A stretch of DNA of 64,000 bases from the NCBI GenBank assembly GCA_005893305.1, contig VBOZ01000010.1, forward strand, positions 110,119-174,118, written 5' to 3'. Shown piece by piece: positions 1 to 64,000 of this stretch (its first letter is position 1; every line of letters begins with the position of its first letter). A program made the translations under genes and the position numbers. The notes below the pieces were generated by a model. It saw nothing but the letters and a program-made list of their open reading frames with translations, ran no database searches and was not told where the DNA came from. This DNA is from Candidatus Eisenbacteria bacterium. GTDB taxonomy: Bacteria; Eisenbacteria; RBG-16-71-46; SZUA-252.

Positions 1-1897
1 TGCGAACGCGCCCGCGGCGGAGCGCCTCGATCGCCTCGCCGGCGCCCTCCCGGAGCGGATCCGCGATGCCGAGAAGACCGGCCGGCTTCCCCTCGATCGC
101 CACGAAGACGACGGTTTGCCCCTCGGAGCGGAGCGCGTCGGCCCTGTCTCGAAGCGCTCCCGGGTCGACGCCCATCTCGGCGAGGAGCGCCGCGCTCCCG
201 ACCGCGACCTCGCTGCCGTCGACCGTGCCGCGCACCCCTTTCCCGGTCACGCTCCTGAACTCCGCGGAGCGGGGGAGCGCCAAGCCACGCGATTCCGCGC
301 CCTCCAGAATCGCGGCGGCGAGAGGATGCTCGCTCTCGCGCTCGAGGCCGGCCGCGTACGTCAAGAGCATTGGCTCGTTCCCGTCGAGAGCGATCGCCGC
401 CACAAGTCTCGGCTTCCCCTCGGTCAAGGTGCCGGTCTTGTCCACGACGAGCGTGTCGACCTTCTCGAGGACCTCGATGGCCTCCGCGTTCCGAAAGAGG
501 ATCCCCATCGAGGCGCCGCGCCCGGCCGCCACCATGATCGACATCGGCGTCGCGAGCCCAAGGGCGCAGGGGCAGGCGATGATGAGCACCGCCACCGCGT
601 TCAGGAGCGCGTACGCCATCCGGGGCTCGGGGCCGACCAGGTTCCAGATCAGGAACGTCGCGACCGCGACCGCCACGACGGCGGGGACGAAATAGGAGGA
701 GACGACGTCGGCCAGGTTCTGGATCGGCGCGCGCGTGCGCTGCGCCTCGGCCACCATCGCGACGATCCGCGCGATCAGCGTCTCGGAGCCGACCTTCTCT
801 GCGCGCATGACGAGGGCGCCTGTCCCGTTCACGGTGCCCCCGACGACGCGGCTCCCCGGGTCCTTCCACACTGGGATCGGCTCGCCCGAGATCATCGACT
901 CGTCCACGGAGCTCGTGCCCTCGAGCACCACGCCGTCGACCGGGACCTTCTCGCCCGGCCGCACCCGGAGGAGATCGCCCACCCGAACCTGGTCGAGCGG
1001 CGCGTCCTCCTCGCTTCCGTCCGGGCGAAGCCGCCGCGCCGTCTTGGCGCCCAGGTCGAGCAGCTTTCGAATGGCCGCGCCCGTCCGGCCGCGCGCCCTG
1101 AGCTCGAGGACCTGGCCCAGGAGGACCAGCGTGACGATCGCGGCCGCGGCCTCGAAGTAGACCCCGGCCTGGCCGGACTCGTCCCGCAAGGAGGCCGGGA
1201 AGATTCCAGGGAAGAGCGCGGCGACGGCGCTGTAGGAATAGGCCGTGAAGACCCCGAGCCCGATGAGCGTGAACATGTTGAGGCTGCGGTTTCGAACGGA
1301 CGCGACGGCCCGAGCGTAGAACGGCCACGCGGCGCACGTGCAGATCGGCGTCGCGAGCAGGAGCTCGAGCATCGCCCGGTGCCGCATCGAGAGGAGCCGC
1401 CACGCCGGCGCCCCCGCGATCTCTCCCACCGAGAGGAGCATCGTAAGCGCGGTGAGTCCCGCCGCGATCCAGAAGCGGCGCGACATGTCGCGGAGCTCCG
1501 TTTCGTCTCCGGGACCGGCGCCCGCCGGCTCGAGGGCCATGCCGCAGATCGGGCAAAATCCCGGGCGGTCCCGCCGGATCTCGGGATGCATCGGGCAGGT
1601 GTAGATCGTCGGCTTCGAGGCGGAAATGGGAGAAGGGCCGGTCGGGTGCCTCGAAGTGGTGGCCGGAGCCGCCTTCCCGGAGAGAAACGCATCGGGATCA
1701 TCGGCGAACCGCTGGCGGCAGCGCTCGCTGCAGAAGAGGTACTCGCGCCCGCCGACCGAGTGCCGATGCGGGCTCTCGGGTCGGACGGACATGCCGCAGA
1801 CGACGTCGCGCCCCGCCGAGGCTGGGCTCACCGGAATCGGCGTGGGTCTCGGCGAGATCGGAACTTGGGCGCGCATCGTTTGGATGGTACTCCGCAT
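1..1897 (-). CDS. Copper/silver-type P1B ATPase, C-terminus outside window
   Basis: Inner-membrane heavy-metal-exporting ATPase. Numbering from the ATG at 1876, a YHS-type metal domain (DVVCGM, Cys27) comes first, then a heavy-metal-binding segment (YTCPMHPEI, about residues 92-100). Membrane helices follow, including the metal-path motif CPC at 435-437, and then the phosphorylation motif DKTGTLTEG with Asp479 and an HPLAAAI nucleotide-domain motif. There is no N-terminal HMA domain. CPC is characteristic of Cu(+)/Ag(+) pumps. The frame is open to base 1, so the hinge and last helices are missing from the window. Two in-frame ATGs (1897 and 1876) could be the start; a stop lies in frame just upstream at 1910-1912. 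It is divergent from mrp across about 108 bases. Confidence 0.93.
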
Positions 1898-1947
1898 CCT
1901 AGGATAGAGCTAGGCCGTGGTCCGAATAGTGGTTGGGAGCGTTCCCA
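1896..1947. promoter_or_regulatory. Inverted repeats between divergent P-type ATPase and mrp
   Basis: A perfect 10-bp palindrome ATCCTAGGAT lies at 1896-1905, overlapping the upstream ATPase start codon. A TGGGA-4-TCCCA inverted repeat lies at 1934-1947, immediately at the putative -35 of mrp. Either could be a metal-regulator operator, but no regulator gene is adjacent. Confidence 0.3.
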
Positions 1948-1961
1948 CGGATTGGTATCAT
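1933..1961 (+). promoter_or_regulatory. Predicted sigma70-type promoter of mrp
   Basis: TTGGGA at 1933-1938, 17-bp spacer, TATCAT at 1956-1961. The predicted start of transcription is about 35 bases before the mrp ATG. Confidence 0.5.
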
Positions 1962-2005
1962 CTCCGGCCCTGCCCACCCTGGCGCCTTCCCGTTGAGGAG
2001 AACGA

Positions 2006-3091
2006 ATGACCGACGTCGCGATCCGCGAAGACATGGTGTTGGATGCGCTCCGGGCGGTCATGGATCCGGATCTCAACCGTGACATTGTGAGCCTCAATTT
2101 CATCCGCAATCTTAAGATCGAGGGGACGACCGTCTCCTTCGACGTGAATCTCACGACCCCCGCCTGCCCCGTCAAGGACCGCCTCCGCGACCAGTCGAAG
2201 CAGGCGGTGCTCTCCAAGGTCCCGGGCGTGAAGGATGTGCTCGTGAACATGACGTCGGAGGTGCGCCGCGCGCCCGGTCCCGACACGAGCGTGCTCAAGA
2301 ACGTGCGAAACATCATCGCCGTGGGGAGCGGGAAGGGCGGCGTTGGGAAGTCGACCGTCGCGGCGAACCTCGCGGTTTCCCTCGCGGGAAGTGGCGCGCG
2401 CGTGGGGCTCCTGGACGCCGACATCTACGGCCCCAGCATCCCGATCTTGATGCGCGCCGGCCATCCGGCCGAGCCGCGCGAGGACAACGTCATCGAGCCG
2501 GGCCTGGCCCACGGGGTGAAGCTCATGTCGATGGGCTACATGAGCCCGGGCGATCAGCCGCTCATCTGGCGCGGCCCGATGGCGCACAAGGCGCTCCAGC
2601 AGTGCCTCCTCGGCGTGAACTGGGGGGAGCTCGACTACCTCGTCGTCGATCTGCCGCCGGGAACGGGCGACGTGCACTTGACGCTGGTGCAGACGGCGTC
2701 GGTCACCGGCGCCGTGATCGTCTCGACGCCTCAGGATGTCGGGCTACAGATTTCCATGAAGACGCTCCGGATGTTCCAGCAGACGAAGGTGCATCTCCTC
2801 GGCATCGTGGAGAACATGAGCACGTACGTCTGCCCGCACTGCGGCGAGCGCGACGACCTGTTCGGCCACGGCGGGGCGAAGCGCGCGGCGGAATCGCTGG
2901 GCGTCCCGTTCCTCGGCGAGATCCCGCTCGACGCGGCGATCCGCCGCTACTCGGACGAGGGGACCCCGGTCGTGCTCTCGGAGCCCGAGTCGCCGTCCGG
3001 AAAGGCGTTTCAGGAGATCGCGGGGAAGCTCGCCCAGCAGGTGAGCATCCAGACGTTCAAGCGAATCGCCCTCACGGTCGTGGAGGAGTAG
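2006..3091 (+). CDS. mrp: Mrp/ApbC-family iron-sulfur cluster carrier ATPase
   Basis: A 361-residue P-loop scaffold or carrier for Fe-S cluster delivery in the cytoplasm. Residues 1-90 form the MIP18/DUF59 domain. The deviant Walker A GSGKGGVGKST is at about 108-118, and an MYMSPG/WRGPM core follows. The CPHC pair (Cys276, Cys279) matches the cluster-bridging motif of Mrp/NBP35 dimers. The start is ATG 2006 with GAGGAG at 1994-1999. The DUF971 gene follows one base after the stop; this pairing is common and supports a shared role in Fe-S biology. Confidence 0.95.
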   Translation: MTDVAIREDMVLDALRAVMDPDLNRDIVSLNFIRNLKIEGTTVSFDVNLTTPACPVKDRLRDQSKQAVLSKVPGVKDVLVNMTSEVRRAPGPDTSVLKNVRNIIAVGSGKGGVGKSTVAANLAVSLAGSGARVGLLDADIYGPSIPILMRAGHPAEPREDNVIEPGLAHGVKLMSMGYMSPGDQPLIWRGPMAHKALQQCLLGVNWGELDYLVVDLPPGTGDVHLTLVQTASVTGAVIVSTPQDVGLQISMKTLRMFQQTKVHLLGIVENMSTYVCPHCGERDDLFGHGGAKRAAESLGVPFLGEIPLDAAIRRYSDEGTPVVLSEPESPSGKAFQEIAGKLAQQVSIQTFKRIALTVVEE

Positions 3092-3092
3092 C

Positions 3093-3431
3093 GTGCCCGC
3101 GCTCTCATCCGACGCCACCACCCCGCTCTCGATCAAGAAGAAGGGCGGCGAGCGCGTCACGATCGGCTGGGCCGACGGACACGAGAGCATCCTTCCCGCG
3201 CGCTATCTGCGCGGCCGATGCCCGTGCGCTCAATGTGTGAGCGAGACGACGGGGCAGCGGTTGGTGTTCGAAGAGCACGTGAACCCCGACATCCAGATCC
3301 TCGCGGCGCGAATCGTCGGCAACTACGCGCTCCATATCGAGTGGAGCGACGGCCACTCGACCGGGATCTACAGCTTCGACTTCATTCGGCGGATCTGTCC
3401 GTGCCCGGAGTGCACGGGGCCGGCCGCCTAG
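3093..3431 (+). CDS. DUF971 (GBBH-like N-terminal) domain protein
   Basis: A 112-residue stand-alone domain related to the N-terminal zinc-binding region of gamma-butyrobetaine hydroxylase. It has two Cys clusters, RCPCAQC and RICPCPEC, and WxDGH-type repeats. It starts at GTG 3093, one base after the mrp stop, so it is translated with mrp. In some relatives the domain is fused to Mrp, which supports a role in metal or Fe-S handling. The biochemical function of the isolated domain is unknown. Confidence 0.88.
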   Translation: MPALSSDATTPLSIKKKGGERVTIGWADGHESILPARYLRGRCPCAQCVSETTGQRLVFEEHVNPDIQILAARIVGNYALHIEWSDGHSTGIYSFDFIRRICPCPECTGPAA

Positions 3432-3436
3432 CGCCC

Positions 3437-3859
3437 CTACATGCCCCGCCGGTAGTAGACGAGCTGGAAGACGTACCTCGCGACCTCCGACAGGAGCATC
3501 GAGAGCATCAGCAGGTGCGCGATCCAAACATTGGGGATCGCCAGGACCATGCCCGTAATCGCGGTGAGCACGCCGACGCTCAGGATCCAGGATGAATTCC
3601 GCTCGGCCCGCCACCCGATCAGCCGGTCGCGCTCGTCCCGCCCTTCCGGCTTGCTCGCGATCGCCACGACCGTGTGGCCGGCCACCAGCACGACGACCAG
3701 CAGGACCACCGCCACGAAGAAGAGCGGCACGAATGCGGCTACGACCGTGACGCCCCTCGAGAGCATGTGCGCCGCGACGACGAAGTACGAGCCCAGTACT
3801 CCGACCATGCTGATCAGTTGAATCCAGACGCTCTTCTCCTCAAACGACGCGTTCATCAT
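3437..3859 (-). CDS. Small four-helix membrane protein paired with HTH regulator
   Basis: A 140-residue protein with four predicted membrane helices (about 14-34, 39-62, 92-109, 112-134) and a charged cytoplasmic loop around residues 70-88 (EGRDERDRLI). Its ATG overlaps the stop of the upstream regulator gene by four bases, so the two are co-translated. The size, the RDERD loop and the pairing with a tiny Cro/C1 regulator resemble DUF2178-type membrane proteins; I cannot confirm the family. No catalytic motif is visible. Confidence 0.8.
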   Translation of the reverse strand: MMNASFEEKSVWIQLISMVGVLGSYFVVAAHMLSRGVTVVAAFVPLFFVAVVLLVVVLVAGHTVVAIASKPEGRDERDRLIGWRAERNSSWILSVGVLTAITGMVLAIPNVWIAHLLMLSMLLSEVARYVFQLVYYRRGM

Positions 3860-4080
3860 TTCTCCTCTTGCTGGTGGAATTGGAAGACCTCCTCGAGCGG
3901 TTTTCGAAACGCGGCCGCGATGCGGAAGGCCAGCTCGAGGGAGGGCGCGTACTTCGCGCCCTCGATCGCGACGATCGTCTGTCGCGTCACGCCCACCTGT
4001 TCCGCCAACGCCTGCTGGGTCATCTCCCCGGACTCGAAGCGCAGCCGCCTGATCTGGTTTCGCACCGCCGCCGTTCCCAT
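3856..4080 (-). CDS. Cro/C1-family (XRE) transcriptional regulator, predicted leaderless
   Basis: A 74-residue DNA-binding protein made almost entirely of one HTH_3 domain (MTQQALAEQVGVTRQTIVAI is the helix-turn-helix), like the YozG-type regulators that accompany small membrane proteins. I place the start at ATG 4080 rather than at a longer upstream option (4131), because a strong promoter ends at 4087. Transcription would then begin at or next to this ATG, leaving no room for a ribosome binding site, and none is visible. A 22-bp imperfect palindrome covers the -10 and spacer, which suggests autorepression. Confidence 0.85.
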   Translation of the reverse strand: MGTAAVRNQIRRLRFESGEMTQQALAEQVGVTRQTIVAIEGAKYAPSLELAFRIAAAFRKPLEEVFQFHQQEEK

Positions 4081-4086
4081 GCCATT

Positions 4087-4115
4087 AATGTATGTTATAC
4101 CAGACATTTTGTCAA
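4087..4115 (-). promoter_or_regulatory. Promoter and overlapping palindromic operator of the XRE/membrane-protein pair
   Basis: On the minus strand, TTGACA (4115-4110), a 17-bp spacer and TACATT (4092-4087). An imperfect palindrome at 4087-4108 (9 of 11 half-site positions match) covers the -10 and most of the spacer. This is a typical autoregulatory layout. The -10 ends 7 bases before ATG 4080. Confidence 0.75.
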
Positions 4116-4193
4116 GTACACATGACCACAAATTCGAGGGAGGGCAGACGCGGGGCGCTTCGGTTACCTTATATGTTCTAGCAGTAATTAAAG

Positions 4194-4985
4194 TTAAGCA
4201 GGCCTGCTACCGGTCGACCGCGGCCCCTCGGAGCCCGGGCGCGATCGCCGGTAGAGGAGAAGGTACGCGAGCAGGATCTCGGTCGATTGAAGCCACCACC
4301 ACACGACGCCGGGCAGGCCGTCCCGCCAACCGCCGCGGATCACGACGCGGCCCAGGAAGAATCGCGACGGCTCCCAGAGCGCGCGCGGCACCGAGGGGCG
4401 CACGCCCGAGGCGCGCATCCGCTCGGCGCGGTCGGCGGCGTAGGCCGCGAGCTTTCTGAGACGGCCGGGCAGCTCCGTGGCCGTGAAGTGATCGACGACG
4501 CCCGGCAGCCGTCCGACCGGGCCGTCGACGATCAAGCTCGAGTGGAGCGCGGACTCCCAGCGCGTGCGCTCCCGCCTTCCCAGGCGGACGTGCACGTCGC
4601 GGTCGAGCCCCCCGTGGTCGAGCGGAAAGCCAAGGAAGTGGCACCGGAACCGAAGCGCGTAGGCCACCGGGTCTCCGGCGTTCGGATCCTTCGACGCGAC
4701 GCCGCGCACGGCTTCGGCGAGAGTCGAATCCAGCGCCTCGTCGCTGTCGAGCGCGAGCACCCACGCGCCGGCCGCCTCCGCCCACCCCGCGTTTCGCTGG
4801 TCGCCGTCGCTCCGGTAGGGGCGCTCGACGACGCGCGCCCCGGCGCCGAGCGCGATGTCGCGAGTCCGGTCGACGCTTCCCGAGTCGAGCACGATGATTT
4901 CGTCGGCGAAGGCGACGCTCGCGAGCGCGGCGGGAAGGGTATCCTCGTTGTTCTGGGTCGGGATCACGACCGAGAGGCGCGTCAC
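4194..4985 (-). CDS. GT2 glycosyltransferase, LPS-core WaaE/KdtX-like
   Basis: A 263-residue GT-A fold glycosyltransferase. It has an N-terminal SVVIPTQNNE strand, the LDSGSVDRT nucleotide-binding segment, QRNAGW, and the metal-binding LDSDEAL motif. The C-terminal half has WESALHSSL and a hydrophobic amphipathic tail near 225-250, as in the WaaE/KdtX family that adds a sugar to LPS inner core. The donor and acceptor cannot be told from sequence. It starts at ATG 4985 and is divergent from the MetE-like pair. LptD elsewhere in the window fits an LPS-making cell. Confidence 0.88.
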   Translation of the reverse strand: MTRLSVVIPTQNNEDTLPAALASVAFADEIIVLDSGSVDRTRDIALGAGARVVERPYRSDGDQRNAGWAEAAGAWVLALDSDEALDSTLAEAVRGVASKDPNAGDPVAYALRFRCHFLGFPLDHGGLDRDVHVRLGRRERTRWESALHSSLIVDGPVGRLPGVVDHFTATELPGRLRKLAAYAADRAERMRASGVRPSVPRALWEPSRFFLGRVVIRGGWRDGLPGVVWWWLQSTEILLAYLLLYRRSRPGSEGPRSTGSRPA

Positions 4986-5006
4986 GGCGCGCAGTATAGG
5001 GCCGGA

Positions 5007-5035
5007 TTGAGAGCTTGCAAACGCTGTGGTAATCT
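5007..5035 (+). promoter_or_regulatory. Predicted promoter of the MetE-like pair
   Basis: TTGAGA at 5007-5012, 17-bp spacer, TAATCT at 5030-5035. It lies in the divergent gap before the GTG start at 5081. No B12 or SAM riboswitch is visible in the roughly 40-base leader. Confidence 0.6.
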
Positions 5036-5080
5036 CCGTGGCGCGCCCGGTTTCGAAGAACAGGTATCCGAGGAGGAAAC

Positions 5081-6064
5081 GTGCAGATCGAGACCACGTT
5101 GGCCGGAAGTTATCCCAAGCTTCCGACCCAACCCGGTGACGCCAACCTGAGAGTCGTGCGGAATCGGCGCGACCAGGGGAAGGCCACCGACCAAGACGTC
5201 GCGGAAGCGATCCTAGCGACGACGCGCCGGATTCTGGCGATGCAGGAGCGGGCCGGCGTCGACATCCCCGTCGACGGGGCCGCGGCCTGGGATGACGCTC
5301 AAACGTACGTGGCGCGATCGCTCGGCGGCTTCCAGATCGCCGGGCTGATCCGCTACCTCGATACGAACACGTATTACCGCCAGCCCGAGATCGTCGGGGC
5401 GGTGTCCTGGGAGCGGCCGATCACGGTCGAGGACTTCCGGGCCGCGCAATCGATGTCCGAGCGCCCGGTGAAGGCGCTCCTACCGGGGCCGTTCTCGCTC
5501 TACCGGTTCTCCAAGGACCGCCATTACAAGTCGCCGGCCGACGCGCTCCGCGCCATCGGAGCGGCGCTCGCCCGCGAGGCGCAGGCGCTCGAGAAGGCCG
5601 GAGCCCGCTGGATCCACTTCGAGGAGCCGTGGATCGGACGCGTGCGCGCGGAGGAGGCGTCGCTCGTGCGCGCCGCGCTCGAGCCGCTCCTGGCCGAGCG
5701 GACCGCGCGCACGGTCATCCATGTCCCGTTCGCGACCCCCGGGGCGGTCTTCGACGCGATCCGCGACCTCAAGTGGAGCGCGATCGGCCTCGATCTGGTC
5801 GAGTCGTCCGCGGCGTGGGACATCCTGCCGCGCGTTCCCAAGGAGCGGATCGTCGCGCTCGGCCTGATCGACGCGCGGAACACCCGCCTCGAGGATCCGG
5901 CGGAGGTCGCCCGCGCCGTCGCGCGCGCCCGCTCCGCGCGCCCGGACCTCGACTTCCAGCTCAGCACGAGCGCCAGCCTGGAATACCTGCCCGCCGACAA
6001 GGCCGAGCTCAAGGTTTCCCGGTTGGTCGAGGCGGCGCGCATCGCGTCGCGGAACGGAGGATGA
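5081..6064 (+). CDS. MetE-like TIM-barrel protein lacking zinc ligands
   Basis: A 327-residue protein of the MetE C-terminal/UROD-like barrel family. It opens with TTLAGSYPKLP, matching the start of the catalytic MetE barrel, and shows FEEPWIG and a conserved VIHVPF strand. In MetE the zinc that activates homocysteine is held by HxC, Glu and a later Cys. Here the HxC position reads HVP, the C-terminal DPDCGLK position reads STSASLEYLP, and I see no cysteine anywhere in the protein. It is therefore unlikely to be catalytic alone. It starts at GTG 5081 with AGGAGG upstream and runs directly into the second MetE-like gene. It may play the structural role of the degenerate N-terminal barrel of full-length MetE. 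Confidence 0.85.
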   Translation: MQIETTLAGSYPKLPTQPGDANLRVVRNRRDQGKATDQDVAEAILATTRRILAMQERAGVDIPVDGAAAWDDAQTYVARSLGGFQIAGLIRYLDTNTYYRQPEIVGAVSWERPITVEDFRAAQSMSERPVKALLPGPFSLYRFSKDRHYKSPADALRAIGAALAREAQALEKAGARWIHFEEPWIGRVRAEEASLVRAALEPLLAERTARTVIHVPFATPGAVFDAIRDLKWSAIGLDLVESSAAWDILPRVPKERIVALGLIDARNTRLEDPAEVARAVARARSARPDLDFQLSTSASLEYLPADKAELKVSRLVEAARIASRNGG

Positions 6065-6066
6065 TC

Positions 6067-7044
6067 ATGCCCCGCGGATTGTGGACGACCACGGTGGGGA
6101 GCTTCCCCAAGCCCCCCAATCTGGAGAAGGCGCGCAACCAGCGCGCGCGCGGCGAGATCTCCGCCGACGCGCTGGAGAAGCTCGAGCGCGAGGAGACGGT
6201 GAAGCTGATCCGCCGCCAGGAGGAGATCGGGCTCGACATTCTCGTCGACGGTGAGCTCTACCGCGGCGACATGACGACCTACTTCGCCGAGCTGATGCCG
6301 GGGTTTGCGATCTCGAACCCGGTCCGCTCCTACGGGAACCGCTACTACCGGAAGCCGATCGCGGTGGGGCCGATCCGACGCAAGGAGCCGCTCACCGTGA
6401 GCTGGTGGAAGTTCGCCCAGGAGCAGACCTCGAAGCCGATCAAGGGGATGTTGACCGGTCCCTACACGATGATGGATTGGTCGTTCAACGAGCATTATCC
6501 GTCGCGCGAAGCGATGGCGATGGATCTGGCCGAGGCGATCAACGAAGAGGCCTTGGCGCTTCAGGAAGCCGGCGCGAAGTTCATCCAGATCGACGAGCCG
6601 GCCGTCTCCGTGCGTCCCGAGGAGCTTTCGCTCGCTGTGCGCGCGCTGGGCCGCGCGACCGAGGGGTTGAAGGCGAAAACGATCACGCACATCTGCTACG
6701 GCGATTTCGACGTGATCTACCCCGCGCTTCTGGATCTCCCGGTCGACATGATCGATCTGGAGATGGCGAACAGCCGCTACGACCTCCTCGACCGCTTCCG
6801 CGCGAACCCGTTCACGAAGGAGATCGGGTACGGCGTGCTGGACGTCCATTCCCACCGCGTCGAGACCAAGGACGAGGTGAAGGCGGGGATCCTCCGCGGC
6901 CTCGAGGTGCTGAAGCCCGAGCAGATGTACGTCGATCCGGACTGTGGGTTGAAGACGCGGACGGTGGACGAGGCCTTCGCGAAGCTCCGGGTCATGGTGG
7001 ACGCGGTTCGGGAGGTCCGGGAGGAAAAGGGCATCACGGCGTGA
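6067..7044 (+). CDS. Core methionine synthase-like (MetE catalytic barrel) protein
   Basis: A 325-residue stand-alone catalytic barrel of cobalamin-independent methionine synthase. It opens with TTTVGSFPKP and retains the zinc ligands: HIC (His208, Cys210), a Glu in the LEMANSRYD segment, and Cys293 in DPDCGLK. It lacks the N-terminal folate-binding half. Known core-MetE enzymes (Mes families) take methyl groups from methylcobalamin or corrinoid proteins rather than methyl-folate. An epoxyalkane:coenzyme M transferase-like role is the main alternative. I chose ATG 6067 because GGAGG (6056-6060) is correctly spaced; ATG 6061 overlaps the previous stop but sits directly on that site. Confidence 0.88.
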   Translation: MPRGLWTTTVGSFPKPPNLEKARNQRARGEISADALEKLEREETVKLIRRQEEIGLDILVDGELYRGDMTTYFAELMPGFAISNPVRSYGNRYYRKPIAVGPIRRKEPLTVSWWKFAQEQTSKPIKGMLTGPYTMMDWSFNEHYPSREAMAMDLAEAINEEALALQEAGAKFIQIDEPAVSVRPEELSLAVRALGRATEGLKAKTITHICYGDFDVIYPALLDLPVDMIDLEMANSRYDLLDRFRANPFTKEIGYGVLDVHSHRVETKDEVKAGILRGLEVLKPEQMYVDPDCGLKTRTVDEAFAKLRVMVDAVREVREEKGITA

Positions 7045-8294
7045 CGCGGACGGGTTCGGCCGATCTTTCCGGCCTCACGATCGATCGCGAATCGCCTCCT
7101 CCGTCATCCGGCCGCGGACCCCGGCCGTGGGCTCTTCTTCTGGGGCTCCTCGTCGCGCTCGTCGTCGCGGCAGTCCTCCTAAAGCCCGTCTTCGCTCCCA
7201 AAGCCATCTCCGTCACCGTCGCGCGGGCCGAAGCGCTCGGCGGCACTCCCGGCGCCGGCGCTTCGGAGGTGCTGACCGCGAGCGGATACGTCGTGGCCCG
7301 GCAGCGCGCCTCGGTCTCGACCGAGGTGGCCGGCCGGCTCGAGGCCCTCTACGTCAGCGAGGGGAGCCGCGTCACGAAGGGGCAGGTTCTCGGCGTTCTC
7401 CGGAACGAGGATCAGCGGGCGGCCGTGGAGAGCGCGAAGGCGGCCCTGGCCTCGGCCGAGGCCGCGAGCACCGAGGCGAAGGCCACGGCGCGGGAGAGCG
7501 CGCTCGAATTGGGCCGCGTGCGCGAGCTTCTCGCGCGCGGGCTCGTGAGCCAGGCGGAATTCGACCAGGTGGAGGCGCGCGACGCCGTCTCGCGGGCGCG
7601 CGTCGAGAGCGCCGCCGCGGCGGCGCAGTCCGCCCGGGCCGGCCTCGACCAGGCGAAGATCGCGTACGAGAAGACCTTCATCCGCGCCCCGTTCGCGGGA
7701 GCCGTGCTCCGCAAGGAGGCGGAGGTGGGGGAGATCGTGAGCCCGATTCCCTCGAGCGGAGGGCTGACGCGGGGCGCCATCGCGACGATGGCCAACCTCG
7801 CCACGCTCGAGGTCGAGGTGGACGTGAACGAGGGCTACGTCGCCCGCGCGCGGCAGGGGATGCGCGCCGAGATCACGCTCGACGCCTATCCCAGCGAGCG
7901 CTACCCGGGACACGCCCGGCAGATCGTCCCGACCGCGGATCGGCAGAAGGCCACGGTCCAGATCAAGGTGTCGTTCGATTCGCTCGACGCCCGGGTGCTC
8001 CCCGAGATGGGCGCGAAGGTCACCTTCCTGGCCGATCCGGCTCCGTCGACCTCCGCGGGCGGCGGCGCGGCGGCGCCGGCCGTGGTCTGGATCCCGCGCG
8101 CCGCGGTGCGCGACCAGGAGGGGCGGGCTGTGATCTACGTGGTGGAGGGCGATCGAGCGCGGGAGCGCGCTATCTCCCCGCGGCCGCTGGGACCCGATCG
8201 CGTCTCGGTGAGCGGCGGGCTCGCGGCGGGCGAAGCGGTGGTCGTGGAGGCGCCGCCCGAGCTGAAGGATAAATCCAGGATTCGAATCAGATAG
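7041..8294 (+). CDS. HlyD/MacA-type membrane fusion protein
   Basis: A 417-residue periplasmic adaptor of a tripartite exporter. One N-terminal membrane helix lies at about 28-50. A biotinyl-lipoyl half follows (VSTEVAGRLEALYVSEGSRV), then a long Ala/Glu-rich coiled coil (about 120-205), the second lipoyl half (FIRAPFAGAVLRKEAEVGEI), and beta-barrel and membrane-proximal domains. It starts at GTG 7041, overlapping the previous stop by four bases. It is followed by a LolD/MacB-like ATPase and two FtsX permeases, so it probably links that inner-membrane pump to an outer-membrane channel encoded elsewhere. The substrate is unknown. Confidence 0.9.
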   Translation: MTRTGSADLSGLTIDRESPPPSSGRGPRPWALLLGLLVALVVAAVLLKPVFAPKAISVTVARAEALGGTPGAGASEVLTASGYVVARQRASVSTEVAGRLEALYVSEGSRVTKGQVLGVLRNEDQRAAVESAKAALASAEAASTEAKATARESALELGRVRELLARGLVSQAEFDQVEARDAVSRARVESAAAAAQSARAGLDQAKIAYEKTFIRAPFAGAVLRKEAEVGEIVSPIPSSGGLTRGAIATMANLATLEVEVDVNEGYVARARQGMRAEITLDAYPSERYPGHARQIVPTADRQKATVQIKVSFDSLDARVLPEMGAKVTFLADPAPSTSAGGGAAAPAVVWIPRAAVRDQEGRAVIYVVEGDRARERAISPRPLGPDRVSVSGGLAAGEAVVVEAPPELKDKSRIRIR

Positions 8295-8313
8295 GGAATC
8301 GGAGGAACATCGA

Positions 8314-9012
8314 ATGGCCGACGGCATCGCCGCAGCGAACGGCAGCCTGATCTCGCTCCACGACGTCCACAAGGTCTACCGCCGGGACAAGATCGAAATC
8401 CCGGTGCTGGCCGGGATCAACCTCGAGGTGAAGCGGGGAGAATTCCTGGCGCTCATGGGACCCAGCGGCTCCGGAAAGTCGACGCTCTTGAACCTGATCG
8501 GGGGCATCGACCAGGCCACGCGCGGCGACGTGCGGGTCGCGGGCGAGTCGCTCGGCACCCTGAAACACTCGAAGCTCGCCGCCTGGCGGGCGCGGCACGT
8601 CGGGTTCATCTTCCAGCTCTACAATTTGATTCCCGTCCTGACGGCGTTCCAGAACGTGGAGCTGCCGCTCCTCCTGACGCGGCTCTCCGGGTCCGACCGG
8701 AAGAAGCGCGTCCACCTGGCGCTCCAGCTGGTCGGGCTCGACGGACGGGCCGGCCACCTTCCGCGGCAACTCTCGGGAGGCGAGGAGCAGCGCGTCGCGA
8801 TCGCGAGGGCGATCGTCGCCGACCCGACGCTCCTCGTGGCCGACGAGCCGACGGGCGATCTCGACGCGAAGAACGCGGAGGAGATCCTCGTCCTCCTGCA
8901 ACGGCTGAATCGGGAGATGGGGAAGACGATCTTGATGGTCACGCACGATCCCCACGCCGCCGAGCGCGCCCAGAAGACGCTCCACTTGGACAAGGGAATC
9001 CTGAAGCCGTGA
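8314..9012 (+). CDS. ABC transporter ATPase, LolD/MacB-type
   Basis: A 232-residue nucleotide-binding subunit. Walker A is GPSGSGKST and the Walker B region is LLVADEPTGDLD. The signature motif LSGGEEQRVAIARA has Glu-Glu where most relatives have Gln. The insert with FQLYNLIPVLTAFQNVELPL is typical of the MacB/LolD branch. It starts at ATG 8314 with GGAGGAA upstream. Its stop overlaps the first permease start (GTGA), implying a stoichiometric ABC complex that powers mechanotransmission rather than transmembrane substrate passage. Confidence 0.95.
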   Translation: MADGIAAANGSLISLHDVHKVYRRDKIEIPVLAGINLEVKRGEFLALMGPSGSGKSTLLNLIGGIDQATRGDVRVAGESLGTLKHSKLAAWRARHVGFIFQLYNLIPVLTAFQNVELPLLLTRLSGSDRKKRVHLALQLVGLDGRAGHLPRQLSGGEEQRVAIARAIVADPTLLVADEPTGDLDAKNAEEILVLLQRLNREMGKTILMVTHDPHAAERAQKTLHLDKGILKP

Positions 9013-10157
9013 AGTTCTTCCGCCTCATCCTCGCCCATCTCCTTCGGTCGAAGCGGCGGACGTTCCTGACCGTCTCCTCCATCGCGATCGCGCTCTTCCT
9101 CTTCTGCACGCTGCGCACGGTCATGACCTCCCTCGACGCGGGGATCCGGGCCTCGGACGCCACGCGCCTCGTGGTCCGGCACGCGGCCTCCCTCGTCTTC
9201 CCGCTTCCCTTGGCGTACAAGGAGCGCCTCGAGCGGGTGCCCGGCGTGGAGCGGGTGAGCTGGGGAAACTGGTTCGGGGGCTATTACCAGGATCCCAAGA
9301 ATCAGTTCACGCAGTTCGCGGTGGACGCGGTCTCCCTCTTCGACCTCTTCCCCGAGCTTCTCCTGCCGGGGCCGGAGCGCGAGACCTTCCTGGGCGAGCG
9401 GACCTCCTGCATCGCGGGAAAGGCGCTGGTGGCTAAGTACGGATGGAAGATCGGCGACGTGATCCCCATTACCGGGACGATCTATCCCGGCGATTGGCGC
9501 CTGACCTTGCGCGGGATCTACACGGCGAGCACGCCGGACGCGGACGAGAACACGATCTTCTTTCACTGGGACTACCTGAACGAGGTGATGCCGCAGCCCC
9601 GCAAGAACTGGGTCGGGATCTACTGGGTCCGCGTCGGCTCGGCCACGGACGCGCCCGCCGTGAGCGGCCGCATCGACGCCATTTACGAGAACAGCCCGCA
9701 GCCCACGAAGACCGAGACCGAGAAGGCGTTCCAGGCCGGCTTCATCCAGATGATGGGGAACGTGAGTCTCCTGCTCACGATCCTGGGCTCCGCGATCGTC
9801 TTCGCGATCATGCTCGTGACCATCAACACGATGATGATGGCCGCCCGGGAGCGGACGACCGAGATCGCCGTTCTCAAGACGCTGGGGTTCGACGACGGCT
9901 TGATCCTGCGTCTGGTCGCGGCGGAATCGATGGTCCTCTCCCTCGCCGGCGGGATCCTCGGTTGCGGCATCGCGTTTCTTCTGTTTCGCAGGCTCGACTT
10001 CACGGCCGGGGGCATGATTCCCAACTTCCGCATGCTTCCCGGGACGCTCGGGATGGGCCTCCTGCTCGCGGTCGTCATGGGGCTCCTAAGCGGTCTCGCG
10101 CCCGCGGTAACGGCGGCACGGCTCCAGATCGCCGGCGCGCTCCGGAAGGTTGCGTAG
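9009..10157 (+). CDS. FtsX-family ABC permease, first subunit
   Basis: A 382-residue protein with an N-terminal helix (about 22-40), a large periplasmic MacB-PCD-like domain, and three C-terminal helices of the FtsX domain (about 255-280, 305-330, 345-375). The conserved segment MMAARERTTEIAVLKTLG before the third helix is the coupling element of the family. It starts at GTG 9009, overlapping the ATPase stop. With the next gene it should form a heterodimer, as in LolCE, rather than the MacB homodimer. Confidence 0.92.
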   Translation: MKFFRLILAHLLRSKRRTFLTVSSIAIALFLFCTLRTVMTSLDAGIRASDATRLVVRHAASLVFPLPLAYKERLERVPGVERVSWGNWFGGYYQDPKNQFTQFAVDAVSLFDLFPELLLPGPERETFLGERTSCIAGKALVAKYGWKIGDVIPITGTIYPGDWRLTLRGIYTASTPDADENTIFFHWDYLNEVMPQPRKNWVGIYWVRVGSATDAPAVSGRIDAIYENSPQPTKTETEKAFQAGFIQMMGNVSLLLTILGSAIVFAIMLVTINTMMMAARERTTEIAVLKTLGFDDGLILRLVAAESMVLSLAGGILGCGIAFLLFRRLDFTAGGMIPNFRMLPGTLGMGLLLAVVMGLLSGLAPAVTAARLQIAGALRKVA

Positions 10158-10158
10158 C

Positions 10159-11325
10159 GTGGCCCTCATCCCGATCGCCTACAATCTGAGGAACCTGGCC
10201 GCCCGGCGGGTGAGCACCGCGCTCACGGCGCTCGGGATTGCCTTGGTCGCCTGGGTCTTCATCTTCACGCTCGCGCTGGCGGGCGGATTCCAGGCCGCGC
10301 TCCAGACGACGGGCTCGCCGAACAACGCGATGGTGATCCGGAAGGGGTCGACATCGGAGCTCATGAGCATCCTCGATCGCGAGTCGGCTGCCGCGGTGAT
10401 GAGCCAGGAGGAGATCGCGCGCGCCCCCGACGACACGCCGCTCGCGGCCGCCGAGCTGATGGTGGTCTGGAACCTTCCCCGGAAGTCGGGGACCACCACG
10501 AACGTCGTCGTCCGCGGCGTCGGCCCGAAGTCACTGGCGCTCCGCCCCAAGGTGCGATTGGCCGAGGGCCGCATGTTCCGCCCGGGGCTGGACGAGATCG
10601 TCGTGGGGAAGATGGTGGCCGAGCGATTCCGGAACTGCCGGGTGGGGGACCAGCTCAAGCTCGCCGGGCGCTCGTGGACGGTGGTGGGCGTGATCGACGC
10701 CCAGGGCACGACCTTCGATTCGGAGATCTGGGGGGACGTCGAGCTCTTCATGCCCGTCTTCGACCGCCCGGTGTTCCAGAGCATCACGCTCCGGCTCCGC
10801 GATCCGTCGTATTTCCCGGCGCTCAAGAAGCGCCTCGAGTCGGACCCGAGGATGAGCGTCGAGGTCCAGCGGGAGGACGCGTTCTACGCCGCGCAGTCGG
10901 GCACGCTCGCGGGGATGCTCCGCATGCTCGGCCTCTTTGTCACCTCGATCATGGCGCTCGGGGCGGTCTTCGGCGCGCTCAATACGATGTACGCCGCCGT
11001 CGGGGCGCGGACCAAGGAAATCGGCGCGCTTCTGGCGATCGGCTTCTCCCGCGGCTCGGTCCTGGCTTCGTTCCTCGTCGAGTCGGTCTTCCTGAGCCTG
11101 ATCGGGGGGCTGATCGGGTGCGTCCTGGCGCTGCCGGTCCGGTCGTTCACGACCGGGACCATGAGCTTCGCCACCTTCAGCGAGCTGGCGTTCCGGTTCC
11201 AGGTCACGCCGGGCATGCTCCTGACCGGCCTCGCGTTCTCGGCGCTGATGGGCCTGGTCGGCGGGTTCTTTCCCGCGCGGAAGGCCGCGGCCATGCCGAT
11301 CATCGAGTCGCTGCGCGAGGCGTGA
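10159..11325 (+). CDS. FtsX-family ABC permease, second subunit
   Basis: A 388-residue partner of the preceding permease with the same plan: an N-terminal helix at about 18-42, a periplasmic domain, and three C-terminal helices. The coupling motif GARTKEIGALLAIGFSRGSV confirms the family. I use GTG 10159, one base after the previous stop, because GGAAGG at 10143-10148 is correctly spaced for it; a TTG at 10150 is also in frame. The exporter substrate could be a lipoprotein, lipid, peptide or antibiotic; nothing here decides. Confidence 0.92.
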   Translation: MALIPIAYNLRNLAARRVSTALTALGIALVAWVFIFTLALAGGFQAALQTTGSPNNAMVIRKGSTSELMSILDRESAAAVMSQEEIARAPDDTPLAAAELMVVWNLPRKSGTTTNVVVRGVGPKSLALRPKVRLAEGRMFRPGLDEIVVGKMVAERFRNCRVGDQLKLAGRSWTVVGVIDAQGTTFDSEIWGDVELFMPVFDRPVFQSITLRLRDPSYFPALKKRLESDPRMSVEVQREDAFYAAQSGTLAGMLRMLGLFVTSIMALGAVFGALNTMYAAVGARTKEIGALLAIGFSRGSVLASFLVESVFLSLIGGLIGCVLALPVRSFTTGTMSFATFSELAFRFQVTPGMLLTGLAFSALMGLVGGFFPARKAAAMPIIESLREA

Positions 11326-11349
11326 TCCTGTGCTAGCGTCGGTCCCCTC

Positions 11350-12267
11350 ATGAGCCACGCCACGCTCCGCATCGGATACCGCGCCAACCGCCTCGGCCAG
11401 ATTCTCGGCGAGCGCGTCGCCGACCAGCTCAAGCCGTACCTCGGCACGACGACCGCGCAGCTTCACCCGGTGGACTCCTCCGGCGAGAGCGGCCTCGATC
11501 TCAGCATCGGCTGGCCCGGATCGCCGCTCGAGCGCGCCCTCGCGAAGGGAACGATCGATCTCGCGGTCCAGAACGCGAAGGACCTGGCCCCGGACCCGGA
11601 ATCGGGGGTCCTCCTGGCGGCGGTGACCGAGCGCCTCACGCCCTTCGACGTCCTGATCGCGCGCGACGAGACGATCATGGACGAGCTTCCCGAGGGCGCC
11701 GTGATCAGCGCGCACACGCCGCTCCGCCGCGCGCAGCTCCTCCGCTATCGGGACGATCTCAAGCTCGTCGACTTCACCGGGAGCCTGGACGAGCGCATTC
11801 GGATGCTCGACTCCGGAGAGGTCGACGGGCTCATCGTCTCCGCGGCCGCGGTCGAGCACCTGGGGTTCCAGGACCGCGTGACCGAGATCTTCACGACCGA
11901 GGTGCTCCTTCCCGCGGCTGGGCAGGGGGCCTGCGTGGTCCAGATCCGGCAGGGCTCGAAGGATCTGCTCAAGTTGGTCAAGCACCTCGAGACCCCGACC
12001 GCGCGGATGGAGATCGAATCCGAGCGCGCGTTCGTCCGCGAGCTGAAGGCCGACGCCTCGATGGCGATCGGGGCGCTGGCCGCGATCGACGGCCAGAACG
12101 TCCGCCTGGACGGGCTCGTGACCGACCGCGACGGGCGGAGGGCGGTCCGTGACATCGAGGAGGGAGAGGCCGGCGACGAGGTCGGGATCGGCTCCCGGCT
12201 CGCGCAGCGCCTCCTCGTGGAAGGGGCGCGAAGGATCCTCTCGGGCGTCGGGACCGCGGCCCGATAG
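11350..12267 (+). CDS. Porphobilinogen deaminase-like protein without the cofactor cysteine
   Basis: A 305-residue HemC-family protein. Recognisable family segments are LRIGYRANRL at the N-terminus, LAVQNAKDLA (Lys77, Asp78), TPLRRAQLL (Arg126, Arg127), LPAAGQGA and the C-terminal LAQRLLVEGARRIL. The site that holds the dipyrromethane cofactor, normally GGCxxPIG, reads ADASMAIG here, so the cysteine is Ala236. The only Cys is Cys195 in GQGACVV. The AKVGGKG substrate loop is replaced, and the RGN arginine is Thr143. It may be a paralogue with a new ligand or a nonfunctional enzyme. No other heme gene is nearby. It begins 24 bases after the permease gene and ends 3 bases before serS. Confidence 0.85.
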   Translation: MSHATLRIGYRANRLGQILGERVADQLKPYLGTTTAQLHPVDSSGESGLDLSIGWPGSPLERALAKGTIDLAVQNAKDLAPDPESGVLLAAVTERLTPFDVLIARDETIMDELPEGAVISAHTPLRRAQLLRYRDDLKLVDFTGSLDERIRMLDSGEVDGLIVSAAAVEHLGFQDRVTEIFTTEVLLPAAGQGACVVQIRQGSKDLLKLVKHLETPTARMEIESERAFVRELKADASMAIGALAAIDGQNVRLDGLVTDRDGRRAVRDIEEGEAGDEVGIGSRLAQRLLVEGARRILSGVGTAAR

Positions 12268-12270
12268 CCG

Positions 12271-13548
12271 ATGCTCGACCTCAAGCGCGTCCGGACCGAC
12301 ACCGCTCGCGTCCGCGAGGCGATCTCGCTCAAGAAGAGCACCGCCGATCTCGACCGCCTTCTCGCCCTCGACGAAGAGCGCCGCGGGCTCCTCTCCAAGG
12401 TCGAAGCCCTGAAACACGAGCGGAACGAGGCCTCCGAGGAGATCGGCCGGAAGAAGAAGAAGGGAGAGGACTCCTCGGACGCGATCGCCGCGATGAAGCG
12501 GGTCGGCGACGAGATCAAGTCCCTCGACGGGCGGATCGCGACGCTCGAGGCCGAGATCGAGCGCATTCTCGTCTGGATTCCGAATGTGCCCCACGAATCG
12601 GTCCCTCGGGCGGCGGACGCTTCGGGGAACGTCGTGGTCGCGAGCGTCGGCGAGCCCCGCCGGTTCTCCTTCGAGCCGAAGCCCCACTGGGATCTCGCGC
12701 AGTCGCTCAAGCTCCTCGATTTCGAGCGCGGGGTGAAGATCGCAGGGAGCGGGTTTCTTCTCTTCACGGGGATGGGTGCGCGGCTCGAGCGGGCCCTCAT
12801 CCAATTCATGCTCGACCTCCACACCCGAAAGCATGGGTATCGGGAGGTGTCGCCCCCGCACGTCGTGCTCCGCGAGTGTCTCTTCGGGACCGGCCAGCTT
12901 CCGAAGCTGGAGGAGGAGATGTACCGCCTCGCTGACGAGGAGCTCTTCCTGAACCCCACGGCCGAAGTCCCGGTCACCAACATGTACCGGGACGAGATCT
13001 TAGAGGGAGAGCGGCTGCCGATCTACCACACGGCCTATTGCGCGAGCTACCGCCGCGAGGCGGGCGCGGCGGGCCGGGAGACCCGCGGCATGATCCGCGT
13101 CCACCAATTCGACAAGGTCGAGCTCGTCAAGTTCGTCCGGCCGGAGACCTCGTACGATGAGCTCGAGCGGATGCGGCAAAACGCCGAGGCCGTTCTCGCC
13201 GCGCTGGAGCTTCCTTACCGGGTCCTCCTCCTGGCGGCGGGCGATCTGAGCTTCGCCAACGCGAAGTGCTACGACCTCGAAGCGTGGGCGCCCGGGGAAG
13301 GGCGATGGCTCGAGGTCTCCTCGTGCAGCAACTTCGAGGACTTCCAGGCGCGTCGGGCCGGCATCCGATTCCGGGCCGAGCGGGGTACCAAGCCGGAGTT
13401 CGTGCACACCCTGAACGCGTCGGGCCTCGCGCTCCCCCGCACGTTCGCCGCGTTGCTCGAGAATCATCAGACGGAACGCGGGACGGTGCGCATCCCGGAC
13501 GCGCTCGTCCCGTACATGGACGGGGTGCGCGAGCTCGCCCCCGCCTAG
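12271..13548 (+). CDS. serS: Seryl-tRNA synthetase
   Basis: A 425-residue class II aminoacyl-tRNA synthetase, close to the usual bacterial length. Residues 1-110 form the tRNA-binding antiparallel coiled coil (rich in Lys/Glu). The catalytic domain shows the class II motif 2 region (CASYRREAGAAGRETRGMIR) and motif 3 with GLALPRTFAALLENHQ. TAEVPVTN is the serine-site TxE motif. It starts at ATG 12271 with only a weak ribosome site. Confidence 0.97.
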   Translation: MLDLKRVRTDTARVREAISLKKSTADLDRLLALDEERRGLLSKVEALKHERNEASEEIGRKKKKGEDSSDAIAAMKRVGDEIKSLDGRIATLEAEIERILVWIPNVPHESVPRAADASGNVVVASVGEPRRFSFEPKPHWDLAQSLKLLDFERGVKIAGSGFLLFTGMGARLERALIQFMLDLHTRKHGYREVSPPHVVLRECLFGTGQLPKLEEEMYRLADEELFLNPTAEVPVTNMYRDEILEGERLPIYHTAYCASYRREAGAAGRETRGMIRVHQFDKVELVKFVRPETSYDELERMRQNAEAVLAALELPYRVLLLAAGDLSFANAKCYDLEAWAPGEGRWLEVSSCSNFEDFQARRAGIRFRAERGTKPEFVHTLNASGLALPRTFAALLENHQTERGTVRIPDALVPYMDGVRELAPA

Positions 13549-13558
13549 GGGCCCGTCC

Positions 13559-14836
13559 ATGGCCGCGCGCCGATCCTTTCCCCTCCTCCGAGCGCTCTCC
13601 TACAAGGTCTATCTCTTTCTCGCCGTCGTCGTCCTGATGGTGGCGCTCGTGGTCCACTCCAACACCATCATCACCCGCCTGAACGCGGAGACGCGCGCCC
13701 GCTGCGACGTCCTCGCCACCTTCTTCGCCGTCGTGACGATGCAGGCGGCGGACGATCCCTACATCCGGCCGATTTTTCGCGACGCGGTCCAGAGCATCAA
13801 TTTCCCGATCGTGCTGACGGACTTGAACGGGGTCCCGCGCGCGTGGAAGGAGATCGGGATCCACTCCGACGCGATTCCCGATTCGGTGCTCGACCGGGTC
13901 GCGCGGACCGGCCGTCCGACGCACGAGGTGGCGCGGATCCAGGAGATCGTGCGGCGCCTGGACCGGATCAACAAGCCGGTGAACATCCTGCGCGTCGGCC
14001 AGCCCGGCGTCCTCGGCTTCGTTCACTACGGGGAGCCCAAGCTGGTCCACGAGCTGCGCTGGCTGCCGTACATCGAGCTCATCCTGATCCTGATCCTGCT
14101 TCTCTTCGGCTACGCCGGACTCCGGAGCCTCCTGATCGGCGAGCAGCGGCTCCTCTGGGCCGCCCTCGCGAAGGAAACGGCGCACCAGCTCGGCACGCCC
14201 CTCTCGTCCCTGATGGGGTGGACGGCCGTGCTTCGTGAGACCGCGGCGAGCGGCGACCTCAGGAAGGAGCGGGTCGACGAAGTGGTCTCCGAGATGGACC
14301 GCGACCTGACCCGCCTCCACAAGGTCAGCTCCCGGTTCGGCCAGGTCGGCTCGATGCCGACCCTCAAGGAGGGCGATCTCACCGACGTCGTCTCGGGCGC
14401 GGTCGACTACTTCCGGAACCGGCTCCCGCACATCGGGCACGAGGTGGAGATCATCGAGCGATACGAGGCGATCCCGCGCGTCGCGTTCCACCGCGAGCTC
14501 ATCGAGTGGGTGGTTGAGAATCTGCTGCGGAACGCGATCGACGCGATCGACAAGCCGAAAGGGACGATCGAGGTGAGTCTCGTGTGGAAGCGCGAAGAGC
14601 GCCTCGTGGAGCTCTGCGTCCGGGACAACGGACGGGGCATGTCGCCCGAGGAGCGCCGCCGAGCCCTGGAGCCGGGCTACACGACGAAGCGGCGGGGCTG
14701 GGGCCTGGGCCTCGCGCTTGCGAGGCGGGTGGTGCGCGAGTACCATGGAGGGCGCATCCAGATCGTGGATACCGTTCCCGGGCGCGGCACCGCGGTGGCC
14801 GTGACGCTGCCCGTCCCGCCCCCGCAGCCTTCCTGA
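13559..14836 (+). CDS. Sensor histidine kinase, PorY-like partner of PorX
   Basis: A 425-residue membrane kinase. Membrane helix 1 lies at about 17-33 and helix 2 at about 170-187, with a roughly 135-residue periplasmic sensor between them. The dimerisation/phosphoacceptor motif is KETAHQLGTPLSSLMGW with His209. The ATPase domain has an N box NLLRNAIDAID, a G1 box DNGRGMSP and a G2 box RRGWGLGLALA. The HQLGTPLSSLMGW type of H box is frequent in Bacteroidota-like kinases. It lies immediately before a PorX-like regulator, so it is probably the cognate kinase. In Porphyromonas, PorY and PorX control type IX secretion; the signal here is unknown. Confidence 0.9.
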   Translation: MAARRSFPLLRALSYKVYLFLAVVVLMVALVVHSNTIITRLNAETRARCDVLATFFAVVTMQAADDPYIRPIFRDAVQSINFPIVLTDLNGVPRAWKEIGIHSDAIPDSVLDRVARTGRPTHEVARIQEIVRRLDRINKPVNILRVGQPGVLGFVHYGEPKLVHELRWLPYIELILILILLLFGYAGLRSLLIGEQRLLWAALAKETAHQLGTPLSSLMGWTAVLRETAASGDLRKERVDEVVSEMDRDLTRLHKVSSRFGQVGSMPTLKEGDLTDVVSGAVDYFRNRLPHIGHEVEIIERYEAIPRVAFHRELIEWVVENLLRNAIDAIDKPKGTIEVSLVWKREERLVELCVRDNGRGMSPEERRRALEPGYTTKRRGWGLGLALARRVVREYHGGRIQIVDTVPGRGTAVAVTLPVPPPQPS

Positions 14837-14849
14837 ACCCGGATCCCGC

Positions 14850-16412
14850 ATGAACCCGGTCATTCGAAAGATTCTCTGGGCCGATGACGAGATCGACCTC
14901 CTGAAGCCGCACATCCTCCTCCTGGAGGAGAAGGGCTTCCGGGTCACGCCCGTCTCGAACGGGAACGACGCGGTCGCGTGCGCCGCGCGCGAGAAATTCG
15001 ACGTCGTCCTGCTCGACGAGTCGATGCCGGGGATGGGCGGCCTCGCGACGCTCGAGGCGATCAAGGAGAAGGATCCCGGCCTCCCGATCGTGCTGGTGAC
15101 GAAGAACGAGGCGGAGTCCCTCATGGACGAGGCCATCGGCCGGAGGATCGACGACTACCTCCTGAAGCCGGTGCGGCCGACCCAGATCTTTCTCGCGCTC
15201 AAGCGGCTGCTCGAGTCGGACCGGCTCCAGGAGTCGCGGCGCGCCCGCGACTACGTGGCCGAGCTGGCCCGCCTCCGGTCCGAGTCGGCGGGTGGGCTCG
15301 ACTGGCGGGGCTGGATCGATCTCTACGCGCGGAGCGCCCAGTGGGACGTCGAGCTGGACCAGGTGGACGACGAGGGCCTGAAGCAGGCGCAGGGCGATCA
15401 GCGCCGGGAGCTGAACGTCGAGTTCTCCTCCTACGTGGAGTCGCACTACGAGTCGTGGGTCGGCGGCGGAGAGGGCCCGCCGATGTCCCACCAGGTCGTG
15501 GAGCGGTGGGTGGCGCCCCACCTTCGCGAAGGGGGACGCGTCTTCCTGCTCGTGATCGATTGCATGCGGCTCGATCAATGGCTCACCGTCGAGCCTCTCC
15601 TCCGCCCGTACTTCGACATCGAGCTGACGCACCAGATCTCGATCCTGCCGAGTGCCACGCCTTACTCGCGGAACGCCATCTTCTCGGGGCTTCTGCCGGA
15701 CGAGATCCAGCGCCAGCATGCCAACTACTGGCAGGAAGCCTCGACCGACGAGCGGAGCAAGAACCGGTTCGAGCGCCAGCTCCTCGATCTCCAGCTGGCC
15801 CGGCTCGACGTCAAGCTTCCGTCGGGGCTCAAGTACATAAAGATCTACAACGCCGAGGAGGCGTCCCACGTCCGCCGGAACATCGTCACGTTCCAGAACA
15901 TCCCGCTCGTCGCCCTCGTGTTCAATTTCCTCGACATGCTCACGCACGGCCGGTCCGAGTCGGATCTTCTCAAAGAGTTGGCGCCGGACGAGTCGGCCTT
16001 CCGGTCCGTGATGCGGTCGTGGTTTCTCCACTCGGCGCTCTTCGACGCGCTCAAGTGGATCGCGAAGCAGAACTGCGTGGTCGTGGTCACGACGGACCAT
16101 GGGGCCGTGTTGAGCCGGCGCTCGGCGTTGGTCTACGGGAACCGCGAGACCTCGACCAATCTCCGCTTCAAGTTCGGATCGAACCTGGGCTGCGATCCGA
16201 AGCAGGCGATCCATCTCAGGGACCCGGCCCGATTCCGGCTCCCTGCGGACGCGCTTAACAAGCAGTACATCGTGGCGAAGGAGGACTTCTACTTCATCTA
16301 CCCCACGAAGTTTCACGAGTACGAGAGCAAATACCGCGGCAGCTTCCAGCACGGCGGGATCTCCCTCGAGGAGATGATCCTGCCCGTGGCCACGCTGCGC
16401 CCGCGCGGCTGA
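14850..16412 (+). CDS. porX: PorX-like response regulator with PglZ phosphatase domain
   Basis: A 520-residue bifunctional regulator. The receiver domain is residues 1-120, with acidic pocket ADDE (11-14), phosphoacceptor Asp56 in LLDESMPG and Lys in LLKPVRP. After a helical linker comes a PglZ/alkaline-phosphatase-superfamily domain with LLVIDCMRLDQW (metal Asp), SATPYSRNAIFSG (nucleophile Thr region) and TTDHGAV (metal Asp-His). PorX of Porphyromonas has this architecture and its PglZ domain is a zinc phosphodiesterase acting on oligonucleotides. It starts at ATG 14850, 13 bases after the kinase. Its presence suggests a type IX-like secretion system elsewhere in the genome. Confidence 0.92.
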   Translation: MNPVIRKILWADDEIDLLKPHILLLEEKGFRVTPVSNGNDAVACAAREKFDVVLLDESMPGMGGLATLEAIKEKDPGLPIVLVTKNEAESLMDEAIGRRIDDYLLKPVRPTQIFLALKRLLESDRLQESRRARDYVAELARLRSESAGGLDWRGWIDLYARSAQWDVELDQVDDEGLKQAQGDQRRELNVEFSSYVESHYESWVGGGEGPPMSHQVVERWVAPHLREGGRVFLLVIDCMRLDQWLTVEPLLRPYFDIELTHQISILPSATPYSRNAIFSGLLPDEIQRQHANYWQEASTDERSKNRFERQLLDLQLARLDVKLPSGLKYIKIYNAEEASHVRRNIVTFQNIPLVALVFNFLDMLTHGRSESDLLKELAPDESAFRSVMRSWFLHSALFDALKWIAKQNCVVVVTTDHGAVLSRRSALVYGNRETSTNLRFKFGSNLGCDPKQAIHLRDPARFRLPADALNKQYIVAKEDFYFIYPTKFHEYESKYRGSFQHGGISLEEMILPVATLRPRG

Positions 16413-16416
16413 TCCC

Positions 16417-16920
16417 GTGAACGTCGAGCTGCGTTCGATGCTTCGGACCGAGGGCGAGACGCTGTCGCTGGGCCGCCACGTGGGATCGCTCCTGAAGCCG
16501 GGGGACTGGATCGCCCTGACCGGGGAGCTGGGCTCGGGGAAAACGACCTTCGTCTCCGGTGTGCTGGCCTCGCTCCACCCCGGCGCCCGGGTGCGAAGCC
16601 CCACGTACGTGCTGGTCGAGGTCTACGGGGCCAAGCCGACCGTCGTGCACGCGGATCTCTTTCGCCTCGCCTCGAGCCGGGAATTCGCCGGGCTCGGCCT
16701 CGAGGACCTGGCCCTAGGGGACGCGGTGGTTCTCGTCGAATGGGCCGACCGCGCGGCGGGGGACCTTCCCCTCGACCGCCTCGATCTCGAGCTCCGCTAT
16801 CTCGACGGCGACGGGCGGGAAATCAGAATTCGGCCGCGCGGGGACCGTTGGGAATCGCTCGCGCGCGAGGGCGCGTTCGACCGGGATCGGTGGCACGATG
16901 CGCTATATCCTGGGAATTGA
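16417..16920 (+). CDS. tsaE: tRNA threonylcarbamoyladenosine biosynthesis ATPase TsaE
   Basis: A 167-residue P-loop protein with GELGSGKTTF (36-45), the switch-like RSPTYVLVE, and the Walker B-type segment VVLVEWADRA. TsaE drives the TsaB/TsaD complex that makes N6-threonylcarbamoyladenosine at position 37 of ANN-decoding tRNAs. It starts at GTG 16417, four bases after porX. Its last 23 bases overlap tsaB, fixing them as one translational unit. tsaD and tsaC are not in the window. Confidence 0.95.
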   Translation: MNVELRSMLRTEGETLSLGRHVGSLLKPGDWIALTGELGSGKTTFVSGVLASLHPGARVRSPTYVLVEVYGAKPTVVHADLFRLASSREFAGLGLEDLALGDAVVLVEWADRAAGDLPLDRLDLELRYLDGDGREIRIRPRGDRWESLAREGAFDRDRWHDALYPGN

Positions 16921-17602
16921 CACGGCCGGCGTCGACGGGTCCGTGGCGCTCGCCGGCGACGGCGAATCGCTCTCATCGGAGCCGCTCCCGCCGGGAGGAC
17001 ACTCCGGAATTCTCTCGGAGGCCGTGGAGCGGCTCACGAAGAGGCGCGGAATCTCGCTCGGAGATCTCGCCGCGGTCGGCGTCTCGCAAGGACCGGGCTC
17101 GTTCACGGGGCTTCGGATCGGCCTCGCTTGGGCGAAAGGGGTGGCCCTCGGCCGCTCCCTGCCTCTCGTCCTCGTCTCGGCCCACGAGGCGATGGCCCAC
17201 GCCCATCGGTTGGGCCGCGGCCGGATCGCCACCCTGATACCGGGAGAGCGCGGCTTCGTGGAGGCGGCCCTCTGGGAGCGGGGCTCGAGCGCGATGCTCG
17301 TCTGGGGACCCGAGCCGGTGGATGAGGACGACGCCGTCGCGCTGGTGATCGAGCAGGCGCGCGCGGGTGGGTCGCCGCAGTCCCCTCCGACCCTCGCGCT
17401 CGCGCCGTCCAACGCCCGGATCGCCGCGGCGCTCGAGGACCAGCTCGATTCGACGGGCGTGTCCATCGTCGCACCCGCCCCGCTCGGCCCGGCCGTCGCC
17501 GAGATCGCGGACCGGCTCTTCCTCTCGGGGCGGGTCGCCGACTGGGCGGCCGCCTCCCCGGCGTACGGGCGGGCCCCGAACGCCCGGAAGCCGGCCTCAT
17601 GA
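16898..17602 (+). CDS. tsaB: tRNA threonylcarbamoyladenosine biosynthesis protein TsaB
   Basis: A 234-residue ASKHA-fold pseudo-enzyme, the dimerisation partner of TsaD. It shows YILGIDTAGVDGSVALA at the start and the family hallmark GVSQGPGSFTGLRIGLAWAK. It starts inside tsaE at ATG 16898, and its stop overlaps rimI by four bases. The tsaE-tsaB-rimI order is widespread. Confidence 0.95.
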   Translation: MRYILGIDTAGVDGSVALAGDGESLSSEPLPPGGHSGILSEAVERLTKRRGISLGDLAAVGVSQGPGSFTGLRIGLAWAKGVALGRSLPLVLVSAHEAMAHAHRLGRGRIATLIPGERGFVEAALWERGSSAMLVWGPEPVDEDDAVALVIEQARAGGSPQSPPTLALAPSNARIAAALEDQLDSTGVSIVAPAPLGPAVAEIADRLFLSGRVADWAAASPAYGRAPNARKPAS

Positions 17603-18081
17603 GGGCCCGAAACCCGGAAAACGCGATCCGCGTAGTACCCATGACGATCGCCCGGATCGACGACGTGCTCGCGATTGAGAAGGTCTCGTTCAGCGATCCC
17701 TGGTCGCGGGAGATGTTTCGCTCGGAGTTGGAGGTGGGCGGCGGGACCTACGCCAGGGTCGCCGTGCGGGGGAACGCGCTCGTCGGCTACCTGCTGGCGG
17801 TGATGATCGTCGATGAGGCCCACCTGGGAAATCTGGCCGTCCACCCCTCCGAGCGGCGCTCCGGTGTTGGCCAGCAGCTGTTGGATGATCTGCTCGAAAC
17901 CGCCCGGGAGAAGGGTGTCGGGAGGATCACCCTGGAGGTCCGGGAGTCGAACCAAACTGCCCGTAAGTTCTACTACCAAAACAAGTTCATTGATGTCGCC
18001 ATGCGAAAGAACTACTACCGGAACCCGGTGGAGGATGCTATCGTCATGCTTCGGAGCCTTCAGGAGGGTTCGAGGGCATGA
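17599..18081 (+). CDS. rimI: Ribosomal protein alanine N-acetyltransferase RimI-like
   Basis: A 160-residue GNAT acetyltransferase. The acetyl-CoA loop appears as VHPSERRSGVGQQLLDDLL (motif A). The C-terminal NQTARKFYYQNKF segment is typical of RimI, with Tyr as the likely general acid. The family acetylates the N-terminus of ribosomal protein bS18; other substrates cannot be excluded. It sits between tsaB and accD with four-base overlaps on both sides. Confidence 0.9.
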   Translation: MRARNPENAIRVVPMTIARIDDVLAIEKVSFSDPWSREMFRSELEVGGGTYARVAVRGNALVGYLLAVMIVDEAHLGNLAVHPSERRSGVGQQLLDDLLETAREKGVGRITLEVRESNQTARKFYYQNKFIDVAMRKNYYRNPVEDAIVMLRSLQEGSRA

Positions 18082-19253
18082 CCTGGCTCAGGAAGGCAAA
18101 AGAGGGGCTCAAAGCCCAGCAGCGGCGACGGGAGCTCCCCGACGGACTTTGGACGAAATGCGAGGACTGCGGCGAGATCCTGTACCACAAGGAGCTCGAG
18201 CGGAACCTCTGGACCTGCAGCAAGTGCTCCTACCACTTCCGCATCTCCGCGCGGTCCTACATCAAGATCCTGGTGGACGAGGATACGTTCGTCGAGCGCT
18301 TCTCCGAGGTCGTCTCGACGGACCCCCTCAAATTCCGCGACGCGAAGCGCTATAGCGATCGCCTGAAGAAGGCGCGCGAGGAGACCGGACTCTCCGAGGC
18401 CGTTCTCTGCGGAGAGGGGCGAATCGAGGGGCATCCGTGCGTGCTCGCGATCATGGATTTCGCGTTCCTGGGGGGGAGCCTCGCTTCCGCGGCCGGCGAA
18501 CGGATCGCGCGCTGCATTCTTCTCGCGATCGAGACCCGCCACCCGCTCCTCATCCTCTCCTCATCCGGGGGCGCCCGCATGTTCGAGGGTATTCTCTCGC
18601 TCATGCAGATGGCGAAGGCGAACGCGCTCTTGGCGCGGCTCTCGGACGCCGGAGTCCCGTACATCTCGATCATGACCCATCCGACGACGGGCGGCGTCAC
18701 GGCGAGCTTCGCGTCCGTGGGCGACGTCATCCTCGCGGAGCCGAAGGCGCTGATCGGCTTTGCCGGGCCCCGCGTCATCAAGCAGACGATCAACCAGGAG
18801 CTCCCCGAGGGGTTCCAGCGTTCCGAGTTCCTGCTCCAGAAGGGAATGATCGATCGGATCGTCCACCGGACGGAGCTCAAGAAGTCGGTCGCCTGGCTCC
18901 TTCGATTCTTCGCCGCCGGGGCGGCGCTTCCCCAGAAGCCGCGCCGCCGCGCCGGGGAGTCGCTCGAGCGATTCCGCGCCGCGTCGCTTCCGATCGGCAC
19001 GGCGCTCCCGCCGGAGCCGCCGGCTCCCGGCGCGGAGGGAGTCGTTGCGGGGACGCGGACGATCGATCTGCCCGAGGCGAGCCCGAACGGAGGGACCCCC
19101 GCCGCCGCCGCGCCAGCGCCCGCGCCCGCGGCAAAGACGCCCGCGCCCGCGGCAAAGACGCCCGCGCCCGCCGCCGCGCCCACACCCGCGGCAAAGACCC
19201 CCGCGAAGCCCCCCGCCCGCTCCCCCGGCCGAGAAGTCCGCGTCGAGGAATGA
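18078..19253 (+). CDS. accD: Acetyl-CoA carboxylase carboxyltransferase subunit beta with Pro/Ala-rich tail
   Basis: A 391-residue subunit that, with AccA, transfers CO2 from carboxybiotin to acetyl-CoA for fatty-acid synthesis. The zinc ribbon uses Cys28, Cys31, Cys47 and Cys50. The crotonase-like core has SSSGGARMFEG and MTHPTTGGVTASFASVGD. The core ends near residue 300. Unusually it is followed by a roughly 90-residue low-complexity tail with APAPAAKT repeats and a basic end, encoded by near-identical 21-bp units. It overlaps rimI by four bases, and folC starts within its stop. accA is not in the window. Confidence 0.95.
   Translation: MTWLRKAKEGLKAQQRRRELPDGLWTKCEDCGEILYHKELERNLWTCSKCSYHFRISARSYIKILVDEDTFVERFSEVVSTDPLKFRDAKRYSDRLKKAREETGLSEAVLCGEGRIEGHPCVLAIMDFAFLGGSLASAAGERIARCILLAIETRHPLLILSSSGGARMFEGILSLMQMAKANALLARLSDAGVPYISIMTHPTTGGVTASFASVGDVILAEPKALIGFAGPRVIKQTINQELPEGFQRSEFLLQKGMIDRIVHRTELKKSVAWLLRFFAAGAALPQKPRRRAGESLERFRAASLPIGTALPPEPPAPGAEGVVAGTRTIDLPEASPNGGTPAAAAPAPAPAAKTPAPAAKTPAPAAAPTPAAKTPAKPPARSPGREVRVEE
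19119..19199 (+). repeat. 21-bp tandem repeats in the accD tail
   Basis: Two identical 21-bp units at 19119-19139 and 19140-19160 encode PAPAAKT. A third, longer and diverged copy ends at 19199. The repeats stay in frame, so slippage changes tail length without breaking accD. Confidence 0.85.
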
Positions 19254-20560
19254 GCTTTACGGAAGGCGTCTCGCTTCGCGGGCGCCTCGAGGACCTGTAC
19301 CGCTTCGAGCGGAGCGGCATGCGCCCGGGCCTGACCGGGATCGAGCGCCTGCTCGAAAAGGCGGGGCGTCCGGATCGCGCGTTCCCATCGGTCCTGATCG
19401 CGGGCACAAACGGGAAGGGATCGACCGCCGCGACCCTCGCATCGATCCTCCGCGCCGCGGGCCTTCGGACCGGACTCTACACCTCCCCGCACCTGGTCCG
19501 GTTCAACGAGCGGATCCGGGTCGACGGCCGTGAGATCTCGGACGCGGAGCTGGATGATCTCCTGACGCGCTGGTGGCCCCGCTTCGAGGAGGAGCATCCC
19601 TCCTTCTTCGAGGCCGCCACCGCGATCGGATTCGACCACTTCGCCGCGTCGAGCCTCGACGCCGCGGTCGTCGAGGTCGGGCTGGGCGGACGCCTCGACG
19701 CGACCAACGTGCTCGAGCCCATGGTCTCCGTCATCACGACGATCTCGAGCGATCACGCCGAGATCCTGGGTCACACGCTGCGCCGGATCGCGATCGAGAA
19801 GGCGGGCATCGTGAAGGAGGGAGGGCGGCTCGTGCTCGGGGTCAGGCCGGGCGAGGCGAGAAACGCCATCCTCGAGATCGCGACCGCCCGCGGCGCGACG
19901 GTCGAGCTCCTCGGGCGCGAGGCCCGGTTTCGCGTGCTCCGCGTCGGGGAGGACGGAACCGAGTTTCACCTCAAGACATCCTCGTTCTCGGGGGCCGTGA
20001 CGATCCCGCTCCACGGCGCGCACCAGGCGCGGAACGCCGCCCTGGCGGCCCTCGCGGCCGAGACGGTCCTGTCGGGGCGGCCCGGCGGTGAAATCGCGCG
20101 CGCGATCGAGGCGGGGATCGTCGACACGCGGTGGCCGGCTCGGGTCGAATGGATCGAGGGGGATCCGCCGATACTCGTGGACGTGGCCCACAACGTCGAG
20201 GGCGCGATCGCGCTTGGAGTGACCGTCGCCGCTCTGCTTCCCGGCCGGCCGATCGCCGTCGTGGCGGCCTTTTCGCGCGACAAGGCGCACGACAAGATCT
20301 TGAAGGCGCTGGGGCGGGTCGCGGGGCGATTCTTCCTCACCCAGTTCGCGGGCGAGCGCGCCACGCCCGCGGTCGATCTCCTTCACGCGGCGCCCGCGCG
20401 CCACCTCGATTGCGAGGCCGTGCCGGACGTTCGCGAAGCGATCTCGCGCGCGAAGTCGTGGGCCCGATCGCGAAACGGCGCGGTCCTCGTCACCGGCTCC
20501 TTCTTCCTCGTCGGCGAGGCGCTCCCGATCCTCGATCGCGAAGTCCCGCGTGCGATCTAG
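19250..20560 (+). CDS. folC: Folylpolyglutamate synthase / dihydrofolate synthase
   Basis: A 436-residue Mur-ligase-family enzyme that adds glutamate to folates and possibly to dihydropteroate. It shows the P-loop GTNGKGSTAATLASI, TSPHLVRFNERIR, EVGLGGRLDATNV, and the C-terminal DVAHNVEGA motif. It starts at ATG 19250, overlapping the accD stop (ATGA), the usual accD-folC arrangement. Its last 11 bases overlap the lptD start. Confidence 0.95.
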   Translation: MSFTEGVSLRGRLEDLYRFERSGMRPGLTGIERLLEKAGRPDRAFPSVLIAGTNGKGSTAATLASILRAAGLRTGLYTSPHLVRFNERIRVDGREISDAELDDLLTRWWPRFEEEHPSFFEAATAIGFDHFAASSLDAAVVEVGLGGRLDATNVLEPMVSVITTISSDHAEILGHTLRRIAIEKAGIVKEGGRLVLGVRPGEARNAILEIATARGATVELLGREARFRVLRVGEDGTEFHLKTSSFSGAVTIPLHGAHQARNAALAALAAETVLSGRPGGEIARAIEAGIVDTRWPARVEWIEGDPPILVDVAHNVEGAIALGVTVAALLPGRPIAVVAAFSRDKAHDKILKALGRVAGRFFLTQFAGERATPAVDLLHAAPARHLDCEAVPDVREAISRAKSWARSRNGAVLVTGSFFLVGEALPILDREVPRAI

Positions 20561-23500
20561 CTTCCTCCTCGCGGCCGCGCTCTGCGCCGCCGCCACCTTT
20601 GCCTTTCCACCCCGAGGCGCAGCCGCGCCGCCCGACACCACGTCGGTCGAGCGGAGCGACCGCGAGCCCTACCACCTGAGCGCCGACCGGCTCGAGGGAT
20701 CCGCCGCCGCGGGGGAGAACGTCTATACGGCGAGGCGCGCGAAGGTCGTCCACGGCACCACCACCGTCACAGGCGACTCCGCGCTGATCTATCGGATCCG
20801 CGAGATGGTTCTGTTTCGCGGGAACGTGAGGATCGTGGACGGCGGGACGCGAATGTGGGGAAACGAGGCGTCGTATGAGCGGAAGACGCGCCTCGCGACC
20901 CTGCGGGGAGACGTCCGGATCGAGGAGTCGGGGGCGAAGATCACGGGGCGCGAGGCGCGCTTCTACCGGGCCGAGAATCGCTCGGTGATCACCGGCGACG
21001 CGAGGCTCGAGGACTCCACCCGGGTCGTGACGGCCGACCGCATCGAATACGACCGGAACAATGACATCGTCACCGCGATCGGGAACGTGGACGCGTACGA
21101 TCGGGCCGAGAGCACGCGCGTCCGCGCCGAACGGGTCCGATACGACCGGCGAAAGGACTACGCCTGGGCCGAGAACGAGCCGGTCTTGGAGCTCGAGGAG
21201 CGGGACGGGAAGAAGACCGAGGTCCGCGGCACGACCCTCGAGTTCGACACCGCGAAGCGGCGCGTCTATGCGATCGGCGACGTGCGCATCCACCGGCAGG
21301 ATCTACGGGCGACCTCCGAGCGGGCGGAGTTCGACCAGACCGATCGCCGCGCCATCCTGGTCGGGAATCCCAAGGCCTGGGATGCCGAGGGCGCGGCGCG
21401 CGCCGACACGATCGAGATCGGCTTTTCCGAGCACCGCCTGGAGTCCCTCCACCTGCGATCCAACGCGATCGTCGAATACGAGGCGAAGCCGGACTCAGGC
21501 CGCGGGGAGAGGAACATCGCCAACGGCGACACGATCACCGTTTTCTTCGACGGCGAGGAGGCGAAGGAGGCGGTCATCGTCGGCAGCGCGAAGAGCCAGT
21601 ACTGGCCCAGCGCCGCCGACAGCGTCGAAGGCGGCCGGAACGTATCGGAGGGGGACACGATCCACGTCTTCTTCGAGAAGGGCCGCCCTGCTCGCGCGGT
21701 CGTCCTTGGCCGGAGCCATGGGCTCTACTACCTCGCGGCCGAGGGCGATACGAGCCAGGCCGCGTCGCGCGAGGTCGTTCGATACAGCGGGACCGAGATC
21801 GATTACGACGTGAAGAAGGGAAGCGTCGACGTCCTGAGCTCGGCGGACGTGGTCTACAAGGAGATGCACTTGACCGCGAACAAGATCGCGTTCGACTCGA
21901 AAACCAACAAGATGAGAGCGGAAGGGGACCCGGTTCTGGTCGACGGGAAGGACCGGATCACCGGCGACACGATGACCTACGACCTGAACTCGCGCCAGGG
22001 GACCGTCTACGAGGGGCGGACCACGTACGACCGCGGATTCATCTACGGGGAGCGCGTGCGCAAGGTCTCCGAGAACGTGCTCGACGTCGTGAACGGCACC
22101 TACTCGACGTGCGATCTGGAGGAAACGCACTACCACTTCCAGGCCCACAAGATGAAGGTCTATCTCCAAGACAAGGTGATCGCGCGCCCGGTCGTCTTCT
22201 ACATCAAGCGGATCCCGGTGCTCGCGCTCCCGTTCTACGTCTTTCCGATCAAGCCGGGACGCCATTCGGGGTTCCAGCTTCCACAGGTGGAGTTCGGGTC
22301 GTCAAGCAGGGGGGGGAAATTCGTCCGGAACATGGGCTACTACTGGGCGATCAACGACTACATGGACGCCACGGGCTGGTTCGACTACTACCAGGGGTCG
22401 AGCTGGGTGACGCACGGCCAGTACCGCTACCACAAGCGCTACGGGTACCAGGGGCAGATCAACTCGTCGTACGAGAACCAATTCACCGAGAAGGGGACGA
22501 ATCGCTGGGACCTCATCGGCACCCACTACCAGACGCTCGGCACGAACTTCGCCCTGACCGCCCAGGCCAACCTGACGAACTCCAGCACATTTCAACGGGA
22601 TCCCAATCTGGGCAACAACGTCCTGACCCGCATCCAGCGGAACCTCCGCTCGAATCTCTCGCTCCAGAAAGGCTGGAGCGGCGGCTCCATCAATGCGGGG
22701 CTACTCCAGACCCAGGATCTCGACGCCGGGCCCGGCGGACTCAAGATCCAGCAGCAGCTCCCCTCGTTGACGTACCGGATCAATTCCCGTCCCATCGGGC
22801 ATCTTGCTCGGGGACAGGAGCCGGCGCACCTCCCCCTGCTCGCGAGCACGACCTACAGCTTCAGCACCACGGGACTCTACGAGCGGAAGCAGTACGAGAC
22901 CTTCACCCGGTACGACACGCTCGGGACCACCGTGGACAGCTCCAAGGTGGACTCGCTCGACGCCCGCGGCGCGACACGGTACGACTTCGGGCTCGCCGAC
23001 GTGCGCACGCTGCTCGGATTCCTCCACGTGGGGCCTCGATTCTCGTACAGCGGCGTCTACTACAGCCGCGATCAGTCCGGGGCGCGAAATCAGCTTGGCG
23101 GGGTCTGGAGCGCGGGGGTGGGCGTCAACACCGCCATCTACGGGACGTTTCGCACGTCGATCGGACCGCTCCGCGCGGTCCGGCACGTCATCACGCCCTC
23201 CGTCTCCCTCGGCTACCAACCGAAGAACAATAGCCTCCTCTTCCGCGATTCGGCCGGGGTGCTGCGGCAGCGCTTCGACGGCGTGAGCGGGATCAATCTC
23301 TTCGGCGGGGAGGCGAAGCGGGTCGATTTCGGGCTCTCGAACGATTTCCACGCCAAGTGGGGGGATCCGACCCATCCCACGGTTCTGAACAACCTCATAC
23401 AGCTCAACACGAGGGGGAGCTACAACCTCCTCGCGAAGAATGTCGGAGCCAAGCCGCTCTCCGACCTCTCCACAAGCCTGCGCCTGCACCCGATCCGGCG

Positions 23501-24056
23501 CAGCGATTTCGATTTCAACTTCGTCCACAACCCCTACGACCGCCGGCTGCTCCAGTTCAGCGCCTCGACCGGAATCTCGTTCCAGGGGCAGAGCAAGTAT
23601 GCCGAGGCAGCGGATGAATTTTCCGACGAGCCGGGCGCGGATGCGATACGGGCGCCGACGCCGCTCTCGCCGCAGGGCCTCTCGTCCACGTCGCTCCCGT
23701 GGGTCGTCGCGGCCTCGATCTCCTATAGCGGCTCCCGCGCGCGCAGGGCGGGAGGCGGGTACTTAACGTGGGGATCGAGCGCGAGCCTGAACGGCACGGC
23801 CGGGATCAATCTTTCCAAGAACTGGCGCTTCGACTACCAGTGGCAGTTCGACGTGAAGCAGGGACAAATGGTCTCGCAGTTTTTCAGCGTCAAGCGCGAG
23901 CTCCACTGCTGGGAGATGCAGTTCACGCGGAGCATCTCGGGTACCGTCAGCGACGATTACTACTTCAAGATCAACGTCAAGAGTCTCCCGGAGGTCTACT
24001 ACGAAAGAGGTTCGAAGGGGCTGCGCGGCTTCGGTGGCGTCTCGGACCTCTACTAG
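20550..24056 (+). CDS. lptD: LPS-assembly outer-membrane protein LptD
   Basis: An 1168-residue protein with a signal peptide (about 1-27, cleavage near PRGAAA). A long N-terminal region of repeated OstA/LptA-like strands (about 35-500) carries LPS across the periplasm. The LptD barrel then follows (FYIKRIPVLALPFYVFPIK; then the Tyr/Asn-rich beta-barrel). The Cys in STCDLEETHYHF and the one in ELHCWEMQF match the conserved inter-domain disulfide partners. The N-terminal part is longer than in E. coli (784 residues in total there), suggesting extra jelly-roll repeats. It starts at GTG 20550 inside folC. lptE is not evident nearby. Confidence 0.93.
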   Translation: MRSSFLLAAALCAAATFAFPPRGAAAPPDTTSVERSDREPYHLSADRLEGSAAAGENVYTARRAKVVHGTTTVTGDSALIYRIREMVLFRGNVRIVDGGTRMWGNEASYERKTRLATLRGDVRIEESGAKITGREARFYRAENRSVITGDARLEDSTRVVTADRIEYDRNNDIVTAIGNVDAYDRAESTRVRAERVRYDRRKDYAWAENEPVLELEERDGKKTEVRGTTLEFDTAKRRVYAIGDVRIHRQDLRATSERAEFDQTDRRAILVGNPKAWDAEGAARADTIEIGFSEHRLESLHLRSNAIVEYEAKPDSGRGERNIANGDTITVFFDGEEAKEAVIVGSAKSQYWPSAADSVEGGRNVSEGDTIHVFFEKGRPARAVVLGRSHGLYYLAAEGDTSQAASREVVRYSGTEIDYDVKKGSVDVLSSADVVYKEMHLTANKIAFDSKTNKMRAEGDPVLVDGKDRITGDTMTYDLNSRQGTVYEGRTTYDRGFIYGERVRKVSENVLDVVNGTYSTCDLEETHYHFQAHKMKVYLQDKVIARPVVFYIKRIPVLALPFYVFPIKPGRHSGFQLPQVEFGSSSRGGKFVRNMGYYWAINDYMDATGWFDYYQGSSWVTHGQYRYHKRYGYQGQINSSYENQFTEKGTNRWDLIGTHYQTLGTNFALTAQANLTNSSTFQRDPNLGNNVLTRIQRNLRSNLSLQKGWSGGSINAGLLQTQDLDAGPGGLKIQQQLPSLTYRINSRPIGHLARGQEPAHLPLLASTTYSFSTTGLYERKQYETFTRYDTLGTTVDSSKVDSLDARGATRYDFGLADVRTLLGFLHVGPRFSYSGVYYSRDQSGARNQLGGVWSAGVGVNTAIYGTFRTSIGPLRAVRHVITPSVSLGYQPKNNSLLFRDSAGVLRQRFDGVSGINLFGGEAKRVDFGLSNDFHAKWGDPTHPTVLNNLIQLNTRGSYNLLAKNVGAKPLSDLSTSLRLHPIRRSDFDFNFVHNPYDRRLLQFSASTGISFQGQSKYAEAADEFSDEPGADAIRAPTPLSPQGLSSTSLPWVVAASISYSGSRARRAGGGYLTWGSSASLNGTAGINLSKNWRFDYQWQFDVKQGQMVSQFFSVKRELHCWEMQFTRSISGTVSDDYYFKINVKSLPEVYYERGSKGLRGFGGVSDLY

Positions 24057-24085
24057 AAAACCCCGCGTCCTCATGCGAAATCCAT

Positions 24086-24115
24086 TTGACACCCCCCTTG
24101 GTCGCGGCGTAACGT
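24086..24115 (+). promoter_or_regulatory. Predicted promoter of the HU gene
   Basis: TTGACA at 24086-24091, 18-bp spacer, TAACGT at 24110-24115. It is followed by an unusually complete ribosome-binding site AAAGGAGGTGA (24133-24143), seven bases before the ATG, in keeping with an abundant protein. Confidence 0.6.
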
Positions 24116-24149
24116 GACGCCTCATTCCAGGGAAAGGAGGTGAATCGAA

Positions 24150-24440
24150 ATGAATAAGACGGAACTCATCGCCACCATCGCCAAGAAAACTTCCCTCTCC
24201 GCACGTGAAGCGCGCAACATCATCGACACACTCTTCTCGCCGGGGAAGGAAGGCCTCATCGCGTCCGCGCTGATCTCGGGAAAGAAAGTTCAGATCACGG
24301 GATTCGGCACGTTCGAGACACGCAAACGGAAGGCGCGCGAAGGTCGCAATCCGCAGACAGGCGAACGGATCAAGATCGCGGCGTCCCGTTTCCCGGCGTT
24401 CCACGCCGGCAAGGCGCTCAAGGATCGCGTCCGCAAGTAG
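24150..24440 (+). CDS. HU/IHF-family nucleoid DNA-binding protein
   Basis: A 96-residue histone-like protein. It begins with MNKTELIATIAKK, the helical dimer region carries SAREARNIID, and the DNA-binding arm is GRNPQTGERI. The GFGTFETRKRKAREG beta segment is typical. It binds and bends DNA as a dimer. It is a single-gene transcript bounded by its own promoter and a strong terminator. Confidence 0.96.
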   Translation: MNKTELIATIAKKTSLSAREARNIIDTLFSPGKEGLIASALISGKKVQITGFGTFETRKRKAREGRNPQTGERIKIAASRFPAFHAGKALKDRVRK

Positions 24441-24462
24441 GAACCCCCCATACGGTCTTCGA

Positions 24463-24498
24463 GAAGGGGCGGGCTTTGACTCCCGCCCCTTCCCTTTT
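24463..24498 (+). terminator. Rho-independent terminator after HU gene
   Basis: A perfect 11-bp stem GAAGGGGCGGG (24463-24473) with CCCGCCCCTTC (24482-24492), an 8-base loop, then CCTTTT. Confidence 0.9.
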
Positions 24499-24508
24499 AC
24501 CGGGATCG

Positions 24509-24538
24509 TTGAACCGGCGTCGAGGTGCGGGGTATATT
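24509..24538 (+). promoter_or_regulatory. Predicted promoter of the candidate selenoprotein gene
   Basis: TTGAAC at 24509-24514, 18-bp spacer, TATATT at 24533-24538. The predicted transcript starts near 24545, before the ribosome site GAGGAGGTGA (24571-24580). Confidence 0.6.
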
Positions 24539-24580
24539 GCCTCGACTGCTTTGTTTAGAACCGAATCGGCGAGGAGGTGA

Positions 24581-25924
24581 TTGGAACTGCAACGGCTTCG
24601 CTACCTGCTCCTTCTCCTTGTTCTACTTGGACTTATGGCTGCGCCCGTGCTCCAGGGCAAAACGCCGCCTTGCGACATCCTCATCCAGAGCACGACGGAT
24701 GCGAACGCAGAGCTGGCTCCCTGTGGCTGACACGCGCACCCGCTTGGCGGGCTCGCCCGGAGGGCGAGCCAACTCAAAGTAGGCAGGCTGAAGTTCCCCA
24801 CGGGATTCGCCGTGGACGCCGGGGACTATTTCGGCGTCGGCGGGGAGCAGGACTCCCTGAAGAGCGGCTATATGGTCCACGCCATGGACGTCCTCGGCTA
24901 TGACGTGGTGACCCTGGGCGAGCGCGAGTTCAACTTCGGCCAGGCATTCCTCCTCGACTGCTTCAAGAAGACGAAGATCGACGTCGTCTCCGCGAACATC
25001 GTCTACGCCGACACCAAGAAGCCGTTCGTGAAGCCGTACGTCATCCGCAGGGTCTGCTCGACCCGCATCGCCTTCACCGGTCTGATCGGGAAGGACATGC
25101 GCATCCGCCAGCTCCCGAGCGAGCGGGGCGTCGAGATCCTCGATCCGTTCGAGACGGCGAAGAAGCTGATCCCGGAGCTCCGCGGCAAGGCGGACATCGT
25201 CGTGGTCCTCTCGCACCTGGGGCTCACCGACGCGCAAAAGCTGGCGCTCGACGTGCCGGGCATCGACGTCATGGTCTTCGGCCATCAGGCAGGGCTCTTC
25301 CGGCAGATCGTGAAGACGCAGGAGGTCGTGACCTTGAGGGGCGGGGAGCGCGGCCAGTACATCCCGCAGCTCCACATGGTCGTGCAGGACGGCAAGGTTT
25401 CCTCGTTCGACGGCGACGTGGTCGTCCTCGACGACAAGGTACCGGCGGATGACGCGATGAACCACGCGGTCGACGAATTCAGCGACAAGCTGAACGAGCG
25501 CTTCAACGCCGCGAACAAGGCCACGGCGGACCAGGCGCAGCAGAGGACCCTGGCGCAGGTGTCGGGCGACCGCTATCTGGGCGAGGCCACCTGCCGCCGG
25601 TGCCACGAGGTGGAATACCAGATGTACACGAGCCAGAAGCACGCGCACGCGTTCCAGACCCTGATCGACAATCAGCGCGACTCGACGCCGGAATGTCTCC
25701 CGTGCCACGTCGTGGGCATGGGGCAGCTGGGCGGCTTCGTCTCGAGGCAGGGAACCCCGGAGCTCGTCAACGTGCAGTGCGAGAACTGTCACGGCATGGG
25801 GAGCCGCCACCCGGAGCACGGAGCGATCGTCGGCCCCGATGTATGCATCACCTGCCACACCGCCTCGCAGAGCCCGAATTTCCAATATGAAGAGATGGTG
25901 GCCAAGATCGTTCACTGGAAGTAG
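24581..25924 (+). CDS. Metallophosphatase/tetraheme cytochrome fusion, candidate selenoprotein (in-frame UGA at codon 50)
   Basis: A roughly 447-residue exported protein if TGA 24728-24730 is read through. The N-terminus is a signal sequence (RYLLLLLVLLGLMAAPV). Next comes PPCDILIQSTTDANAELAPCG, then the TGA, then HAHPLGGLARRASQL. This family normally has PCGC followed by GGLARR, so UGA replaces the second Cys. A 9-bp hairpin follows at the right distance. A 5'-nucleotidase-like phosphoesterase domain continues (DAGDYFG, VVVLSHLG, VMVFGHQAG). The last 110 residues have four heme motifs: CRRCH, CLPCH, CENCH, CITCH. An in-frame stop at 24578 bounds the start; TTG 24581 or CTG 24587 is likely. 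Without readthrough only the part from 24812 would have an ATG, and it would lose its signal peptide. Confidence 0.85.
24728..24770 (+). promoter_or_regulatory. UGA codon and candidate bacterial SECIS hairpin
   Basis: TGA at 24728-24730 is in frame with coding sequence on both sides. A perfect 9-bp stem pairs GGCTCGCCC (24750-24758) with GGGCGAGCC (24762-24770), and the 3-base apical loop GGA starts with G. The loop lies about 29 bases after the UGA, inside the 16-37 base window of the known bacterial SECIS model. Confidence 0.7.
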
Positions 25925-25925
25925 G

Positions 25926-26915
25926 GTGCGCCCCGGCCGTCTCGCATTCCTCGCGGTCGCCCTGCTCGTCGCGGTTCCTTCCACGGGACGCTCCCAAGCG
26001 CTCCAGATCCAGAGCCTCCAGTTCCCGACGACCTCGGTCGTCGGCCCCTGGGTCACCTATCGCGTCCGAACCCAGTCCCGCGCCCTGACCCCCCGCGACT
26101 ACACGCAGCGCGTCGCGATCGTTGGTCGGGAGAAATACCGCGGCAAGGACGGCTTCTGGGTGGAGCTCAAGACCGAAGGGTTGTCTTCCGGCAAGCGGAT
26201 CGAGAGGGGCTTCTTCACGATCATCAATACGGCCGACGATTACAAGAACCGGCCGGGAGAAATGGCCGATCTCCCGCCGGATTCGTTTCCGCCCCCGATG
26301 CCGCCGAGGGTCCGCCTCGTCCGCTACCAGGTGCTCACGTCGGGCGGAAAGCTCTACGAATACCCGGTGGGCGGCGGCGCCGAGGCCAGGGCGGGAAGCG
26401 ATGTCGGCACGTTGGAGCTCTTCGAGTACGACTCCTCCGTGCCGCCCATGACCGAGAGCCTGGGCCCGGATACGCTTCGGATCGGGCGCCGCGTCGTTCC
26501 GACCGTTGTCGAGAGGACGCGGCGTGTCGGCTCGGACAGCTGGCCGGATCCCAGCGACAGCGCGTACATCATGCACCCCATTCTGACCCAGAAGTATTGG
26601 CGGAACTCGGCGGTCCCGATCACCGGCTTCGCCCGCTCGCTGTTCCAGGTCACGATGGAGCGGGCGCCCGCGCCCACGCGGGACAGCACGGCCGCGTCCG
26701 GTGGGGAGCCGGGCGGCGCCGTGTTCCGACGCCAGCCGCCCCCGGCTTGGATGGGGCGGTCACGCCCGGACAGCTCGGGCGCCGACACGGCACCGGTCAT
26801 CACGAAGACCGAGTTGGAGCTCATCGACCTAGGGGCCGACGCCGTGCCCGAAGTGACACAGTCGCCCGAGGAATCCGCTCCTCCGGGGGCCGGGTCCCCG
26901 GGACCGATCCGCTAG
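25926..26915 (+). CDS. Exported protein of unknown family, downstream of candidate selenoprotein
   Basis: A 329-residue protein with a clear signal peptide (LAFLAVALLVAVPSTGRSQA). The body is rich in beta-forming residues with repeated Tyr-Arg-Val patterns (VTYRVRTQSRALTPRDY), and a proline/glycine-rich tail follows from about residue 260. I recognise no family or catalytic motif. I use GTG 25926, one base after the cytochrome stop, because the signal sequence begins there; an in-frame ATG at 25887 inside the previous gene is less likely. Tight linkage suggests it works with the periplasmic cytochrome/phosphoesterase. Confidence 0.8.
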   Translation: MRPGRLAFLAVALLVAVPSTGRSQALQIQSLQFPTTSVVGPWVTYRVRTQSRALTPRDYTQRVAIVGREKYRGKDGFWVELKTEGLSSGKRIERGFFTIINTADDYKNRPGEMADLPPDSFPPPMPPRVRLVRYQVLTSGGKLYEYPVGGGAEARAGSDVGTLELFEYDSSVPPMTESLGPDTLRIGRRVVPTVVERTRRVGSDSWPDPSDSAYIMHPILTQKYWRNSAVPITGFARSLFQVTMERAPAPTRDSTAASGGEPGGAVFRRQPPPAWMGRSRPDSSGADTAPVITKTELELIDLGADAVPEVTQSPEESAPPGAGSPGPIR

Positions 26916-27061
26916 AGGCTCCGCCCCCGCCTAAGCCGCAGCGCCCGCGTCCGTCCCCTCAGAACCGTCCCTCCAGATCGCAGCCGCGCCTGCCGATACC
27001 GGAAGGGGTAATTCGGATCAGTCCGCTCGCGTCGATCCCGTCACAGGGTAGGGGGGACCGC

Positions 27062-28777
27062 ATGGCCCCAGGGGGACGAAAGCCGCTCGGGCAGTGTCTC
27101 GTGGAGCAGGGCCATCTCTCCGCGGAGGGGCTCGCGCGCGCCTTGGAAGAGCAGCGTCGCACCGGCGCCGCCCTGCGGGACATCCTCCTCAAGCTGGAGC
27201 TGGTCTCGGAGCGCGCGATCCTCGACTACTACGAGGACCAGCTCGGGATTCCGGTCATGGACTTGACGACCTACGCCCTCGAGCCCGACGTCGTGCGCCT
27301 CGTGCCCGAACGCGTCGCGCGGCAGTACCACGTGGTCCCCCTCTTCAAGATCGGGAACACGATCACCGTGGCCATGGCGGACCCGCTCGACTTCGTCGCC
27401 CTGGACGAGGTGAAGCAGAGCACCGGGCTCCAGGTGGACGTCGTGGTCTCCTCGGGCGCCCAGATCCGCGAGGCGGTGGAGCGCCACCATCCGGCCACGG
27501 GCGGGCTGGACCAGCTCGCGAGAGAGCACGGGCTGAAGCAGGCCGTGGCGGATATCGCGAGCGCCCGCCCCGAAGAGGACGGGCCGATCATCCGGTTCGT
27601 GAACACGATCGTCCAGCAGGCGCTCCGGGAGGGCGCCTCCGATCTGCACATCGAGCCCGACGAGGCGAGCTTCCGAATCCGCTACCGCGTGGACGGGGTC
27701 CTTCGCGAGGTGTCGGTCCAGACCAAGACGATCTACGCCTCGGTCGTCTCGCGGGTGAAGGTCATGGCGACCCTCGACATCTCCGAGCGGCGGCTCCCCC
27801 AGGACGGCCGGATCCGGATGAACCTGCTCGGGCGCGACCTCGATGTCCGCGTCTCCACGTTCCCGACGATCCACGGGGAGAACGTCGTGATGAGGATTCT
27901 CGACCGCTCGATCGCGCTGGTCGGCTTGGAGGAGCTGGGCCTCTCGCCCCAGCCGCTCGCGGTCGTGGCCCGCATGATCGAGCGCCCGAACGGGATCGTC
28001 CTCGTGACGGGCCCGACGGGGAGCGGGAAGACCACGACCCTCTACTCCTGCATTCAGCGGATCAACACCGTGGAGCGGAACATCGTGACGCTCGAGGATC
28101 CGGTCGAATACCACCTGGGCTCGATCCGCCAGACGCAGGTCGACCCCGACGTGGGGCTCACCTTCGCGCGCGGCCTTCGGGCGCTCCTGCGTCAGGACCC
28201 GGACGTGATCCTGGTAGGCGAGATCCGCGACGGCGACACCGCCGAGATCGCGGTGCGCTCGGCCCTGACGGGGCACCTCGTGCTCTCGACCCTCCACACC
28301 AACGACGCCTCGGGCGCGATCCCTCGCCTGATCGACATGAAGATCGAGCCGTTCCTTCTCTCTTCGGCGATGGTCGGCGTGCTGGCGCAGCGGCTCGTCC
28401 GCCGCGTCTGCGACAAGTGCAAGAAGCCGATCAAGCCCCCCGCCGAGCTCCTCGCCGAGCTGGGCATCGCGCGCGGCGAAGGGAAGTTCATGCACGGAGC
28501 GGGGTGCTCGGCCTGCTCCGGGACCGGGTACCGCGGACGCGTCGGAATCTTCGAGGTGCTCGAGGTGAACGACAAGGTTCGGGACCTGATCTCCTCCCGC
28601 GCGTCGGCCGAGGATCTCGCCCGCGCGGTCCGAGCCTCCGGCATGGGATCGCTGCGGGATGACGCGATCCAGAAGGCGGCCCAGGGCGCGACCACGCTGG
28701 AGGAGGCGCTCCGCGTGACCAACCCGGATGCCGTGTCGCTGGATCCAGGCTCATCCTCCGTCACGTACCCCTCGTAG
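27062..28777 (+). CDS. pilB: Type IV pilus extension ATPase PilB
   Basis: A 571-residue hexameric secretion ATPase. Residues 1-160 form the GspE/MshEN N-terminal domain (LGQCLVEQGHLSAEGLARAL). Walker A GPTGSGKTTTLYS is near residue 317, followed by the Asp box and Walker B ILVGEIRDGDTAEIA. The zinc tetracysteine CDKCKKP near 450 pairs with CSACSGTGY near 481. It powers pilus assembly from the cytoplasmic face. The ATG 27062 start follows a G-rich site (GGGGGGA). The 146 bases before it show no other feature. pilC begins three bases after it. Confidence 0.95.
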   Translation: MAPGGRKPLGQCLVEQGHLSAEGLARALEEQRRTGAALRDILLKLELVSERAILDYYEDQLGIPVMDLTTYALEPDVVRLVPERVARQYHVVPLFKIGNTITVAMADPLDFVALDEVKQSTGLQVDVVVSSGAQIREAVERHHPATGGLDQLAREHGLKQAVADIASARPEEDGPIIRFVNTIVQQALREGASDLHIEPDEASFRIRYRVDGVLREVSVQTKTIYASVVSRVKVMATLDISERRLPQDGRIRMNLLGRDLDVRVSTFPTIHGENVVMRILDRSIALVGLEELGLSPQPLAVVARMIERPNGIVLVTGPTGSGKTTTLYSCIQRINTVERNIVTLEDPVEYHLGSIRQTQVDPDVGLTFARGLRALLRQDPDVILVGEIRDGDTAEIAVRSALTGHLVLSTLHTNDASGAIPRLIDMKIEPFLLSSAMVGVLAQRLVRRVCDKCKKPIKPPAELLAELGIARGEGKFMHGAGCSACSGTGYRGRVGIFEVLEVNDKVRDLISSRASAEDLARAVRASGMGSLRDDAIQKAAQGATTLEEALRVTNPDAVSLDPGSSSVTYPS

Positions 28778-28780
28778 ACG

Positions 28781-29995
28781 ATGCCTTCGTTCCGCTACCG
28801 CGCAGTGAGCCCCGCGGGTCTCGCGCAGCACGGCCTCGTCGAGGCGCCGGACCTGGACCGGGCCGTCGAGCTGGTCCGCACCATGGGTCTGACGCCCGTC
28901 CGGATGGATTCGCAGACGGGCGCCGGCGAATCCAGGCCGTTCCCCCTCTTTCGCAAGCGGGTGGCGACACGCGACCTGATTCTCTTCACGCGCCAGCTCG
29001 AGACGATGCTTGAAGCGGGCCTGCCCCTCCTCTCCGCGCTCGAGACGCTCCACGAGCAGACCGCCCACCCCGAGCTTCGGCTCGCGATCGACCGGGTGCG
29101 CGCTGACGTCGAGCAGGGCGGAACGCTGACGGACTCCATGCGGCGCCATCCCTGGTGCTTTCCGAACCTCTACGCCAACCTCGTGCACGCCGGCGAAGAG
29201 GGAGGGTTGATCACGTCGATGCTGGACCGCATCGCGTCGCTCCTCGAGTACGCGGAGGAGACGGAGCAGCGGATCCGCTCGGCCACGTTCTATCCCGTGC
29301 TCATCGTGTGCGAGCTGGTGCTCGCGTTCGGGGTCCTGGTCAAATTCGTGCTGCCGCGATTCGCGTCGCTCTTCCGCAACCTGAACACCGAGCTCCCGCT
29401 CCCGACGCGCGTCCTGATCGGCACGAGCGACTTCGTCGACCGGTACTGGTACCTCTGCCTCGCCATGATCGGGGGCCTGGTCGTGGCCTGGGTCTTCTGG
29501 TACCGGACCGAGGACGCGCGGCGCCGCATCGACCGCTTCATTCTGACGATGCCGATCTTCGGCCCGATCTTCCTCAAGTCGATCGTCTCGCGTTTCGCAC
29601 GGGTGCTCGCCGCGCTCGTCGCGGGCGGGATCCCGATCGTCCAGGGCCTCGAGATCGCGCGGGGCTCCCTCGACAACCGCGCCATGGAAGAGGAGATCGA
29701 CCGGATGAAGGAGGGGTTGATGGCCGGCGAGGGGCTGGCGGAGCCGCTCCGGGGAAGCAAGATCTTCCCCCCTCTGGTCACCCGCATGCTCGCGGTGGGG
29801 GAGGAGACCGGATCGATCGACAAGATGCTCCTCCGGGTGGCCCGATATTACGATCAGGACGTCGATTACACGATCAAGAATCTCTCCACCGCGATCGAGC
29901 CGGTCCTTCTCCTCGTGCTCGGCGTGGCGGTCCTCTTCACCGCGCTCGCCGTCTTCCTCCCCCTCTGGAACCTGATGAACGCGTTCCGCCACTAG
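28781..29995 (+). CDS. pilC: Type IV pilus inner-membrane platform protein PilC
   Basis: A 404-residue platform protein with two GspF domains (about 70-190 and 270-395), each beginning with the family pattern (LFTRQLETMLEAGLPLLSAL; FARVLAALVAGGIPIVQGLE). Three membrane helices lie near 170-190, 222-242 and 375-397. It connects PilB motion to pilin insertion. It is co-transcribed with pilB. Confidence 0.95.
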   Translation: MPSFRYRAVSPAGLAQHGLVEAPDLDRAVELVRTMGLTPVRMDSQTGAGESRPFPLFRKRVATRDLILFTRQLETMLEAGLPLLSALETLHEQTAHPELRLAIDRVRADVEQGGTLTDSMRRHPWCFPNLYANLVHAGEEGGLITSMLDRIASLLEYAEETEQRIRSATFYPVLIVCELVLAFGVLVKFVLPRFASLFRNLNTELPLPTRVLIGTSDFVDRYWYLCLAMIGGLVVAWVFWYRTEDARRRIDRFILTMPIFGPIFLKSIVSRFARVLAALVAGGIPIVQGLEIARGSLDNRAMEEEIDRMKEGLMAGEGLAEPLRGSKIFPPLVTRMLAVGEETGSIDKMLLRVARYYDQDVDYTIKNLSTAIEPVLLLVLGVAVLFTALAVFLPLWNLMNAFRH

Positions 29996-30075
29996 GCGGC
30001 GCCGGATTTTGCATTCAAGAAAGGCCCTCCCGAAGCCGATTTGCTTGGAGTCAAGAAGCCCCGGTCGGTAGAGCG

Positions 30076-30102
30076 GCCCCCGGGGGCGGGGCCGGCTATA
30101 AA
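30076..30102 (+). promoter_or_regulatory. Possible pilA promoter region with palindrome
   Basis: A perfect 12-bp palindrome GCCCCCGGGGGC lies at 30076-30087, followed nine bases later by a TATAAA element at 30097-30102 and GGAGG at 30112-30116. No good -35 is present, so a regulator or another sigma factor may be needed. The 130-base gap suggests pilA has its own transcript. Confidence 0.4.
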
Positions 30103-30125
30103 AATTTTCTTGGAGGTTCGACGTT

Positions 30126-30512
30126 ATGGATCTGCATGGAAGGAAGTCCGAATCCGGGTTCACGCTGATCGAGCTTGTGATCGTCATCGTGATCCTGGGA
30201 ATTCTCGCCGCGGTTGCCATTCCCAAGTACGAGGACATGCGCGAGCAGGCCCGCGTGGCCACGATCCGTGGACAGCTGGGCTCGATGCGCTCCGCAATCG
30301 CAATCCAGTACGCACGGAACGCGCTCCTCGGTGCTGCCGCGTTTCCGACGCTGGACGGGACGATCTTCGCCGACGGCAACGTTCCGAAGGAGCCGGTGAC
30401 ACCGTCCAACGCCGTCAAGACGACGGCGGGCGTGAACAACGCGGGCGGCTGGCTGTACACGCAGGCGACGGGCATCGTGAAGGCGAATCTGAACGCCTAC
30501 TCGTCGTACTGA
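30126..30512 (+). CDS. pilA: Type IV major pilin PilA
   Basis: A 128-residue prepilin. The 11-residue leader ends ESG, and prepilin peptidase would cut before FTLIELVIVIVILGILAAVA with the required Glu at +5. The small C-terminal domain ends NLNAYSSY and has no cysteine pair. Polymerises into the pilus. It has its own spaced ribosome site and a G/C-rich hairpin after it, fitting high expression relative to neighbours. The peptidase gene is not in the window. Confidence 0.96.
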   Translation: MDLHGRKSESGFTLIELVIVIVILGILAAVAIPKYEDMREQARVATIRGQLGSMRSAIAIQYARNALLGAAAFPTLDGTIFADGNVPKEPVTPSNAVKTTAGVNNAGGWLYTQATGIVKANLNAYSSY

Positions 30513-30539
30513 GCGGGTCCCGGCGAAACAAGGCAATTC

Positions 30540-30561
30540 GGCGGCGCTCCGCGGCGCCGCC
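30540..30561 (+). terminator. GC hairpin after pilA, possible attenuator
   Basis: An 8-bp stem GGCGGCGC/GCGCCGCC with a 6-base loop and no T tract. It may stabilise the pilA mRNA end or give partial termination before the downstream glycosyltransferase and minor-pilin genes. Confidence 0.4.
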
Positions 30562-30606
30562 TCACCTAACCATTGGGGGACGCGCCCGGATCACCGGGCC
30601 GCACTC

Positions 30607-32619
30607 ATGCGCTGGACCCGCGCGGGGACAGAAAGCCTCGCCGCCGCGGCGATCGCGGCAATAATTTATGGGGGGACGCTCGCGCCGACGGTCGGCGCGG
30701 GCGACAGCGGGGAGCTTGTCCTCGCAGCCGACTCGCTCGGCATCGCTCACCCTCCGGGGTACCCCCTCTGGGTGCTTCTGGCACGGCTCATGGCTTCCGT
30801 CCCGATCGGGGACGTGGCGTGGAGGGTGAATGCCCTCTCCGCGCTCCTCTCGGCGGCGGCCGTGGGCCTGTTCTACCTCCTCGCGACGCGCGTCAAGCTT
30901 CCCAGGCTCCCGGCCGCGCTCGCGACGACCCTCTTCGCCGCCTGCACGATCGTCTGGCATTCGGCGGTCGAGGCGGAAGTCTACCCGCTCGCGACGCTCT
31001 TCTTCGTCCTCCTGGCTCTCCTCGCGCTGCGTGCCCGGTCCGGAGACGCGGCCGCTCCGCGAATCGAAGCCCTCTACTTCTTCGCCGCCGGCCTCGCCCT
31101 GATCGTGCACCAGACCCTGCTCTTCCCGGCCGCCGCGATGGGCGCTTGGGTCTGGGCCCGCGAGCCGCGGCTTGACCGCCTGGCGCGTCACGCCGCCTGG
31201 GCCGCGCTCGGATTCAGCGTCCTGCTCGTGATTCCCGTCCGCGCCGGCTCGGCGCCGCCGTTCTCGTGGGGCCACGAGGCGGGTCTATCGACGGCGCTCG
31301 ATCACCTGCTCCGGCGAAACTACGGTCCGCTCCAGCAAAACCCGCTTCGCGCCGACCTCCTCGTGTCCGACCTCGCGGGGATGGCGGCACGGGTGGCTGC
31401 CGCGGTGGGCTTGCCGGGCGCGCTCCTCGCCGCGGCCGGCCTCAACTCCCTCCGCCGCGCCGAGGGCGGGCTGAAGCTCGTGCTCGTCTCGGCGCTCACG
31501 GTGCCCGCCGCGCTCGCGATCGTCGTCGCGTTCGCGCCGGACGCGGAGCACTTCGCGCAGGTGGAGCCGTTCCTCGCGCCGGTCGCGGCCGCGCTCTGCC
31601 TGATCGCCGGGCTCGGCGCGGATTCGCTGCTTCGGGTCGGCCGCCCTGCGTGGCGGCCGGCGGCGATCGCGGCCATCGCCGCTTGCGCGCTCGTCACCGC
31701 GGCGCTCCATTATCGCGACTGCGACCGGCGCGGATTCCGCCTGGCGGAGCGCTACGGGCGGGACCTCCTTCGAGACCTTCCCAAGGGATCGACGCTCGTC
31801 CTCGACGGGGACAACGAGACGTTCCTGGCGGCCTACACGACGCGGCATGCCCACTTCCGGACGGACGTGGAGCTGGTCCATCGCCGCGGGTACATCTTCG
31901 GGGACCCGTACCACCTCCGCGGCGTGCCGCGCGGCAGGTGGGTCGAAATCGCCCATCGCGTCGATCTCGAGCGGCTCCGGGACTCGGGTCGCCCCGTCTA
32001 CTACGCGACGCCGCCCCTCGATCTCGAGGCCGCGGGCGTGAGGTTCATTCCCGCGGGGCTGGTCCATCGCGCGGTCCCTCCGCGCCGCGTTCGGCCGGGA
32101 CCGCCCACGCTCGCCAGCGACGACGCCCGCGCGCTCGCCCCATGGACGCCGCCCGCGGATTGGCCCAAGAGCTCCTCGCTCCTTCCCGGCGGTGCTCGGA
32201 GGTACGACTACGTCACCCGGAAGCTCGCGGTCAGCTATTCGGACGTCGCGGCGCGCTCACTCTGGAATCGAGGGCGACTGGAGGAGGCGTACCCGTGGTT
32301 CGTGGACGCGGCCGCCGTGGGGTTCGACAACGTCGGCGCGAGGCTGAATCTGGCGACCGCCGCCGCCGCGATCGGAAAGCCCGAGACCGCGCTCTCGGAG
32401 CTGCTCGCGGCGAGGAAGGTGGCCCCGACCGATCCCGAGCCGGTAGGCAGGCTCGCGGTCTTCCTCTCCGTTGCCGGCCGCCACCGGGACGCGGCCCTCT
32501 GCTTCGAGCGGGCCTATCGCATGATGCCGGTCCCGTCGCGCGCGTCGGACGCGGCACGCGCCTGGGCGCTCGCCGGGGACGAGGCGCGGGCGAAGAGCTG
32601 GAGAGGGCGGGCCGGATGA
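30607..32619 (+). CDS. DUF2723 GT-C-type membrane glycosyltransferase with C-terminal helical repeats
   Basis: A 670-residue polytopic protein. The start shows TLAPTVGAGDSGELVLAAD and GIAHPPGYPLW, the hallmark of DUF2723 (TMEM260/protein O-mannosyltransferase-like) proteins with a catalytic Asp in the first periplasmic loop. About ten membrane helices reach residue 370. The last 130 residues look like TPR helices (SLWNRGRLEEAYPWFVDAAA). Position inside the pilus locus, overlapping the next pseudopilin gene by four bases, suggests it glycosylates pilins or another exported protein. The sugar and target are unknown. Confidence 0.85.
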   Translation: MRWTRAGTESLAAAAIAAIIYGGTLAPTVGAGDSGELVLAADSLGIAHPPGYPLWVLLARLMASVPIGDVAWRVNALSALLSAAAVGLFYLLATRVKLPRLPAALATTLFAACTIVWHSAVEAEVYPLATLFFVLLALLALRARSGDAAAPRIEALYFFAAGLALIVHQTLLFPAAAMGAWVWAREPRLDRLARHAAWAALGFSVLLVIPVRAGSAPPFSWGHEAGLSTALDHLLRRNYGPLQQNPLRADLLVSDLAGMAARVAAAVGLPGALLAAAGLNSLRRAEGGLKLVLVSALTVPAALAIVVAFAPDAEHFAQVEPFLAPVAAALCLIAGLGADSLLRVGRPAWRPAAIAAIAACALVTAALHYRDCDRRGFRLAERYGRDLLRDLPKGSTLVLDGDNETFLAAYTTRHAHFRTDVELVHRRGYIFGDPYHLRGVPRGRWVEIAHRVDLERLRDSGRPVYYATPPLDLEAAGVRFIPAGLVHRAVPPRRVRPGPPTLASDDARALAPWTPPADWPKSSSLLPGGARRYDYVTRKLAVSYSDVAARSLWNRGRLEEAYPWFVDAAAVGFDNVGARLNLATAAAAIGKPETALSELLAARKVAPTDPEPVGRLAVFLSVAGRHRDAALCFERAYRMMPVPSRASDAARAWALAGDEARAKSWRGRAG

Positions 32620-33119
32620 GGGCGCCCGAGGGGTTCACCCTCTTCGAGCTGATCGTGGTGATGACCATCATCGGTATCACCGCGTGGGTAGCCTATCCCA
32701 AGTTCTTGACCCCCTTCAACGACATCAAGCTCGACGCGGCGGCGCGCCGCGTCGCGGCCGACCTTCGCTACGCGCAGAACCAGTCGATCGGAAAGCGCGC
32801 CGTGCACGGCGTCCTCTTCGAGCCTGGGGCGGCGCGCTACACGGTCTACTCCCCGACCACCGGGACCCCCGTGACGGATCCGGCCAATCGCGCGCGCCCG
32901 CTGCGGGTCGACTTCCTCGCCACCGGCGAATTCAAGGGCGTCACGATCACGTCCGCCGCGTTCGGGACGTCGCGCGGCGTGAGCTTCGACTACTTCGGCG
33001 TGCCCCGCGACACCGCCGGGGTCGAGCTCGCGGTGACGGGGCGGGTGATCCTCGACTACCAAGGCGGCGCGGACACGATCGACGTCACGCCCGGCACCGG
33101 GAAGGTGATCATCCGATGA
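32616..33119 (+). CDS. GspH/FimT-type minor pilin
   Basis: A 167-residue pseudopilin with a six-residue leader (MRAPEG) before FTLFELIVVMTIIGITAWVA, with Glu at +5. The body contains RRVAADLRYAQNQSIGKR, typical of GspH/FimT. It likely belongs to the priming tip complex of the pilus. Its ATG overlaps the DUF2723 stop, and its stop overlaps the next pilin start. Confidence 0.88.
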   Translation: MRAPEGFTLFELIVVMTIIGITAWVAYPKFLTPFNDIKLDAAARRVAADLRYAQNQSIGKRAVHGVLFEPGAARYTVYSPTTGTPVTDPANRARPLRVDFLATGEFKGVTITSAAFGTSRGVSFDYFGVPRDTAGVELAVTGRVILDYQGGADTIDVTPGTGKVIIR

Positions 33120-33526
33120 GGCGGCGCGGAGCTTCTCGGCCTCCCGCTCCCGGCTTCACGCTCATCGAGGTGGTGCTGATCATCGTCATCGCCGGCGTGG
33201 CGGTGCTGCCGCTCAGCATGCTCTTCGCCAACGCGTCGATCCGCTCCGGCGACGCCAGGAACGCGACCGTCGCGGCGCAGCTGGCCCAAGCGAAGATGGA
33301 GGAGATCGCGGCGGACAAGAACTCGCCGATGCGAGGTTTCGCGTACCTCGTCGCGGCGAACTACCCGGCCGAGAGCCCGGTGCCCGCGTTCTCGAACTAC
33401 AACCGCTCCGTCTCGATCGCACCGGACTCCACCTACGACGGCGTCACGTTCCGGACGGTGAGCGTGACGGTGAGCTGTCCCAACATCGCGCCGGTCACGG
33501 TGAGCACATGGTTCACGACCTATTGA
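33116..33526 (+). CDS. PilV-type minor pilin
   Basis: A 136-residue prepilin with leader ending APG before FTLIEVVLIIVIAGVAVLPL. The later segment AQLAQAKMEEIAADKNSP is typical of PilV/GspI proteins. It ends in a Ser/Thr-rich beta region. Overlaps both neighbours, so the minor pilins are made in a fixed ratio. Confidence 0.85.
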   Translation: MRRRGASRPPAPGFTLIEVVLIIVIAGVAVLPLSMLFANASIRSGDARNATVAAQLAQAKMEEIAADKNSPMRGFAYLVAANYPAESPVPAFSNYNRSVSIAPDSTYDGVTFRTVSVTVSCPNIAPVTVSTWFTTY

Positions 33527-34044
33527 CGCCCGCCGCGGCGCGGCGATCACGCGGGTTCACGATGATCGAGCTGGTCATCGTGATCGTCCTCGTCTCCGTC
33601 GCGGCGCTCGTCTTCTCGAAGATGTTCATCGAGGCGGTCCGCTCGTACGAATGGGTGGACGTCGAGAAGGAGAAGCTGCAAGAAGCGCGCTACGCTCAGG
33701 AGCGGATGACGAGGGAGTTCCGGCGCGTGCGCGACAACGTGAGCATCAACGCGGCGACGGCCACCACCTTCACGTTCGTGGACCGGGACGCGGCCACGAT
33801 CAGCATCTCCTGGAGCGGGGTCAAGGGCGCCGACCTGGTCTACACCAAGAACGGCACGGCCCGCGTCCTCGCCGCGGGGGTCGACTCGCTCGCGTTCGCC
33901 TACTGGAAGACGAACGGGACCACCGCGACGCCCGTCGTCTCGCCTTCCACGACCGACATCTGGCGTATCACGACCTATCTCCGCCTGGCGAAGGCCGGCC
34001 ACACCGTCGAAACGGTGGGGGCCGCCTACGTGAGGAGCCTGTGA
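33508..34044 (+). CDS. PilW/GspJ-type minor pilin
   Basis: A 178-residue prepilin. An unusually long 16-residue Arg-rich leader precedes FTMIELVIVIVLVSVAALVF, with Glu at +5. The family segment EARYAQERMTREFRRVRD follows. The start ATG 33508 lies 19 bases inside the PilV-like gene. Part of the same tip complex. Confidence 0.87.
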   Translation: MVHDLLTPAAARRSRGFTMIELVIVIVLVSVAALVFSKMFIEAVRSYEWVDVEKEKLQEARYAQERMTREFRRVRDNVSINAATATTFTFVDRDAATISISWSGVKGADLVYTKNGTARVLAAGVDSLAFAYWKTNGTTATPVVSPSTTDIWRITTYLRLAKAGHTVETVGAAYVRSL

Positions 34045-35513
34045 GCGCGCGGGCCGTCGACCTTGTTCGGGACGCGGAGGCCACGCCAAGGGCCGACGCC
34101 GGATTTTCCATCGTCCTCGCCGTCTCGACGATCCTGGTCCTGATGGTGCTGGGGATGGCCCTGGTGACGCTCGTGGTCGAGGACTCCGACCTGGGCACGA
34201 ACCAGGTGCAGTCGAACCAGGCGCTCTATGCCGCGCACGCCGGGATCGAATACGCGGTCGTCAAGATCTCGGCGAACGGGGCCTGGACCGGGCTCGCGTC
34301 GCCGGGAAAGACGGTGGGCGCCGGCTCCTTCTGGATCGCGCCTCCCGACACGTTGGACGAGAACGGCGCGCCCCTCGCGTCCGGGCAGAAACGGATCATC
34401 TCGAACGGGGTCGTGGGCGGGGCCGCGCGACAGATCCAGGTGCACGTTTCCCCCGGGATGATCACCGCGTACGCCGGCACGGGGACGCAGGGGTACGCGG
34501 GGGACAACGCAGCGGCCACAGCGGGGCTCTTGCGCGATCCGCAGGGGCTTGAGGTAGCGGCGAACGGGGATCTCTACATCGCGGACACCGGGAACCACGT
34601 CATCCGGAAGGTGAACGTCCTCACTGGCGTCATCACGACCGTCGCCGGAACGGGAGCCTCCGGATACTCGGGCGACGGCGGGCAGGCGACCGCGGCCAAG
34701 CTCAAGAGCCCGGAGGACGTTTTCGTGGCGGCGAATGGGGACCTCTACATCGCGGACACCGGGAACCACGCGGTGCGGAAGGTCTCGGCCGCGACCGGCG
34801 TCATCACGACCGTGGCTGGGAGCGGCCCGTCCGGCTCGAGTGGCGACGGCGGCCCCGCGACCTCCGCGAAGCTCCACTCTCCGGCAGGGGTCGTCGTCGC
34901 GGCGAACGGAGACGTCTATCTCAGCGATACCTCAAACGACAAGATCCGAAAGGTCACCGCCGCGACCGGCATCATCACGACCTTCGCCGGGAACGGAACG
35001 GCCGGGTACCAGGGCGACGGCGCGGCCGCGACCGCAGCGCGCCTGACCGCCCCGGAAGGCGTCACGCTCGCGGCCAACGGAGATCTCTACATCGCGGACA
35101 CGGGGAATAACGCCATCCGGAAGGTCTCGGCCGCGACCCTGAACATCTCGACCTATGCCGGGACCGGCACCGCCGGCTTCCTGGGAGACGGGGGCGCCGC
35201 CACATCGGCCCGACTCAACGCCCCTGAGGCGGTCAGCCTCAACTCGGCGGGAGATCTCTTCATCGCCGACACCGGCAACAACCGCATCCGGCGCGTCACG
35301 GCCGCCTCAGGCGTGATCACGACGATCGCCGGGACCGGCACCGCGGGAGGCACCGGCGACGGCGGCCCCGCGACCGCCGCGAGGCTCAACTCACCGCGTG
35401 GGGTCACCGTCTCGGCGACCGGCGCGTACTACATCGGGGACCGGAGCAATAACCGAGTGCGAAAGGTCACGGGGCTCATCGCCGTCGTGGCCTGGGTCGA
35501 AACGAGGAGCTAA
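34041..35513 (+). CDS. PilX-like minor pilin fused to a six-blade NHL beta-propeller
   Basis: A 490-residue protein. The N-terminal 140 residues resemble PilX: an unprocessed-looking cytoplasmic start, one hydrophobic segment (FSIVLAVSTILVLMVLGMAL) and NQALYAAHAGIEYAVVKI. From residue 140 there are six consecutive 57-residue NHL repeats with the core NGDLYIADTGNHAVRKV, enough for one closed six-bladed propeller. It ends a few residues later (VVAWVETRS). Normal PilX has no propeller; in Neisseria and Pseudomonas the tip propeller is on PilC/PilY1, absent here. The likely role is pilus-tip adhesion or ligand sensing. GTG 34041 overlaps the PilW-like stop. Confidence 0.88.
   Translation: MSARAVDLVRDAEATPRADAGFSIVLAVSTILVLMVLGMALVTLVVEDSDLGTNQVQSNQALYAAHAGIEYAVVKISANGAWTGLASPGKTVGAGSFWIAPPDTLDENGAPLASGQKRIISNGVVGGAARQIQVHVSPGMITAYAGTGTQGYAGDNAAATAGLLRDPQGLEVAANGDLYIADTGNHVIRKVNVLTGVITTVAGTGASGYSGDGGQATAAKLKSPEDVFVAANGDLYIADTGNHAVRKVSAATGVITTVAGSGPSGSSGDGGPATSAKLHSPAGVVVAANGDVYLSDTSNDKIRKVTAATGIITTFAGNGTAGYQGDGAAATAARLTAPEGVTLAANGDLYIADTGNNAIRKVSAATLNISTYAGTGTAGFLGDGGAATSARLNAPEAVSLNSAGDLFIADTGNNRIRRVTAASGVITTIAGTGTAGGTGDGGPATAARLNSPRGVTVSATGAYYIGDRSNNRVRKVTGLIAVVAWVETRS
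34458..35483 (+). repeat. Six in-frame 171-bp NHL repeats
   Basis: Six consecutive units of 57 codons, each ending in a DTGN-type turn and opening with VITTVAGTG-like strands. All have the same length, which is unusual for NHL repeats and suggests recent duplication of a single blade. Confidence 0.9.
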
Positions 35514-35522
35514 GGGGGCGCC

Positions 35523-37301
35523 GTGGGAAAAACCCGAATCGAGGAGCTGCTGCGAAGCATCGCGCGCATAAAGCTGCCGGCCGTCCCGGGCTGGTCGGCG
35601 GTCAGCGCGCGCTCGGACCAGCTCTTGGCGGGGCCCTGGCCCGATCTGGTCGGCGTGGAGCTCGGCCCGACCTCCGTCCACGTGGCGCATCTCGTCCGAT
35701 CGGGGAAGCGCGTCGTGCGCTTCGATGCCGCCGATCGGCCGATCCGCGCCTCGGACGCCAAGTCGGCGGGGCAGCGCTTCGGGCACCAGGCGGGGCTTCG
35801 GGACGTGGTGCAGAAGCTCGGTCTCAGGGGGAAGCAAGCGGCCGCGACGCTCCAAGGAAGCGAGATCCACGTCCGCCGGGTCTCCCTGCCGCTGCTGAAG
35901 AAGTCGGAGATCCTTCCCGCGCTCGCGCTCGAATGCCGGAAGCACGTCTCCTTCCCGATCGAGGACGCGGAGATCCGCTACGAGGTCATCGGACGGACAG
36001 GAGCCGCGGCCGGCGGAGGGCTCCAGCTTCTCGTGGCGGTGGCGCACCGGAGCGCCATCGAGGAAACGCGCGACGCGATGACGGAAGCGGGGCTCGACCC
36101 CGTGGCGCTCACGGTCCGGCCGGTTGGCCTCCGGGCACTCCTCCGCTCGATCAAGCGGACGGAATCCGACGAGGTTACGGCCTACCTCGAGCTGGGCGAG
36201 CGGCAGAGCCAGATCATCGTCCTCCGCGGGGACGAGATCCGCTTCACCCGGGATTTCGAGATCGGCGGCGCCACCCTGACCGAAGCGCTCCGCTCCATCG
36301 TCGTGCCGGGGCAGGGGACGATCGAGCTCACCGCCCAGGAGGCGGAGCAGCTCAAGCGGACCTCGGGGATTCCCTACGGGGAGGAAGAGTCCGGCGCGGC
36401 CGGACCGATTCCGCTCTCGGCCGTCTCGGTCATGCTCCGACCGGTCCTCGAGCGGCTCGTCCGGGAGCTTCTGAACTCGTTTGATTACTGCAATGAGCAG
36501 TTCCTGGGCGAGGCGGTGACACGGGTGGTGGTCCACGGGGAGGCTTCCCAGGTCCGGAACCTCCCGGCCTATTTGAGCGGAATCCTCGAGTTACCGGTCG
36601 AATGGGCCGATCTGTCCCAGGAAGCGCTTGCTCTGTCCCCGCGCCCGGCCTCCGGGTCGAACGTGGGCGGCCGGGTCTCGGAGCTGGCGGTCGGCCTCTG
36701 CATGCTGGGACGCGGATCGCTCAATTTCCTGGAGCCCGCGTCGACGGGGGTGTCGTACCGGATCGCCGAGGCGATCCCGCAGCGAATCGCGATCGGGGTG
36801 GCGGCGATGCTCCTTCTCTCGGTGTCGCTCCCGGCCCAGGTCTCGGTCATGCGGGAGCGCCAGGAGGTGGGCCGGCTCCAGTCGGTCCTGATCTCGCTGG
36901 AGCCGCGGACCGACGCGCTGAGGCGGTTTCGCGCGGCGCGCGAGGAAGCGACGCGGCTTCAAGATCTGCTGGCGCGGCTCTCGGGGGGACAGGTTCTCTG
37001 GTCCTACGTTCTCCGGGATCTGAGTCACCGGATTGGACCGAACGCCCGCCTCACCGCGATCGAGGTGGTGGACCCGGTGCCCGCGGCGAACAACGCGCCG
37101 CAGGGGACCGAGCCGCCTCGCAGGCGGCTCAGGCTGACCGGCCTCCTCCAGACCGGGGCGGAGCGCCCCGAGAAGGGGCTGGGAGAGCTGATGCAGGTGC
37201 TGGCGCAGTCGCGGGTCGTGGAGCAGGTCCAGCTGGAGGGGTGTCAGGCCATCTCGCCGTCCCTGAGCAGCTTCACGCTCACGGCCGTGCTGGCGGAGTA
37301 G
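35523..37301 (+). CDS. PilM-PilN fusion protein of the type IV pilus alignment complex
   Basis: A 592-residue protein. Residues 45-385 are the actin-like PilM ATPase (VGVELGPTSVHVAHLV; LELGERQSQIIVLRG; VVVHGEASQVRNLPAYLSGI). Residues 395 to the end are PilN: a LNFLEP motif equivalent to the INLLP peptide that binds PilM, a membrane helix near 418-440, a coiled coil, and a ferredoxin-like periplasmic domain. These are normally separate genes. The fusion ties the cytoplasmic ring covalently to the inner-membrane complex. It starts at GTG 35523; pilO follows nine bases after the stop. Confidence 0.9.
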   Translation: MGKTRIEELLRSIARIKLPAVPGWSAVSARSDQLLAGPWPDLVGVELGPTSVHVAHLVRSGKRVVRFDAADRPIRASDAKSAGQRFGHQAGLRDVVQKLGLRGKQAAATLQGSEIHVRRVSLPLLKKSEILPALALECRKHVSFPIEDAEIRYEVIGRTGAAAGGGLQLLVAVAHRSAIEETRDAMTEAGLDPVALTVRPVGLRALLRSIKRTESDEVTAYLELGERQSQIIVLRGDEIRFTRDFEIGGATLTEALRSIVVPGQGTIELTAQEAEQLKRTSGIPYGEEESGAAGPIPLSAVSVMLRPVLERLVRELLNSFDYCNEQFLGEAVTRVVVHGEASQVRNLPAYLSGILELPVEWADLSQEALALSPRPASGSNVGGRVSELAVGLCMLGRGSLNFLEPASTGVSYRIAEAIPQRIAIGVAAMLLLSVSLPAQVSVMRERQEVGRLQSVLISLEPRTDALRRFRAAREEATRLQDLLARLSGGQVLWSYVLRDLSHRIGPNARLTAIEVVDPVPAANNAPQGTEPPRRRLRLTGLLQTGAERPEKGLGELMQVLAQSRVVEQVQLEGCQAISPSLSSFTLTAVLAE

Positions 37302-37310
37302 AGGAGCGGG

Positions 37311-37886
37311 ATGGCGATCCGTCTCAAGCGGCAGCCCCTGATCGGGCACGGCCTGATCGTGGTCGCCTTGTTGGGCTCGATCGGAGTGGCGCGGGCCGTT
37401 TACGTGGAGCCTAGACTTCGGGAGCTGAAGGCTCTCGAATCGGATCGGATCCGGATCGCCACGCAGCTTACCGATCTCCAGCGCGGCATCCAGGAGATGG
37501 AAACCTGGGCGCGGGAGCACCCGGGCGAGGATTTTCTCACCTTCCGGTCGCGCCACGCGCTGCCGGCGGGCGAGATGGTCTCGAGCTTCCTGCGGTCGCT
37601 CGCGGAGATCGCGAAAAGGCACAACGTCCGGACGGAGCTGATCCAACCGGCGGGAACGCCGCTCGACGAGGTGGTCGCGGACGCGTCGGGGATTCCGGTG
37701 ACGTACCGGAAAGCCGAGCTCCGGTTTCGTCTGTGGGCTTCGTACCGCGACCTGGGCGAATACCTGAAGGAGATCGAGTCGATGGATCAGCTCGTGGTCG
37801 TCCGGTCGGTCGGAGTGCAGTACGAGGCAGCGAACTATCCCGACCTCGTGTCGGACGTAGCGATCTGGCTCTATGGAACACCCTGA
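37311..37886 (+). CDS. pilO: Type IV pilus assembly protein PilO
   Basis: A 191-residue bitopic inner-membrane protein: a membrane helix at about 10-30, a coiled coil at about 35-65, then a ferredoxin-like domain (RLWASYRDLGEYLKEIESMD at 140-160). It dimerises with PilN and binds PilP. Family-typical length and order pilMN-O-P-Q. Confidence 0.88.
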   Translation: MAIRLKRQPLIGHGLIVVALLGSIGVARAVYVEPRLRELKALESDRIRIATQLTDLQRGIQEMETWAREHPGEDFLTFRSRHALPAGEMVSSFLRSLAEIAKRHNVRTELIQPAGTPLDEVVADASGIPVTYRKAELRFRLWASYRDLGEYLKEIESMDQLVVVRSVGVQYEAANYPDLVSDVAIWLYGTP

Positions 37887-37895
37887 GGAACCGAG

Positions 37896-38396
37896 ATGGA
37901 CTGGATTCGAAGCGGACGGAACGGTCGGGTCAGCGCGAGGACCTATGGCTTGGTCGCGATTCTCGTGCTGACCCTCCTCGGCATCCACTCCATGGATGAG
38001 AAGCAGAAGGCCGCGCGGGCCCGCGCCAAGGCGGCGGCCACGAGCCCCACGCCGGCGGTGGCCACGCCGGCCACGCGGAGCCGGGACGCTCTCCCGGCGG
38101 AAGCCGCGGCGGGCTGGGGGCGCGATCCGTTCTCGAGGGCGTTCCTCGATGCGGGGGACGAGATCCCGGCCGGGCGAAAGCGTTTCGGCTCGAGGCCCGG
38201 GCCGGCCGGCGCGCCGATCTATCTGCAGGGAATCATGGTGGGCGCGATGGGGCGTACCGCCCTGATCAACGGCGAGATCTACCGCGAGGGAGATCGCGTG
38301 GGGTCCTACGAAGTGCTGAGCATCGGGAAGCGCTCGGTCATGCTGATGAAGAACGGTAGCGTGACGACGCTGACGATCCAAGGAGACGGATCATGA
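37896..38396 (+). CDS. pilP: PilP-like protein, membrane-anchored rather than lipoprotein
   Basis: A 166-residue protein linking PilNO to the secretin. The C-terminal 70 residues are the PilP/GspC homology-region fold (IYLQGIMVGAMGRTALINGE; EGDRVGSYEVLSIGKRSVML). The N-terminus has a membrane helix (TYGLVAILVLTLLGI) and an Ala-rich linker instead of the usual lipobox, so it is anchored like GspC. WGRDPFSRAF matches the conserved RDPF motif of PilP. Its stop overlaps pilQ. Confidence 0.85.
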   Translation: MDWIRSGRNGRVSARTYGLVAILVLTLLGIHSMDEKQKAARARAKAAATSPTPAVATPATRSRDALPAEAAAGWGRDPFSRAFLDAGDEIPAGRKRFGSRPGPAGAPIYLQGIMVGAMGRTALINGEIYREGDRVGSYEVLSIGKRSVMLMKNGSVTTLTIQGDGS

Positions 38397-39703
38397 AGCG
38401 GCTCGTCGTGCTGATCGGAATCCTCGCGTGTCTCGTGGCAGCGCCCTGGGGAGCCAGGGGCGAGCCGGCCGCGACCGCCACGTTCAATTTCAAAGGGGCC
38501 CGCGGGTCGGACGCCCTGCGCCTGATCGCGAGCCAGTTCGGCTACAGCGTCGTCATGGGAGACGGCGTGGGCGGGGCGCTGACCGCGAACTTGAACCAGG
38601 TGACCCTGGAGCAGGCGCTCGAGTACGTGTCCCAGGCGACCGGCTGCGAGTACGTGCTTCGCGATCGGATCGTGCTCGTGAATCCCTCCGCCTTGGCCTC
38701 GCGCGTCATCGCACTTCGGTATCTGAGCGCGACGGCCGCGGCCCAGGCGGTCTCCAAGATGCTGAGCGATCGCGGGACCGTCGAGCCGTTCACCGGCGTG
38801 GCCGAGAAGGAGGTCACGACGGAGGGCGCGATGTCGAACACGCTGATCGTGACCGACACGCCCGCTCGTCTGGAGCGCGTGGCCAAGGTGATCGAGGCGA
38901 TGGACGTGCGGCCGAGGCAGGTGTCGATCGAGGCGAAGCTCGTCGAGTCGGTTCTGGGCGTCGATGAGAAGCTGGGTTTCGACTGGCAGCTCCGCGCGAG
39001 CGCGGCCGGCGCGTCTCTCCCGACCACGTTCCCGTTCCCGAAAGATCAGGGGTCCGGTGTCTTCACCGGCACGCCGAATCCGAATACCCCGGTCGGGGGA
39101 AGCGGGCCCGCGTTTCCGCCCGGGCAGACCTTCCCGTACTCCACCCCGTCCGATTTCAAATTCGGAAAGCTCTCGTTTCAGGAATTCACGGTGGCGATGG
39201 AGATCTTGAAGGAACAGTCGAACACGAACCTGGTATCCGCGCCGCAGGTCACGACGCTCGACAACCAGCAGGCGGAGATCATCGTCGGACAGGTGGTCCC
39301 GATCGCGACCTACGAGCACTCCCAGCTTTCGGGGACGCTCCTGCTCAGCGGATACGAGGAGAAGAAGATCGGCGTGCGCCTGGTCGTGACGCCGCACTTC
39401 GCGAGCGACAGCACCATGGTGATCACGGTGAGCCCCGAGGTGAGCGAAATCCTAGAGTACCGGGGCCAGTTCAACGAACGGCCGGTCACGTCGACGCGCT
39501 CCGCCACGACCCAGATCGTGATGAAGAGCGGCGAGACGATCATGATCGGCGGCCTGATCTCCTCGCTGGACCGGAAGATCGTCCGAAAAGTGCCGGTCCT
39601 GGGCGACATCCCGCTTCTCGGATACCTTTTCCGGCACAAGAGCGTGACGAAGGACAAGGTCGATCTGATGATTTTCATCACGCCGCACATTAGCGCTCTA
39701 TAA
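38393..39703 (+). CDS. pilQ: Type IV pilus secretin PilQ, short form
   Basis: A 436-residue outer-membrane channel, much shorter than the 700-plus residues of proteobacterial PilQ. A signal peptide (to about 22, ending GARG) is followed by an N0/STN domain (FNFKGARGSDALRLIASQFG), one N1 domain (VIALRYLSATAAAQAVSKML) and the secretin domain (NTNLVSAPQVTTLDNQQAEI; VPVLGDIPLLGYLF). No peptidoglycan-binding AMIN domains are present. The receiver gene follows 13 bases later. Confidence 0.93.
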   Translation: MKRLVVLIGILACLVAAPWGARGEPAATATFNFKGARGSDALRLIASQFGYSVVMGDGVGGALTANLNQVTLEQALEYVSQATGCEYVLRDRIVLVNPSALASRVIALRYLSATAAAQAVSKMLSDRGTVEPFTGVAEKEVTTEGAMSNTLIVTDTPARLERVAKVIEAMDVRPRQVSIEAKLVESVLGVDEKLGFDWQLRASAAGASLPTTFPFPKDQGSGVFTGTPNPNTPVGGSGPAFPPGQTFPYSTPSDFKFGKLSFQEFTVAMEILKEQSNTNLVSAPQVTTLDNQQAEIIVGQVVPIATYEHSQLSGTLLLSGYEEKKIGVRLVVTPHFASDSTMVITVSPEVSEILEYRGQFNERPVTSTRSATTQIVMKSGETIMIGGLISSLDRKIVRKVPVLGDIPLLGYLFRHKSVTKDKVDLMIFITPHISAL

Positions 39704-39716
39704 GGGGGTGAATCGA

Positions 39717-40115
39717 ATGAGCCAGGGTCAGTCGCGCGGTCGGGTGCTGGTTGTCGATGATGAGCCGGATCTCGTGCGAATTCTCCAGTTCGGACTCCAG
39801 TCGGCCGGATACGTCGTGGAATCCGCGTCGGACGGCCAGGAGGGATTGAAGAAGGCGCGCGAGGTGAAGCCCGATATCATTCTCCTCGACCTGATGCTTC
39901 CCAAGCTGGACGGGTACAAGATCTGCCGCCTCCTCAAGTTCGATGAGCGCTTCAAGCAGATCCCGATCATCATTCTCTCGGCCCGGACGCAGGAAGGGGA
40001 CCAGGCGTTGGCGCTCGAGATGGGCGCGAACCGGTTCGTCACCAAGCCGTACAACTTCTCGGAGATCCTGACGCACGTCGAGGAGCTTCTAAAAGCCGCG
40101 TCGCTCCGCTCGTAG
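39717..40115 (+). CDS. Stand-alone CheY-like receiver protein
   Basis: A 132-residue single-domain response regulator: acidic pocket VVDDEPD (Asp14, Asp15), phosphoacceptor Asp58 in LLDLMLPKLDG, and Lys in VTKPYN. No output domain. Linked to pilQ, it resembles PilG/PilH-type controllers of twitching motility, but the kinase is unknown. I use ATG 39717, served by the AGGGGGTGA site at 39703-39711, rather than the in-frame GTG within that site. Confidence 0.9.
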   Translation: MSQGQSRGRVLVVDDEPDLVRILQFGLQSAGYVVESASDGQEGLKKAREVKPDIILLDLMLPKLDGYKICRLLKFDERFKQIPIIILSARTQEGDQALALEMGANRFVTKPYNFSEILTHVEELLKAASLRS

Positions 40116-40140
40116 GCCCGGGATCGTCCGAATTCCAGGC

Positions 40141-40170
40141 TTGACCTCGGCCGCGCGGCGACCGTAGCGT
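40141..40170 (+). promoter_or_regulatory. Predicted promoter of the transsulfuration genes
   Basis: TTGACC at 40141-40146, 18-bp spacer, TAGCGT at 40165-40170. Confidence 0.5.
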
Positions 40171-40217
40171 TAACCAGCGGTCCCGTCCGTTTCCTTCCGC
40201 CACTTCCGAGACGACCC

Positions 40218-41639
40218 GTGAAAGGCCAGACCGAAAGCATGTCCCAGGGAACGGGCGCTTCCGCGCCCGCGAAGCCGCAAATCTACGACTCGATCCTGCA
40301 CACCATCGGGTCCACGCCGCTCGTCAAGCTCCGGAGCGTGGCGAAGGACGCCCGCGCGACCGTGCTCGCCAAGCTCGAGGGCTTCAACCCGGGCGGCTCG
40401 GTCAAGGACCGGATCGCGGTGGCGATCGTGGACGAGGCGGAGGCGAAGGGCCTGCTCAAGCCCGGCGGCACGATCGTGGAGGCGACGTCCGGCAATACGG
40501 GAACCGGCCTGGCCATGGTCGCCGCGGTGAAGGGGTATCGATCGGTCCTCGTGATGCCCGACAAGGTGAGCCGCGAGAAGATCAACCTCCTGAAGGCGTT
40601 CGGCGCCGAGGTGGTCATCGCGCCGACCTCGGTGCCGCCCGACTCCCCCGACTCCTACTACGAGGTCGCGAAGCGGATCGTCCGCGAGACGCCCGGCGCG
40701 TATCTCGCGAACCAATATTTCAACCCGACCAACCCCGAGGCCCACTACCGCTCGACGGGGCCCGAGATCTGGCGCCAGACAGGCGGGAAGATCGACTACT
40801 TCGTGGCGGGGCTCGGCACCGGCGGGACGATCAGCGGCACGGCTCGATTCCTGAAGCAGCAAAATCCAAAGATCAAGATCGTCGGAGCCGATCCGATCGG
40901 ATCGATCCTCAAGGAGTACTTCTACACGAAGAAGGTCATCGCTCCGAAGCCGTATAAAGTCGAAGGGATCGGGGAGGATTTCTTCCCGGGGACGCTCGAT
41001 TTCTCGATGATCGACGAGGTCATCTCGGTAAACGACAACCAGTCGCTGAACCTGGCGCGCCGCCTCGCGCGCGAGGAGGGAATTCTGGCGGGCGGCTCGG
41101 CCGGCACGGCGCTCTACGCGGCGCTCCAGACGGCGCGAAACGCGAATCCAGACCAGATCGTCGTGGTGCTCATCCCCGATACGGGCGAGCGCTACCTGAG
41201 CAAGGTCCACTCCGACGAGTGGATGCGGGACAATCACCTCCTTGACTCGAGCGCCATCACGGTGGGGGAGATCCTCCGCGCGAAGGGGAACCATGTTCCC
41301 GCCATGGTCTCGGTCGGCTACGACGAGCCCGCCTCGCGGGCGCTCGCCCTGATCCGCGAGTTCAACATCTCCCAGCTGCCGGTGCTCAAGGATTCGGTCG
41401 TCGTCGGCGCCGTGACGGAGGGGGCGCTCTTGCAGAAAGTCATCGACGGAACGGCCAGCCCCGAGACCCGGCTTGAATACCTGATCGAGAAGTCGCTTCC
41501 GACCGTCTCGCTCCACGAGCGCCTTCCGCGCGTCATGAAGCTCCTGTCGGAGCGGAACGCGGCGGTCGCGGTCGACGACAACGGCCGGCCTTCCGGAATC
41601 CTCACGCGGTTCGACCTCATTGAATACATCAACGCGTAA
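40218..41639 (+). CDS. Cystathionine beta-synthase with C-terminal CBS pair
   Basis: A 473-residue PLP enzyme making cystathionine from serine (or O-acetylserine) and homocysteine. The fold-type II core has the Schiff-base Lys in NPGGSVKDRIA, TSGNTGTGLA for the substrate carboxylate, and GTGGTISG for the PLP phosphate. Residues from about 340 are two CBS domains (ISQLPVLKDSVVVGAVTEG). The heme-binding N-terminal extension of animal CBS is absent. GTG 40218 is used; ATG 40239 is an equally plausible start. It overlaps the next gene by 20 bases. Confidence 0.93.
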   Translation: MKGQTESMSQGTGASAPAKPQIYDSILHTIGSTPLVKLRSVAKDARATVLAKLEGFNPGGSVKDRIAVAIVDEAEAKGLLKPGGTIVEATSGNTGTGLAMVAAVKGYRSVLVMPDKVSREKINLLKAFGAEVVIAPTSVPPDSPDSYYEVAKRIVRETPGAYLANQYFNPTNPEAHYRSTGPEIWRQTGGKIDYFVAGLGTGGTISGTARFLKQQNPKIKIVGADPIGSILKEYFYTKKVIAPKPYKVEGIGEDFFPGTLDFSMIDEVISVNDNQSLNLARRLAREEGILAGGSAGTALYAALQTARNANPDQIVVVLIPDTGERYLSKVHSDEWMRDNHLLDSSAITVGEILRAKGNHVPAMVSVGYDEPASRALALIREFNISQLPVLKDSVVVGAVTEGALLQKVIDGTASPETRLEYLIEKSLPTVSLHERLPRVMKLLSERNAAVAVDDNGRPSGILTRFDLIEYINA

Positions 41640-42783
41640 GCGCGCGGGGTTCTCGACCGAGGCCATCCACGCGGGCCAGGAGCCTGACCCCACGACCGGG
41701 GCGATCACCACCCCGATCTACCAGACCTCGACCTACGTCCAGGAGGGGCTCGGGAAGCACAAGGGCTTCGAGTACGCGCGCACCCAGAACCCGACCCGCA
41801 TCGCGCTCGAGAAGAACGTGGCGGTCCTGGAGCGCGGGACCCGAGGGTTCGCGTTCGGCTCGGGGATGGCCGCGACCTCGGCCATCACCCATCTGTTGAA
41901 GAGCGGCGACCACGTCGTGGCGTCGAACAACATGTACGGAGGGACGTACCGGCTCTTCGAGCAGGTGACGCGCGGCTTCGGCGTCGATTTCTCCTACGTC
42001 GACACGTCGAATCTCGAGGCGACCGCGGCGCTCTTTCGCCCGAGCACGCGCCTCCTCTTCGTCGAGACGCCCACCAACCCGTCGATGATCGTCTCCGACC
42101 TGCGCGGTCTGGCCAAGCTGGCCCGCGCGCGCGGCGCGCTCCTCGCGGTCGACAACACGTTCATGACCCCCTACTTCCAGCGGCCGCTCGAGCTGGGCGC
42201 CCACCTGGTCGTGCACAGCACGACGAAGTACCTGAATGGGCACAGCGACATGGTGGGCGGGATCGTCATCTCGAACGATGACGCCGCGAGCGAGCGGCTT
42301 CAGTTCCTCCAGAACGCGGTGGGCGCGGTTCCCGGACCGTTCGACTGCTGGCTGGTGCTGCGCGGGGTGAAGACCCTGGGCGTCCGCATGGATCGCCATG
42401 AATCGAACGCCCGCGCGATCGCCGCCTGGCTCTCGAAGCACCCCAAGCTCACGCGGGTCCTCTATCCCGGCCTGCCCGACCACCCCGGCCACGCCCTCCA
42501 CAAATCGCAGGCGACCGGGTTCGGCGGGATGATCGCCTTCGAAACGGGGTCGATCGAACGGGGGGCGGCGGTGCTCCAGCGGACCAAGATCTTCGCCCTC
42601 GCCGAGAGCCTCGGAGGGGTCGAGAGCCTGATCAGCCACCCCGCCTCGATGACCCACGCATCGGTGCCCAAGATCGAGCGCGAAAAGGTAGGCCTAACCG
42701 ATGGACTTGTAAGAATTTCCGTTGGAATCGAGGACCTCGAAGACCTGCAGGCCGACCTCGAGCACGCCCTCTGCGTTTTGTAG
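41620..42783 (+). CDS. Cystathionine gamma-synthase/gamma-lyase family enzyme
   Basis: A 387-residue fold-type I PLP enzyme. The PLP Lys is Lys203 in HSTTKYLNGHSD. Other family segments are PIYQTSTYVQ, the YARTQNPT loop and SLGGVESLISHPASMTH. Paired with cystathionine beta-synthase it most likely works as the gamma-lyase of reverse transsulfuration (homocysteine to cysteine); sequence alone does not exclude gamma-synthase. It starts at TTG 41620 inside the preceding gene. Confidence 0.92.
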   Translation: MNTSTRKRAGFSTEAIHAGQEPDPTTGAITTPIYQTSTYVQEGLGKHKGFEYARTQNPTRIALEKNVAVLERGTRGFAFGSGMAATSAITHLLKSGDHVVASNNMYGGTYRLFEQVTRGFGVDFSYVDTSNLEATAALFRPSTRLLFVETPTNPSMIVSDLRGLAKLARARGALLAVDNTFMTPYFQRPLELGAHLVVHSTTKYLNGHSDMVGGIVISNDDAASERLQFLQNAVGAVPGPFDCWLVLRGVKTLGVRMDRHESNARAIAAWLSKHPKLTRVLYPGLPDHPGHALHKSQATGFGGMIAFETGSIERGAAVLQRTKIFALAESLGGVESLISHPASMTHASVPKIEREKVGLTDGLVRISVGIEDLEDLQADLEHALCVL

Positions 42784-42796
42784 GGGGAATTCCTTC

Positions 42797-42825
42797 TTGA
42801 CATGCCCCAGCGAAGTCCTTAGTCT
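42797..42825 (+). promoter_or_regulatory. Predicted promoter of the small lipoprotein gene
   Basis: TTGACA at 42797-42802, 17-bp spacer, TAGTCT at 42820-42825. It leaves a long leader of about 185 bases before GTG 43018, with a 50-codon open frame (42870-43021) that ends overlapping the lipoprotein start. Confidence 0.65.
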
Positions 42826-43017
42826 GCCGCACGTTCCTTGCCGCGGGGGGTCCCGGCGGCGGACGGACATGAACGAGCTTTCTACACCACAAATCGGATG
42901 CACTTCGCCCCGGCACCGCTGCCATCAGTGGTGTTTCGCTTTTTGGGGCTGTGGGGACCGGGGAACCATAAAGACGATCCCGAATAGTCGTTTCATCCGA
43001 AGGGAGGTGATAGCAAA

Positions 43018-43203
43018 GTGAAGAAGCTTCTGACCATCACGCTTGTGTTCGTGTTCGCGCTAGCGCTCGTGCTTGCCATCGGTTGCGCCAAGAAGGAGCA
43101 GCCGGCGACGGAAGGCGCGGGGACGGAGACGGGAATGCAGCAGTCGACCACTCCCGATACGTCCGCGATGCCGATGGATTCGACGCACATGGGCGGCCAC
43201 TAG
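43018..43203 (+). CDS. Small lipoprotein with Met/His-rich end
   Basis: A 61-residue protein with an N-terminal export signal and lipobox LAIGC (lipidated Cys24), then Lys-Lys-Glu. The rest is disordered, Thr/Ser/Gly-rich, and ends MPMDSTHMGGH, a Met/His pattern like those that bind copper or other soft metals. The start GTG 43018 follows a nearly perfect ribosome site (GGGAGGTGAT). No family assignment. It has its own promoter and a terminator-like hairpin. Confidence 0.8.
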   Translation: MKKLLTITLVFVFALALVLAIGCAKKEQPATEGAGTETGMQQSTTPDTSAMPMDSTHMGGH

Positions 43204-43298
43204 GATTCGACCGCCTCGGCCCCCGGACTTACGGGGCCATCGCTACTTCGAGTCCGTCGGGTGTGAGGCTGTCCGCATAGAGTAGCGTGCAGGTACGG

Positions 43299-43342
43299 AG
43301 GGGAAGCGAGCGCGCCAAGCGCTTGGCTTCCCCTTCTTCTTC
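43299..43342 (+). terminator. Terminator-like hairpin after small lipoprotein gene
   Basis: A 9-bp outer stem (AGGGGAAGC with GCTTCCCCT), an inner GAGCGC/GCGCTT stem, then TCTTCTTC. It sits just before the YajQ ribosome site. Confidence 0.55.
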
Positions 43343-43370
43343 GCGGGCGGCAAGCGGAGGGATGAGCCGG

Positions 43371-43868
43371 ATGGCGAGTGAGAACTCGTTCGACATCGTC
43401 TCGGACGTCGATTTCATGGAAGTGTCGAACGCGGTACAACAGGCCATGAAAGAAATCCGGCAGCGCTTCGACTTCAAGGGGAGCGTGAGCGACATCGCGC
43501 TCGAGAAGGAGACGCTGACGCTCCACTCCGACGACGAGTCGCGCCTCAAGGCGGTCATCGACATCCTGACGGGCAAGCTCGTGAAGCGCGGCGTTTCCCT
43601 GAAGGCGCTGGAGTACGGGAAACTCGAGCCGGCGGCGAAGGGGACCATCCGCCAGGTGGTGACCATCCGCAAGGGGATTCCCTCGGAGAAGGCCAAGGAG
43701 ATCGTGAAGTTCATCAAGTCGACGGGAATCAGGGTTCAGGCCGCGATCCAGGAAGCGCAGGTGCGCGTGTCGGGAAAGAACCGGGACGACCTCCAGGCGA
43801 TCATCCAGCGGGTGAAGGGTCAGGACTTCGGACTTGATCTTCAGTTCACGAACTATCGTTCGAACTAG
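43371..43868 (+). CDS. yajQ: YajQ family nucleotide-binding protein
   Basis: A 165-residue protein of two alpha/beta subdomains. It begins ENSFDIVSDVDFMEVSNAVQ and has FDFKGS, IRKGIPSEKAKEIVKFIK and the C-terminal DLQAIIQRVKGQDFGLDLQF. YajQ proteins bind cyclic di-GMP and nucleic acids; the role in this organism is unknown. ATG 43371 has GGAGG ten bases upstream; ATG 43362 is too close to that site. Confidence 0.95.
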   Translation: MASENSFDIVSDVDFMEVSNAVQQAMKEIRQRFDFKGSVSDIALEKETLTLHSDDESRLKAVIDILTGKLVKRGVSLKALEYGKLEPAAKGTIRQVVTIRKGIPSEKAKEIVKFIKSTGIRVQAAIQEAQVRVSGKNRDDLQAIIQRVKGQDFGLDLQFTNYRSN

Positions 43869-44682
43869 CCGCCTCGCGGCGCTCCTCCTCGCGGCGGCCA
43901 TCGCGGGGGCGGCGGGCCCCGCCGCGGCGCTGACATGGCCCGAGCCGCGCGGGTACCTGAGCGACTTCGCGGGGATCGTCGATCCCGCCTCGGCCGATTC
44001 GATCGAGGCGCTGGCCCTCGAGCTCAGGGAGAAGACCGGCGCCGAGCTCGCGGTCGTCACGGTCAAGGATCTGGGCGGGGAGTCGATCGAGCCTGCCGCG
44101 GTCGATCTCTTCAAGCAGTGGGGGATCGGCGCGAAGGGGAAGGACGAGGGCGTCCTCATCCTGCTCGCTCTCGCCGAGCGGCGTGTCAAGATCGAGGTCG
44201 GATACGGGCTCGAGGGAATCCTGCCCGACGGGCGATGCGGGTCGATCATCCGCCTCCTGATGGGGCCCGACCTCCACGCCGACCGCTTCGGACCTGGGCT
44301 AGAACGCGGCGCCGAGGCGGTGGCCGACATCATCGCCAAGGATCGCGGCGTCACGCTGGAGCGTGGGGGCCGGGGCCCCGCGGGCTCGGACGATGGATCT
44401 TCGCCGCCGCAGGTGATTCTATTTCTGGTGTTCGCCATCCTCCTCCCCGTTCTGTTCACGAGCTGGGTCGCGCGCGCACGCGGGTCAAGCGGGCGCTGGG
44501 GAGACTGGAGGAGCGGGCGCCGGCGCAACTGGTATGACCCGTGGGGCGGCTTCGGAGGCGGCCTGGGCGGGCTCGGCGGCTTCGGGGGTGGAGGGGGCGG
44601 AGGCGGTGGACGCGGCGGCGGAGGATTCGGAGGGTTCGGCGGCGGCGGGAGCGGCGGCGGTGGGGCGAGCGGCGGCTTCTAG
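43834..44682 (+). CDS. TPM-domain (YgcG/Psb32-like) membrane protein
   Basis: A 282-residue exported protein: a signal sequence (LAALLLAAAIAGAAGPAAA), a TPM domain at about 33-180 with YLSDFAGIVDP, KDEGVLILLALAERRVKIEV and GYGLEGILPDGRCG, a membrane helix near 190-212, and a Gly-rich tail of over 45 residues ending ASGGF. It starts at TTG 43834, overlapping YajQ. The TPM and LemA families are often neighbours, as here; TPM domains have been linked to acid phosphatase and photosystem repair activity, but the bacterial role is unclear. Confidence 0.88.
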   Translation: MIFSSRTIVRTSRLAALLLAAAIAGAAGPAAALTWPEPRGYLSDFAGIVDPASADSIEALALELREKTGAELAVVTVKDLGGESIEPAAVDLFKQWGIGAKGKDEGVLILLALAERRVKIEVGYGLEGILPDGRCGSIIRLLMGPDLHADRFGPGLERGAEAVADIIAKDRGVTLERGGRGPAGSDDGSSPPQVILFLVFAILLPVLFTSWVARARGSSGRWGDWRSGRRRNWYDPWGGFGGGLGGLGGFGGGGGGGGGRGGGGFGGFGGGGSGGGGASGGF

Positions 44683-44715
44683 CGGCGGAGACGGCATGGA
44701 AGGAGATCCGAGCTG

Positions 44716-45429
44716 ATGTGGAGGCGACCGTTTAACGGGAGAGCGGCCGCGGGGCGCGCGGTGTCGGCCGCGCTGCGGGCCGTGGGAGATCGGCTTGTCG
44801 GCGCGACGCTTTACGGGAGCGCCGCGGGAGGAGAATTTCTCCCCGCGCACTCGGACGTGAACGTGGCGTTCGTGTTCTCGGCGCTCGGGCCCGAGGAGCT
44901 GGAGGCGCTCCGACCCGCGCACCGGGTCTGGCAACGGAGCCGCGTCATTCGCCCGCTTCTCCTCTCTCGAGAGGGGCTCAACCGGTCGATCGACGTCTTC
45001 CCCTTGGAATACCTGCTCATCCGGGAGCGTCACGAGACGCTTCACGGGGAAGACTGCTTCGCGAACCTCGAGATCGATCGAAAGGCGTTGAGCCGGGAGA
45101 TCGAGCGAGTCCTGCGGGCGCAGGAGCTGGGCCTCGCCTGGACGTACGTGGCGCTCGCGGGCACGCCGGCGGGCGCGCGACACTGGGCGGGCCGGGCCGG
45201 CACGGCGATCGCAGCCTCCGCGTCGGGGCTTCTTCACCTCGCGGGGGAGCCGATTCCCGCGACGCGCGGCGATCTGACGAAGCGCTGCGCCGCGCTCTTC
45301 GGCATCGACGCGGAAGCGCTTGGCGGGCTTCTCGACCGTGGACCGGACGTGCGCTCCCGCATCGAAGCGACGAGGCTATTGGCCTCGGCACAGACCATAC
45401 TCGTCCGGCTTACCGAAGCGGCCGATTGA
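44716..45429 (+). CDS. Nucleotidyltransferase-fold protein of unknown target
   Basis: A 237-residue protein. Residues 30-95 look like the minimal nucleotidyltransferase fold: LYGSAAGGEFLPAHSDVNV, with Gly34-Ser35 and Asp47, but Asn49 where the second metal Asp usually lies, and a third acidic residue in SIDVFPLE. The C-terminal half is all-helical. It may be active with altered metal binding or be a pseudo-enzyme. It is inserted between the TPM and LemA genes, with AAGGAG upstream of ATG 44716. Confidence 0.75.
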   Translation: MWRRPFNGRAAAGRAVSAALRAVGDRLVGATLYGSAAGGEFLPAHSDVNVAFVFSALGPEELEALRPAHRVWQRSRVIRPLLLSREGLNRSIDVFPLEYLLIRERHETLHGEDCFANLEIDRKALSREIERVLRAQELGLAWTYVALAGTPAGARHWAGRAGTAIAASASGLLHLAGEPIPATRGDLTKRCAALFGIDAEALGGLLDRGPDVRSRIEATRLLASAQTILVRLTEAAD

Positions 45430-45469
45430 TCCGATTGTTCTCCGACTAGATTCGAAAGGGGGGGATTCG

Positions 45470-46054
45470 ATGGCCTCACGCGTCAACGCACTCACCGTCG
45501 CCCTGCTCATCTTGGGCGCCCTCGTCGTGGCGGCGCTCTTCGTGGCCGGCTACGTCCGCACGACCTACAACGACATGGTCTCGCTCCAGGAGCAGAACAA
45601 GACGGCGTGGTCGCAGGTCGAGAACCAGCTCCAGCGGCGGAACGACCTGATCCCGAACTACGTGGAGACGGTGAAGGGATACGCGAAGCAGGAGACCACC
45701 ATCTTCACGGCGATTGCCGACGCGCGCGCCCGGATCGGAAGCGCGCAGACGGTGCCCGACAAGATCGCGGCGAACAACCAGCTCTCGAGCGCGCTCGCCC
45801 GCCTCCTGGTGGTCGTCGAGAACTACCCCGAGCTCAAGTCGAGCGAGAACTTCATGCGGCTTCAGGATGAGCTCTCCGGCACCGAGAATAGGATCTCGAC
45901 GGAGCGGAAGCGCTACAACGACGCGGTCATGACCTACAACGTGCGCGTGCGGCAATTCCCCGCGAACCTGGTCGCCGCGAGCTTCAATTTCGAGCAGGCC
46001 CCGCTCTTCCAGGCGCCCGAAGCGGCCAAGGAGGCGCCGAAGGTCAAGTTCTAG
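45470..46054 (+). CDS. lemA: LemA family protein
   Basis: A 194-residue protein with an N-terminal membrane helix (about 8-28, with the short N-terminus outside in known relatives) and the helical LemA domain: TAWSQVENQLQRRNDLIPNY, VKGYAKQETTIFTAIADARA, ENYPELKSSENFMRLQDELS. The function is unknown across the family. It lies near a TPM-domain gene, as is common. Confidence 0.95.
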   Translation: MASRVNALTVALLILGALVVAALFVAGYVRTTYNDMVSLQEQNKTAWSQVENQLQRRNDLIPNYVETVKGYAKQETTIFTAIADARARIGSAQTVPDKIAANNQLSSALARLLVVVENYPELKSSENFMRLQDELSGTENRISTERKRYNDAVMTYNVRVRQFPANLVAASFNFEQAPLFQAPEAAKEAPKVKF

Positions 46055-46096
46055 CGCCGGTAGTGCCTCATGGGGCGCGCCCTGACCGCGCGCCGC

Positions 46097-46124
46097 TTGC
46101 AATCGGCGCGCACTCGGCTATGAT
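46097..46124 (+). promoter_or_regulatory. Predicted promoter of the riboswitch-btuB transcript
   Basis: TTGCAA at 46097-46102, 16-bp spacer, TATGAT at 46119-46124. Transcription would begin at the first stem of the riboswitch. Confidence 0.6.
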
Positions 46125-46130
46125 CGGGGG

Positions 46131-46315
46131 CGCCGCGGATAGAACCCGCGGCGAGTGTGGGAGGGCCTCCCATTGGAGGCCCGGGAAGTCGGTGCGAATC
46201 CGACACGGCCCCGCCACTGTGAGCGGTGACAAGAGCGGCCTGAAGCCACTGGGGAAACCCGGGAAGGCGCCGCTTGAGGATGACCCGCGAGTCAGGAGAC
46301 CGACCCACCCTCCGC
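46131..46315 (+). promoter_or_regulatory. Cobalamin (B12) riboswitch
   Basis: The region carries the conserved cobalamin-aptamer elements in order: a GCCGCGG/CCGCGGC hairpin (46132-46152), GGGAAGTCGGTGCGAATCC, GCCCCGCCACTGTGA, GAAGCCACTGG, GGGAAGGCG, and the B12 box AGTCAGGAGACC at 46290-46301. It lies 30-odd bases before a TonB-dependent receptor start, close enough to control translation. B12 is expected to shut the receptor off. Confidence 0.95.
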
Positions 46316-46345
46316 CTAGACACCCATCCTTCGTGAGGGAGGACC

Positions 46346-48379
46346 ATGGGACCTCTGCGTCCGCTTCTCCGGGTTTCGTTCGTCGTACTCGCCACCGCAT
46401 CGTTCGCCGCCGCATTCCATTCGCGCGTTCTTGCCGCCGGGGCCGAGGCGGGCGCTTCGCCCGCCGACTCGATGGTCGAGCCGCGCTACCACCTCGACCC
46501 GGTGATCGTGACCGGCGAACGGCTGCCGGTCCCCCTCGGGCGCGTGCCGCTGGACGTGACGGTGGTCGGCCGTGACCGCCTGGACACCCACCGCCAATTC
46601 CTCCTCGCCGACGCGCTCCGCGAGGTGCCAGCCCTCGACGTCCAGAGATCGGGCAGCCTCGGGAAGCTGACCGACGCCCGTCTCCGGGGCGCCGACCCGC
46701 GCCACACGCTCGTTCTCTTCGACGGAATCCCGCTCAACGGGCCTTGGCTCGGGACATTCGATTTCGCGGATCTCGTGGACCCGGGCGTGGCGCGGGTCGA
46801 GGTGCTGGGCGGACCGGCCTCGTCGCTCTACGGCTCCGGCGCCGTCGGGGGCGTGATCCAAATGCTGAGCCAAGGCGCCGTGGAAGCCAATGGGATCGAC
46901 GCGGGACGCCCCGAGGGCCGCGGCAGGCTCCGCGCCTTCGCCGAATACGGCGAGAACGTCACGCTGCGCCAGGGGATTCAATGGAACGGGACGGTCGGCC
47001 GCGCGCCGCTGGGGCTCGCCGCGACGCGGCTCAGCTCGGACGGCGTCGGTCCGCGCGACGGATACACGGGGCTGAACGGGACCTTCCACGCGGAGCTCCC
47101 GGTCGGTGGCCGGGACCACCTCCACGTGAGCGGACTCGCCACGAGCGGGAAGAAGGAGCTCCCCTACGATTTCTTCTTTGATTACACCGATCCCACGCTC
47201 TCGCCCTTCGGATCGAACAAGGAGATCCGCGACCCCAACAATGACGAGAAGGACCGTCTCTTCGCGGGGATCGCGACGTGGCGGCACACGCTGGACCGCT
47301 CGCTGGACGTGGAGGCGGAGGTGTCCGGCCTGACCGGGCGGATTCAGAACCAGAATGAGCCGAACGGGGGCGGAGCCACGGATTTCCAGAACACCGATCT
47401 CAAGAACACGCGCGGCATCGGATCTCTGCGCGCTCGGGTCAACGCCGGATCCTCGTTCCGTGCCGTCGCCGGCGCCGACTATCGCGGGGATCAGGTGAAA
47501 CGGAACGATGCGTTCGATTTCGGCGGCTTCACGGACACCACGCGAGTGGACAAGGGGATCCACGACCGCTCGCTCTTCGCCCAGGCGCATTGGGAGATCG
47601 CGGACCGCTTCCTCGCGGACACGGGAATCCGTCTCGACGACCATTCGCGCTACGGATCCTACGGTCTCCCGCGCCTCGCGATCGGGCTTTTGGTGCCTGA
47701 GGCCGGGCTGAAGATTCGGGCAGGATACGGCCGCGCGTTCACCGCGCCGACCCTGACCGATCTCTACTATCCCGGGTACAGCGACTCGTCGCTCGCCCCG
47801 GAGCGCTCGACCACGTTGGAAGCGGGCATCGTGGGCCTTTGGCTCGACGGCAGGGTGGAGGGACGAGTTTCCTATCACCACACGAACTTCGTCGATCTCA
47901 TCCAGGGGGTTCTTCAGCCCAGCTTCGCGTTCCTGCCCGAGAACGTCGGGAAGGCGATGATCGAGGGAGAGGAGTACGCGCTTCGTTTCGTCCCTCACCG
48001 CCGCGTTGAGCTGTCCGGATTCGCCGCGCACCTGGTCGCGAACAACACCGACACGGGCGCGCCGCTCGCGAAGCGTCCCGCCTGGCGGTTTGGGATCTCG
48101 GGGCGGGCGAGCGTCCACCGGGATCTCGCACTGACCGGCTCGTGGCGGTGGGTCGATTCGGTCATCGATCCGTTCAACTTCATCGACGCGCGCGGCCGCG
48201 TGCTCGACGGAGACACACCGGGCTACGCCGCGCTCGATCTCGGCGCGCTCGTGACGCTGCGGCGCTGGGCGGAATTGAACGCGCGCGTCTCGAACGTGCT
48301 CGACCGGGACTATTCCGAGGTGAAGGGATTCCCCGCGCGGGGCCGGGTGGCGACGATCGGCGTGACGTTCACGCGCTAG
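46346..48379 (+). CDS. btuB: TonB-dependent outer-membrane receptor, BtuB-like (cobalamin)
   Basis: A 677-residue outer-membrane transporter. A signal peptide (to about 30) and a TonB box near PVIVTGERLP precede the plug domain (ADALREVPALDVQ; LFDGIPLNG; GPASSLYGSGAVGGVIQML). The 22-stranded barrel then ends with the loop pattern NVLDRDYSEVKGFPARGR and a terminal beta strand (ATIGVTFTR). Substrate assignment to cobalamin or another corrinoid rests on the riboswitch immediately upstream. No btuF/CD genes are adjacent. GGGAGG lies just upstream of ATG 46346. Confidence 0.93.
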   Translation: MGPLRPLLRVSFVVLATASFAAAFHSRVLAAGAEAGASPADSMVEPRYHLDPVIVTGERLPVPLGRVPLDVTVVGRDRLDTHRQFLLADALREVPALDVQRSGSLGKLTDARLRGADPRHTLVLFDGIPLNGPWLGTFDFADLVDPGVARVEVLGGPASSLYGSGAVGGVIQMLSQGAVEANGIDAGRPEGRGRLRAFAEYGENVTLRQGIQWNGTVGRAPLGLAATRLSSDGVGPRDGYTGLNGTFHAELPVGGRDHLHVSGLATSGKKELPYDFFFDYTDPTLSPFGSNKEIRDPNNDEKDRLFAGIATWRHTLDRSLDVEAEVSGLTGRIQNQNEPNGGGATDFQNTDLKNTRGIGSLRARVNAGSSFRAVAGADYRGDQVKRNDAFDFGGFTDTTRVDKGIHDRSLFAQAHWEIADRFLADTGIRLDDHSRYGSYGLPRLAIGLLVPEAGLKIRAGYGRAFTAPTLTDLYYPGYSDSSLAPERSTTLEAGIVGLWLDGRVEGRVSYHHTNFVDLIQGVLQPSFAFLPENVGKAMIEGEEYALRFVPHRRVELSGFAAHLVANNTDTGAPLAKRPAWRFGISGRASVHRDLALTGSWRWVDSVIDPFNFIDARGRVLDGDTPGYAALDLGALVTLRRWAELNARVSNVLDRDYSEVKGFPARGRVATIGVTFTR

Positions 48380-48528
48380 CGCCGGTAGGAGGCGCCGGTT
48401 GAAATCGCCGGACGGTCTCCAAAACCTTTGACAGAATGTGCCTACGGGTGATTTGCTCCAGGCCTGGCGACCCACGCCCGGGCCTGGCCCGGGGGCATTT
48501 ATACCCCCACTCAACCATCGTGGCCCCA

Positions 48529-49311
48529 ATGACTTATGAGAATCTGATCGTCGAGGTAAAGGACCGGATCGCGCGCGTGACCGTGAACCGGCCCAAGCTC
48601 CTGAACGCGCTCAACGAGAAGACCGTGCGCGAGATCCACGCCGCGTTCTCGGCCCTCCGCCACGACCCGGCCGTCGGCGCCGTGATCCTCACCGGCTCGG
48701 GGGAGAAGGCCTTCATCGCGGGAGCCGACATCAACGAGCTCGCGGTGATGACGCCGCTCCAGGGCGAGGCCTCCTCGCGCCTCGGTCAGGCCGCGCTCTC
48801 GGAGATCGAGTCCCTCGGGAAGCCGGTGATCGCGGCCATCAACGGCTTCGCGCTCGGCGGAGGGTGCGAGCTGGCGCTGGCGTGCCACATGCGGTTCGCG
48901 GCCGAGGGAGCTAAGATGGGCCTGCCCGAGGTCGGGCTCGGGATCATCCCGGGGTACGGCGGAACGCAGCGGCTGCCGCGCCTGGTCGGGCTCGGCCGCG
49001 CGCTCGAGCTCATCGCGACCGCGCGGATGATCGACGCGCAGGAGGCGTTCCGGATCGGACTCGTGAACGGCGTCATGCCGGCCGCCGAGCTCCTGCCCCA
49101 TTGCGAGAAGGTCGCCGGCGAAGTCCTCGCGCGCGGGCCGATCGCGGTGCGCTTCGCGATGGACGCCGCGATCCGCGGCCTGGAGATGGATCTGGCGCAC
49201 GGACTCGAGATGGAGTCGGCCTACTTCGGGCTGGTCTCCGCGACCGCCGACATGCGGGAGGGGCTCAAAGCCTTCCTCGAGAAGCGGAAGGCTACCTTCA
49301 CCGGCGTCTAG
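48529..49311 (+). CDS. Enoyl-CoA hydratase (crotonase family)
   Basis: A 260-residue enzyme hydrating trans-2-enoyl-CoA. It shows the oxyanion-hole segment GEKAFIAGADINEL, FALGGGCELALACHM and PEVGLGIIPGYGGTQRLPRL, with both glutamates of the classical crotonases. I choose ATG 48529; in-frame GTG 48520 and ATG 48436 would add unconserved residues. No clear ribosome site. It is the first gene of a set with thiolases and a dehydrogenase. Confidence 0.94.
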   Translation: MTYENLIVEVKDRIARVTVNRPKLLNALNEKTVREIHAAFSALRHDPAVGAVILTGSGEKAFIAGADINELAVMTPLQGEASSRLGQAALSEIESLGKPVIAAINGFALGGGCELALACHMRFAAEGAKMGLPEVGLGIIPGYGGTQRLPRLVGLGRALELIATARMIDAQEAFRIGLVNGVMPAAELLPHCEKVAGEVLARGPIAVRFAMDAAIRGLEMDLAHGLEMESAYFGLVSATADMREGLKAFLEKRKATFTGV

Positions 49312-49340
49312 GCATCCGCCTAGCCGGGAGCGGGAACCGC

Positions 49341-50522
49341 ATGGAACGGGTGGCAATCGTCGCTTCGGTCCGCACGCCGATCGGGAAATTCCTCGGCTCG
49401 TTTGCGGAGCTGAGCGCGGCCGATCTGGGCGTGGCCGCGACGCGCGGTCTCCTCGAGCGAGCGGGCGCGGCTCCCGGCGACGTGGACGAGTTGATCTACG
49501 GATGCGCGCGCCAGGCGGGAGGCGGACCCAACATGGCGCGGCAGGTCCTGATCCGAGCTGGAATCCCCCAGGAGCGCCCCGCCTTCACCGTGAATCAAGC
49601 CTGCGGCTCCGGACTCCAGGCGATCCTCCTCGCGGCGGAGCGGATCCGTTCGAACCGCGCTCGCGTGGTCGTCGCGGGCGGAGCGGAGAGCATGACGCGC
49701 GTTCCGTATCTTCTCGACCGCGCCCGCACGGGTTACCGCCTGGGGAACGCGCCGCTCGCCGACGGCATGTACCGGGACGGGTTCCTCGATCCGATCTGCG
49801 GGCTCCTGATGGGGGAGACCGCCGAGAAGCTGGCCGATCTACACAAGATCTCGCGCGAGGAGCAGGACGCCTACGCGCTGGAGAGCCAGCGCCGCGCCGG
49901 CGCCGCGATTCGCGAGGGGCGATTCAAGGACGAGATCGTTCCCGTGACGGTCCCGGGGCGGAAGGGCGAATCGCGGGCGGTGACCGGCGACGAGCATCCG
50001 AGGCCCGACACGACGCTCGAGGAGATCAAGAAGCTCCCGCCGGTCTTCCGCGAGGGAGGCACGGTCCACGCGGGGAATTCCTCAGGGATCACCGACGGCG
50101 CTTCCTCGATCCTCTTGGTCGCGGAGTCGGTCGCCCGGGAGCGAGGCATGAAGGCGCAGGCTTGGGTGGGGGAGAGCACGGTCGTCGGCGTCGATCCCTC
50201 GATCATGGGAATCGGGCCGGTGCCCGCGACGCGCGAGCTTCTCGGGAAGACGGGGCGGACGCTCGACGCATACGAGCTGATCGAGCTGAACGAGGCTTTC
50301 GCCGCTCAGGTCCTCGCGTGCGAACGCGACCTCAAGCTCGATCGCGCCCGGCTCAACGTGAACGGCGGCGCGATCGCGCTGGGGCATCCGATCGGGGCAA
50401 CCGGCGCCCGCATCGTGACGACGTTGGTCCACGAGATGGAGCGCCGGGGAGCATCGCTGGGCCTGGCCACGCTCTGCGTGAGCGGCGGTCTTGGTATCGC
50501 GTTGGAACTCATCCGAAACTAG
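49341..50522 (+). CDS. Acetyl-CoA C-acetyltransferase (thiolase)
   Basis: A 393-residue thiolase. The acyl-binding nucleophile is Cys88 in NQACGSGLQA, the catalytic His lies in GHPIGATGAR, and the second Cys in TLCVSGGLG. It catalyses reversible condensation of acyl-CoA with acetyl-CoA. A 15-base gap separates it from the following dehydrogenase gene, which has its own AGGGAGG site. Confidence 0.95.
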   Translation: MERVAIVASVRTPIGKFLGSFAELSAADLGVAATRGLLERAGAAPGDVDELIYGCARQAGGGPNMARQVLIRAGIPQERPAFTVNQACGSGLQAILLAAERIRSNRARVVVAGGAESMTRVPYLLDRARTGYRLGNAPLADGMYRDGFLDPICGLLMGETAEKLADLHKISREEQDAYALESQRRAGAAIREGRFKDEIVPVTVPGRKGESRAVTGDEHPRPDTTLEEIKKLPPVFREGGTVHAGNSSGITDGASSILLVAESVARERGMKAQAWVGESTVVGVDPSIMGIGPVPATRELLGKTGRTLDAYELIELNEAFAAQVLACERDLKLDRARLNVNGGAIALGHPIGATGARIVTTLVHEMERRGASLGLATLCVSGGLGIALELIRN

Positions 50523-50537
50523 GGAGGACGGAAGGCG

Positions 50538-51398
50538 ATGGCGGCGTTGAAGACGGTGGGCGTGGTCGGATGCGGTCTCATGGGGTCCGGGATCGCTCAG
50601 GTGAGCGCCCAGGCGGGGCTCGTCACGTGGGTGCGCGAAGTCGACAAGCCCACCCTCGATCGAGGTCTCGGACGGATTCGGAAGTTCCTGGACGACGGCG
50701 TTGCGAAGGGGAAGGTGACCGCGGAGGACCGCGACAAGGTGCTCGCGAACATCAAGGGGACGACGGAGCTTCGCGACCTGGCCCCGTGCGAGCTGGTGAT
50801 CGAAGCGGTGGTGGAGAGCATCGAGGCCAAGCGGGAGGTCTTTCAGGCTCTCGACAAGCTGGTTCCGCCCACGGCGGTCCTGGCCAGCAATACCTCCTCG
50901 CTCTCGATCACCGAGATCGCGGCGACCGCGGGCCGGCCGGAGCGGGTTCTGGGACTCCACTTCTTCAATCCCGTCCCGCTCATGAAACTGGTCGAGATCA
51001 TCCGCGCCCTGCCCACGAACGAGGCCGCGTTCGATGTCGCGAAGGGGTTCGTCGAGAAGATCGGGAAGACCGCCGTCGTGGCCAAGGACACGCCCGGCTT
51101 CGTGGTCAATCGGCTCCTGGTGCCGTATTTGCTCGACGCCGTCCGCGTCTTCGAGTCGGGCGTCGCATCTAAGGAAGATATCGACAACGGGATGAAGCTC
51201 GGCTGCGGCTACCCGATGGGGCCGCTGACGCTCCTCGATTTCGTTGGCCTTGACACCACGTACTACATCGCCAACATCATGTTCGAGGAGTTCAAGCAGC
51301 CGCAGTACGCCGCGCCGCCGCTGCTCAAGCGGATGGTCCTCGCGGGCTACATGGGCCGCAAGTCCGGCCGCGGATTCTACGACTACTCGAAGACATAG
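50538..51398 (+). CDS. 3-hydroxybutyryl/3-hydroxyacyl-CoA dehydrogenase
   Basis: A 286-residue NAD-dependent enzyme: Rossmann GCGLMGSGIAQVSAQAG, ASNTSSLSITEIA, catalytic His in GLHFFNPVPLMKLVEII, and the C-terminal helical domain (GYPMGPLTLLDFVGLD). Length fits the stand-alone HbdA/FadB2 type rather than the fused FadB. Between two thiolases it suggests acetoacetyl-CoA/3-hydroxybutyryl-CoA interconversion. Confidence 0.95.
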   Translation: MAALKTVGVVGCGLMGSGIAQVSAQAGLVTWVREVDKPTLDRGLGRIRKFLDDGVAKGKVTAEDRDKVLANIKGTTELRDLAPCELVIEAVVESIEAKREVFQALDKLVPPTAVLASNTSSLSITEIAATAGRPERVLGLHFFNPVPLMKLVEIIRALPTNEAAFDVAKGFVEKIGKTAVVAKDTPGFVVNRLLVPYLLDAVRVFESGVASKEDIDNGMKLGCGYPMGPLTLLDFVGLDTTYYIANIMFEEFKQPQYAAPPLLKRMVLAGYMGRKSGRGFYDYSKT

Positions 51399-51415
51399 GA
51401 AGGCAAGGGACACCG

Positions 51416-52630
51416 ATGGCACGCGAAGAAGTCGTCATCCTGAACGGCGCCAGAACCCCGATGGCGGAGTGGGTGGGCGGCCGGGCCGGCAACGGGAAGC
51501 CCGGCGGCGCCTTGAAAGACGTCTCGGCGATCGACCTGGGGGTCATCGCGGCCAAGGCCGCGCTCGAGCGGTCGAAGGTTCCGCCCGACCTGCTCGACCA
51601 CGTGGTGTTTGGAAACGCGCTCCAGACGAGCGGTGACGCGATCTACGGCGCGCGCCACGTGGCGCTCAAGGCGGGGGTCCCGGTTCCGGTCCCCGCCCTC
51701 ACCGTGAACCGCCTCTGCGGCTCGGGCATTCAATCGATCATGGAGGCCGCGCACCTCCTCCAGCTGGGGGAAGCCAATTTCGTGCTCGCCGGCGGGATCG
51801 AGAACTTGAGCCAGGCTCCGTTCGTCGTGCGGGGCGCCCGGAGCGGGCTGCGCCTGGGCCAGGGCGTGCTCGAGGATTCGCTCCTGACCGCGCTCAAGGA
51901 TTCCTACTGCGGCCTCTTCATGGCCGAGACATCGGACAACCTGGCGCGGCGGTACAAGATCTCGCGCGAGGAGCAGGATGCCTACGCGTTCCGCAGCATC
52001 ACGGAGGGAAGGCGCGCGATCGACTCCTGCCTCCTGAGCGAGGAGATCGTGAAGGTCACCCTTCCCGGGCGGGAAGCCAAAGTGGTGGAGAAGGACGACC
52101 ACTGCTTTGAGGGCGCGACGCTCGAGGGCCTCGCGAAGCTCCAGCCCGCGTTCGGCAAGGACAGCTTCGTCACCGCGGGGAACGCGAGCGGGATCGTCGA
52201 CGGCGCCGCGGCCGTTGTCGTCACGACCGCGCGCCACGCGGAGAAGCGCGATCTCAAGCCGATCGGCCGCATCGTTTCCTGGGCGGTGACCGGAGTCGAT
52301 CCGGACGCGATGGGGATCGGCCCCGTTCCGGCGACGCGCGCCGCGCTGAAGCAGGCCGGCATGACGGTCGACGACGTCGACCTCTTCGAGATTAACGAGG
52401 CGTTCGCGGGGCAGTACCTCGCGGTCGAGAAGGAGCTCGGGAATCCGCGGGAGAAATCCAACGTGAACGGCGGGGCGATCGCGCTCGGCCATCCGCTCGC
52501 GGCAACCGGCACCCGGCTCGTCCTCACGCTGCTCTATGAGCTTCGTCGGCGAAAGAAGCGCTGGGGCGTCGCCGCGGCCTGCATCGGCGGGGGACAGGGG
52601 ATCGCGATGGTGGTCGAGGCGCTCGCGTGA
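51416..52630 (+). CDS. Second thiolase (acetyl-CoA acyltransferase)
   Basis: A 404-residue thiolase only distantly similar to the first. Nucleophile Cys101 lies in NRLCGSGIQS, His in GHPLAATGTRL, and the last Cys in AAACIGGGQG. The two paralogues may differ in chain length or direction. Its stop overlaps the following gene (GTGA). Confidence 0.95.
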   Translation: MAREEVVILNGARTPMAEWVGGRAGNGKPGGALKDVSAIDLGVIAAKAALERSKVPPDLLDHVVFGNALQTSGDAIYGARHVALKAGVPVPVPALTVNRLCGSGIQSIMEAAHLLQLGEANFVLAGGIENLSQAPFVVRGARSGLRLGQGVLEDSLLTALKDSYCGLFMAETSDNLARRYKISREEQDAYAFRSITEGRRAIDSCLLSEEIVKVTLPGREAKVVEKDDHCFEGATLEGLAKLQPAFGKDSFVTAGNASGIVDGAAAVVVTTARHAEKRDLKPIGRIVSWAVTGVDPDAMGIGPVPATRAALKQAGMTVDDVDLFEINEAFAGQYLAVEKELGNPREKSNVNGGAIALGHPLAATGTRLVLTLLYELRRRKKRWGVAAACIGGGQGIAMVVEALA

Positions 52631-53884
52631 CCCAGCCGTCCGAGCGGGACTTGATCTTCGATTGGAACGTCGGCGAGGGCGGGCCCGTTCGGCCTCCGCG
52701 CCCCGTCCAGGTCGTGGACGAGACCCTTCGAGACGGCCTCCAATCGCCCTCGGTCACCGATCCTCCCATCGAGGAGAAGATCCGCGCGCTCCACTTCCAG
52801 GCGCGCCTCGGAGTCCACGGCAACGACATCGGCCTCCCGGGCGCGGGCCCCCGCGCGAAGGAAGCCGCGCTGGCATTGGCCAAGGAGATCGCGCGCGCCA
52901 AGCTCCCGATCGAGCCCTACTGCGCCGCGCGGACGCACAAGGACGACATCGACCCGATCATCGATATTTCCCAGAAGTCCGGGCTCAGGATCGAGGCCGC
53001 CACCTTCATCGGCTCGAGCCCGATTCGCCAGTACGCCGAGGACTGGGACCTCGACCGTCTTCTCCGTCACACCGAGGAGGCGGTCACCTACTCGACGCGG
53101 AACGGCGTGCCGGTGATGTACGTGACCGAGGATACGACCCGCGCGCGCCCGGAGATCCTCCGCCGCCTCTACACGAAAGCTGTCGAGTGCGGCGCCCGGC
53201 GGGTCTGCGTCTCCGACACCGTGGGGCACGCGACGCCGGAGGGCGCGGCCCGGCTGATCGCCTTCATCCGCGGCGTCGTCGACGCGACCGGCGAGAAGGT
53301 CGGCGTCGACTGGCACGGCCACCGCGACCGCGACCTCGGCGTCGCCAACGCGCTGGCCGCGCTCCTGGCCGGAGCCGATCGGGTGCACGGGACGATCCTC
53401 GGGGTGGGAGAGCGGGTGGGGAACGCCCCGCTCGATCTGATCCTCATCAATCTGAAGCTCCTCGGCTGGCTTGACCCGGACCTGACCGCGCTTCCGGAGT
53501 ACTGCGCCCTCGTTTCGAAGTCGTGCCGCGTTCCGATCCCGTACAACTACCCGGCGCTCGGCCGGGACGCGTTTCGCACCGGCACCGGCGTCCACGCCGC
53601 CGCGGTGATCAAGGCCAAGAAGAAGGGCGACTCCTGGCTCGCGGACCGCGTCTACTCGAGCGTCCCCGCCGGCATGCTGGGATTGAAGCAGGAGATCAAC
53701 GTGGGCCCGATGTGCGGCGAATCGAACGTGATCTACTGGCTCACCGAGCACGGCCATGAGCCCGGCCGTCCCCTGGTCGAGCACGTCTTCCGGCTCGCCA
53801 AGCAGCGCGAGGCGGTGTTCGAGGACGCCGAGCTGGAGCTCATCGTCGTCGAGTTCAAGCGGAGCCGGAGCGGGGCGGCGGCGC

Positions 53885-53892
<8 letters not shown>
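52627..53892 (+). CDS. DRE-TIM metallolyase-type condensing enzyme (2-isopropylmalate/homocitrate synthase-like)
   Basis: A 421-residue TIM-barrel enzyme. DETLRDGLQSP carries the Asp/Arg/Gln catalytic set, CVSDTVGHATPEG and VDWHGHRDRDLGVANAL carry the metal histidines, and GVGERVGNAPLD is the family loop. It lacks the C-terminal leucine-sensing domain of LeuA. It probably condenses an acyl-CoA with a 2-oxoacid, but the substrate is not clear: 2-isopropylmalate, homocitrate, citramalate or Re-citrate are all possible. It starts at GTG 52627, overlapping the thiolase stop, and the dehydrogenase starts within its end. Confidence 0.88.
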
Positions 53893-54954
<1,062 letters not shown>

Positions 54955-54958
<4 letters not shown>

Positions 54959-54984
54959 CTTCTCAAGTTTGGTTGTGCTACTAT
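54955..54984 (+). promoter_or_regulatory. Promoter of the giant secreted protein gene
   Basis: TTGACT at 54955-54960, 18-bp spacer, TACTAT at 54979-54984. The -35 overlaps the stop codon of the preceding dehydrogenase gene. Confidence 0.7.
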
Positions 54985-54990
54985 CTTGCG

Positions 54991-55251
54991 GTGTTTAGAG
55001 GATAAAATCTCGCCAAGAGGTTTGGCGCGAAGGACTTGCGAGATCCCCCTCTCCCTCGGCTGCACATAGCCGAGCCTTCCTTCGAGCCAACCTCCGAATT
55101 ACGTCGAGATGTAATCCTTCGGCCCTCATATGGGCCGTGTAATCGTTGGGGTCGCGCGGCTCCGCGCGGCGGGGGAAGCATCCGCGTCACGACATCGTGC
55201 GTTCATTGGTCTGAGCTAGGCATCTTGCGTGCCACTTCAAGGAGGCTTCCA
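54991..55251 (+). promoter_or_regulatory. Long structured 5' leader of the giant secreted protein gene
   Basis: About 260 untranslated bases with several inverted repeats: CGCCAA-5-TTGGCG (55011-55027), ATTAC/GTAAT (55098-55115), GGCCC-6-GGGCC (55121-55136), GCGCGG-2-CCGCGC (55154-55167) and CACGA-2-TCGTG (55188-55199). ATCTCGC (55007-55013) can instead pair with GCGAGAT (55038-55044), excluding the first hairpin. It ends in AGGAGG before ATG 55252. No known riboswitch consensus recognised. Confidence 0.5.
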
Positions 55252-58200
55252 ATGAAGTTCGTGTTTCGTCTCGCTTTATTTGCCGCGGTACTCACGCTTC
55301 CCTTCGCCGTTCCGGCGTCCGCCCAGTACATGTACATGGATTCGAATGGGAACGGAATCCATGACACGGGCGATCGCCTGAACGCGAACAACGACTCGAC
55401 GATTGTGGACATCTACCTGGTCACGAACATGAATAAGGACGGGAGCGTGGCGGGCTGCAACACGGTCCCCGGGACCGCGATGGACATCAACTCGTACGCC
55501 TTCAACATCGTGGCGACGGGCGGGACAGCGACGTACGGGAACTACATCAACCGCCAGGCGACCGCGTTCCCGAACCAGGCGCAGACGTTGAACACTGGGG
55601 ACGGGACGTTCAAGACGGGGTTCTACGCGTTTACGTACACGCCTGCGGGATTGTTTCGGCTTGGGACGCTGACGATTACGGGGACGGGCGGGTCGCCCAA
55701 GATCGGCTTTGTCGATATCCTTCCGGCCTCACAGGACTTCACTTCGTTTGGGACGCCGTGCCCCGGTATCGCGGGCGACAACACGTACCGGTTGGACGGT
55801 CCGAACACGCAGGCGTTCTATGGTGGGCCCGGCGACTGGTTAATCGCCGAAGGGCTCGATGCGGCGCCGGGCGGGAATAACCCGCCGGTAGTTACGAATC
55901 CCGGGAACAAGACGGTAAACGAGCTGGCGCCTTTGACGTTCACGGTGACCGCTACCGACCCGGACGCGGGCCAGACGGTGTCGTTCTCGTTGGATGCCGC
56001 CACGGTTACGAACGGGGCGACGATCGGCTCGGCATCGGGAGTGTTTAGCTGGACCCCGACGGAGGCGGAGGGACCTGGGAACTATCCGGTGACCGTTACG
56101 GCCACGGATAGCGGGAGCCCCTCCGCGAGCAGCTCGGCCGGGTTCTCGATCACGGTGAACGAGGTGAACCAGGCTCCGGTCTTGGCCGCGATCGGCGACA
56201 AGACGGTAACGGTGAACAGCCCGCTGACTTTCACTGCGACCGCGACCGACGCCGATCTGCCCGGGAACGGGAAATCATTCGGCCTGACCGGCGCCCCCGC
56301 CGGCGCGACGATTAGCGCCTCGACCGGCATTTTCAACTGGACCCCGGCGGCGACGGGCACGTTCCCGCTGACGGTCACGGTGACCGACGACGGAGTGCCT
56401 CCGCTCGGCGACTCCGAGGGGATCACGATCACGGTGAGTGCGGGGGCCAACCAGCCGCCGGTGCTCGCGGCGATCGGGAACAAGTCCATCGCTGAGCTGG
56501 CGTCCCTGGCCTTCACCGCGACGGCGAACGATCCGGACGCGGGCCAGACGCTCACATTCTCCCTGGACGCCGGCTCCCCCGCGGGGGCGGCGATCACCGG
56601 GGCCGGCGCGTTCTCGTGGACCCCGACCGAGGCGCAGGGCCCGGGAAGCTACCCCGTTACGATTCGCGTGACGGACAGCGGCAGTCCCGCGATGGAGGAC
56701 TTCGAGGCGATCTCGATCGCGGTCAGCGAGGTCAACGTCGCTCCGGTCTTGGCCGCGATCGGGGACAAGGCGACGACGGTCGGCGGGGCCGTGGCGTTCA
56801 CGGCGACGGCTACCGACGCGGACGTTCCGGCGAACACGCTCGCGTTCTCGCTGGACGCCGGCGCTCCGGCCGGAGCGGCGATCGGCGCGACGACGGGCGT
56901 CTTCAGCTTTACGCCTTCGGCGAGCGGCACCTTCCCGGTGACGGTCCGGGTGACCGACAATGGAACGCCCCCGCTCAGCGACTTCGAGGCGATCTCGATT
57001 GTCGTGAGCGCGGCCGCGAACGTCAACCCGGTGCTCGCTCCGATCGGGAACAAGACCGTGGATGAAGAAGCGACGCTGAGCTTCACCGCGACGGCGACCG
57101 ATGCCGACGCCGGCCAAACGCTGACGTTCTCGTTGGACGCGGGCGCGCCGGCCGGAGCTTCAATCAACGCCTCGACGGGCGCGTTCAGCTGGACGCCGGC
57201 GGAGGCGGACGGACCGGGTAGCCATTCCATCACCGTGCGGGTGACCGACGATGGGACCCCGAATCTCGGCGATTCCGAAACGATCTCGGTCACGGTGAAC
57301 GAGGTCAACGTGGCGCCGGTCCTGGCCGCGATCGGGGACAAGGCGGGGACCGTCGGGGTCGAGGTCGCCTTCACCGCTACCGCGACGGATGCCGATGTTC
57401 CAGCCAACACTCTCACCTTCTCGCTGGATGCCGGCGCACCCGCCGGAGCCACGATCAACGGCTCGACGGGCGCTTTCAGCTGGACGCCATCGGCTACCGG
57501 CAGCTTCGCGGTCACGATTCGGGTGACCGATAACGGCACGCCTGCCCTCGATGACTTCGAGGCGATTTCGATCAACGTAGGCGCGGGGGTCGTGAACCAC
57601 GCTCCGGTGCTCGCGGCGATCGGGAACAAGACGGTGGACGAGGGGACGCCCTTGACGTTCACGGCCACCGCGACCGATGCCGACGCGGGGCAGACGCTCG
57701 CGTTCTCTCTGGATTCCGGCGCCCCTTCCGGCGCGGCGATCACGGCGGCGGGCGGCGTGTTCTCGTGGACGCCTGGAGAAGCCGACGGTCCGGGTAGCCA
57801 CCCGGTCACGGTCCGCGTGACGGACAACGGCAGCCCCGCGATGGACGCTTTCGAGGCGATCTCGATCACCGTCAATGAAGTGAACGTGGCGCCGGTTTTG
57901 GCGGCCATCGGGAACAAGGCCGGGACGGTGGGGGTCGAAGTCGCCTTCACGGCGACCGCGACGGACGCCGACGTTCCTGCGAACACCCTCACGTTCTCGC
58001 TGGATGCAGGCGGTCCCGCCGGAGCCACGATCAACGGCTCGACAGGCGCCTTCAGCTGGACGCCCTCGGCCACGGGAAGCTTCGCGGCGACGGTACGGGT
58101 GACGGACAACGGCACACCGGCGCTCGACGACTTCGAGGCGATCACGATCGACGTGACCGAAGCGGCGGTGAATCACGCGCCGGTGCTCGATGCGATCGGG

Positions 58201-59688
58201 AACAAGGCGGTGGACGAGGGGCTGCTTCTCAGCTTCACGGCCACCGCGACGGACGCCGACGCGGGCCAGACCCTCACGTTCTCGCTGGATACCGGTGGCC
58301 CCTCAGGCGCGGCGATCACCGCGGGCGGCGTGTTCTCGTGGACGCCGACCGAGGCGCAGGGCCCCGGCAGCTACCCGGTCACCATTCGCGTGACGGACGA
58401 CGGCAGCCCTGCGATGGATGATTTCGAGGTGGTCACGATCGACGTGAACGAGGTGAACGTGGCGCCGGTTCTGGCGGCCATCGGGAACAAGGCGGGGACC
58501 GTAGGGGTCGAAGTAGCCTTCACGGCGAGCGCGACGGACGCCGACGTTCCAGCCAATGCCCTCACATTCTCGCTGGATGCCGGCGCTCCGGCCGGAGCGG
58601 CGATCAACGGCTCGACGGGCGCCTTCAGCTGGACTCCCTCGGCTACGGGAAGCTTCGCGGCGACGGTCCGGGTGACGGACAACGGCACCCCAGCACTCGA
58701 CGACTTCGAGGCGATCTCGATCGACGTGACCGAGGCGGTGGTGAATCACGCGCCGGTGCTTGACGCAATCGGGAACAAGTCCGGCACGGTGGGGGTCGAA
58801 GTCGCCTTCACGGCGACCGCGACGGACGCCGACGCGGGCCAGACGCTCGCCTTCTCGCTGGATGCCGGCGCACCGGCAGGGGCGGCGATCAACGGCTCCA
58901 CGGGCGCCTTTAGCTGGACACCTTCGGCTACGGGAAGCTTCGCCGCGACGGTCCGGGTGACGGACAACGGCACCCCGGCACTCGACGACTTCGAGGCGAT
59001 CACGATCACGGTCGGTGGCGGCGGCGGGGAGACACTGGCGGCCAACGCGTTCTTCGCCGGACCCAACATAATTACGGTCCTGGACGCGAATCGGGCTACT
59101 TGCGTTGAGATCGAGCCGGTGCAGAACTCGTACTCGAACGACGATGTCGATCTCTCCAGCATCGTGATGATCTATGCGGGCAAGCAAATTTCAGCGCTCG
59201 CAGACAGGACCGACCTCAACGGAGACAAGAACCACAACGGGGTCCGCGAGATCAAAGCCTGCTTTTCGAAGGAGGACCTTCGGTCCCTGTTCAGCGATCT
59301 CCCGCGTGGCCTGAGCCGAGTCGAGGTCGCGATCGAGGGGAATCTCGAATCGGGCGCGAGGTTCGGCGACACGGTGAAGCATTTCGTCTTCGTGTTGAGC
59401 ACCAGCAGCACCGGCAGGTGCGGCCTGGCAGCTCAGCCGAATCCACTCAATCCGGAGACGATCCTCAGCTTCACGACGACCCAGAGGGGTCCCGTCACGG
59501 TCCGCGTCTTCGACACTTCGGGAAGGCTCGTAAAGACCCTGCAGGACGGGACGATGCCGGCCGGATTCAACTCGGTCCGGTGGGACGGGTCGGCTGACAA
59601 TGGCACCCACGTTGCCACAGGGGTCTATTTCGTGAAGATGATCTCACTCGATGGAGAGCAGAGACTGCGCGTCACGGTTCTCAAGTAG
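55252..59688 (+). CDS. Giant secreted protein: eleven Ig-like (He_PIG/cadherin-type) repeats and a FlgD/type IX-style C-terminal domain
   Basis: A 1478-residue exported protein. The signal peptide ends PASA near residue 24. A first domain with a dockerin-like calcium loop (DSNGNGIHDTGDRLN) spans to about residue 200. From about 209 to 1260 there are eleven Ig-like repeats of about 95 residues with the core ATDADAGQTLTFSLDAGAP and FSWTP. A unique region with a second calcium-like loop (DLNGDKNHNGVREIKACFS) follows. The last 85 residues (PNPLNPETILSF; VRVFDTSGRLVKTL; ATGVYFVKM) match the FlgD-Ig/Por-secretion C-terminal sorting fold. Probably a cell-surface or released adhesive/stalk protein, exported by a type IX-like system; a PorX/PorY-like pair is in the same window. 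Confidence 0.9.
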   Translation: MKFVFRLALFAAVLTLPFAVPASAQYMYMDSNGNGIHDTGDRLNANNDSTIVDIYLVTNMNKDGSVAGCNTVPGTAMDINSYAFNIVATGGTATYGNYINRQATAFPNQAQTLNTGDGTFKTGFYAFTYTPAGLFRLGTLTITGTGGSPKIGFVDILPASQDFTSFGTPCPGIAGDNTYRLDGPNTQAFYGGPGDWLIAEGLDAAPGGNNPPVVTNPGNKTVNELAPLTFTVTATDPDAGQTVSFSLDAATVTNGATIGSASGVFSWTPTEAEGPGNYPVTVTATDSGSPSASSSAGFSITVNEVNQAPVLAAIGDKTVTVNSPLTFTATATDADLPGNGKSFGLTGAPAGATISASTGIFNWTPAATGTFPLTVTVTDDGVPPLGDSEGITITVSAGANQPPVLAAIGNKSIAELASLAFTATANDPDAGQTLTFSLDAGSPAGAAITGAGAFSWTPTEAQGPGSYPVTIRVTDSGSPAMEDFEAISIAVSEVNVAPVLAAIGDKATTVGGAVAFTATATDADVPANTLAFSLDAGAPAGAAIGATTGVFSFTPSASGTFPVTVRVTDNGTPPLSDFEAISIVVSAAANVNPVLAPIGNKTVDEEATLSFTATATDADAGQTLTFSLDAGAPAGASINASTGAFSWTPAEADGPGSHSITVRVTDDGTPNLGDSETISVTVNEVNVAPVLAAIGDKAGTVGVEVAFTATATDADVPANTLTFSLDAGAPAGATINGSTGAFSWTPSATGSFAVTIRVTDNGTPALDDFEAISINVGAGVVNHAPVLAAIGNKTVDEGTPLTFTATATDADAGQTLAFSLDSGAPSGAAITAAGGVFSWTPGEADGPGSHPVTVRVTDNGSPAMDAFEAISITVNEVNVAPVLAAIGNKAGTVGVEVAFTATATDADVPANTLTFSLDAGGPAGATINGSTGAFSWTPSATGSFAATVRVTDNGTPALDDFEAITIDVTEAAVNHAPVLDAIGNKAVDEGLLLSFTATATDADAGQTLTFSLDTGGPSGAAITAGGVFSWTPTEAQGPGSYPVTIRVTDDGSPAMDDFEVVTIDVNEVNVAPVLAAIGNKAGTVGVEVAFTASATDADVPANALTFSLDAGAPAGAAINGSTGAFSWTPSATGSFAATVRVTDNGTPALDDFEAISIDVTEAVVNHAPVLDAIGNKSGTVGVEVAFTATATDADAGQTLAFSLDAGAPAGAAINGSTGAFSWTPSATGSFAATVRVTDNGTPALDDFEAITITVGGGGGETLAANAFFAGPNIITVLDANRATCVEIEPVQNSYSNDDVDLSSIVMIYAGKQISALADRTDLNGDKNHNGVREIKACFSKEDLRSLFSDLPRGLSRVEVAIEGNLESGARFGDTVKHFVFVLSTSSTGRCGLAAQPNPLNPETILSFTTTQRGPVTVRVFDTSGRLVKTLQDGTMPAGFNSVRWDGSADNGTHVATGVYFVKMISLDGEQRLRVTVLK
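55876..59030 (+). repeat. Eleven in-frame Ig-like repeats of about 286 bp, alternating two types
   Basis: Odd repeats carry an EGPG/DGPG-type ending and DADAGQTL; even repeats carry TVGVEVAF, DADVPANTL and SATGSF. The order is A-B five times and then a hybrid eleventh unit. Later copies (repeats 6, 8, 10, 11) are nearly identical in DNA. Confidence 0.9.
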
Positions 59689-59704
59689 TCCGAAGGAAGA
59701 CGAG

Positions 59705-59738
59705 CGGGGCGGCCCTCACGGCCGCCCCGTTTTCGTTT
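59705..59738 (+). terminator. Rho-independent terminator after the giant protein gene
   Basis: A perfect 10-bp stem CGGGGCGGCC (59705-59714) with GGCCGCCCCG (59720-59729), a 5-base loop, then TTTTCGTTT. It lies between convergent genes. Confidence 0.9.
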
Positions 59739-59760
59739 GCGGCGTCGCCTTGGCGGCGCT

Positions 59761-60663
59761 TCAGGGGCGTGGCGCCTCCGCGGCCATCGATTCCGCAGCC
59801 AGGACGAGCGCGCGGATCCCTTCCAGGACCGGGACGGGCTCCCCGACCTGACGGGCGGCCCGGACCACGGCTCCGATGATGGCCTCCGCTTCCGTCCGCC
59901 GGCCGCGCGACAGATCCTCCGCCATGGAGGAGCGATTCGCGTACGTGTCTTCGAGGACCGCCTTGAGGAGGGGAATCGGATCGAACCCGCCTTCGACGTA
60001 ACCGGCCCTGACCCCGACCCGCGCCGCCTCCTGGGCCGCGGCCTCCGCGATCCGGAGAAGAGGCCCCGACTCGAGGATCGCGCCGTTCGGCCTGCCCGAG
60101 AGCGCGGAGATCGGGTTGACCGCCGCGTTGAGGGCCAGCTTCCGCCACAAGATCCCATTCGCGTCCCGGCTCGCGTCGGCCGTGAGGCCCGCGCCCTCGA
60201 ACAGCGTGGCCGCGTATTCGGCCCAGCGAAACTCGGTGTTCCGCCAGGACGCGAACCGCGTCGGCCCGCGCGCGGAGGCGTGAAGGGCGCCGGTCTCGTC
60301 CAGGTAGGCGCCCAGGGACGTGGCCCCCGCGATCAGGGGCGAGCGCGGGAGCGCGGCCTCCAGAATCTCCATGTTGCCCCAACCGTTTTGAAGCGAGCAG
60401 ATCGCGGAGGCAATCCCTGCTTCGACGATCGATCGCGCGGCGGTCCCGGTGTCGTACGATTTGACGCAGAGGAAGACGAGGGTCGCGGGCTTGAGTCCCT
60501 CCGCGCGATCCTCGATGAGCGGCTGCGATCCCTCCTGGCTCAGCGCCTCACGCCGCGCGGGACTCCGCGCGTACACGTGGACCGTATGTCCCGCGCGATG
60601 GAGCCGCGTCGCGAGCAGCGTGCCGAGCGCGCCGGCGCCCAACACGCCGATGGTTTCCGCCAT
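59761..60663 (-). CDS. panE: 2-dehydropantoate 2-reductase (ketopantoate reductase) family
   Basis: A 300-residue NADPH enzyme of pantothenate/CoA synthesis. It shows the Rossmann start VLGAGALGTLLATRL, LVFLCVKSYDT, SLQNGWGNME, catalytic Lys in ILWRKLALNAAVNPISAL, and Glu in RRTEAEAIIGAVV. Paralogues of this family also act on other 2-oxoacids, so the substrate is likely but not proven. It is convergent with the giant protein gene and divergent from the HAD gene. Confidence 0.92.
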   Translation of the reverse strand: MAETIGVLGAGALGTLLATRLHRAGHTVHVYARSPARREALSQEGSQPLIEDRAEGLKPATLVFLCVKSYDTGTAARSIVEAGIASAICSLQNGWGNMEILEAALPRSPLIAGATSLGAYLDETGALHASARGPTRFASWRNTEFRWAEYAATLFEGAGLTADASRDANGILWRKLALNAAVNPISALSGRPNGAILESGPLLRIAEAAAQEAARVGVRAGYVEGGFDPIPLLKAVLEDTYANRSSMAEDLSRGRRTEAEAIIGAVVRAARQVGEPVPVLEGIRALVLAAESMAAEAPRP

Positions 60664-60681
60664 GTCGTCTCCATCGGTGCG

Positions 60682-60710
60682 TTGACAGGGGAATCGTCAG
60701 GAGGTACGCT
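60682..60710 (+). promoter_or_regulatory. Predicted promoter of the HAD hydrolase gene
   Basis: TTGACA at 60682-60687, 17-bp spacer, TACGCT at 60705-60710. Confidence 0.6.
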
Positions 60711-60755
60711 TCACTCCTCTCGGACATCGATCGTCTCCCCCGATCATACAACTGA

Positions 60756-61547
60756 ATGATGAATCCCAAGACACCGCTCCGCGGCGTTATCTTCGATTAT
60801 GGCAACACGCTGATCTGGCTCGGCCCCAAGCGCAGATCGACGCGGACCGATTATGCCGACGTCGTGGCCCGGCCCGGCGCCGAGCGCCTCGCGCGGTTCC
60901 TTGTGTCGACGGGGATACTGGGGGATGAGAGCGCGGCCGCCGACTTCGTGAAACGCTACCTCGAGATCCGGGAGCGAAACCGGGCTCTGGCCGAGGAGAC
61001 CGGAAGGGAAATCACCGCGCGCGAATCCTTGATCTCGGCGCTCGAATCGCCGGCGGCGGTCGCGCCCTCCTCGGAGGCGAGGCTGCGCAAGGCGGTCTCC
61101 GAGTCGTTCGTCCCCGAGATCGAGGCCGTCGAAGCGCTTCCCGGCGCCACGGAGACGCTCGACATGTTGAGGCGGCGCGGCGTCAAGCTCGCGCTCCTTT
61201 CCAACTGCACCGATGGAGACTATGTGAGGACGGTCGTCCGTCGACTTGGATGGGAGGGATACTTCGACCCGTTCGTGGTCTCGGCCGACATCGGCGCTCG
61301 AAAGCCGCTCCCCGAGGCGTTCCGGCCGATGCTCGATCGTTGGGAGCTGGCCCCCGAGGAGGTCGCCATGGTGGGAGATTCCCTCTACCACGACGTCGCC
61401 GGCGCGGGACAGCTGGGCCTCCAGACGATCCACTTCACGGCGATCGAAAATCCGAGCGAACCCGCCCACCGGGCGGCGGTCCGGCCGGATTGGACCGCTG
61501 CGTCGCACGCGGAGCTCTCGCAGCTCCTGATCCGTCTCTCGGCCTGA
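60756..61547 (+). CDS. HAD-superfamily hydrolase
   Basis: A 263-residue Rossmannoid hydrolase with helical cap. Motif I reads IFDYGNTL: the nucleophile Asp is present, but the second Asp that usually acts as acid/base is Gly, as in a minority of the family. Motif II is LLSNCTD, motif III Lys lies in ARKPLPEAF, and motif IV is MVGDSLYHDVAGA. It is probably a phosphatase or dehalogenase-like enzyme of unknown substrate. Two ATGs (60756, 60759) are possible. Confidence 0.9.
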   Translation: MMNPKTPLRGVIFDYGNTLIWLGPKRRSTRTDYADVVARPGAERLARFLVSTGILGDESAAADFVKRYLEIRERNRALAEETGREITARESLISALESPAAVAPSSEARLRKAVSESFVPEIEAVEALPGATETLDMLRRRGVKLALLSNCTDGDYVRTVVRRLGWEGYFDPFVVSADIGARKPLPEAFRPMLDRWELAPEEVAMVGDSLYHDVAGAGQLGLQTIHFTAIENPSEPAHRAAVRPDWTAASHAELSQLLIRLSA

Positions 61548-61568
61548 CGGAAACGTATACTGGAACGC

Positions 61569-63125
61569 ATGGGGAAGAAGCGTGATCGTGGGCAGCGACC
61601 GAGCGATCGGCGCCCTTCCTCGTCGCGTGCTCCTGTCCGCTGGGGAATCTTCCTCCCGTCCCTCGTGGCCGTCGTGCTCTGCCTCCCGTGCCTCCCTCTC
61701 GGGTATATCTGGGACGACTACTACTTCCTGACGTTCCGGGGGAGTGGGGATTACCGAACCTATCTTCTACCGGACCGGCACGCCGCCTTCTACCGGCCGA
61801 TTTCGCAAGGACTCTACTTCCTGTTCCTCCGGCTGGCAGATCCGACCAACGGGATCCTCGGCCACGCTCTGAACCTGGCCATTCTGGGCACCTCAATTCT
61901 CCTTTTGGTCCTGCTGGTGTCGCGGTTGTGCGGTCCCAGGGCCGGACTCCTCTCGGGGCTCACTCTCGCGAGCCTCGGGCTCGTACCTGGCCTGGTCGCC
62001 TGGATCAGCTGTAGCCAAGACCTGCTCGCGGTCGCACTGGTGCTGGCCGCTCTCCTGCTCCGCCACCGAGGGAAGGACATCGAAGCGCTCGCCTGTGCGA
62101 CGGCCGCTGTGCTTTGCAAGGAACCCGCCATCGCAGCCCTTCCGGTGCTCGTCCTCTGGGATCACCTAATCGGGCGGCCGGCTTCGCGGCCCCGGTTTCA
62201 GGTCGTGGCTTACGCGGCGGTTGCCCTTCTGTGGGCGGTCATCCATCCCGGCATCCGACTCCTGGCCGCTCACGGATTTCAGAGCGGCTCGGCCGGATAC
62301 GTTGGGATGGAGCATCCGGATCGTTGGGGGTCGTACCTCATCCGGTACATCATGACCCTCGCGAACCTGCCGCCCCCGGGGTTCACCGTTTCCTGGTGGG
62401 GCGAGAGAGCCAAGTATGGTCTCGCCGCCCTGGCGCTGCTCGTCGCTGGGTTCCTGTACCTGGACTCTCGCCAGCCACGCGATCAGGCATCGAAGCCGCT
62501 CCCGATCGGCCGAGTCGCGCTGATCTCCGCGTTGTTTGGAGTCCCGACCCTCTTGATGCCGACCGTTCTGATCCGCCACTGGGCACCGTACTTCGCCTTC
62601 ATCCCGGCCGTTGGGGCGGCGATCTTCGTCGGACCCCTTCTTGCGAGGCAGCGGACGGCCGTGGTTGTCGCGGTGCTCGGAGTGTTTCTGCTGCTCGGAA
62701 TCCGCTACCGCGGACTTCGCGCGGAGAACGAGCCTGTCTGGACCGAGCGGGTGTTTGCGGACGCGGCAAGCGCCGTGCGCACGGTGCGGGCGAATTTCCG
62801 GACCATTTTCCCGCGCTTTCCGAGGGCCAGTCAGGTCGTGGTGTCGGTCTCCTCGACTGGCGTCCGCGGCGTTTACAGCACGTTGATCGAAGGTCAGGCT
62901 CTGAGCGTGTGGTATCGGGATCCGACGCTCCGGACCGTGGCGACATTGCAGAGGCAACCGGGTGCGCCGGCGGAGTTTCTGGTTCGCGTCACAACCGACC
63001 TCGACGTGATTTCAATCGATCCGGACACTCGTCGCATCCGATCCACGACTAGAACGGCGCCCGACCTGACCGAGATCGGCCGGCCGGTCGTGAATTACGC
63101 GGCGCGCGGTCGCGGCCGGCGGTGA
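61569..63125 (+). CDS. Multi-pass GT-C-like membrane protein, likely frameshifted before its TPR tail
   Basis: A 518-residue protein with about ten membrane helices. The first periplasmic loop has WDDYYFL, the acidic motif of GT-C glycosyltransferases, and RPISQGLYFLFLRL follows. Helices end near residue 385; a soluble beta-rich region follows. The frame ends in a low-complexity RGRGRR stretch at 63125, while the other frame continues a TPR-like protein at once, suggesting one original gene. A TATACT at 61556-61561 lies 7 bases before ATG 61569, so transcription may start at the ATG. Confidence 0.8.
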   Translation: MGKKRDRGQRPSDRRPSSSRAPVRWGIFLPSLVAVVLCLPCLPLGYIWDDYYFLTFRGSGDYRTYLLPDRHAAFYRPISQGLYFLFLRLADPTNGILGHALNLAILGTSILLLVLLVSRLCGPRAGLLSGLTLASLGLVPGLVAWISCSQDLLAVALVLAALLLRHRGKDIEALACATAAVLCKEPAIAALPVLVLWDHLIGRPASRPRFQVVAYAAVALLWAVIHPGIRLLAAHGFQSGSAGYVGMEHPDRWGSYLIRYIMTLANLPPPGFTVSWWGERAKYGLAALALLVAGFLYLDSRQPRDQASKPLPIGRVALISALFGVPTLLMPTVLIRHWAPYFAFIPAVGAAIFVGPLLARQRTAVVVAVLGVFLLLGIRYRGLRAENEPVWTERVFADAASAVRTVRANFRTIFPRFPRASQVVVSVSSTGVRGVYSTLIEGQALSVWYRDPTLRTVATLQRQPGAPAEFLVRVTTDLDVISIDPDTRRIRSTTRTAPDLTEIGRPVVNYAARGRGRR

Positions 63126-63144
63126 CTATGACCGCGCCGTTCAC

Positions 63145-63555
63145 ATGGTGCAGGGTCTTGCCCAAGCCGAGACCGGCGCGAACCGCGATTACGTGCAGCG
63201 GACCTCCGCGATGATCCTCCTGGCTGCGGGCCACAGGGAAGAGGCCACGACGATCCTGGCCACAGTCCCTGCACTCTCGAAGGAAGATGCGCTTTGGGCC
63301 TTGAAGCCCATGCTGACCGAGACCAGCGCCAGCGAAAGGCTGGACGGGGCCGCATTCGAGGCCTTCGGCCTCTCGAGCGATGACCCGGAGGCAATCCGGT
63401 GGGTCATGGGCAGATTTCAGAGAGAAGGGGGACTGGCGCAGGCAGCCTGGTATGCGGAGCGTCTGCTTCAGGTCGCTCCGGAAGATTCCGAGGGCACCGA
63501 TGTGATCGCCGCGGCAAAGCGCGCGGGGCTCAAGCCGCGGCGGACCGTCCCGTGA
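63145..63555 (+). CDS. TPR-like helical protein, probable frameshifted 3' part of the preceding gene
   Basis: A 136-residue reading frame of paired helices (DYVQRTSAMILLAAGHREEA; AQAAWYAERLLQVAPEDSEG) with no signal or membrane segment. Upstream of ATG 63145 the same frame keeps coding character (GGDYDRAVHMVQGLAQAE), which is a TPR start, back to a stop at 63091. It therefore probably joined the membrane protein within 63094-63125. No ribosome site precedes 63145. If it is an independent gene its start is unclear. Confidence 0.65.
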   Translation: MVQGLAQAETGANRDYVQRTSAMILLAAGHREEATTILATVPALSKEDALWALKPMLTETSASERLDGAAFEAFGLSSDDPEAIRWVMGRFQREGGLAQAAWYAERLLQVAPEDSEGTDVIAAAKRAGLKPRRTVP

Positions 63556-63564
63556 GAGGTCGCA

Positions 63565-63594
63565 TTGACACGTGAATTAAACCGCGCCTAGACT
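63565..63594 (+). promoter_or_regulatory. Predicted promoter of the YifB/ComM gene
   Basis: TTGACA at 63565-63570, 18-bp spacer, TAGACT at 63589-63594, about 50 bases before ATG 63644. Confidence 0.65.
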
Positions 63595-63643
63595 TCAGCT
63601 CTCCTCGCCTATCCTCCCTCCCACATTCCCCGCTCGGAGTTCC

Positions 63644-64000
63644 ATGCTCGCGCGCGTCTGGAGCTGCGCGACCGTCGGTATCGAGGGGCATTTCGTCGAG
63701 GTCGAGGCGGACCTCGGCGTGGGTCTCCCCACCTTCACGATCGTGGGCCTGCCGGACGCCGCCGTCCGCGAGAGCCGCGAGCGCGTGCTCGCGGCGGTGC
63801 GCAACTGCGGCTTCGAATTCCCGACGCGGAAGATCACGATCAATCTGGCCCCGGCGCACGTGCGGAAGGAAGGGGCGCGGTTCGACCTTCCGATCGCCGT
63901 GGCGCTCCTTCTGGCGTCGGGTCAGATCCCACGCGGGAGGCCGGTCGAGGAAGGGATCTTCGTCGGGGAGCTGGCGCTCGACGGCACGCTCCGCGGCGTT
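63644..64000 (+). CDS. comM: YifB/ComM family AAA+ ATPase (Mg-chelatase-like), 3' end outside window
   Basis: The first 119 residues of a normally about 500-residue protein. They carry the N-terminal ChlI/S5-like domain signature: VEVEADLGVGLPTFTIVGLPDAAVRES, RKITINLAPAHVRKEG, FDLPIAVALLLASGQI and FVGELALDGTLRGV. ComM is a branch-migration helicase that aids recombination during natural transformation. Type IV pili in the same genome could supply uptake. The ATPase motifs lie beyond base 64000. Confidence 0.93.
   Translation, partial: MLARVWSCATVGIEGHFVEVEADLGVGLPTFTIVGLPDAAVRESRERVLAAVRNCGFEFPTRKITINLAPAHVRKEGARFDLPIAVALLLASGQIPRGRPVEEGIFVGELALDGTLRGV

Follow-up and report, generated by a model that had tools for sequence, protein, structure and literature searches.

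The window (a 64,000-nucleotide stretch of contig VBOZ01000010.1 from a Candidatus Eisenbacteria genome) contains on its forward strand a reading frame of 447 codons, the sole interruption of which is an in-frame TGA at codon 50 (positions 24728–24730). The frame extends from a TTG codon at 24581 (the exact start is uncertain) to a TAG stop at 25922–25924. Its product has a hydrophobic N-terminal segment, the sequence PCG-U-HAHPLGGLARRA and a domain resembling 5'-nucleotidases; its C-terminal domain contains four CXXCH motifs, at residues 338, 372, 400 and 422. This layout agrees with the first-pass annotation, which had described a signal peptide and PCG before the TGA and the same downstream residues after it within one continuous frame, and had labelled the protein 'tetraheme'. 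Programs that call open reading frames break the gene at the UGA and return a 370-codon frame beginning at GTG 24812. The features of the locus are as follows:

24581–25924, forward strand: UshA-like (seleno)protein gene, 447 codons with a single internal UGA, matching NF041198
24581–24660, forward strand: probable signal peptide, hydrophobic LRYLLLLLVLLGLMAAPVLQG (inspection, and an AlphaFold helix at residues 3–24)
24722–24730, forward strand: C-G-U motif, TGT GGC TGA, read as Cys48-Gly49-Sec50
24728–24730, forward strand: UGA, predicted selenocysteine (residue 50); relatives carry TGA or Cys codons only
24750–24770, forward strand: SECIS-like hairpin of 9 bp with loop GGA at 24759–24761, kept in UGA members and with a covarying pair 5
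25592–25606, forward strand: heme-binding motif 1, CRRCH
25694–25708, forward strand: heme-binding motif 2, CLPCH
25778–25792, forward strand: heme-binding motif 3, CENCH
25844–25858, forward strand: heme-binding motif 4, CITCH

The gene upstream (20550–24056, forward strand) appears to encode a lipopolysaccharide export protein of 1168 amino acids, a fusion of the LptA/LptC/LptD type.

With the UGA read through, the product matches the family model NF041198 ('UshA-like (seleno)protein', UshA_like_PCGU) at 280.5 bits, against a curated cut-off of 275; a close relative scores 284.9 bits. The model takes in the C554 heme part as well as the esterase-like one (its positions 344–519, representing the C-terminal heme region, match 135506–136009 on contig C10), and the feature that marks membership, PCG-(U/C) followed by GGLARR, is present. 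In comparison with NF041198 and the COG0737 UshA-like proteins, which share PCG-U, the GGLARR after it, and a UshA-like domain joined to a C-terminal C554-like region, nothing essential differs, the score being barely over the cut-off. A further family of UshA-like selenoproteins, NF049981 ('UshA-like (seleno)protein family 2'), is a weak match at 43 bits (far under its cut-off of 140), and its motif is given as CxxU rather than CxU (PMC13188914).

Selenoproteins of this kind have been catalogued repeatedly. The 2008 Global Ocean Sampling survey reported 76 selenoproteins under 'COG0737, UshA-like' with a CxU motif (PMC2398784), a 2022 review lists a UshA-like CxU selenoprotein (PMC9312934), and a 2026 review lists the UshA-like selenoprotein together with NF041198 (PMC13188914). 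The first-pass annotation had known of no described selenoprotein in this family; given the NF041198 score above the cut-off and a published record reaching back to at least 2008, that statement was wrong, and the claim of a new family fails with it. The gene is a sound and expected addition to a known family. A literature search found no paper that names selenoproteins in Eisenbacteria. The outcome is the removal of a false claim of novelty, and the gain of a well-supported extra member from a lineage akin to Candidatus Eisenbacteria.

Every one of the 47 phylum genomes searched yielded family matches, many of them with exactly one internal TGA, and in those phylum loci that were read this TGA always lay at PCG-U. 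We also examined a separate collection of 80 loci from named genomes, which had been found through their heme motifs and not chosen by C-x-(U/C). The codon at the selenocysteine (Sec) column was TGA in 41 of these loci, TGC or TGT in 39, and nothing else in any (TGA plus Cys loci, 36 + 29 by pattern, with one false pattern match discounted, and 5 + 10 by reading the rest). The alignment of homologues that had been proposed as a check therefore shows the same column to be occupied exclusively by UGA or Cys. TGA at the same codon, in a frame without other stops, extends to relatives recorded as Krumholzibacteria, Myxococcales, Deltaproteobacteria, Acidobacteria and Thermoplasmata.

Several individual loci deserve mention. 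Adjoining copies of the gene occur in phylum genomes (loci L045, L046 and L053), one with UGA and the next with TGC at the same codon; the hairpin is decayed in the Cys copy. The source genome itself contains a relative of 978 amino acids (contig C9:114500–117800, reverse strand) with Cys at the Sec position (NCGCKVNQSGGVARRA), a tetraheme C-terminus like that encoded in the window, and a lengthy N-terminal portion of unrelated sequence; other genomes of the phylum contain comparable long forms. We considered the 978-residue protein as a competing copy of the window gene and rejected it, because it carries Cys (NCGC) and its N-terminal portion is unrelated. A genome of the same genus (G045) that at first seemed to lack the UGA was discarded, since its contig stops just past the codon and is uninformative on this point.

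The source genome (2.75 Mb in 39 contigs, 96% complete) was searched for the genes of selenocysteine insertion, and all were present: SelA (493 bits), SelB (357 bits), SelD (382 bits) and tRNA-Sec (68.6 bits, anticodon UCA), the last of which adjoins selD on contig C8. Across the phylum, SelB was not matched (at an E-value of 1e-70) in 10 of 47 genomes, most of which are incomplete. Two genomes, G022 (92% complete) and G023 (96% complete), have a UGA copy of the family gene yet no SelB match, which may reflect gaps in their assemblies.

The hairpin downstream of the UGA is formed by GGCTCGCCC (24750–24758) and GGGCGAGCC (24762–24770), which pair perfectly over 9 bp around a GGA loop. The perfect stem and the G-first, three-base loop had been described correctly by the first-pass annotation; its spacing of 29 bases holds for the distance from the UGA to the loop, and the stem itself begins 20 bases after the UGA. 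On its own, such a hairpin is not rare in sequence this GC-rich. Its folding z-score (–1.3 to –2.0) is only mildly unusual, and synonymous recoding of the window sequence produced an equally long stem in about 2% of draws (1–14% when the UGA members of the family were recoded in the same way). The energy of a hairpin in a single sequence was not decisive, and we therefore turned to comparison across relatives, on which the weight of the hairpin as evidence depends.

The hairpin proved to be conserved: every distinct UGA sequence from the phylum (n = 17) keeps a stem of 7–9 bp with loop GG(A/C). The arginine codons within the hairpin are CGG and [AC]GG in all 17. Pair 5 of the stem, where both sides are synonymous third codon positions, is C-G in nine sequences, G-C in seven and U-G in one; because of those synonymous positions, its covariation is not explained by constraint on the protein. 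In Cys homologues (n = 4) the stem is broken or shifted, with a mean stem run of 4.0 versus 7.6 in the UGA rows. Among more distant UGA relatives, the stem often falls outside this register.

Together, the complete Sec machinery, the exchange of UGA with Cys alone, and the conserved SECIS-like hairpin strongly support selenocysteine at 24728–24730, as the first-pass annotation had predicted, and on these comparisons the gene is very probably a genuine Sec-encoding member of the known UshA-like PCGU family (NF041198, COG0737, CxU). SelB bound to the hairpin would then direct insertion of Sec at codon 50. The split of the gene by ORF callers, with its 370-codon downstream frame, is what one would expect if the TGA were instead a true stop followed by a re-start, or a misread TGC or TGT, in a pseudogene or a faulty assembly. 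Such a history is very improbable, since many independent genomes of the phylum, as well as relatives recorded under other taxa, share a TGA at this codon in a frame otherwise free of stops. The same conservation across genomes leads us to reject an alternative code. Were the UGA translated as another amino acid (through a change of code to Trp or Gly) or passed by general readthrough, relatives with Cys alone at this column would be hard to account for, as would the complete machinery, including a tRNA-Sec with anticodon UCA, and the SECIS-like hairpin downstream; we give this explanation almost no credence.

A Foldseek search returned 5'-nucleotidases as the relatives of the encoded protein (E-value 1.5e-24; mean pLDDT of the AlphaFold model, 84.6), and UshA and CD73 are its best relatives of solved structure. 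In UshA and CD73, the two metals of the active site are bound by DxH, GD, GNH, H and GH motifs. When these positions were carried onto the window protein by alignment with 5'-nucleotidases, they did not read as those of an active enzyme of this class: DxH is D-A-N, GNHE is GERE, and the other ligands vary in relatives. The window protein retains D40, D79, D82, H212 and H235. Across 26 relatives, position 82 is G in 12, H212 is replaced by Q in 12, and H235 by R in 13; the rows of this tally were picked by the C-x-(U/C) motif, and the invariance of the motif there and in alignment A1 is a product of that selection. In contrast to the poorly conserved di-metal ligands, C-x-(U/C) is present in all 80 of the named-genome loci, and this universality was not selected, since those loci were found via heme motifs. 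The term 'metallophosphatase' in the first-pass annotation is thus apt for the fold and should not be taken to imply an activity, because the family has not conserved the catalytic metal ligands. Some metal binding by the window protein is possible, given its retention of D82, H212 and H235.

The window protein further differs from UshA and CD73 in that a heme domain replaces their C-terminal substrate domain. This domain matches cytochrome C554 (PF13435) at 55.5 bits against a cut-off of 20.8, and resembles cytochrome c554 in a fused form with four CXXCH motifs. The thiosulfohydrolase SoxB (TIGR04486) belongs to the same fold family, with the window protein scoring 85 bits, under the cut-off of 550; SoxB is not known to have a CGU motif or a fused tetraheme region.

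These features suggest an exported protein with a 5'-nucleotidase-like fold and a largely degenerate di-metal site, in which Cys48-Gly49-Sec50 would sit in what was once the active-site loop, beside a tetraheme domain of the C554 type. Its role would most likely be extracytoplasmic redox chemistry, for example with a compound of sulfur or another chalcogen as substrate (SoxB being a relative), with electrons passed on through the hemes. We regard a redox role for the window protein as having roughly an even chance of being correct. The wider proposal, that PCGU proteins are exported selenoenzymes with a Cys-Gly-Sec redox site in a decayed di-metal phosphoesterase pocket, wired to a fused tetraheme domain and probably acting on a chalcogen substrate, is tentative, and we hold it with slightly less than even confidence. 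The protein might instead contain a real Sec and still be an active metallophosphoesterase, Cys48 and Sec50 standing in place of metal ligands rather than forming a redox centre, which would accord with its fold and with the five ligand residues it has kept. We consider this unlikely: relatives lose the ligands at position 82, H212 and H235, GNHE reads as a GERE-like sequence, and fusion to a tetraheme domain suggests electron transfer. An exported, heme-coupled redox enzyme is favoured over a phosphatase by the universal C-x-(U/C), the degenerate metal ligands and the fused tetraheme domain, and the decay of the metal site beside that motif and the hemes offers a testable pointer to redox chemistry.

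Elsewhere in the window, a cobalamin riboswitch (Rfam RF00174, 107 bits; 46140–46322, forward strand) lies directly upstream of a TonB-dependent receptor gene (46346–48379, forward strand), the product of which resembles BtuB, the receptor for vitamin B12 (172 bits to TIGR01779, under the cut-off of 599.7). This pairing of riboswitch and BtuB-like receptor is an ordinary arrangement.
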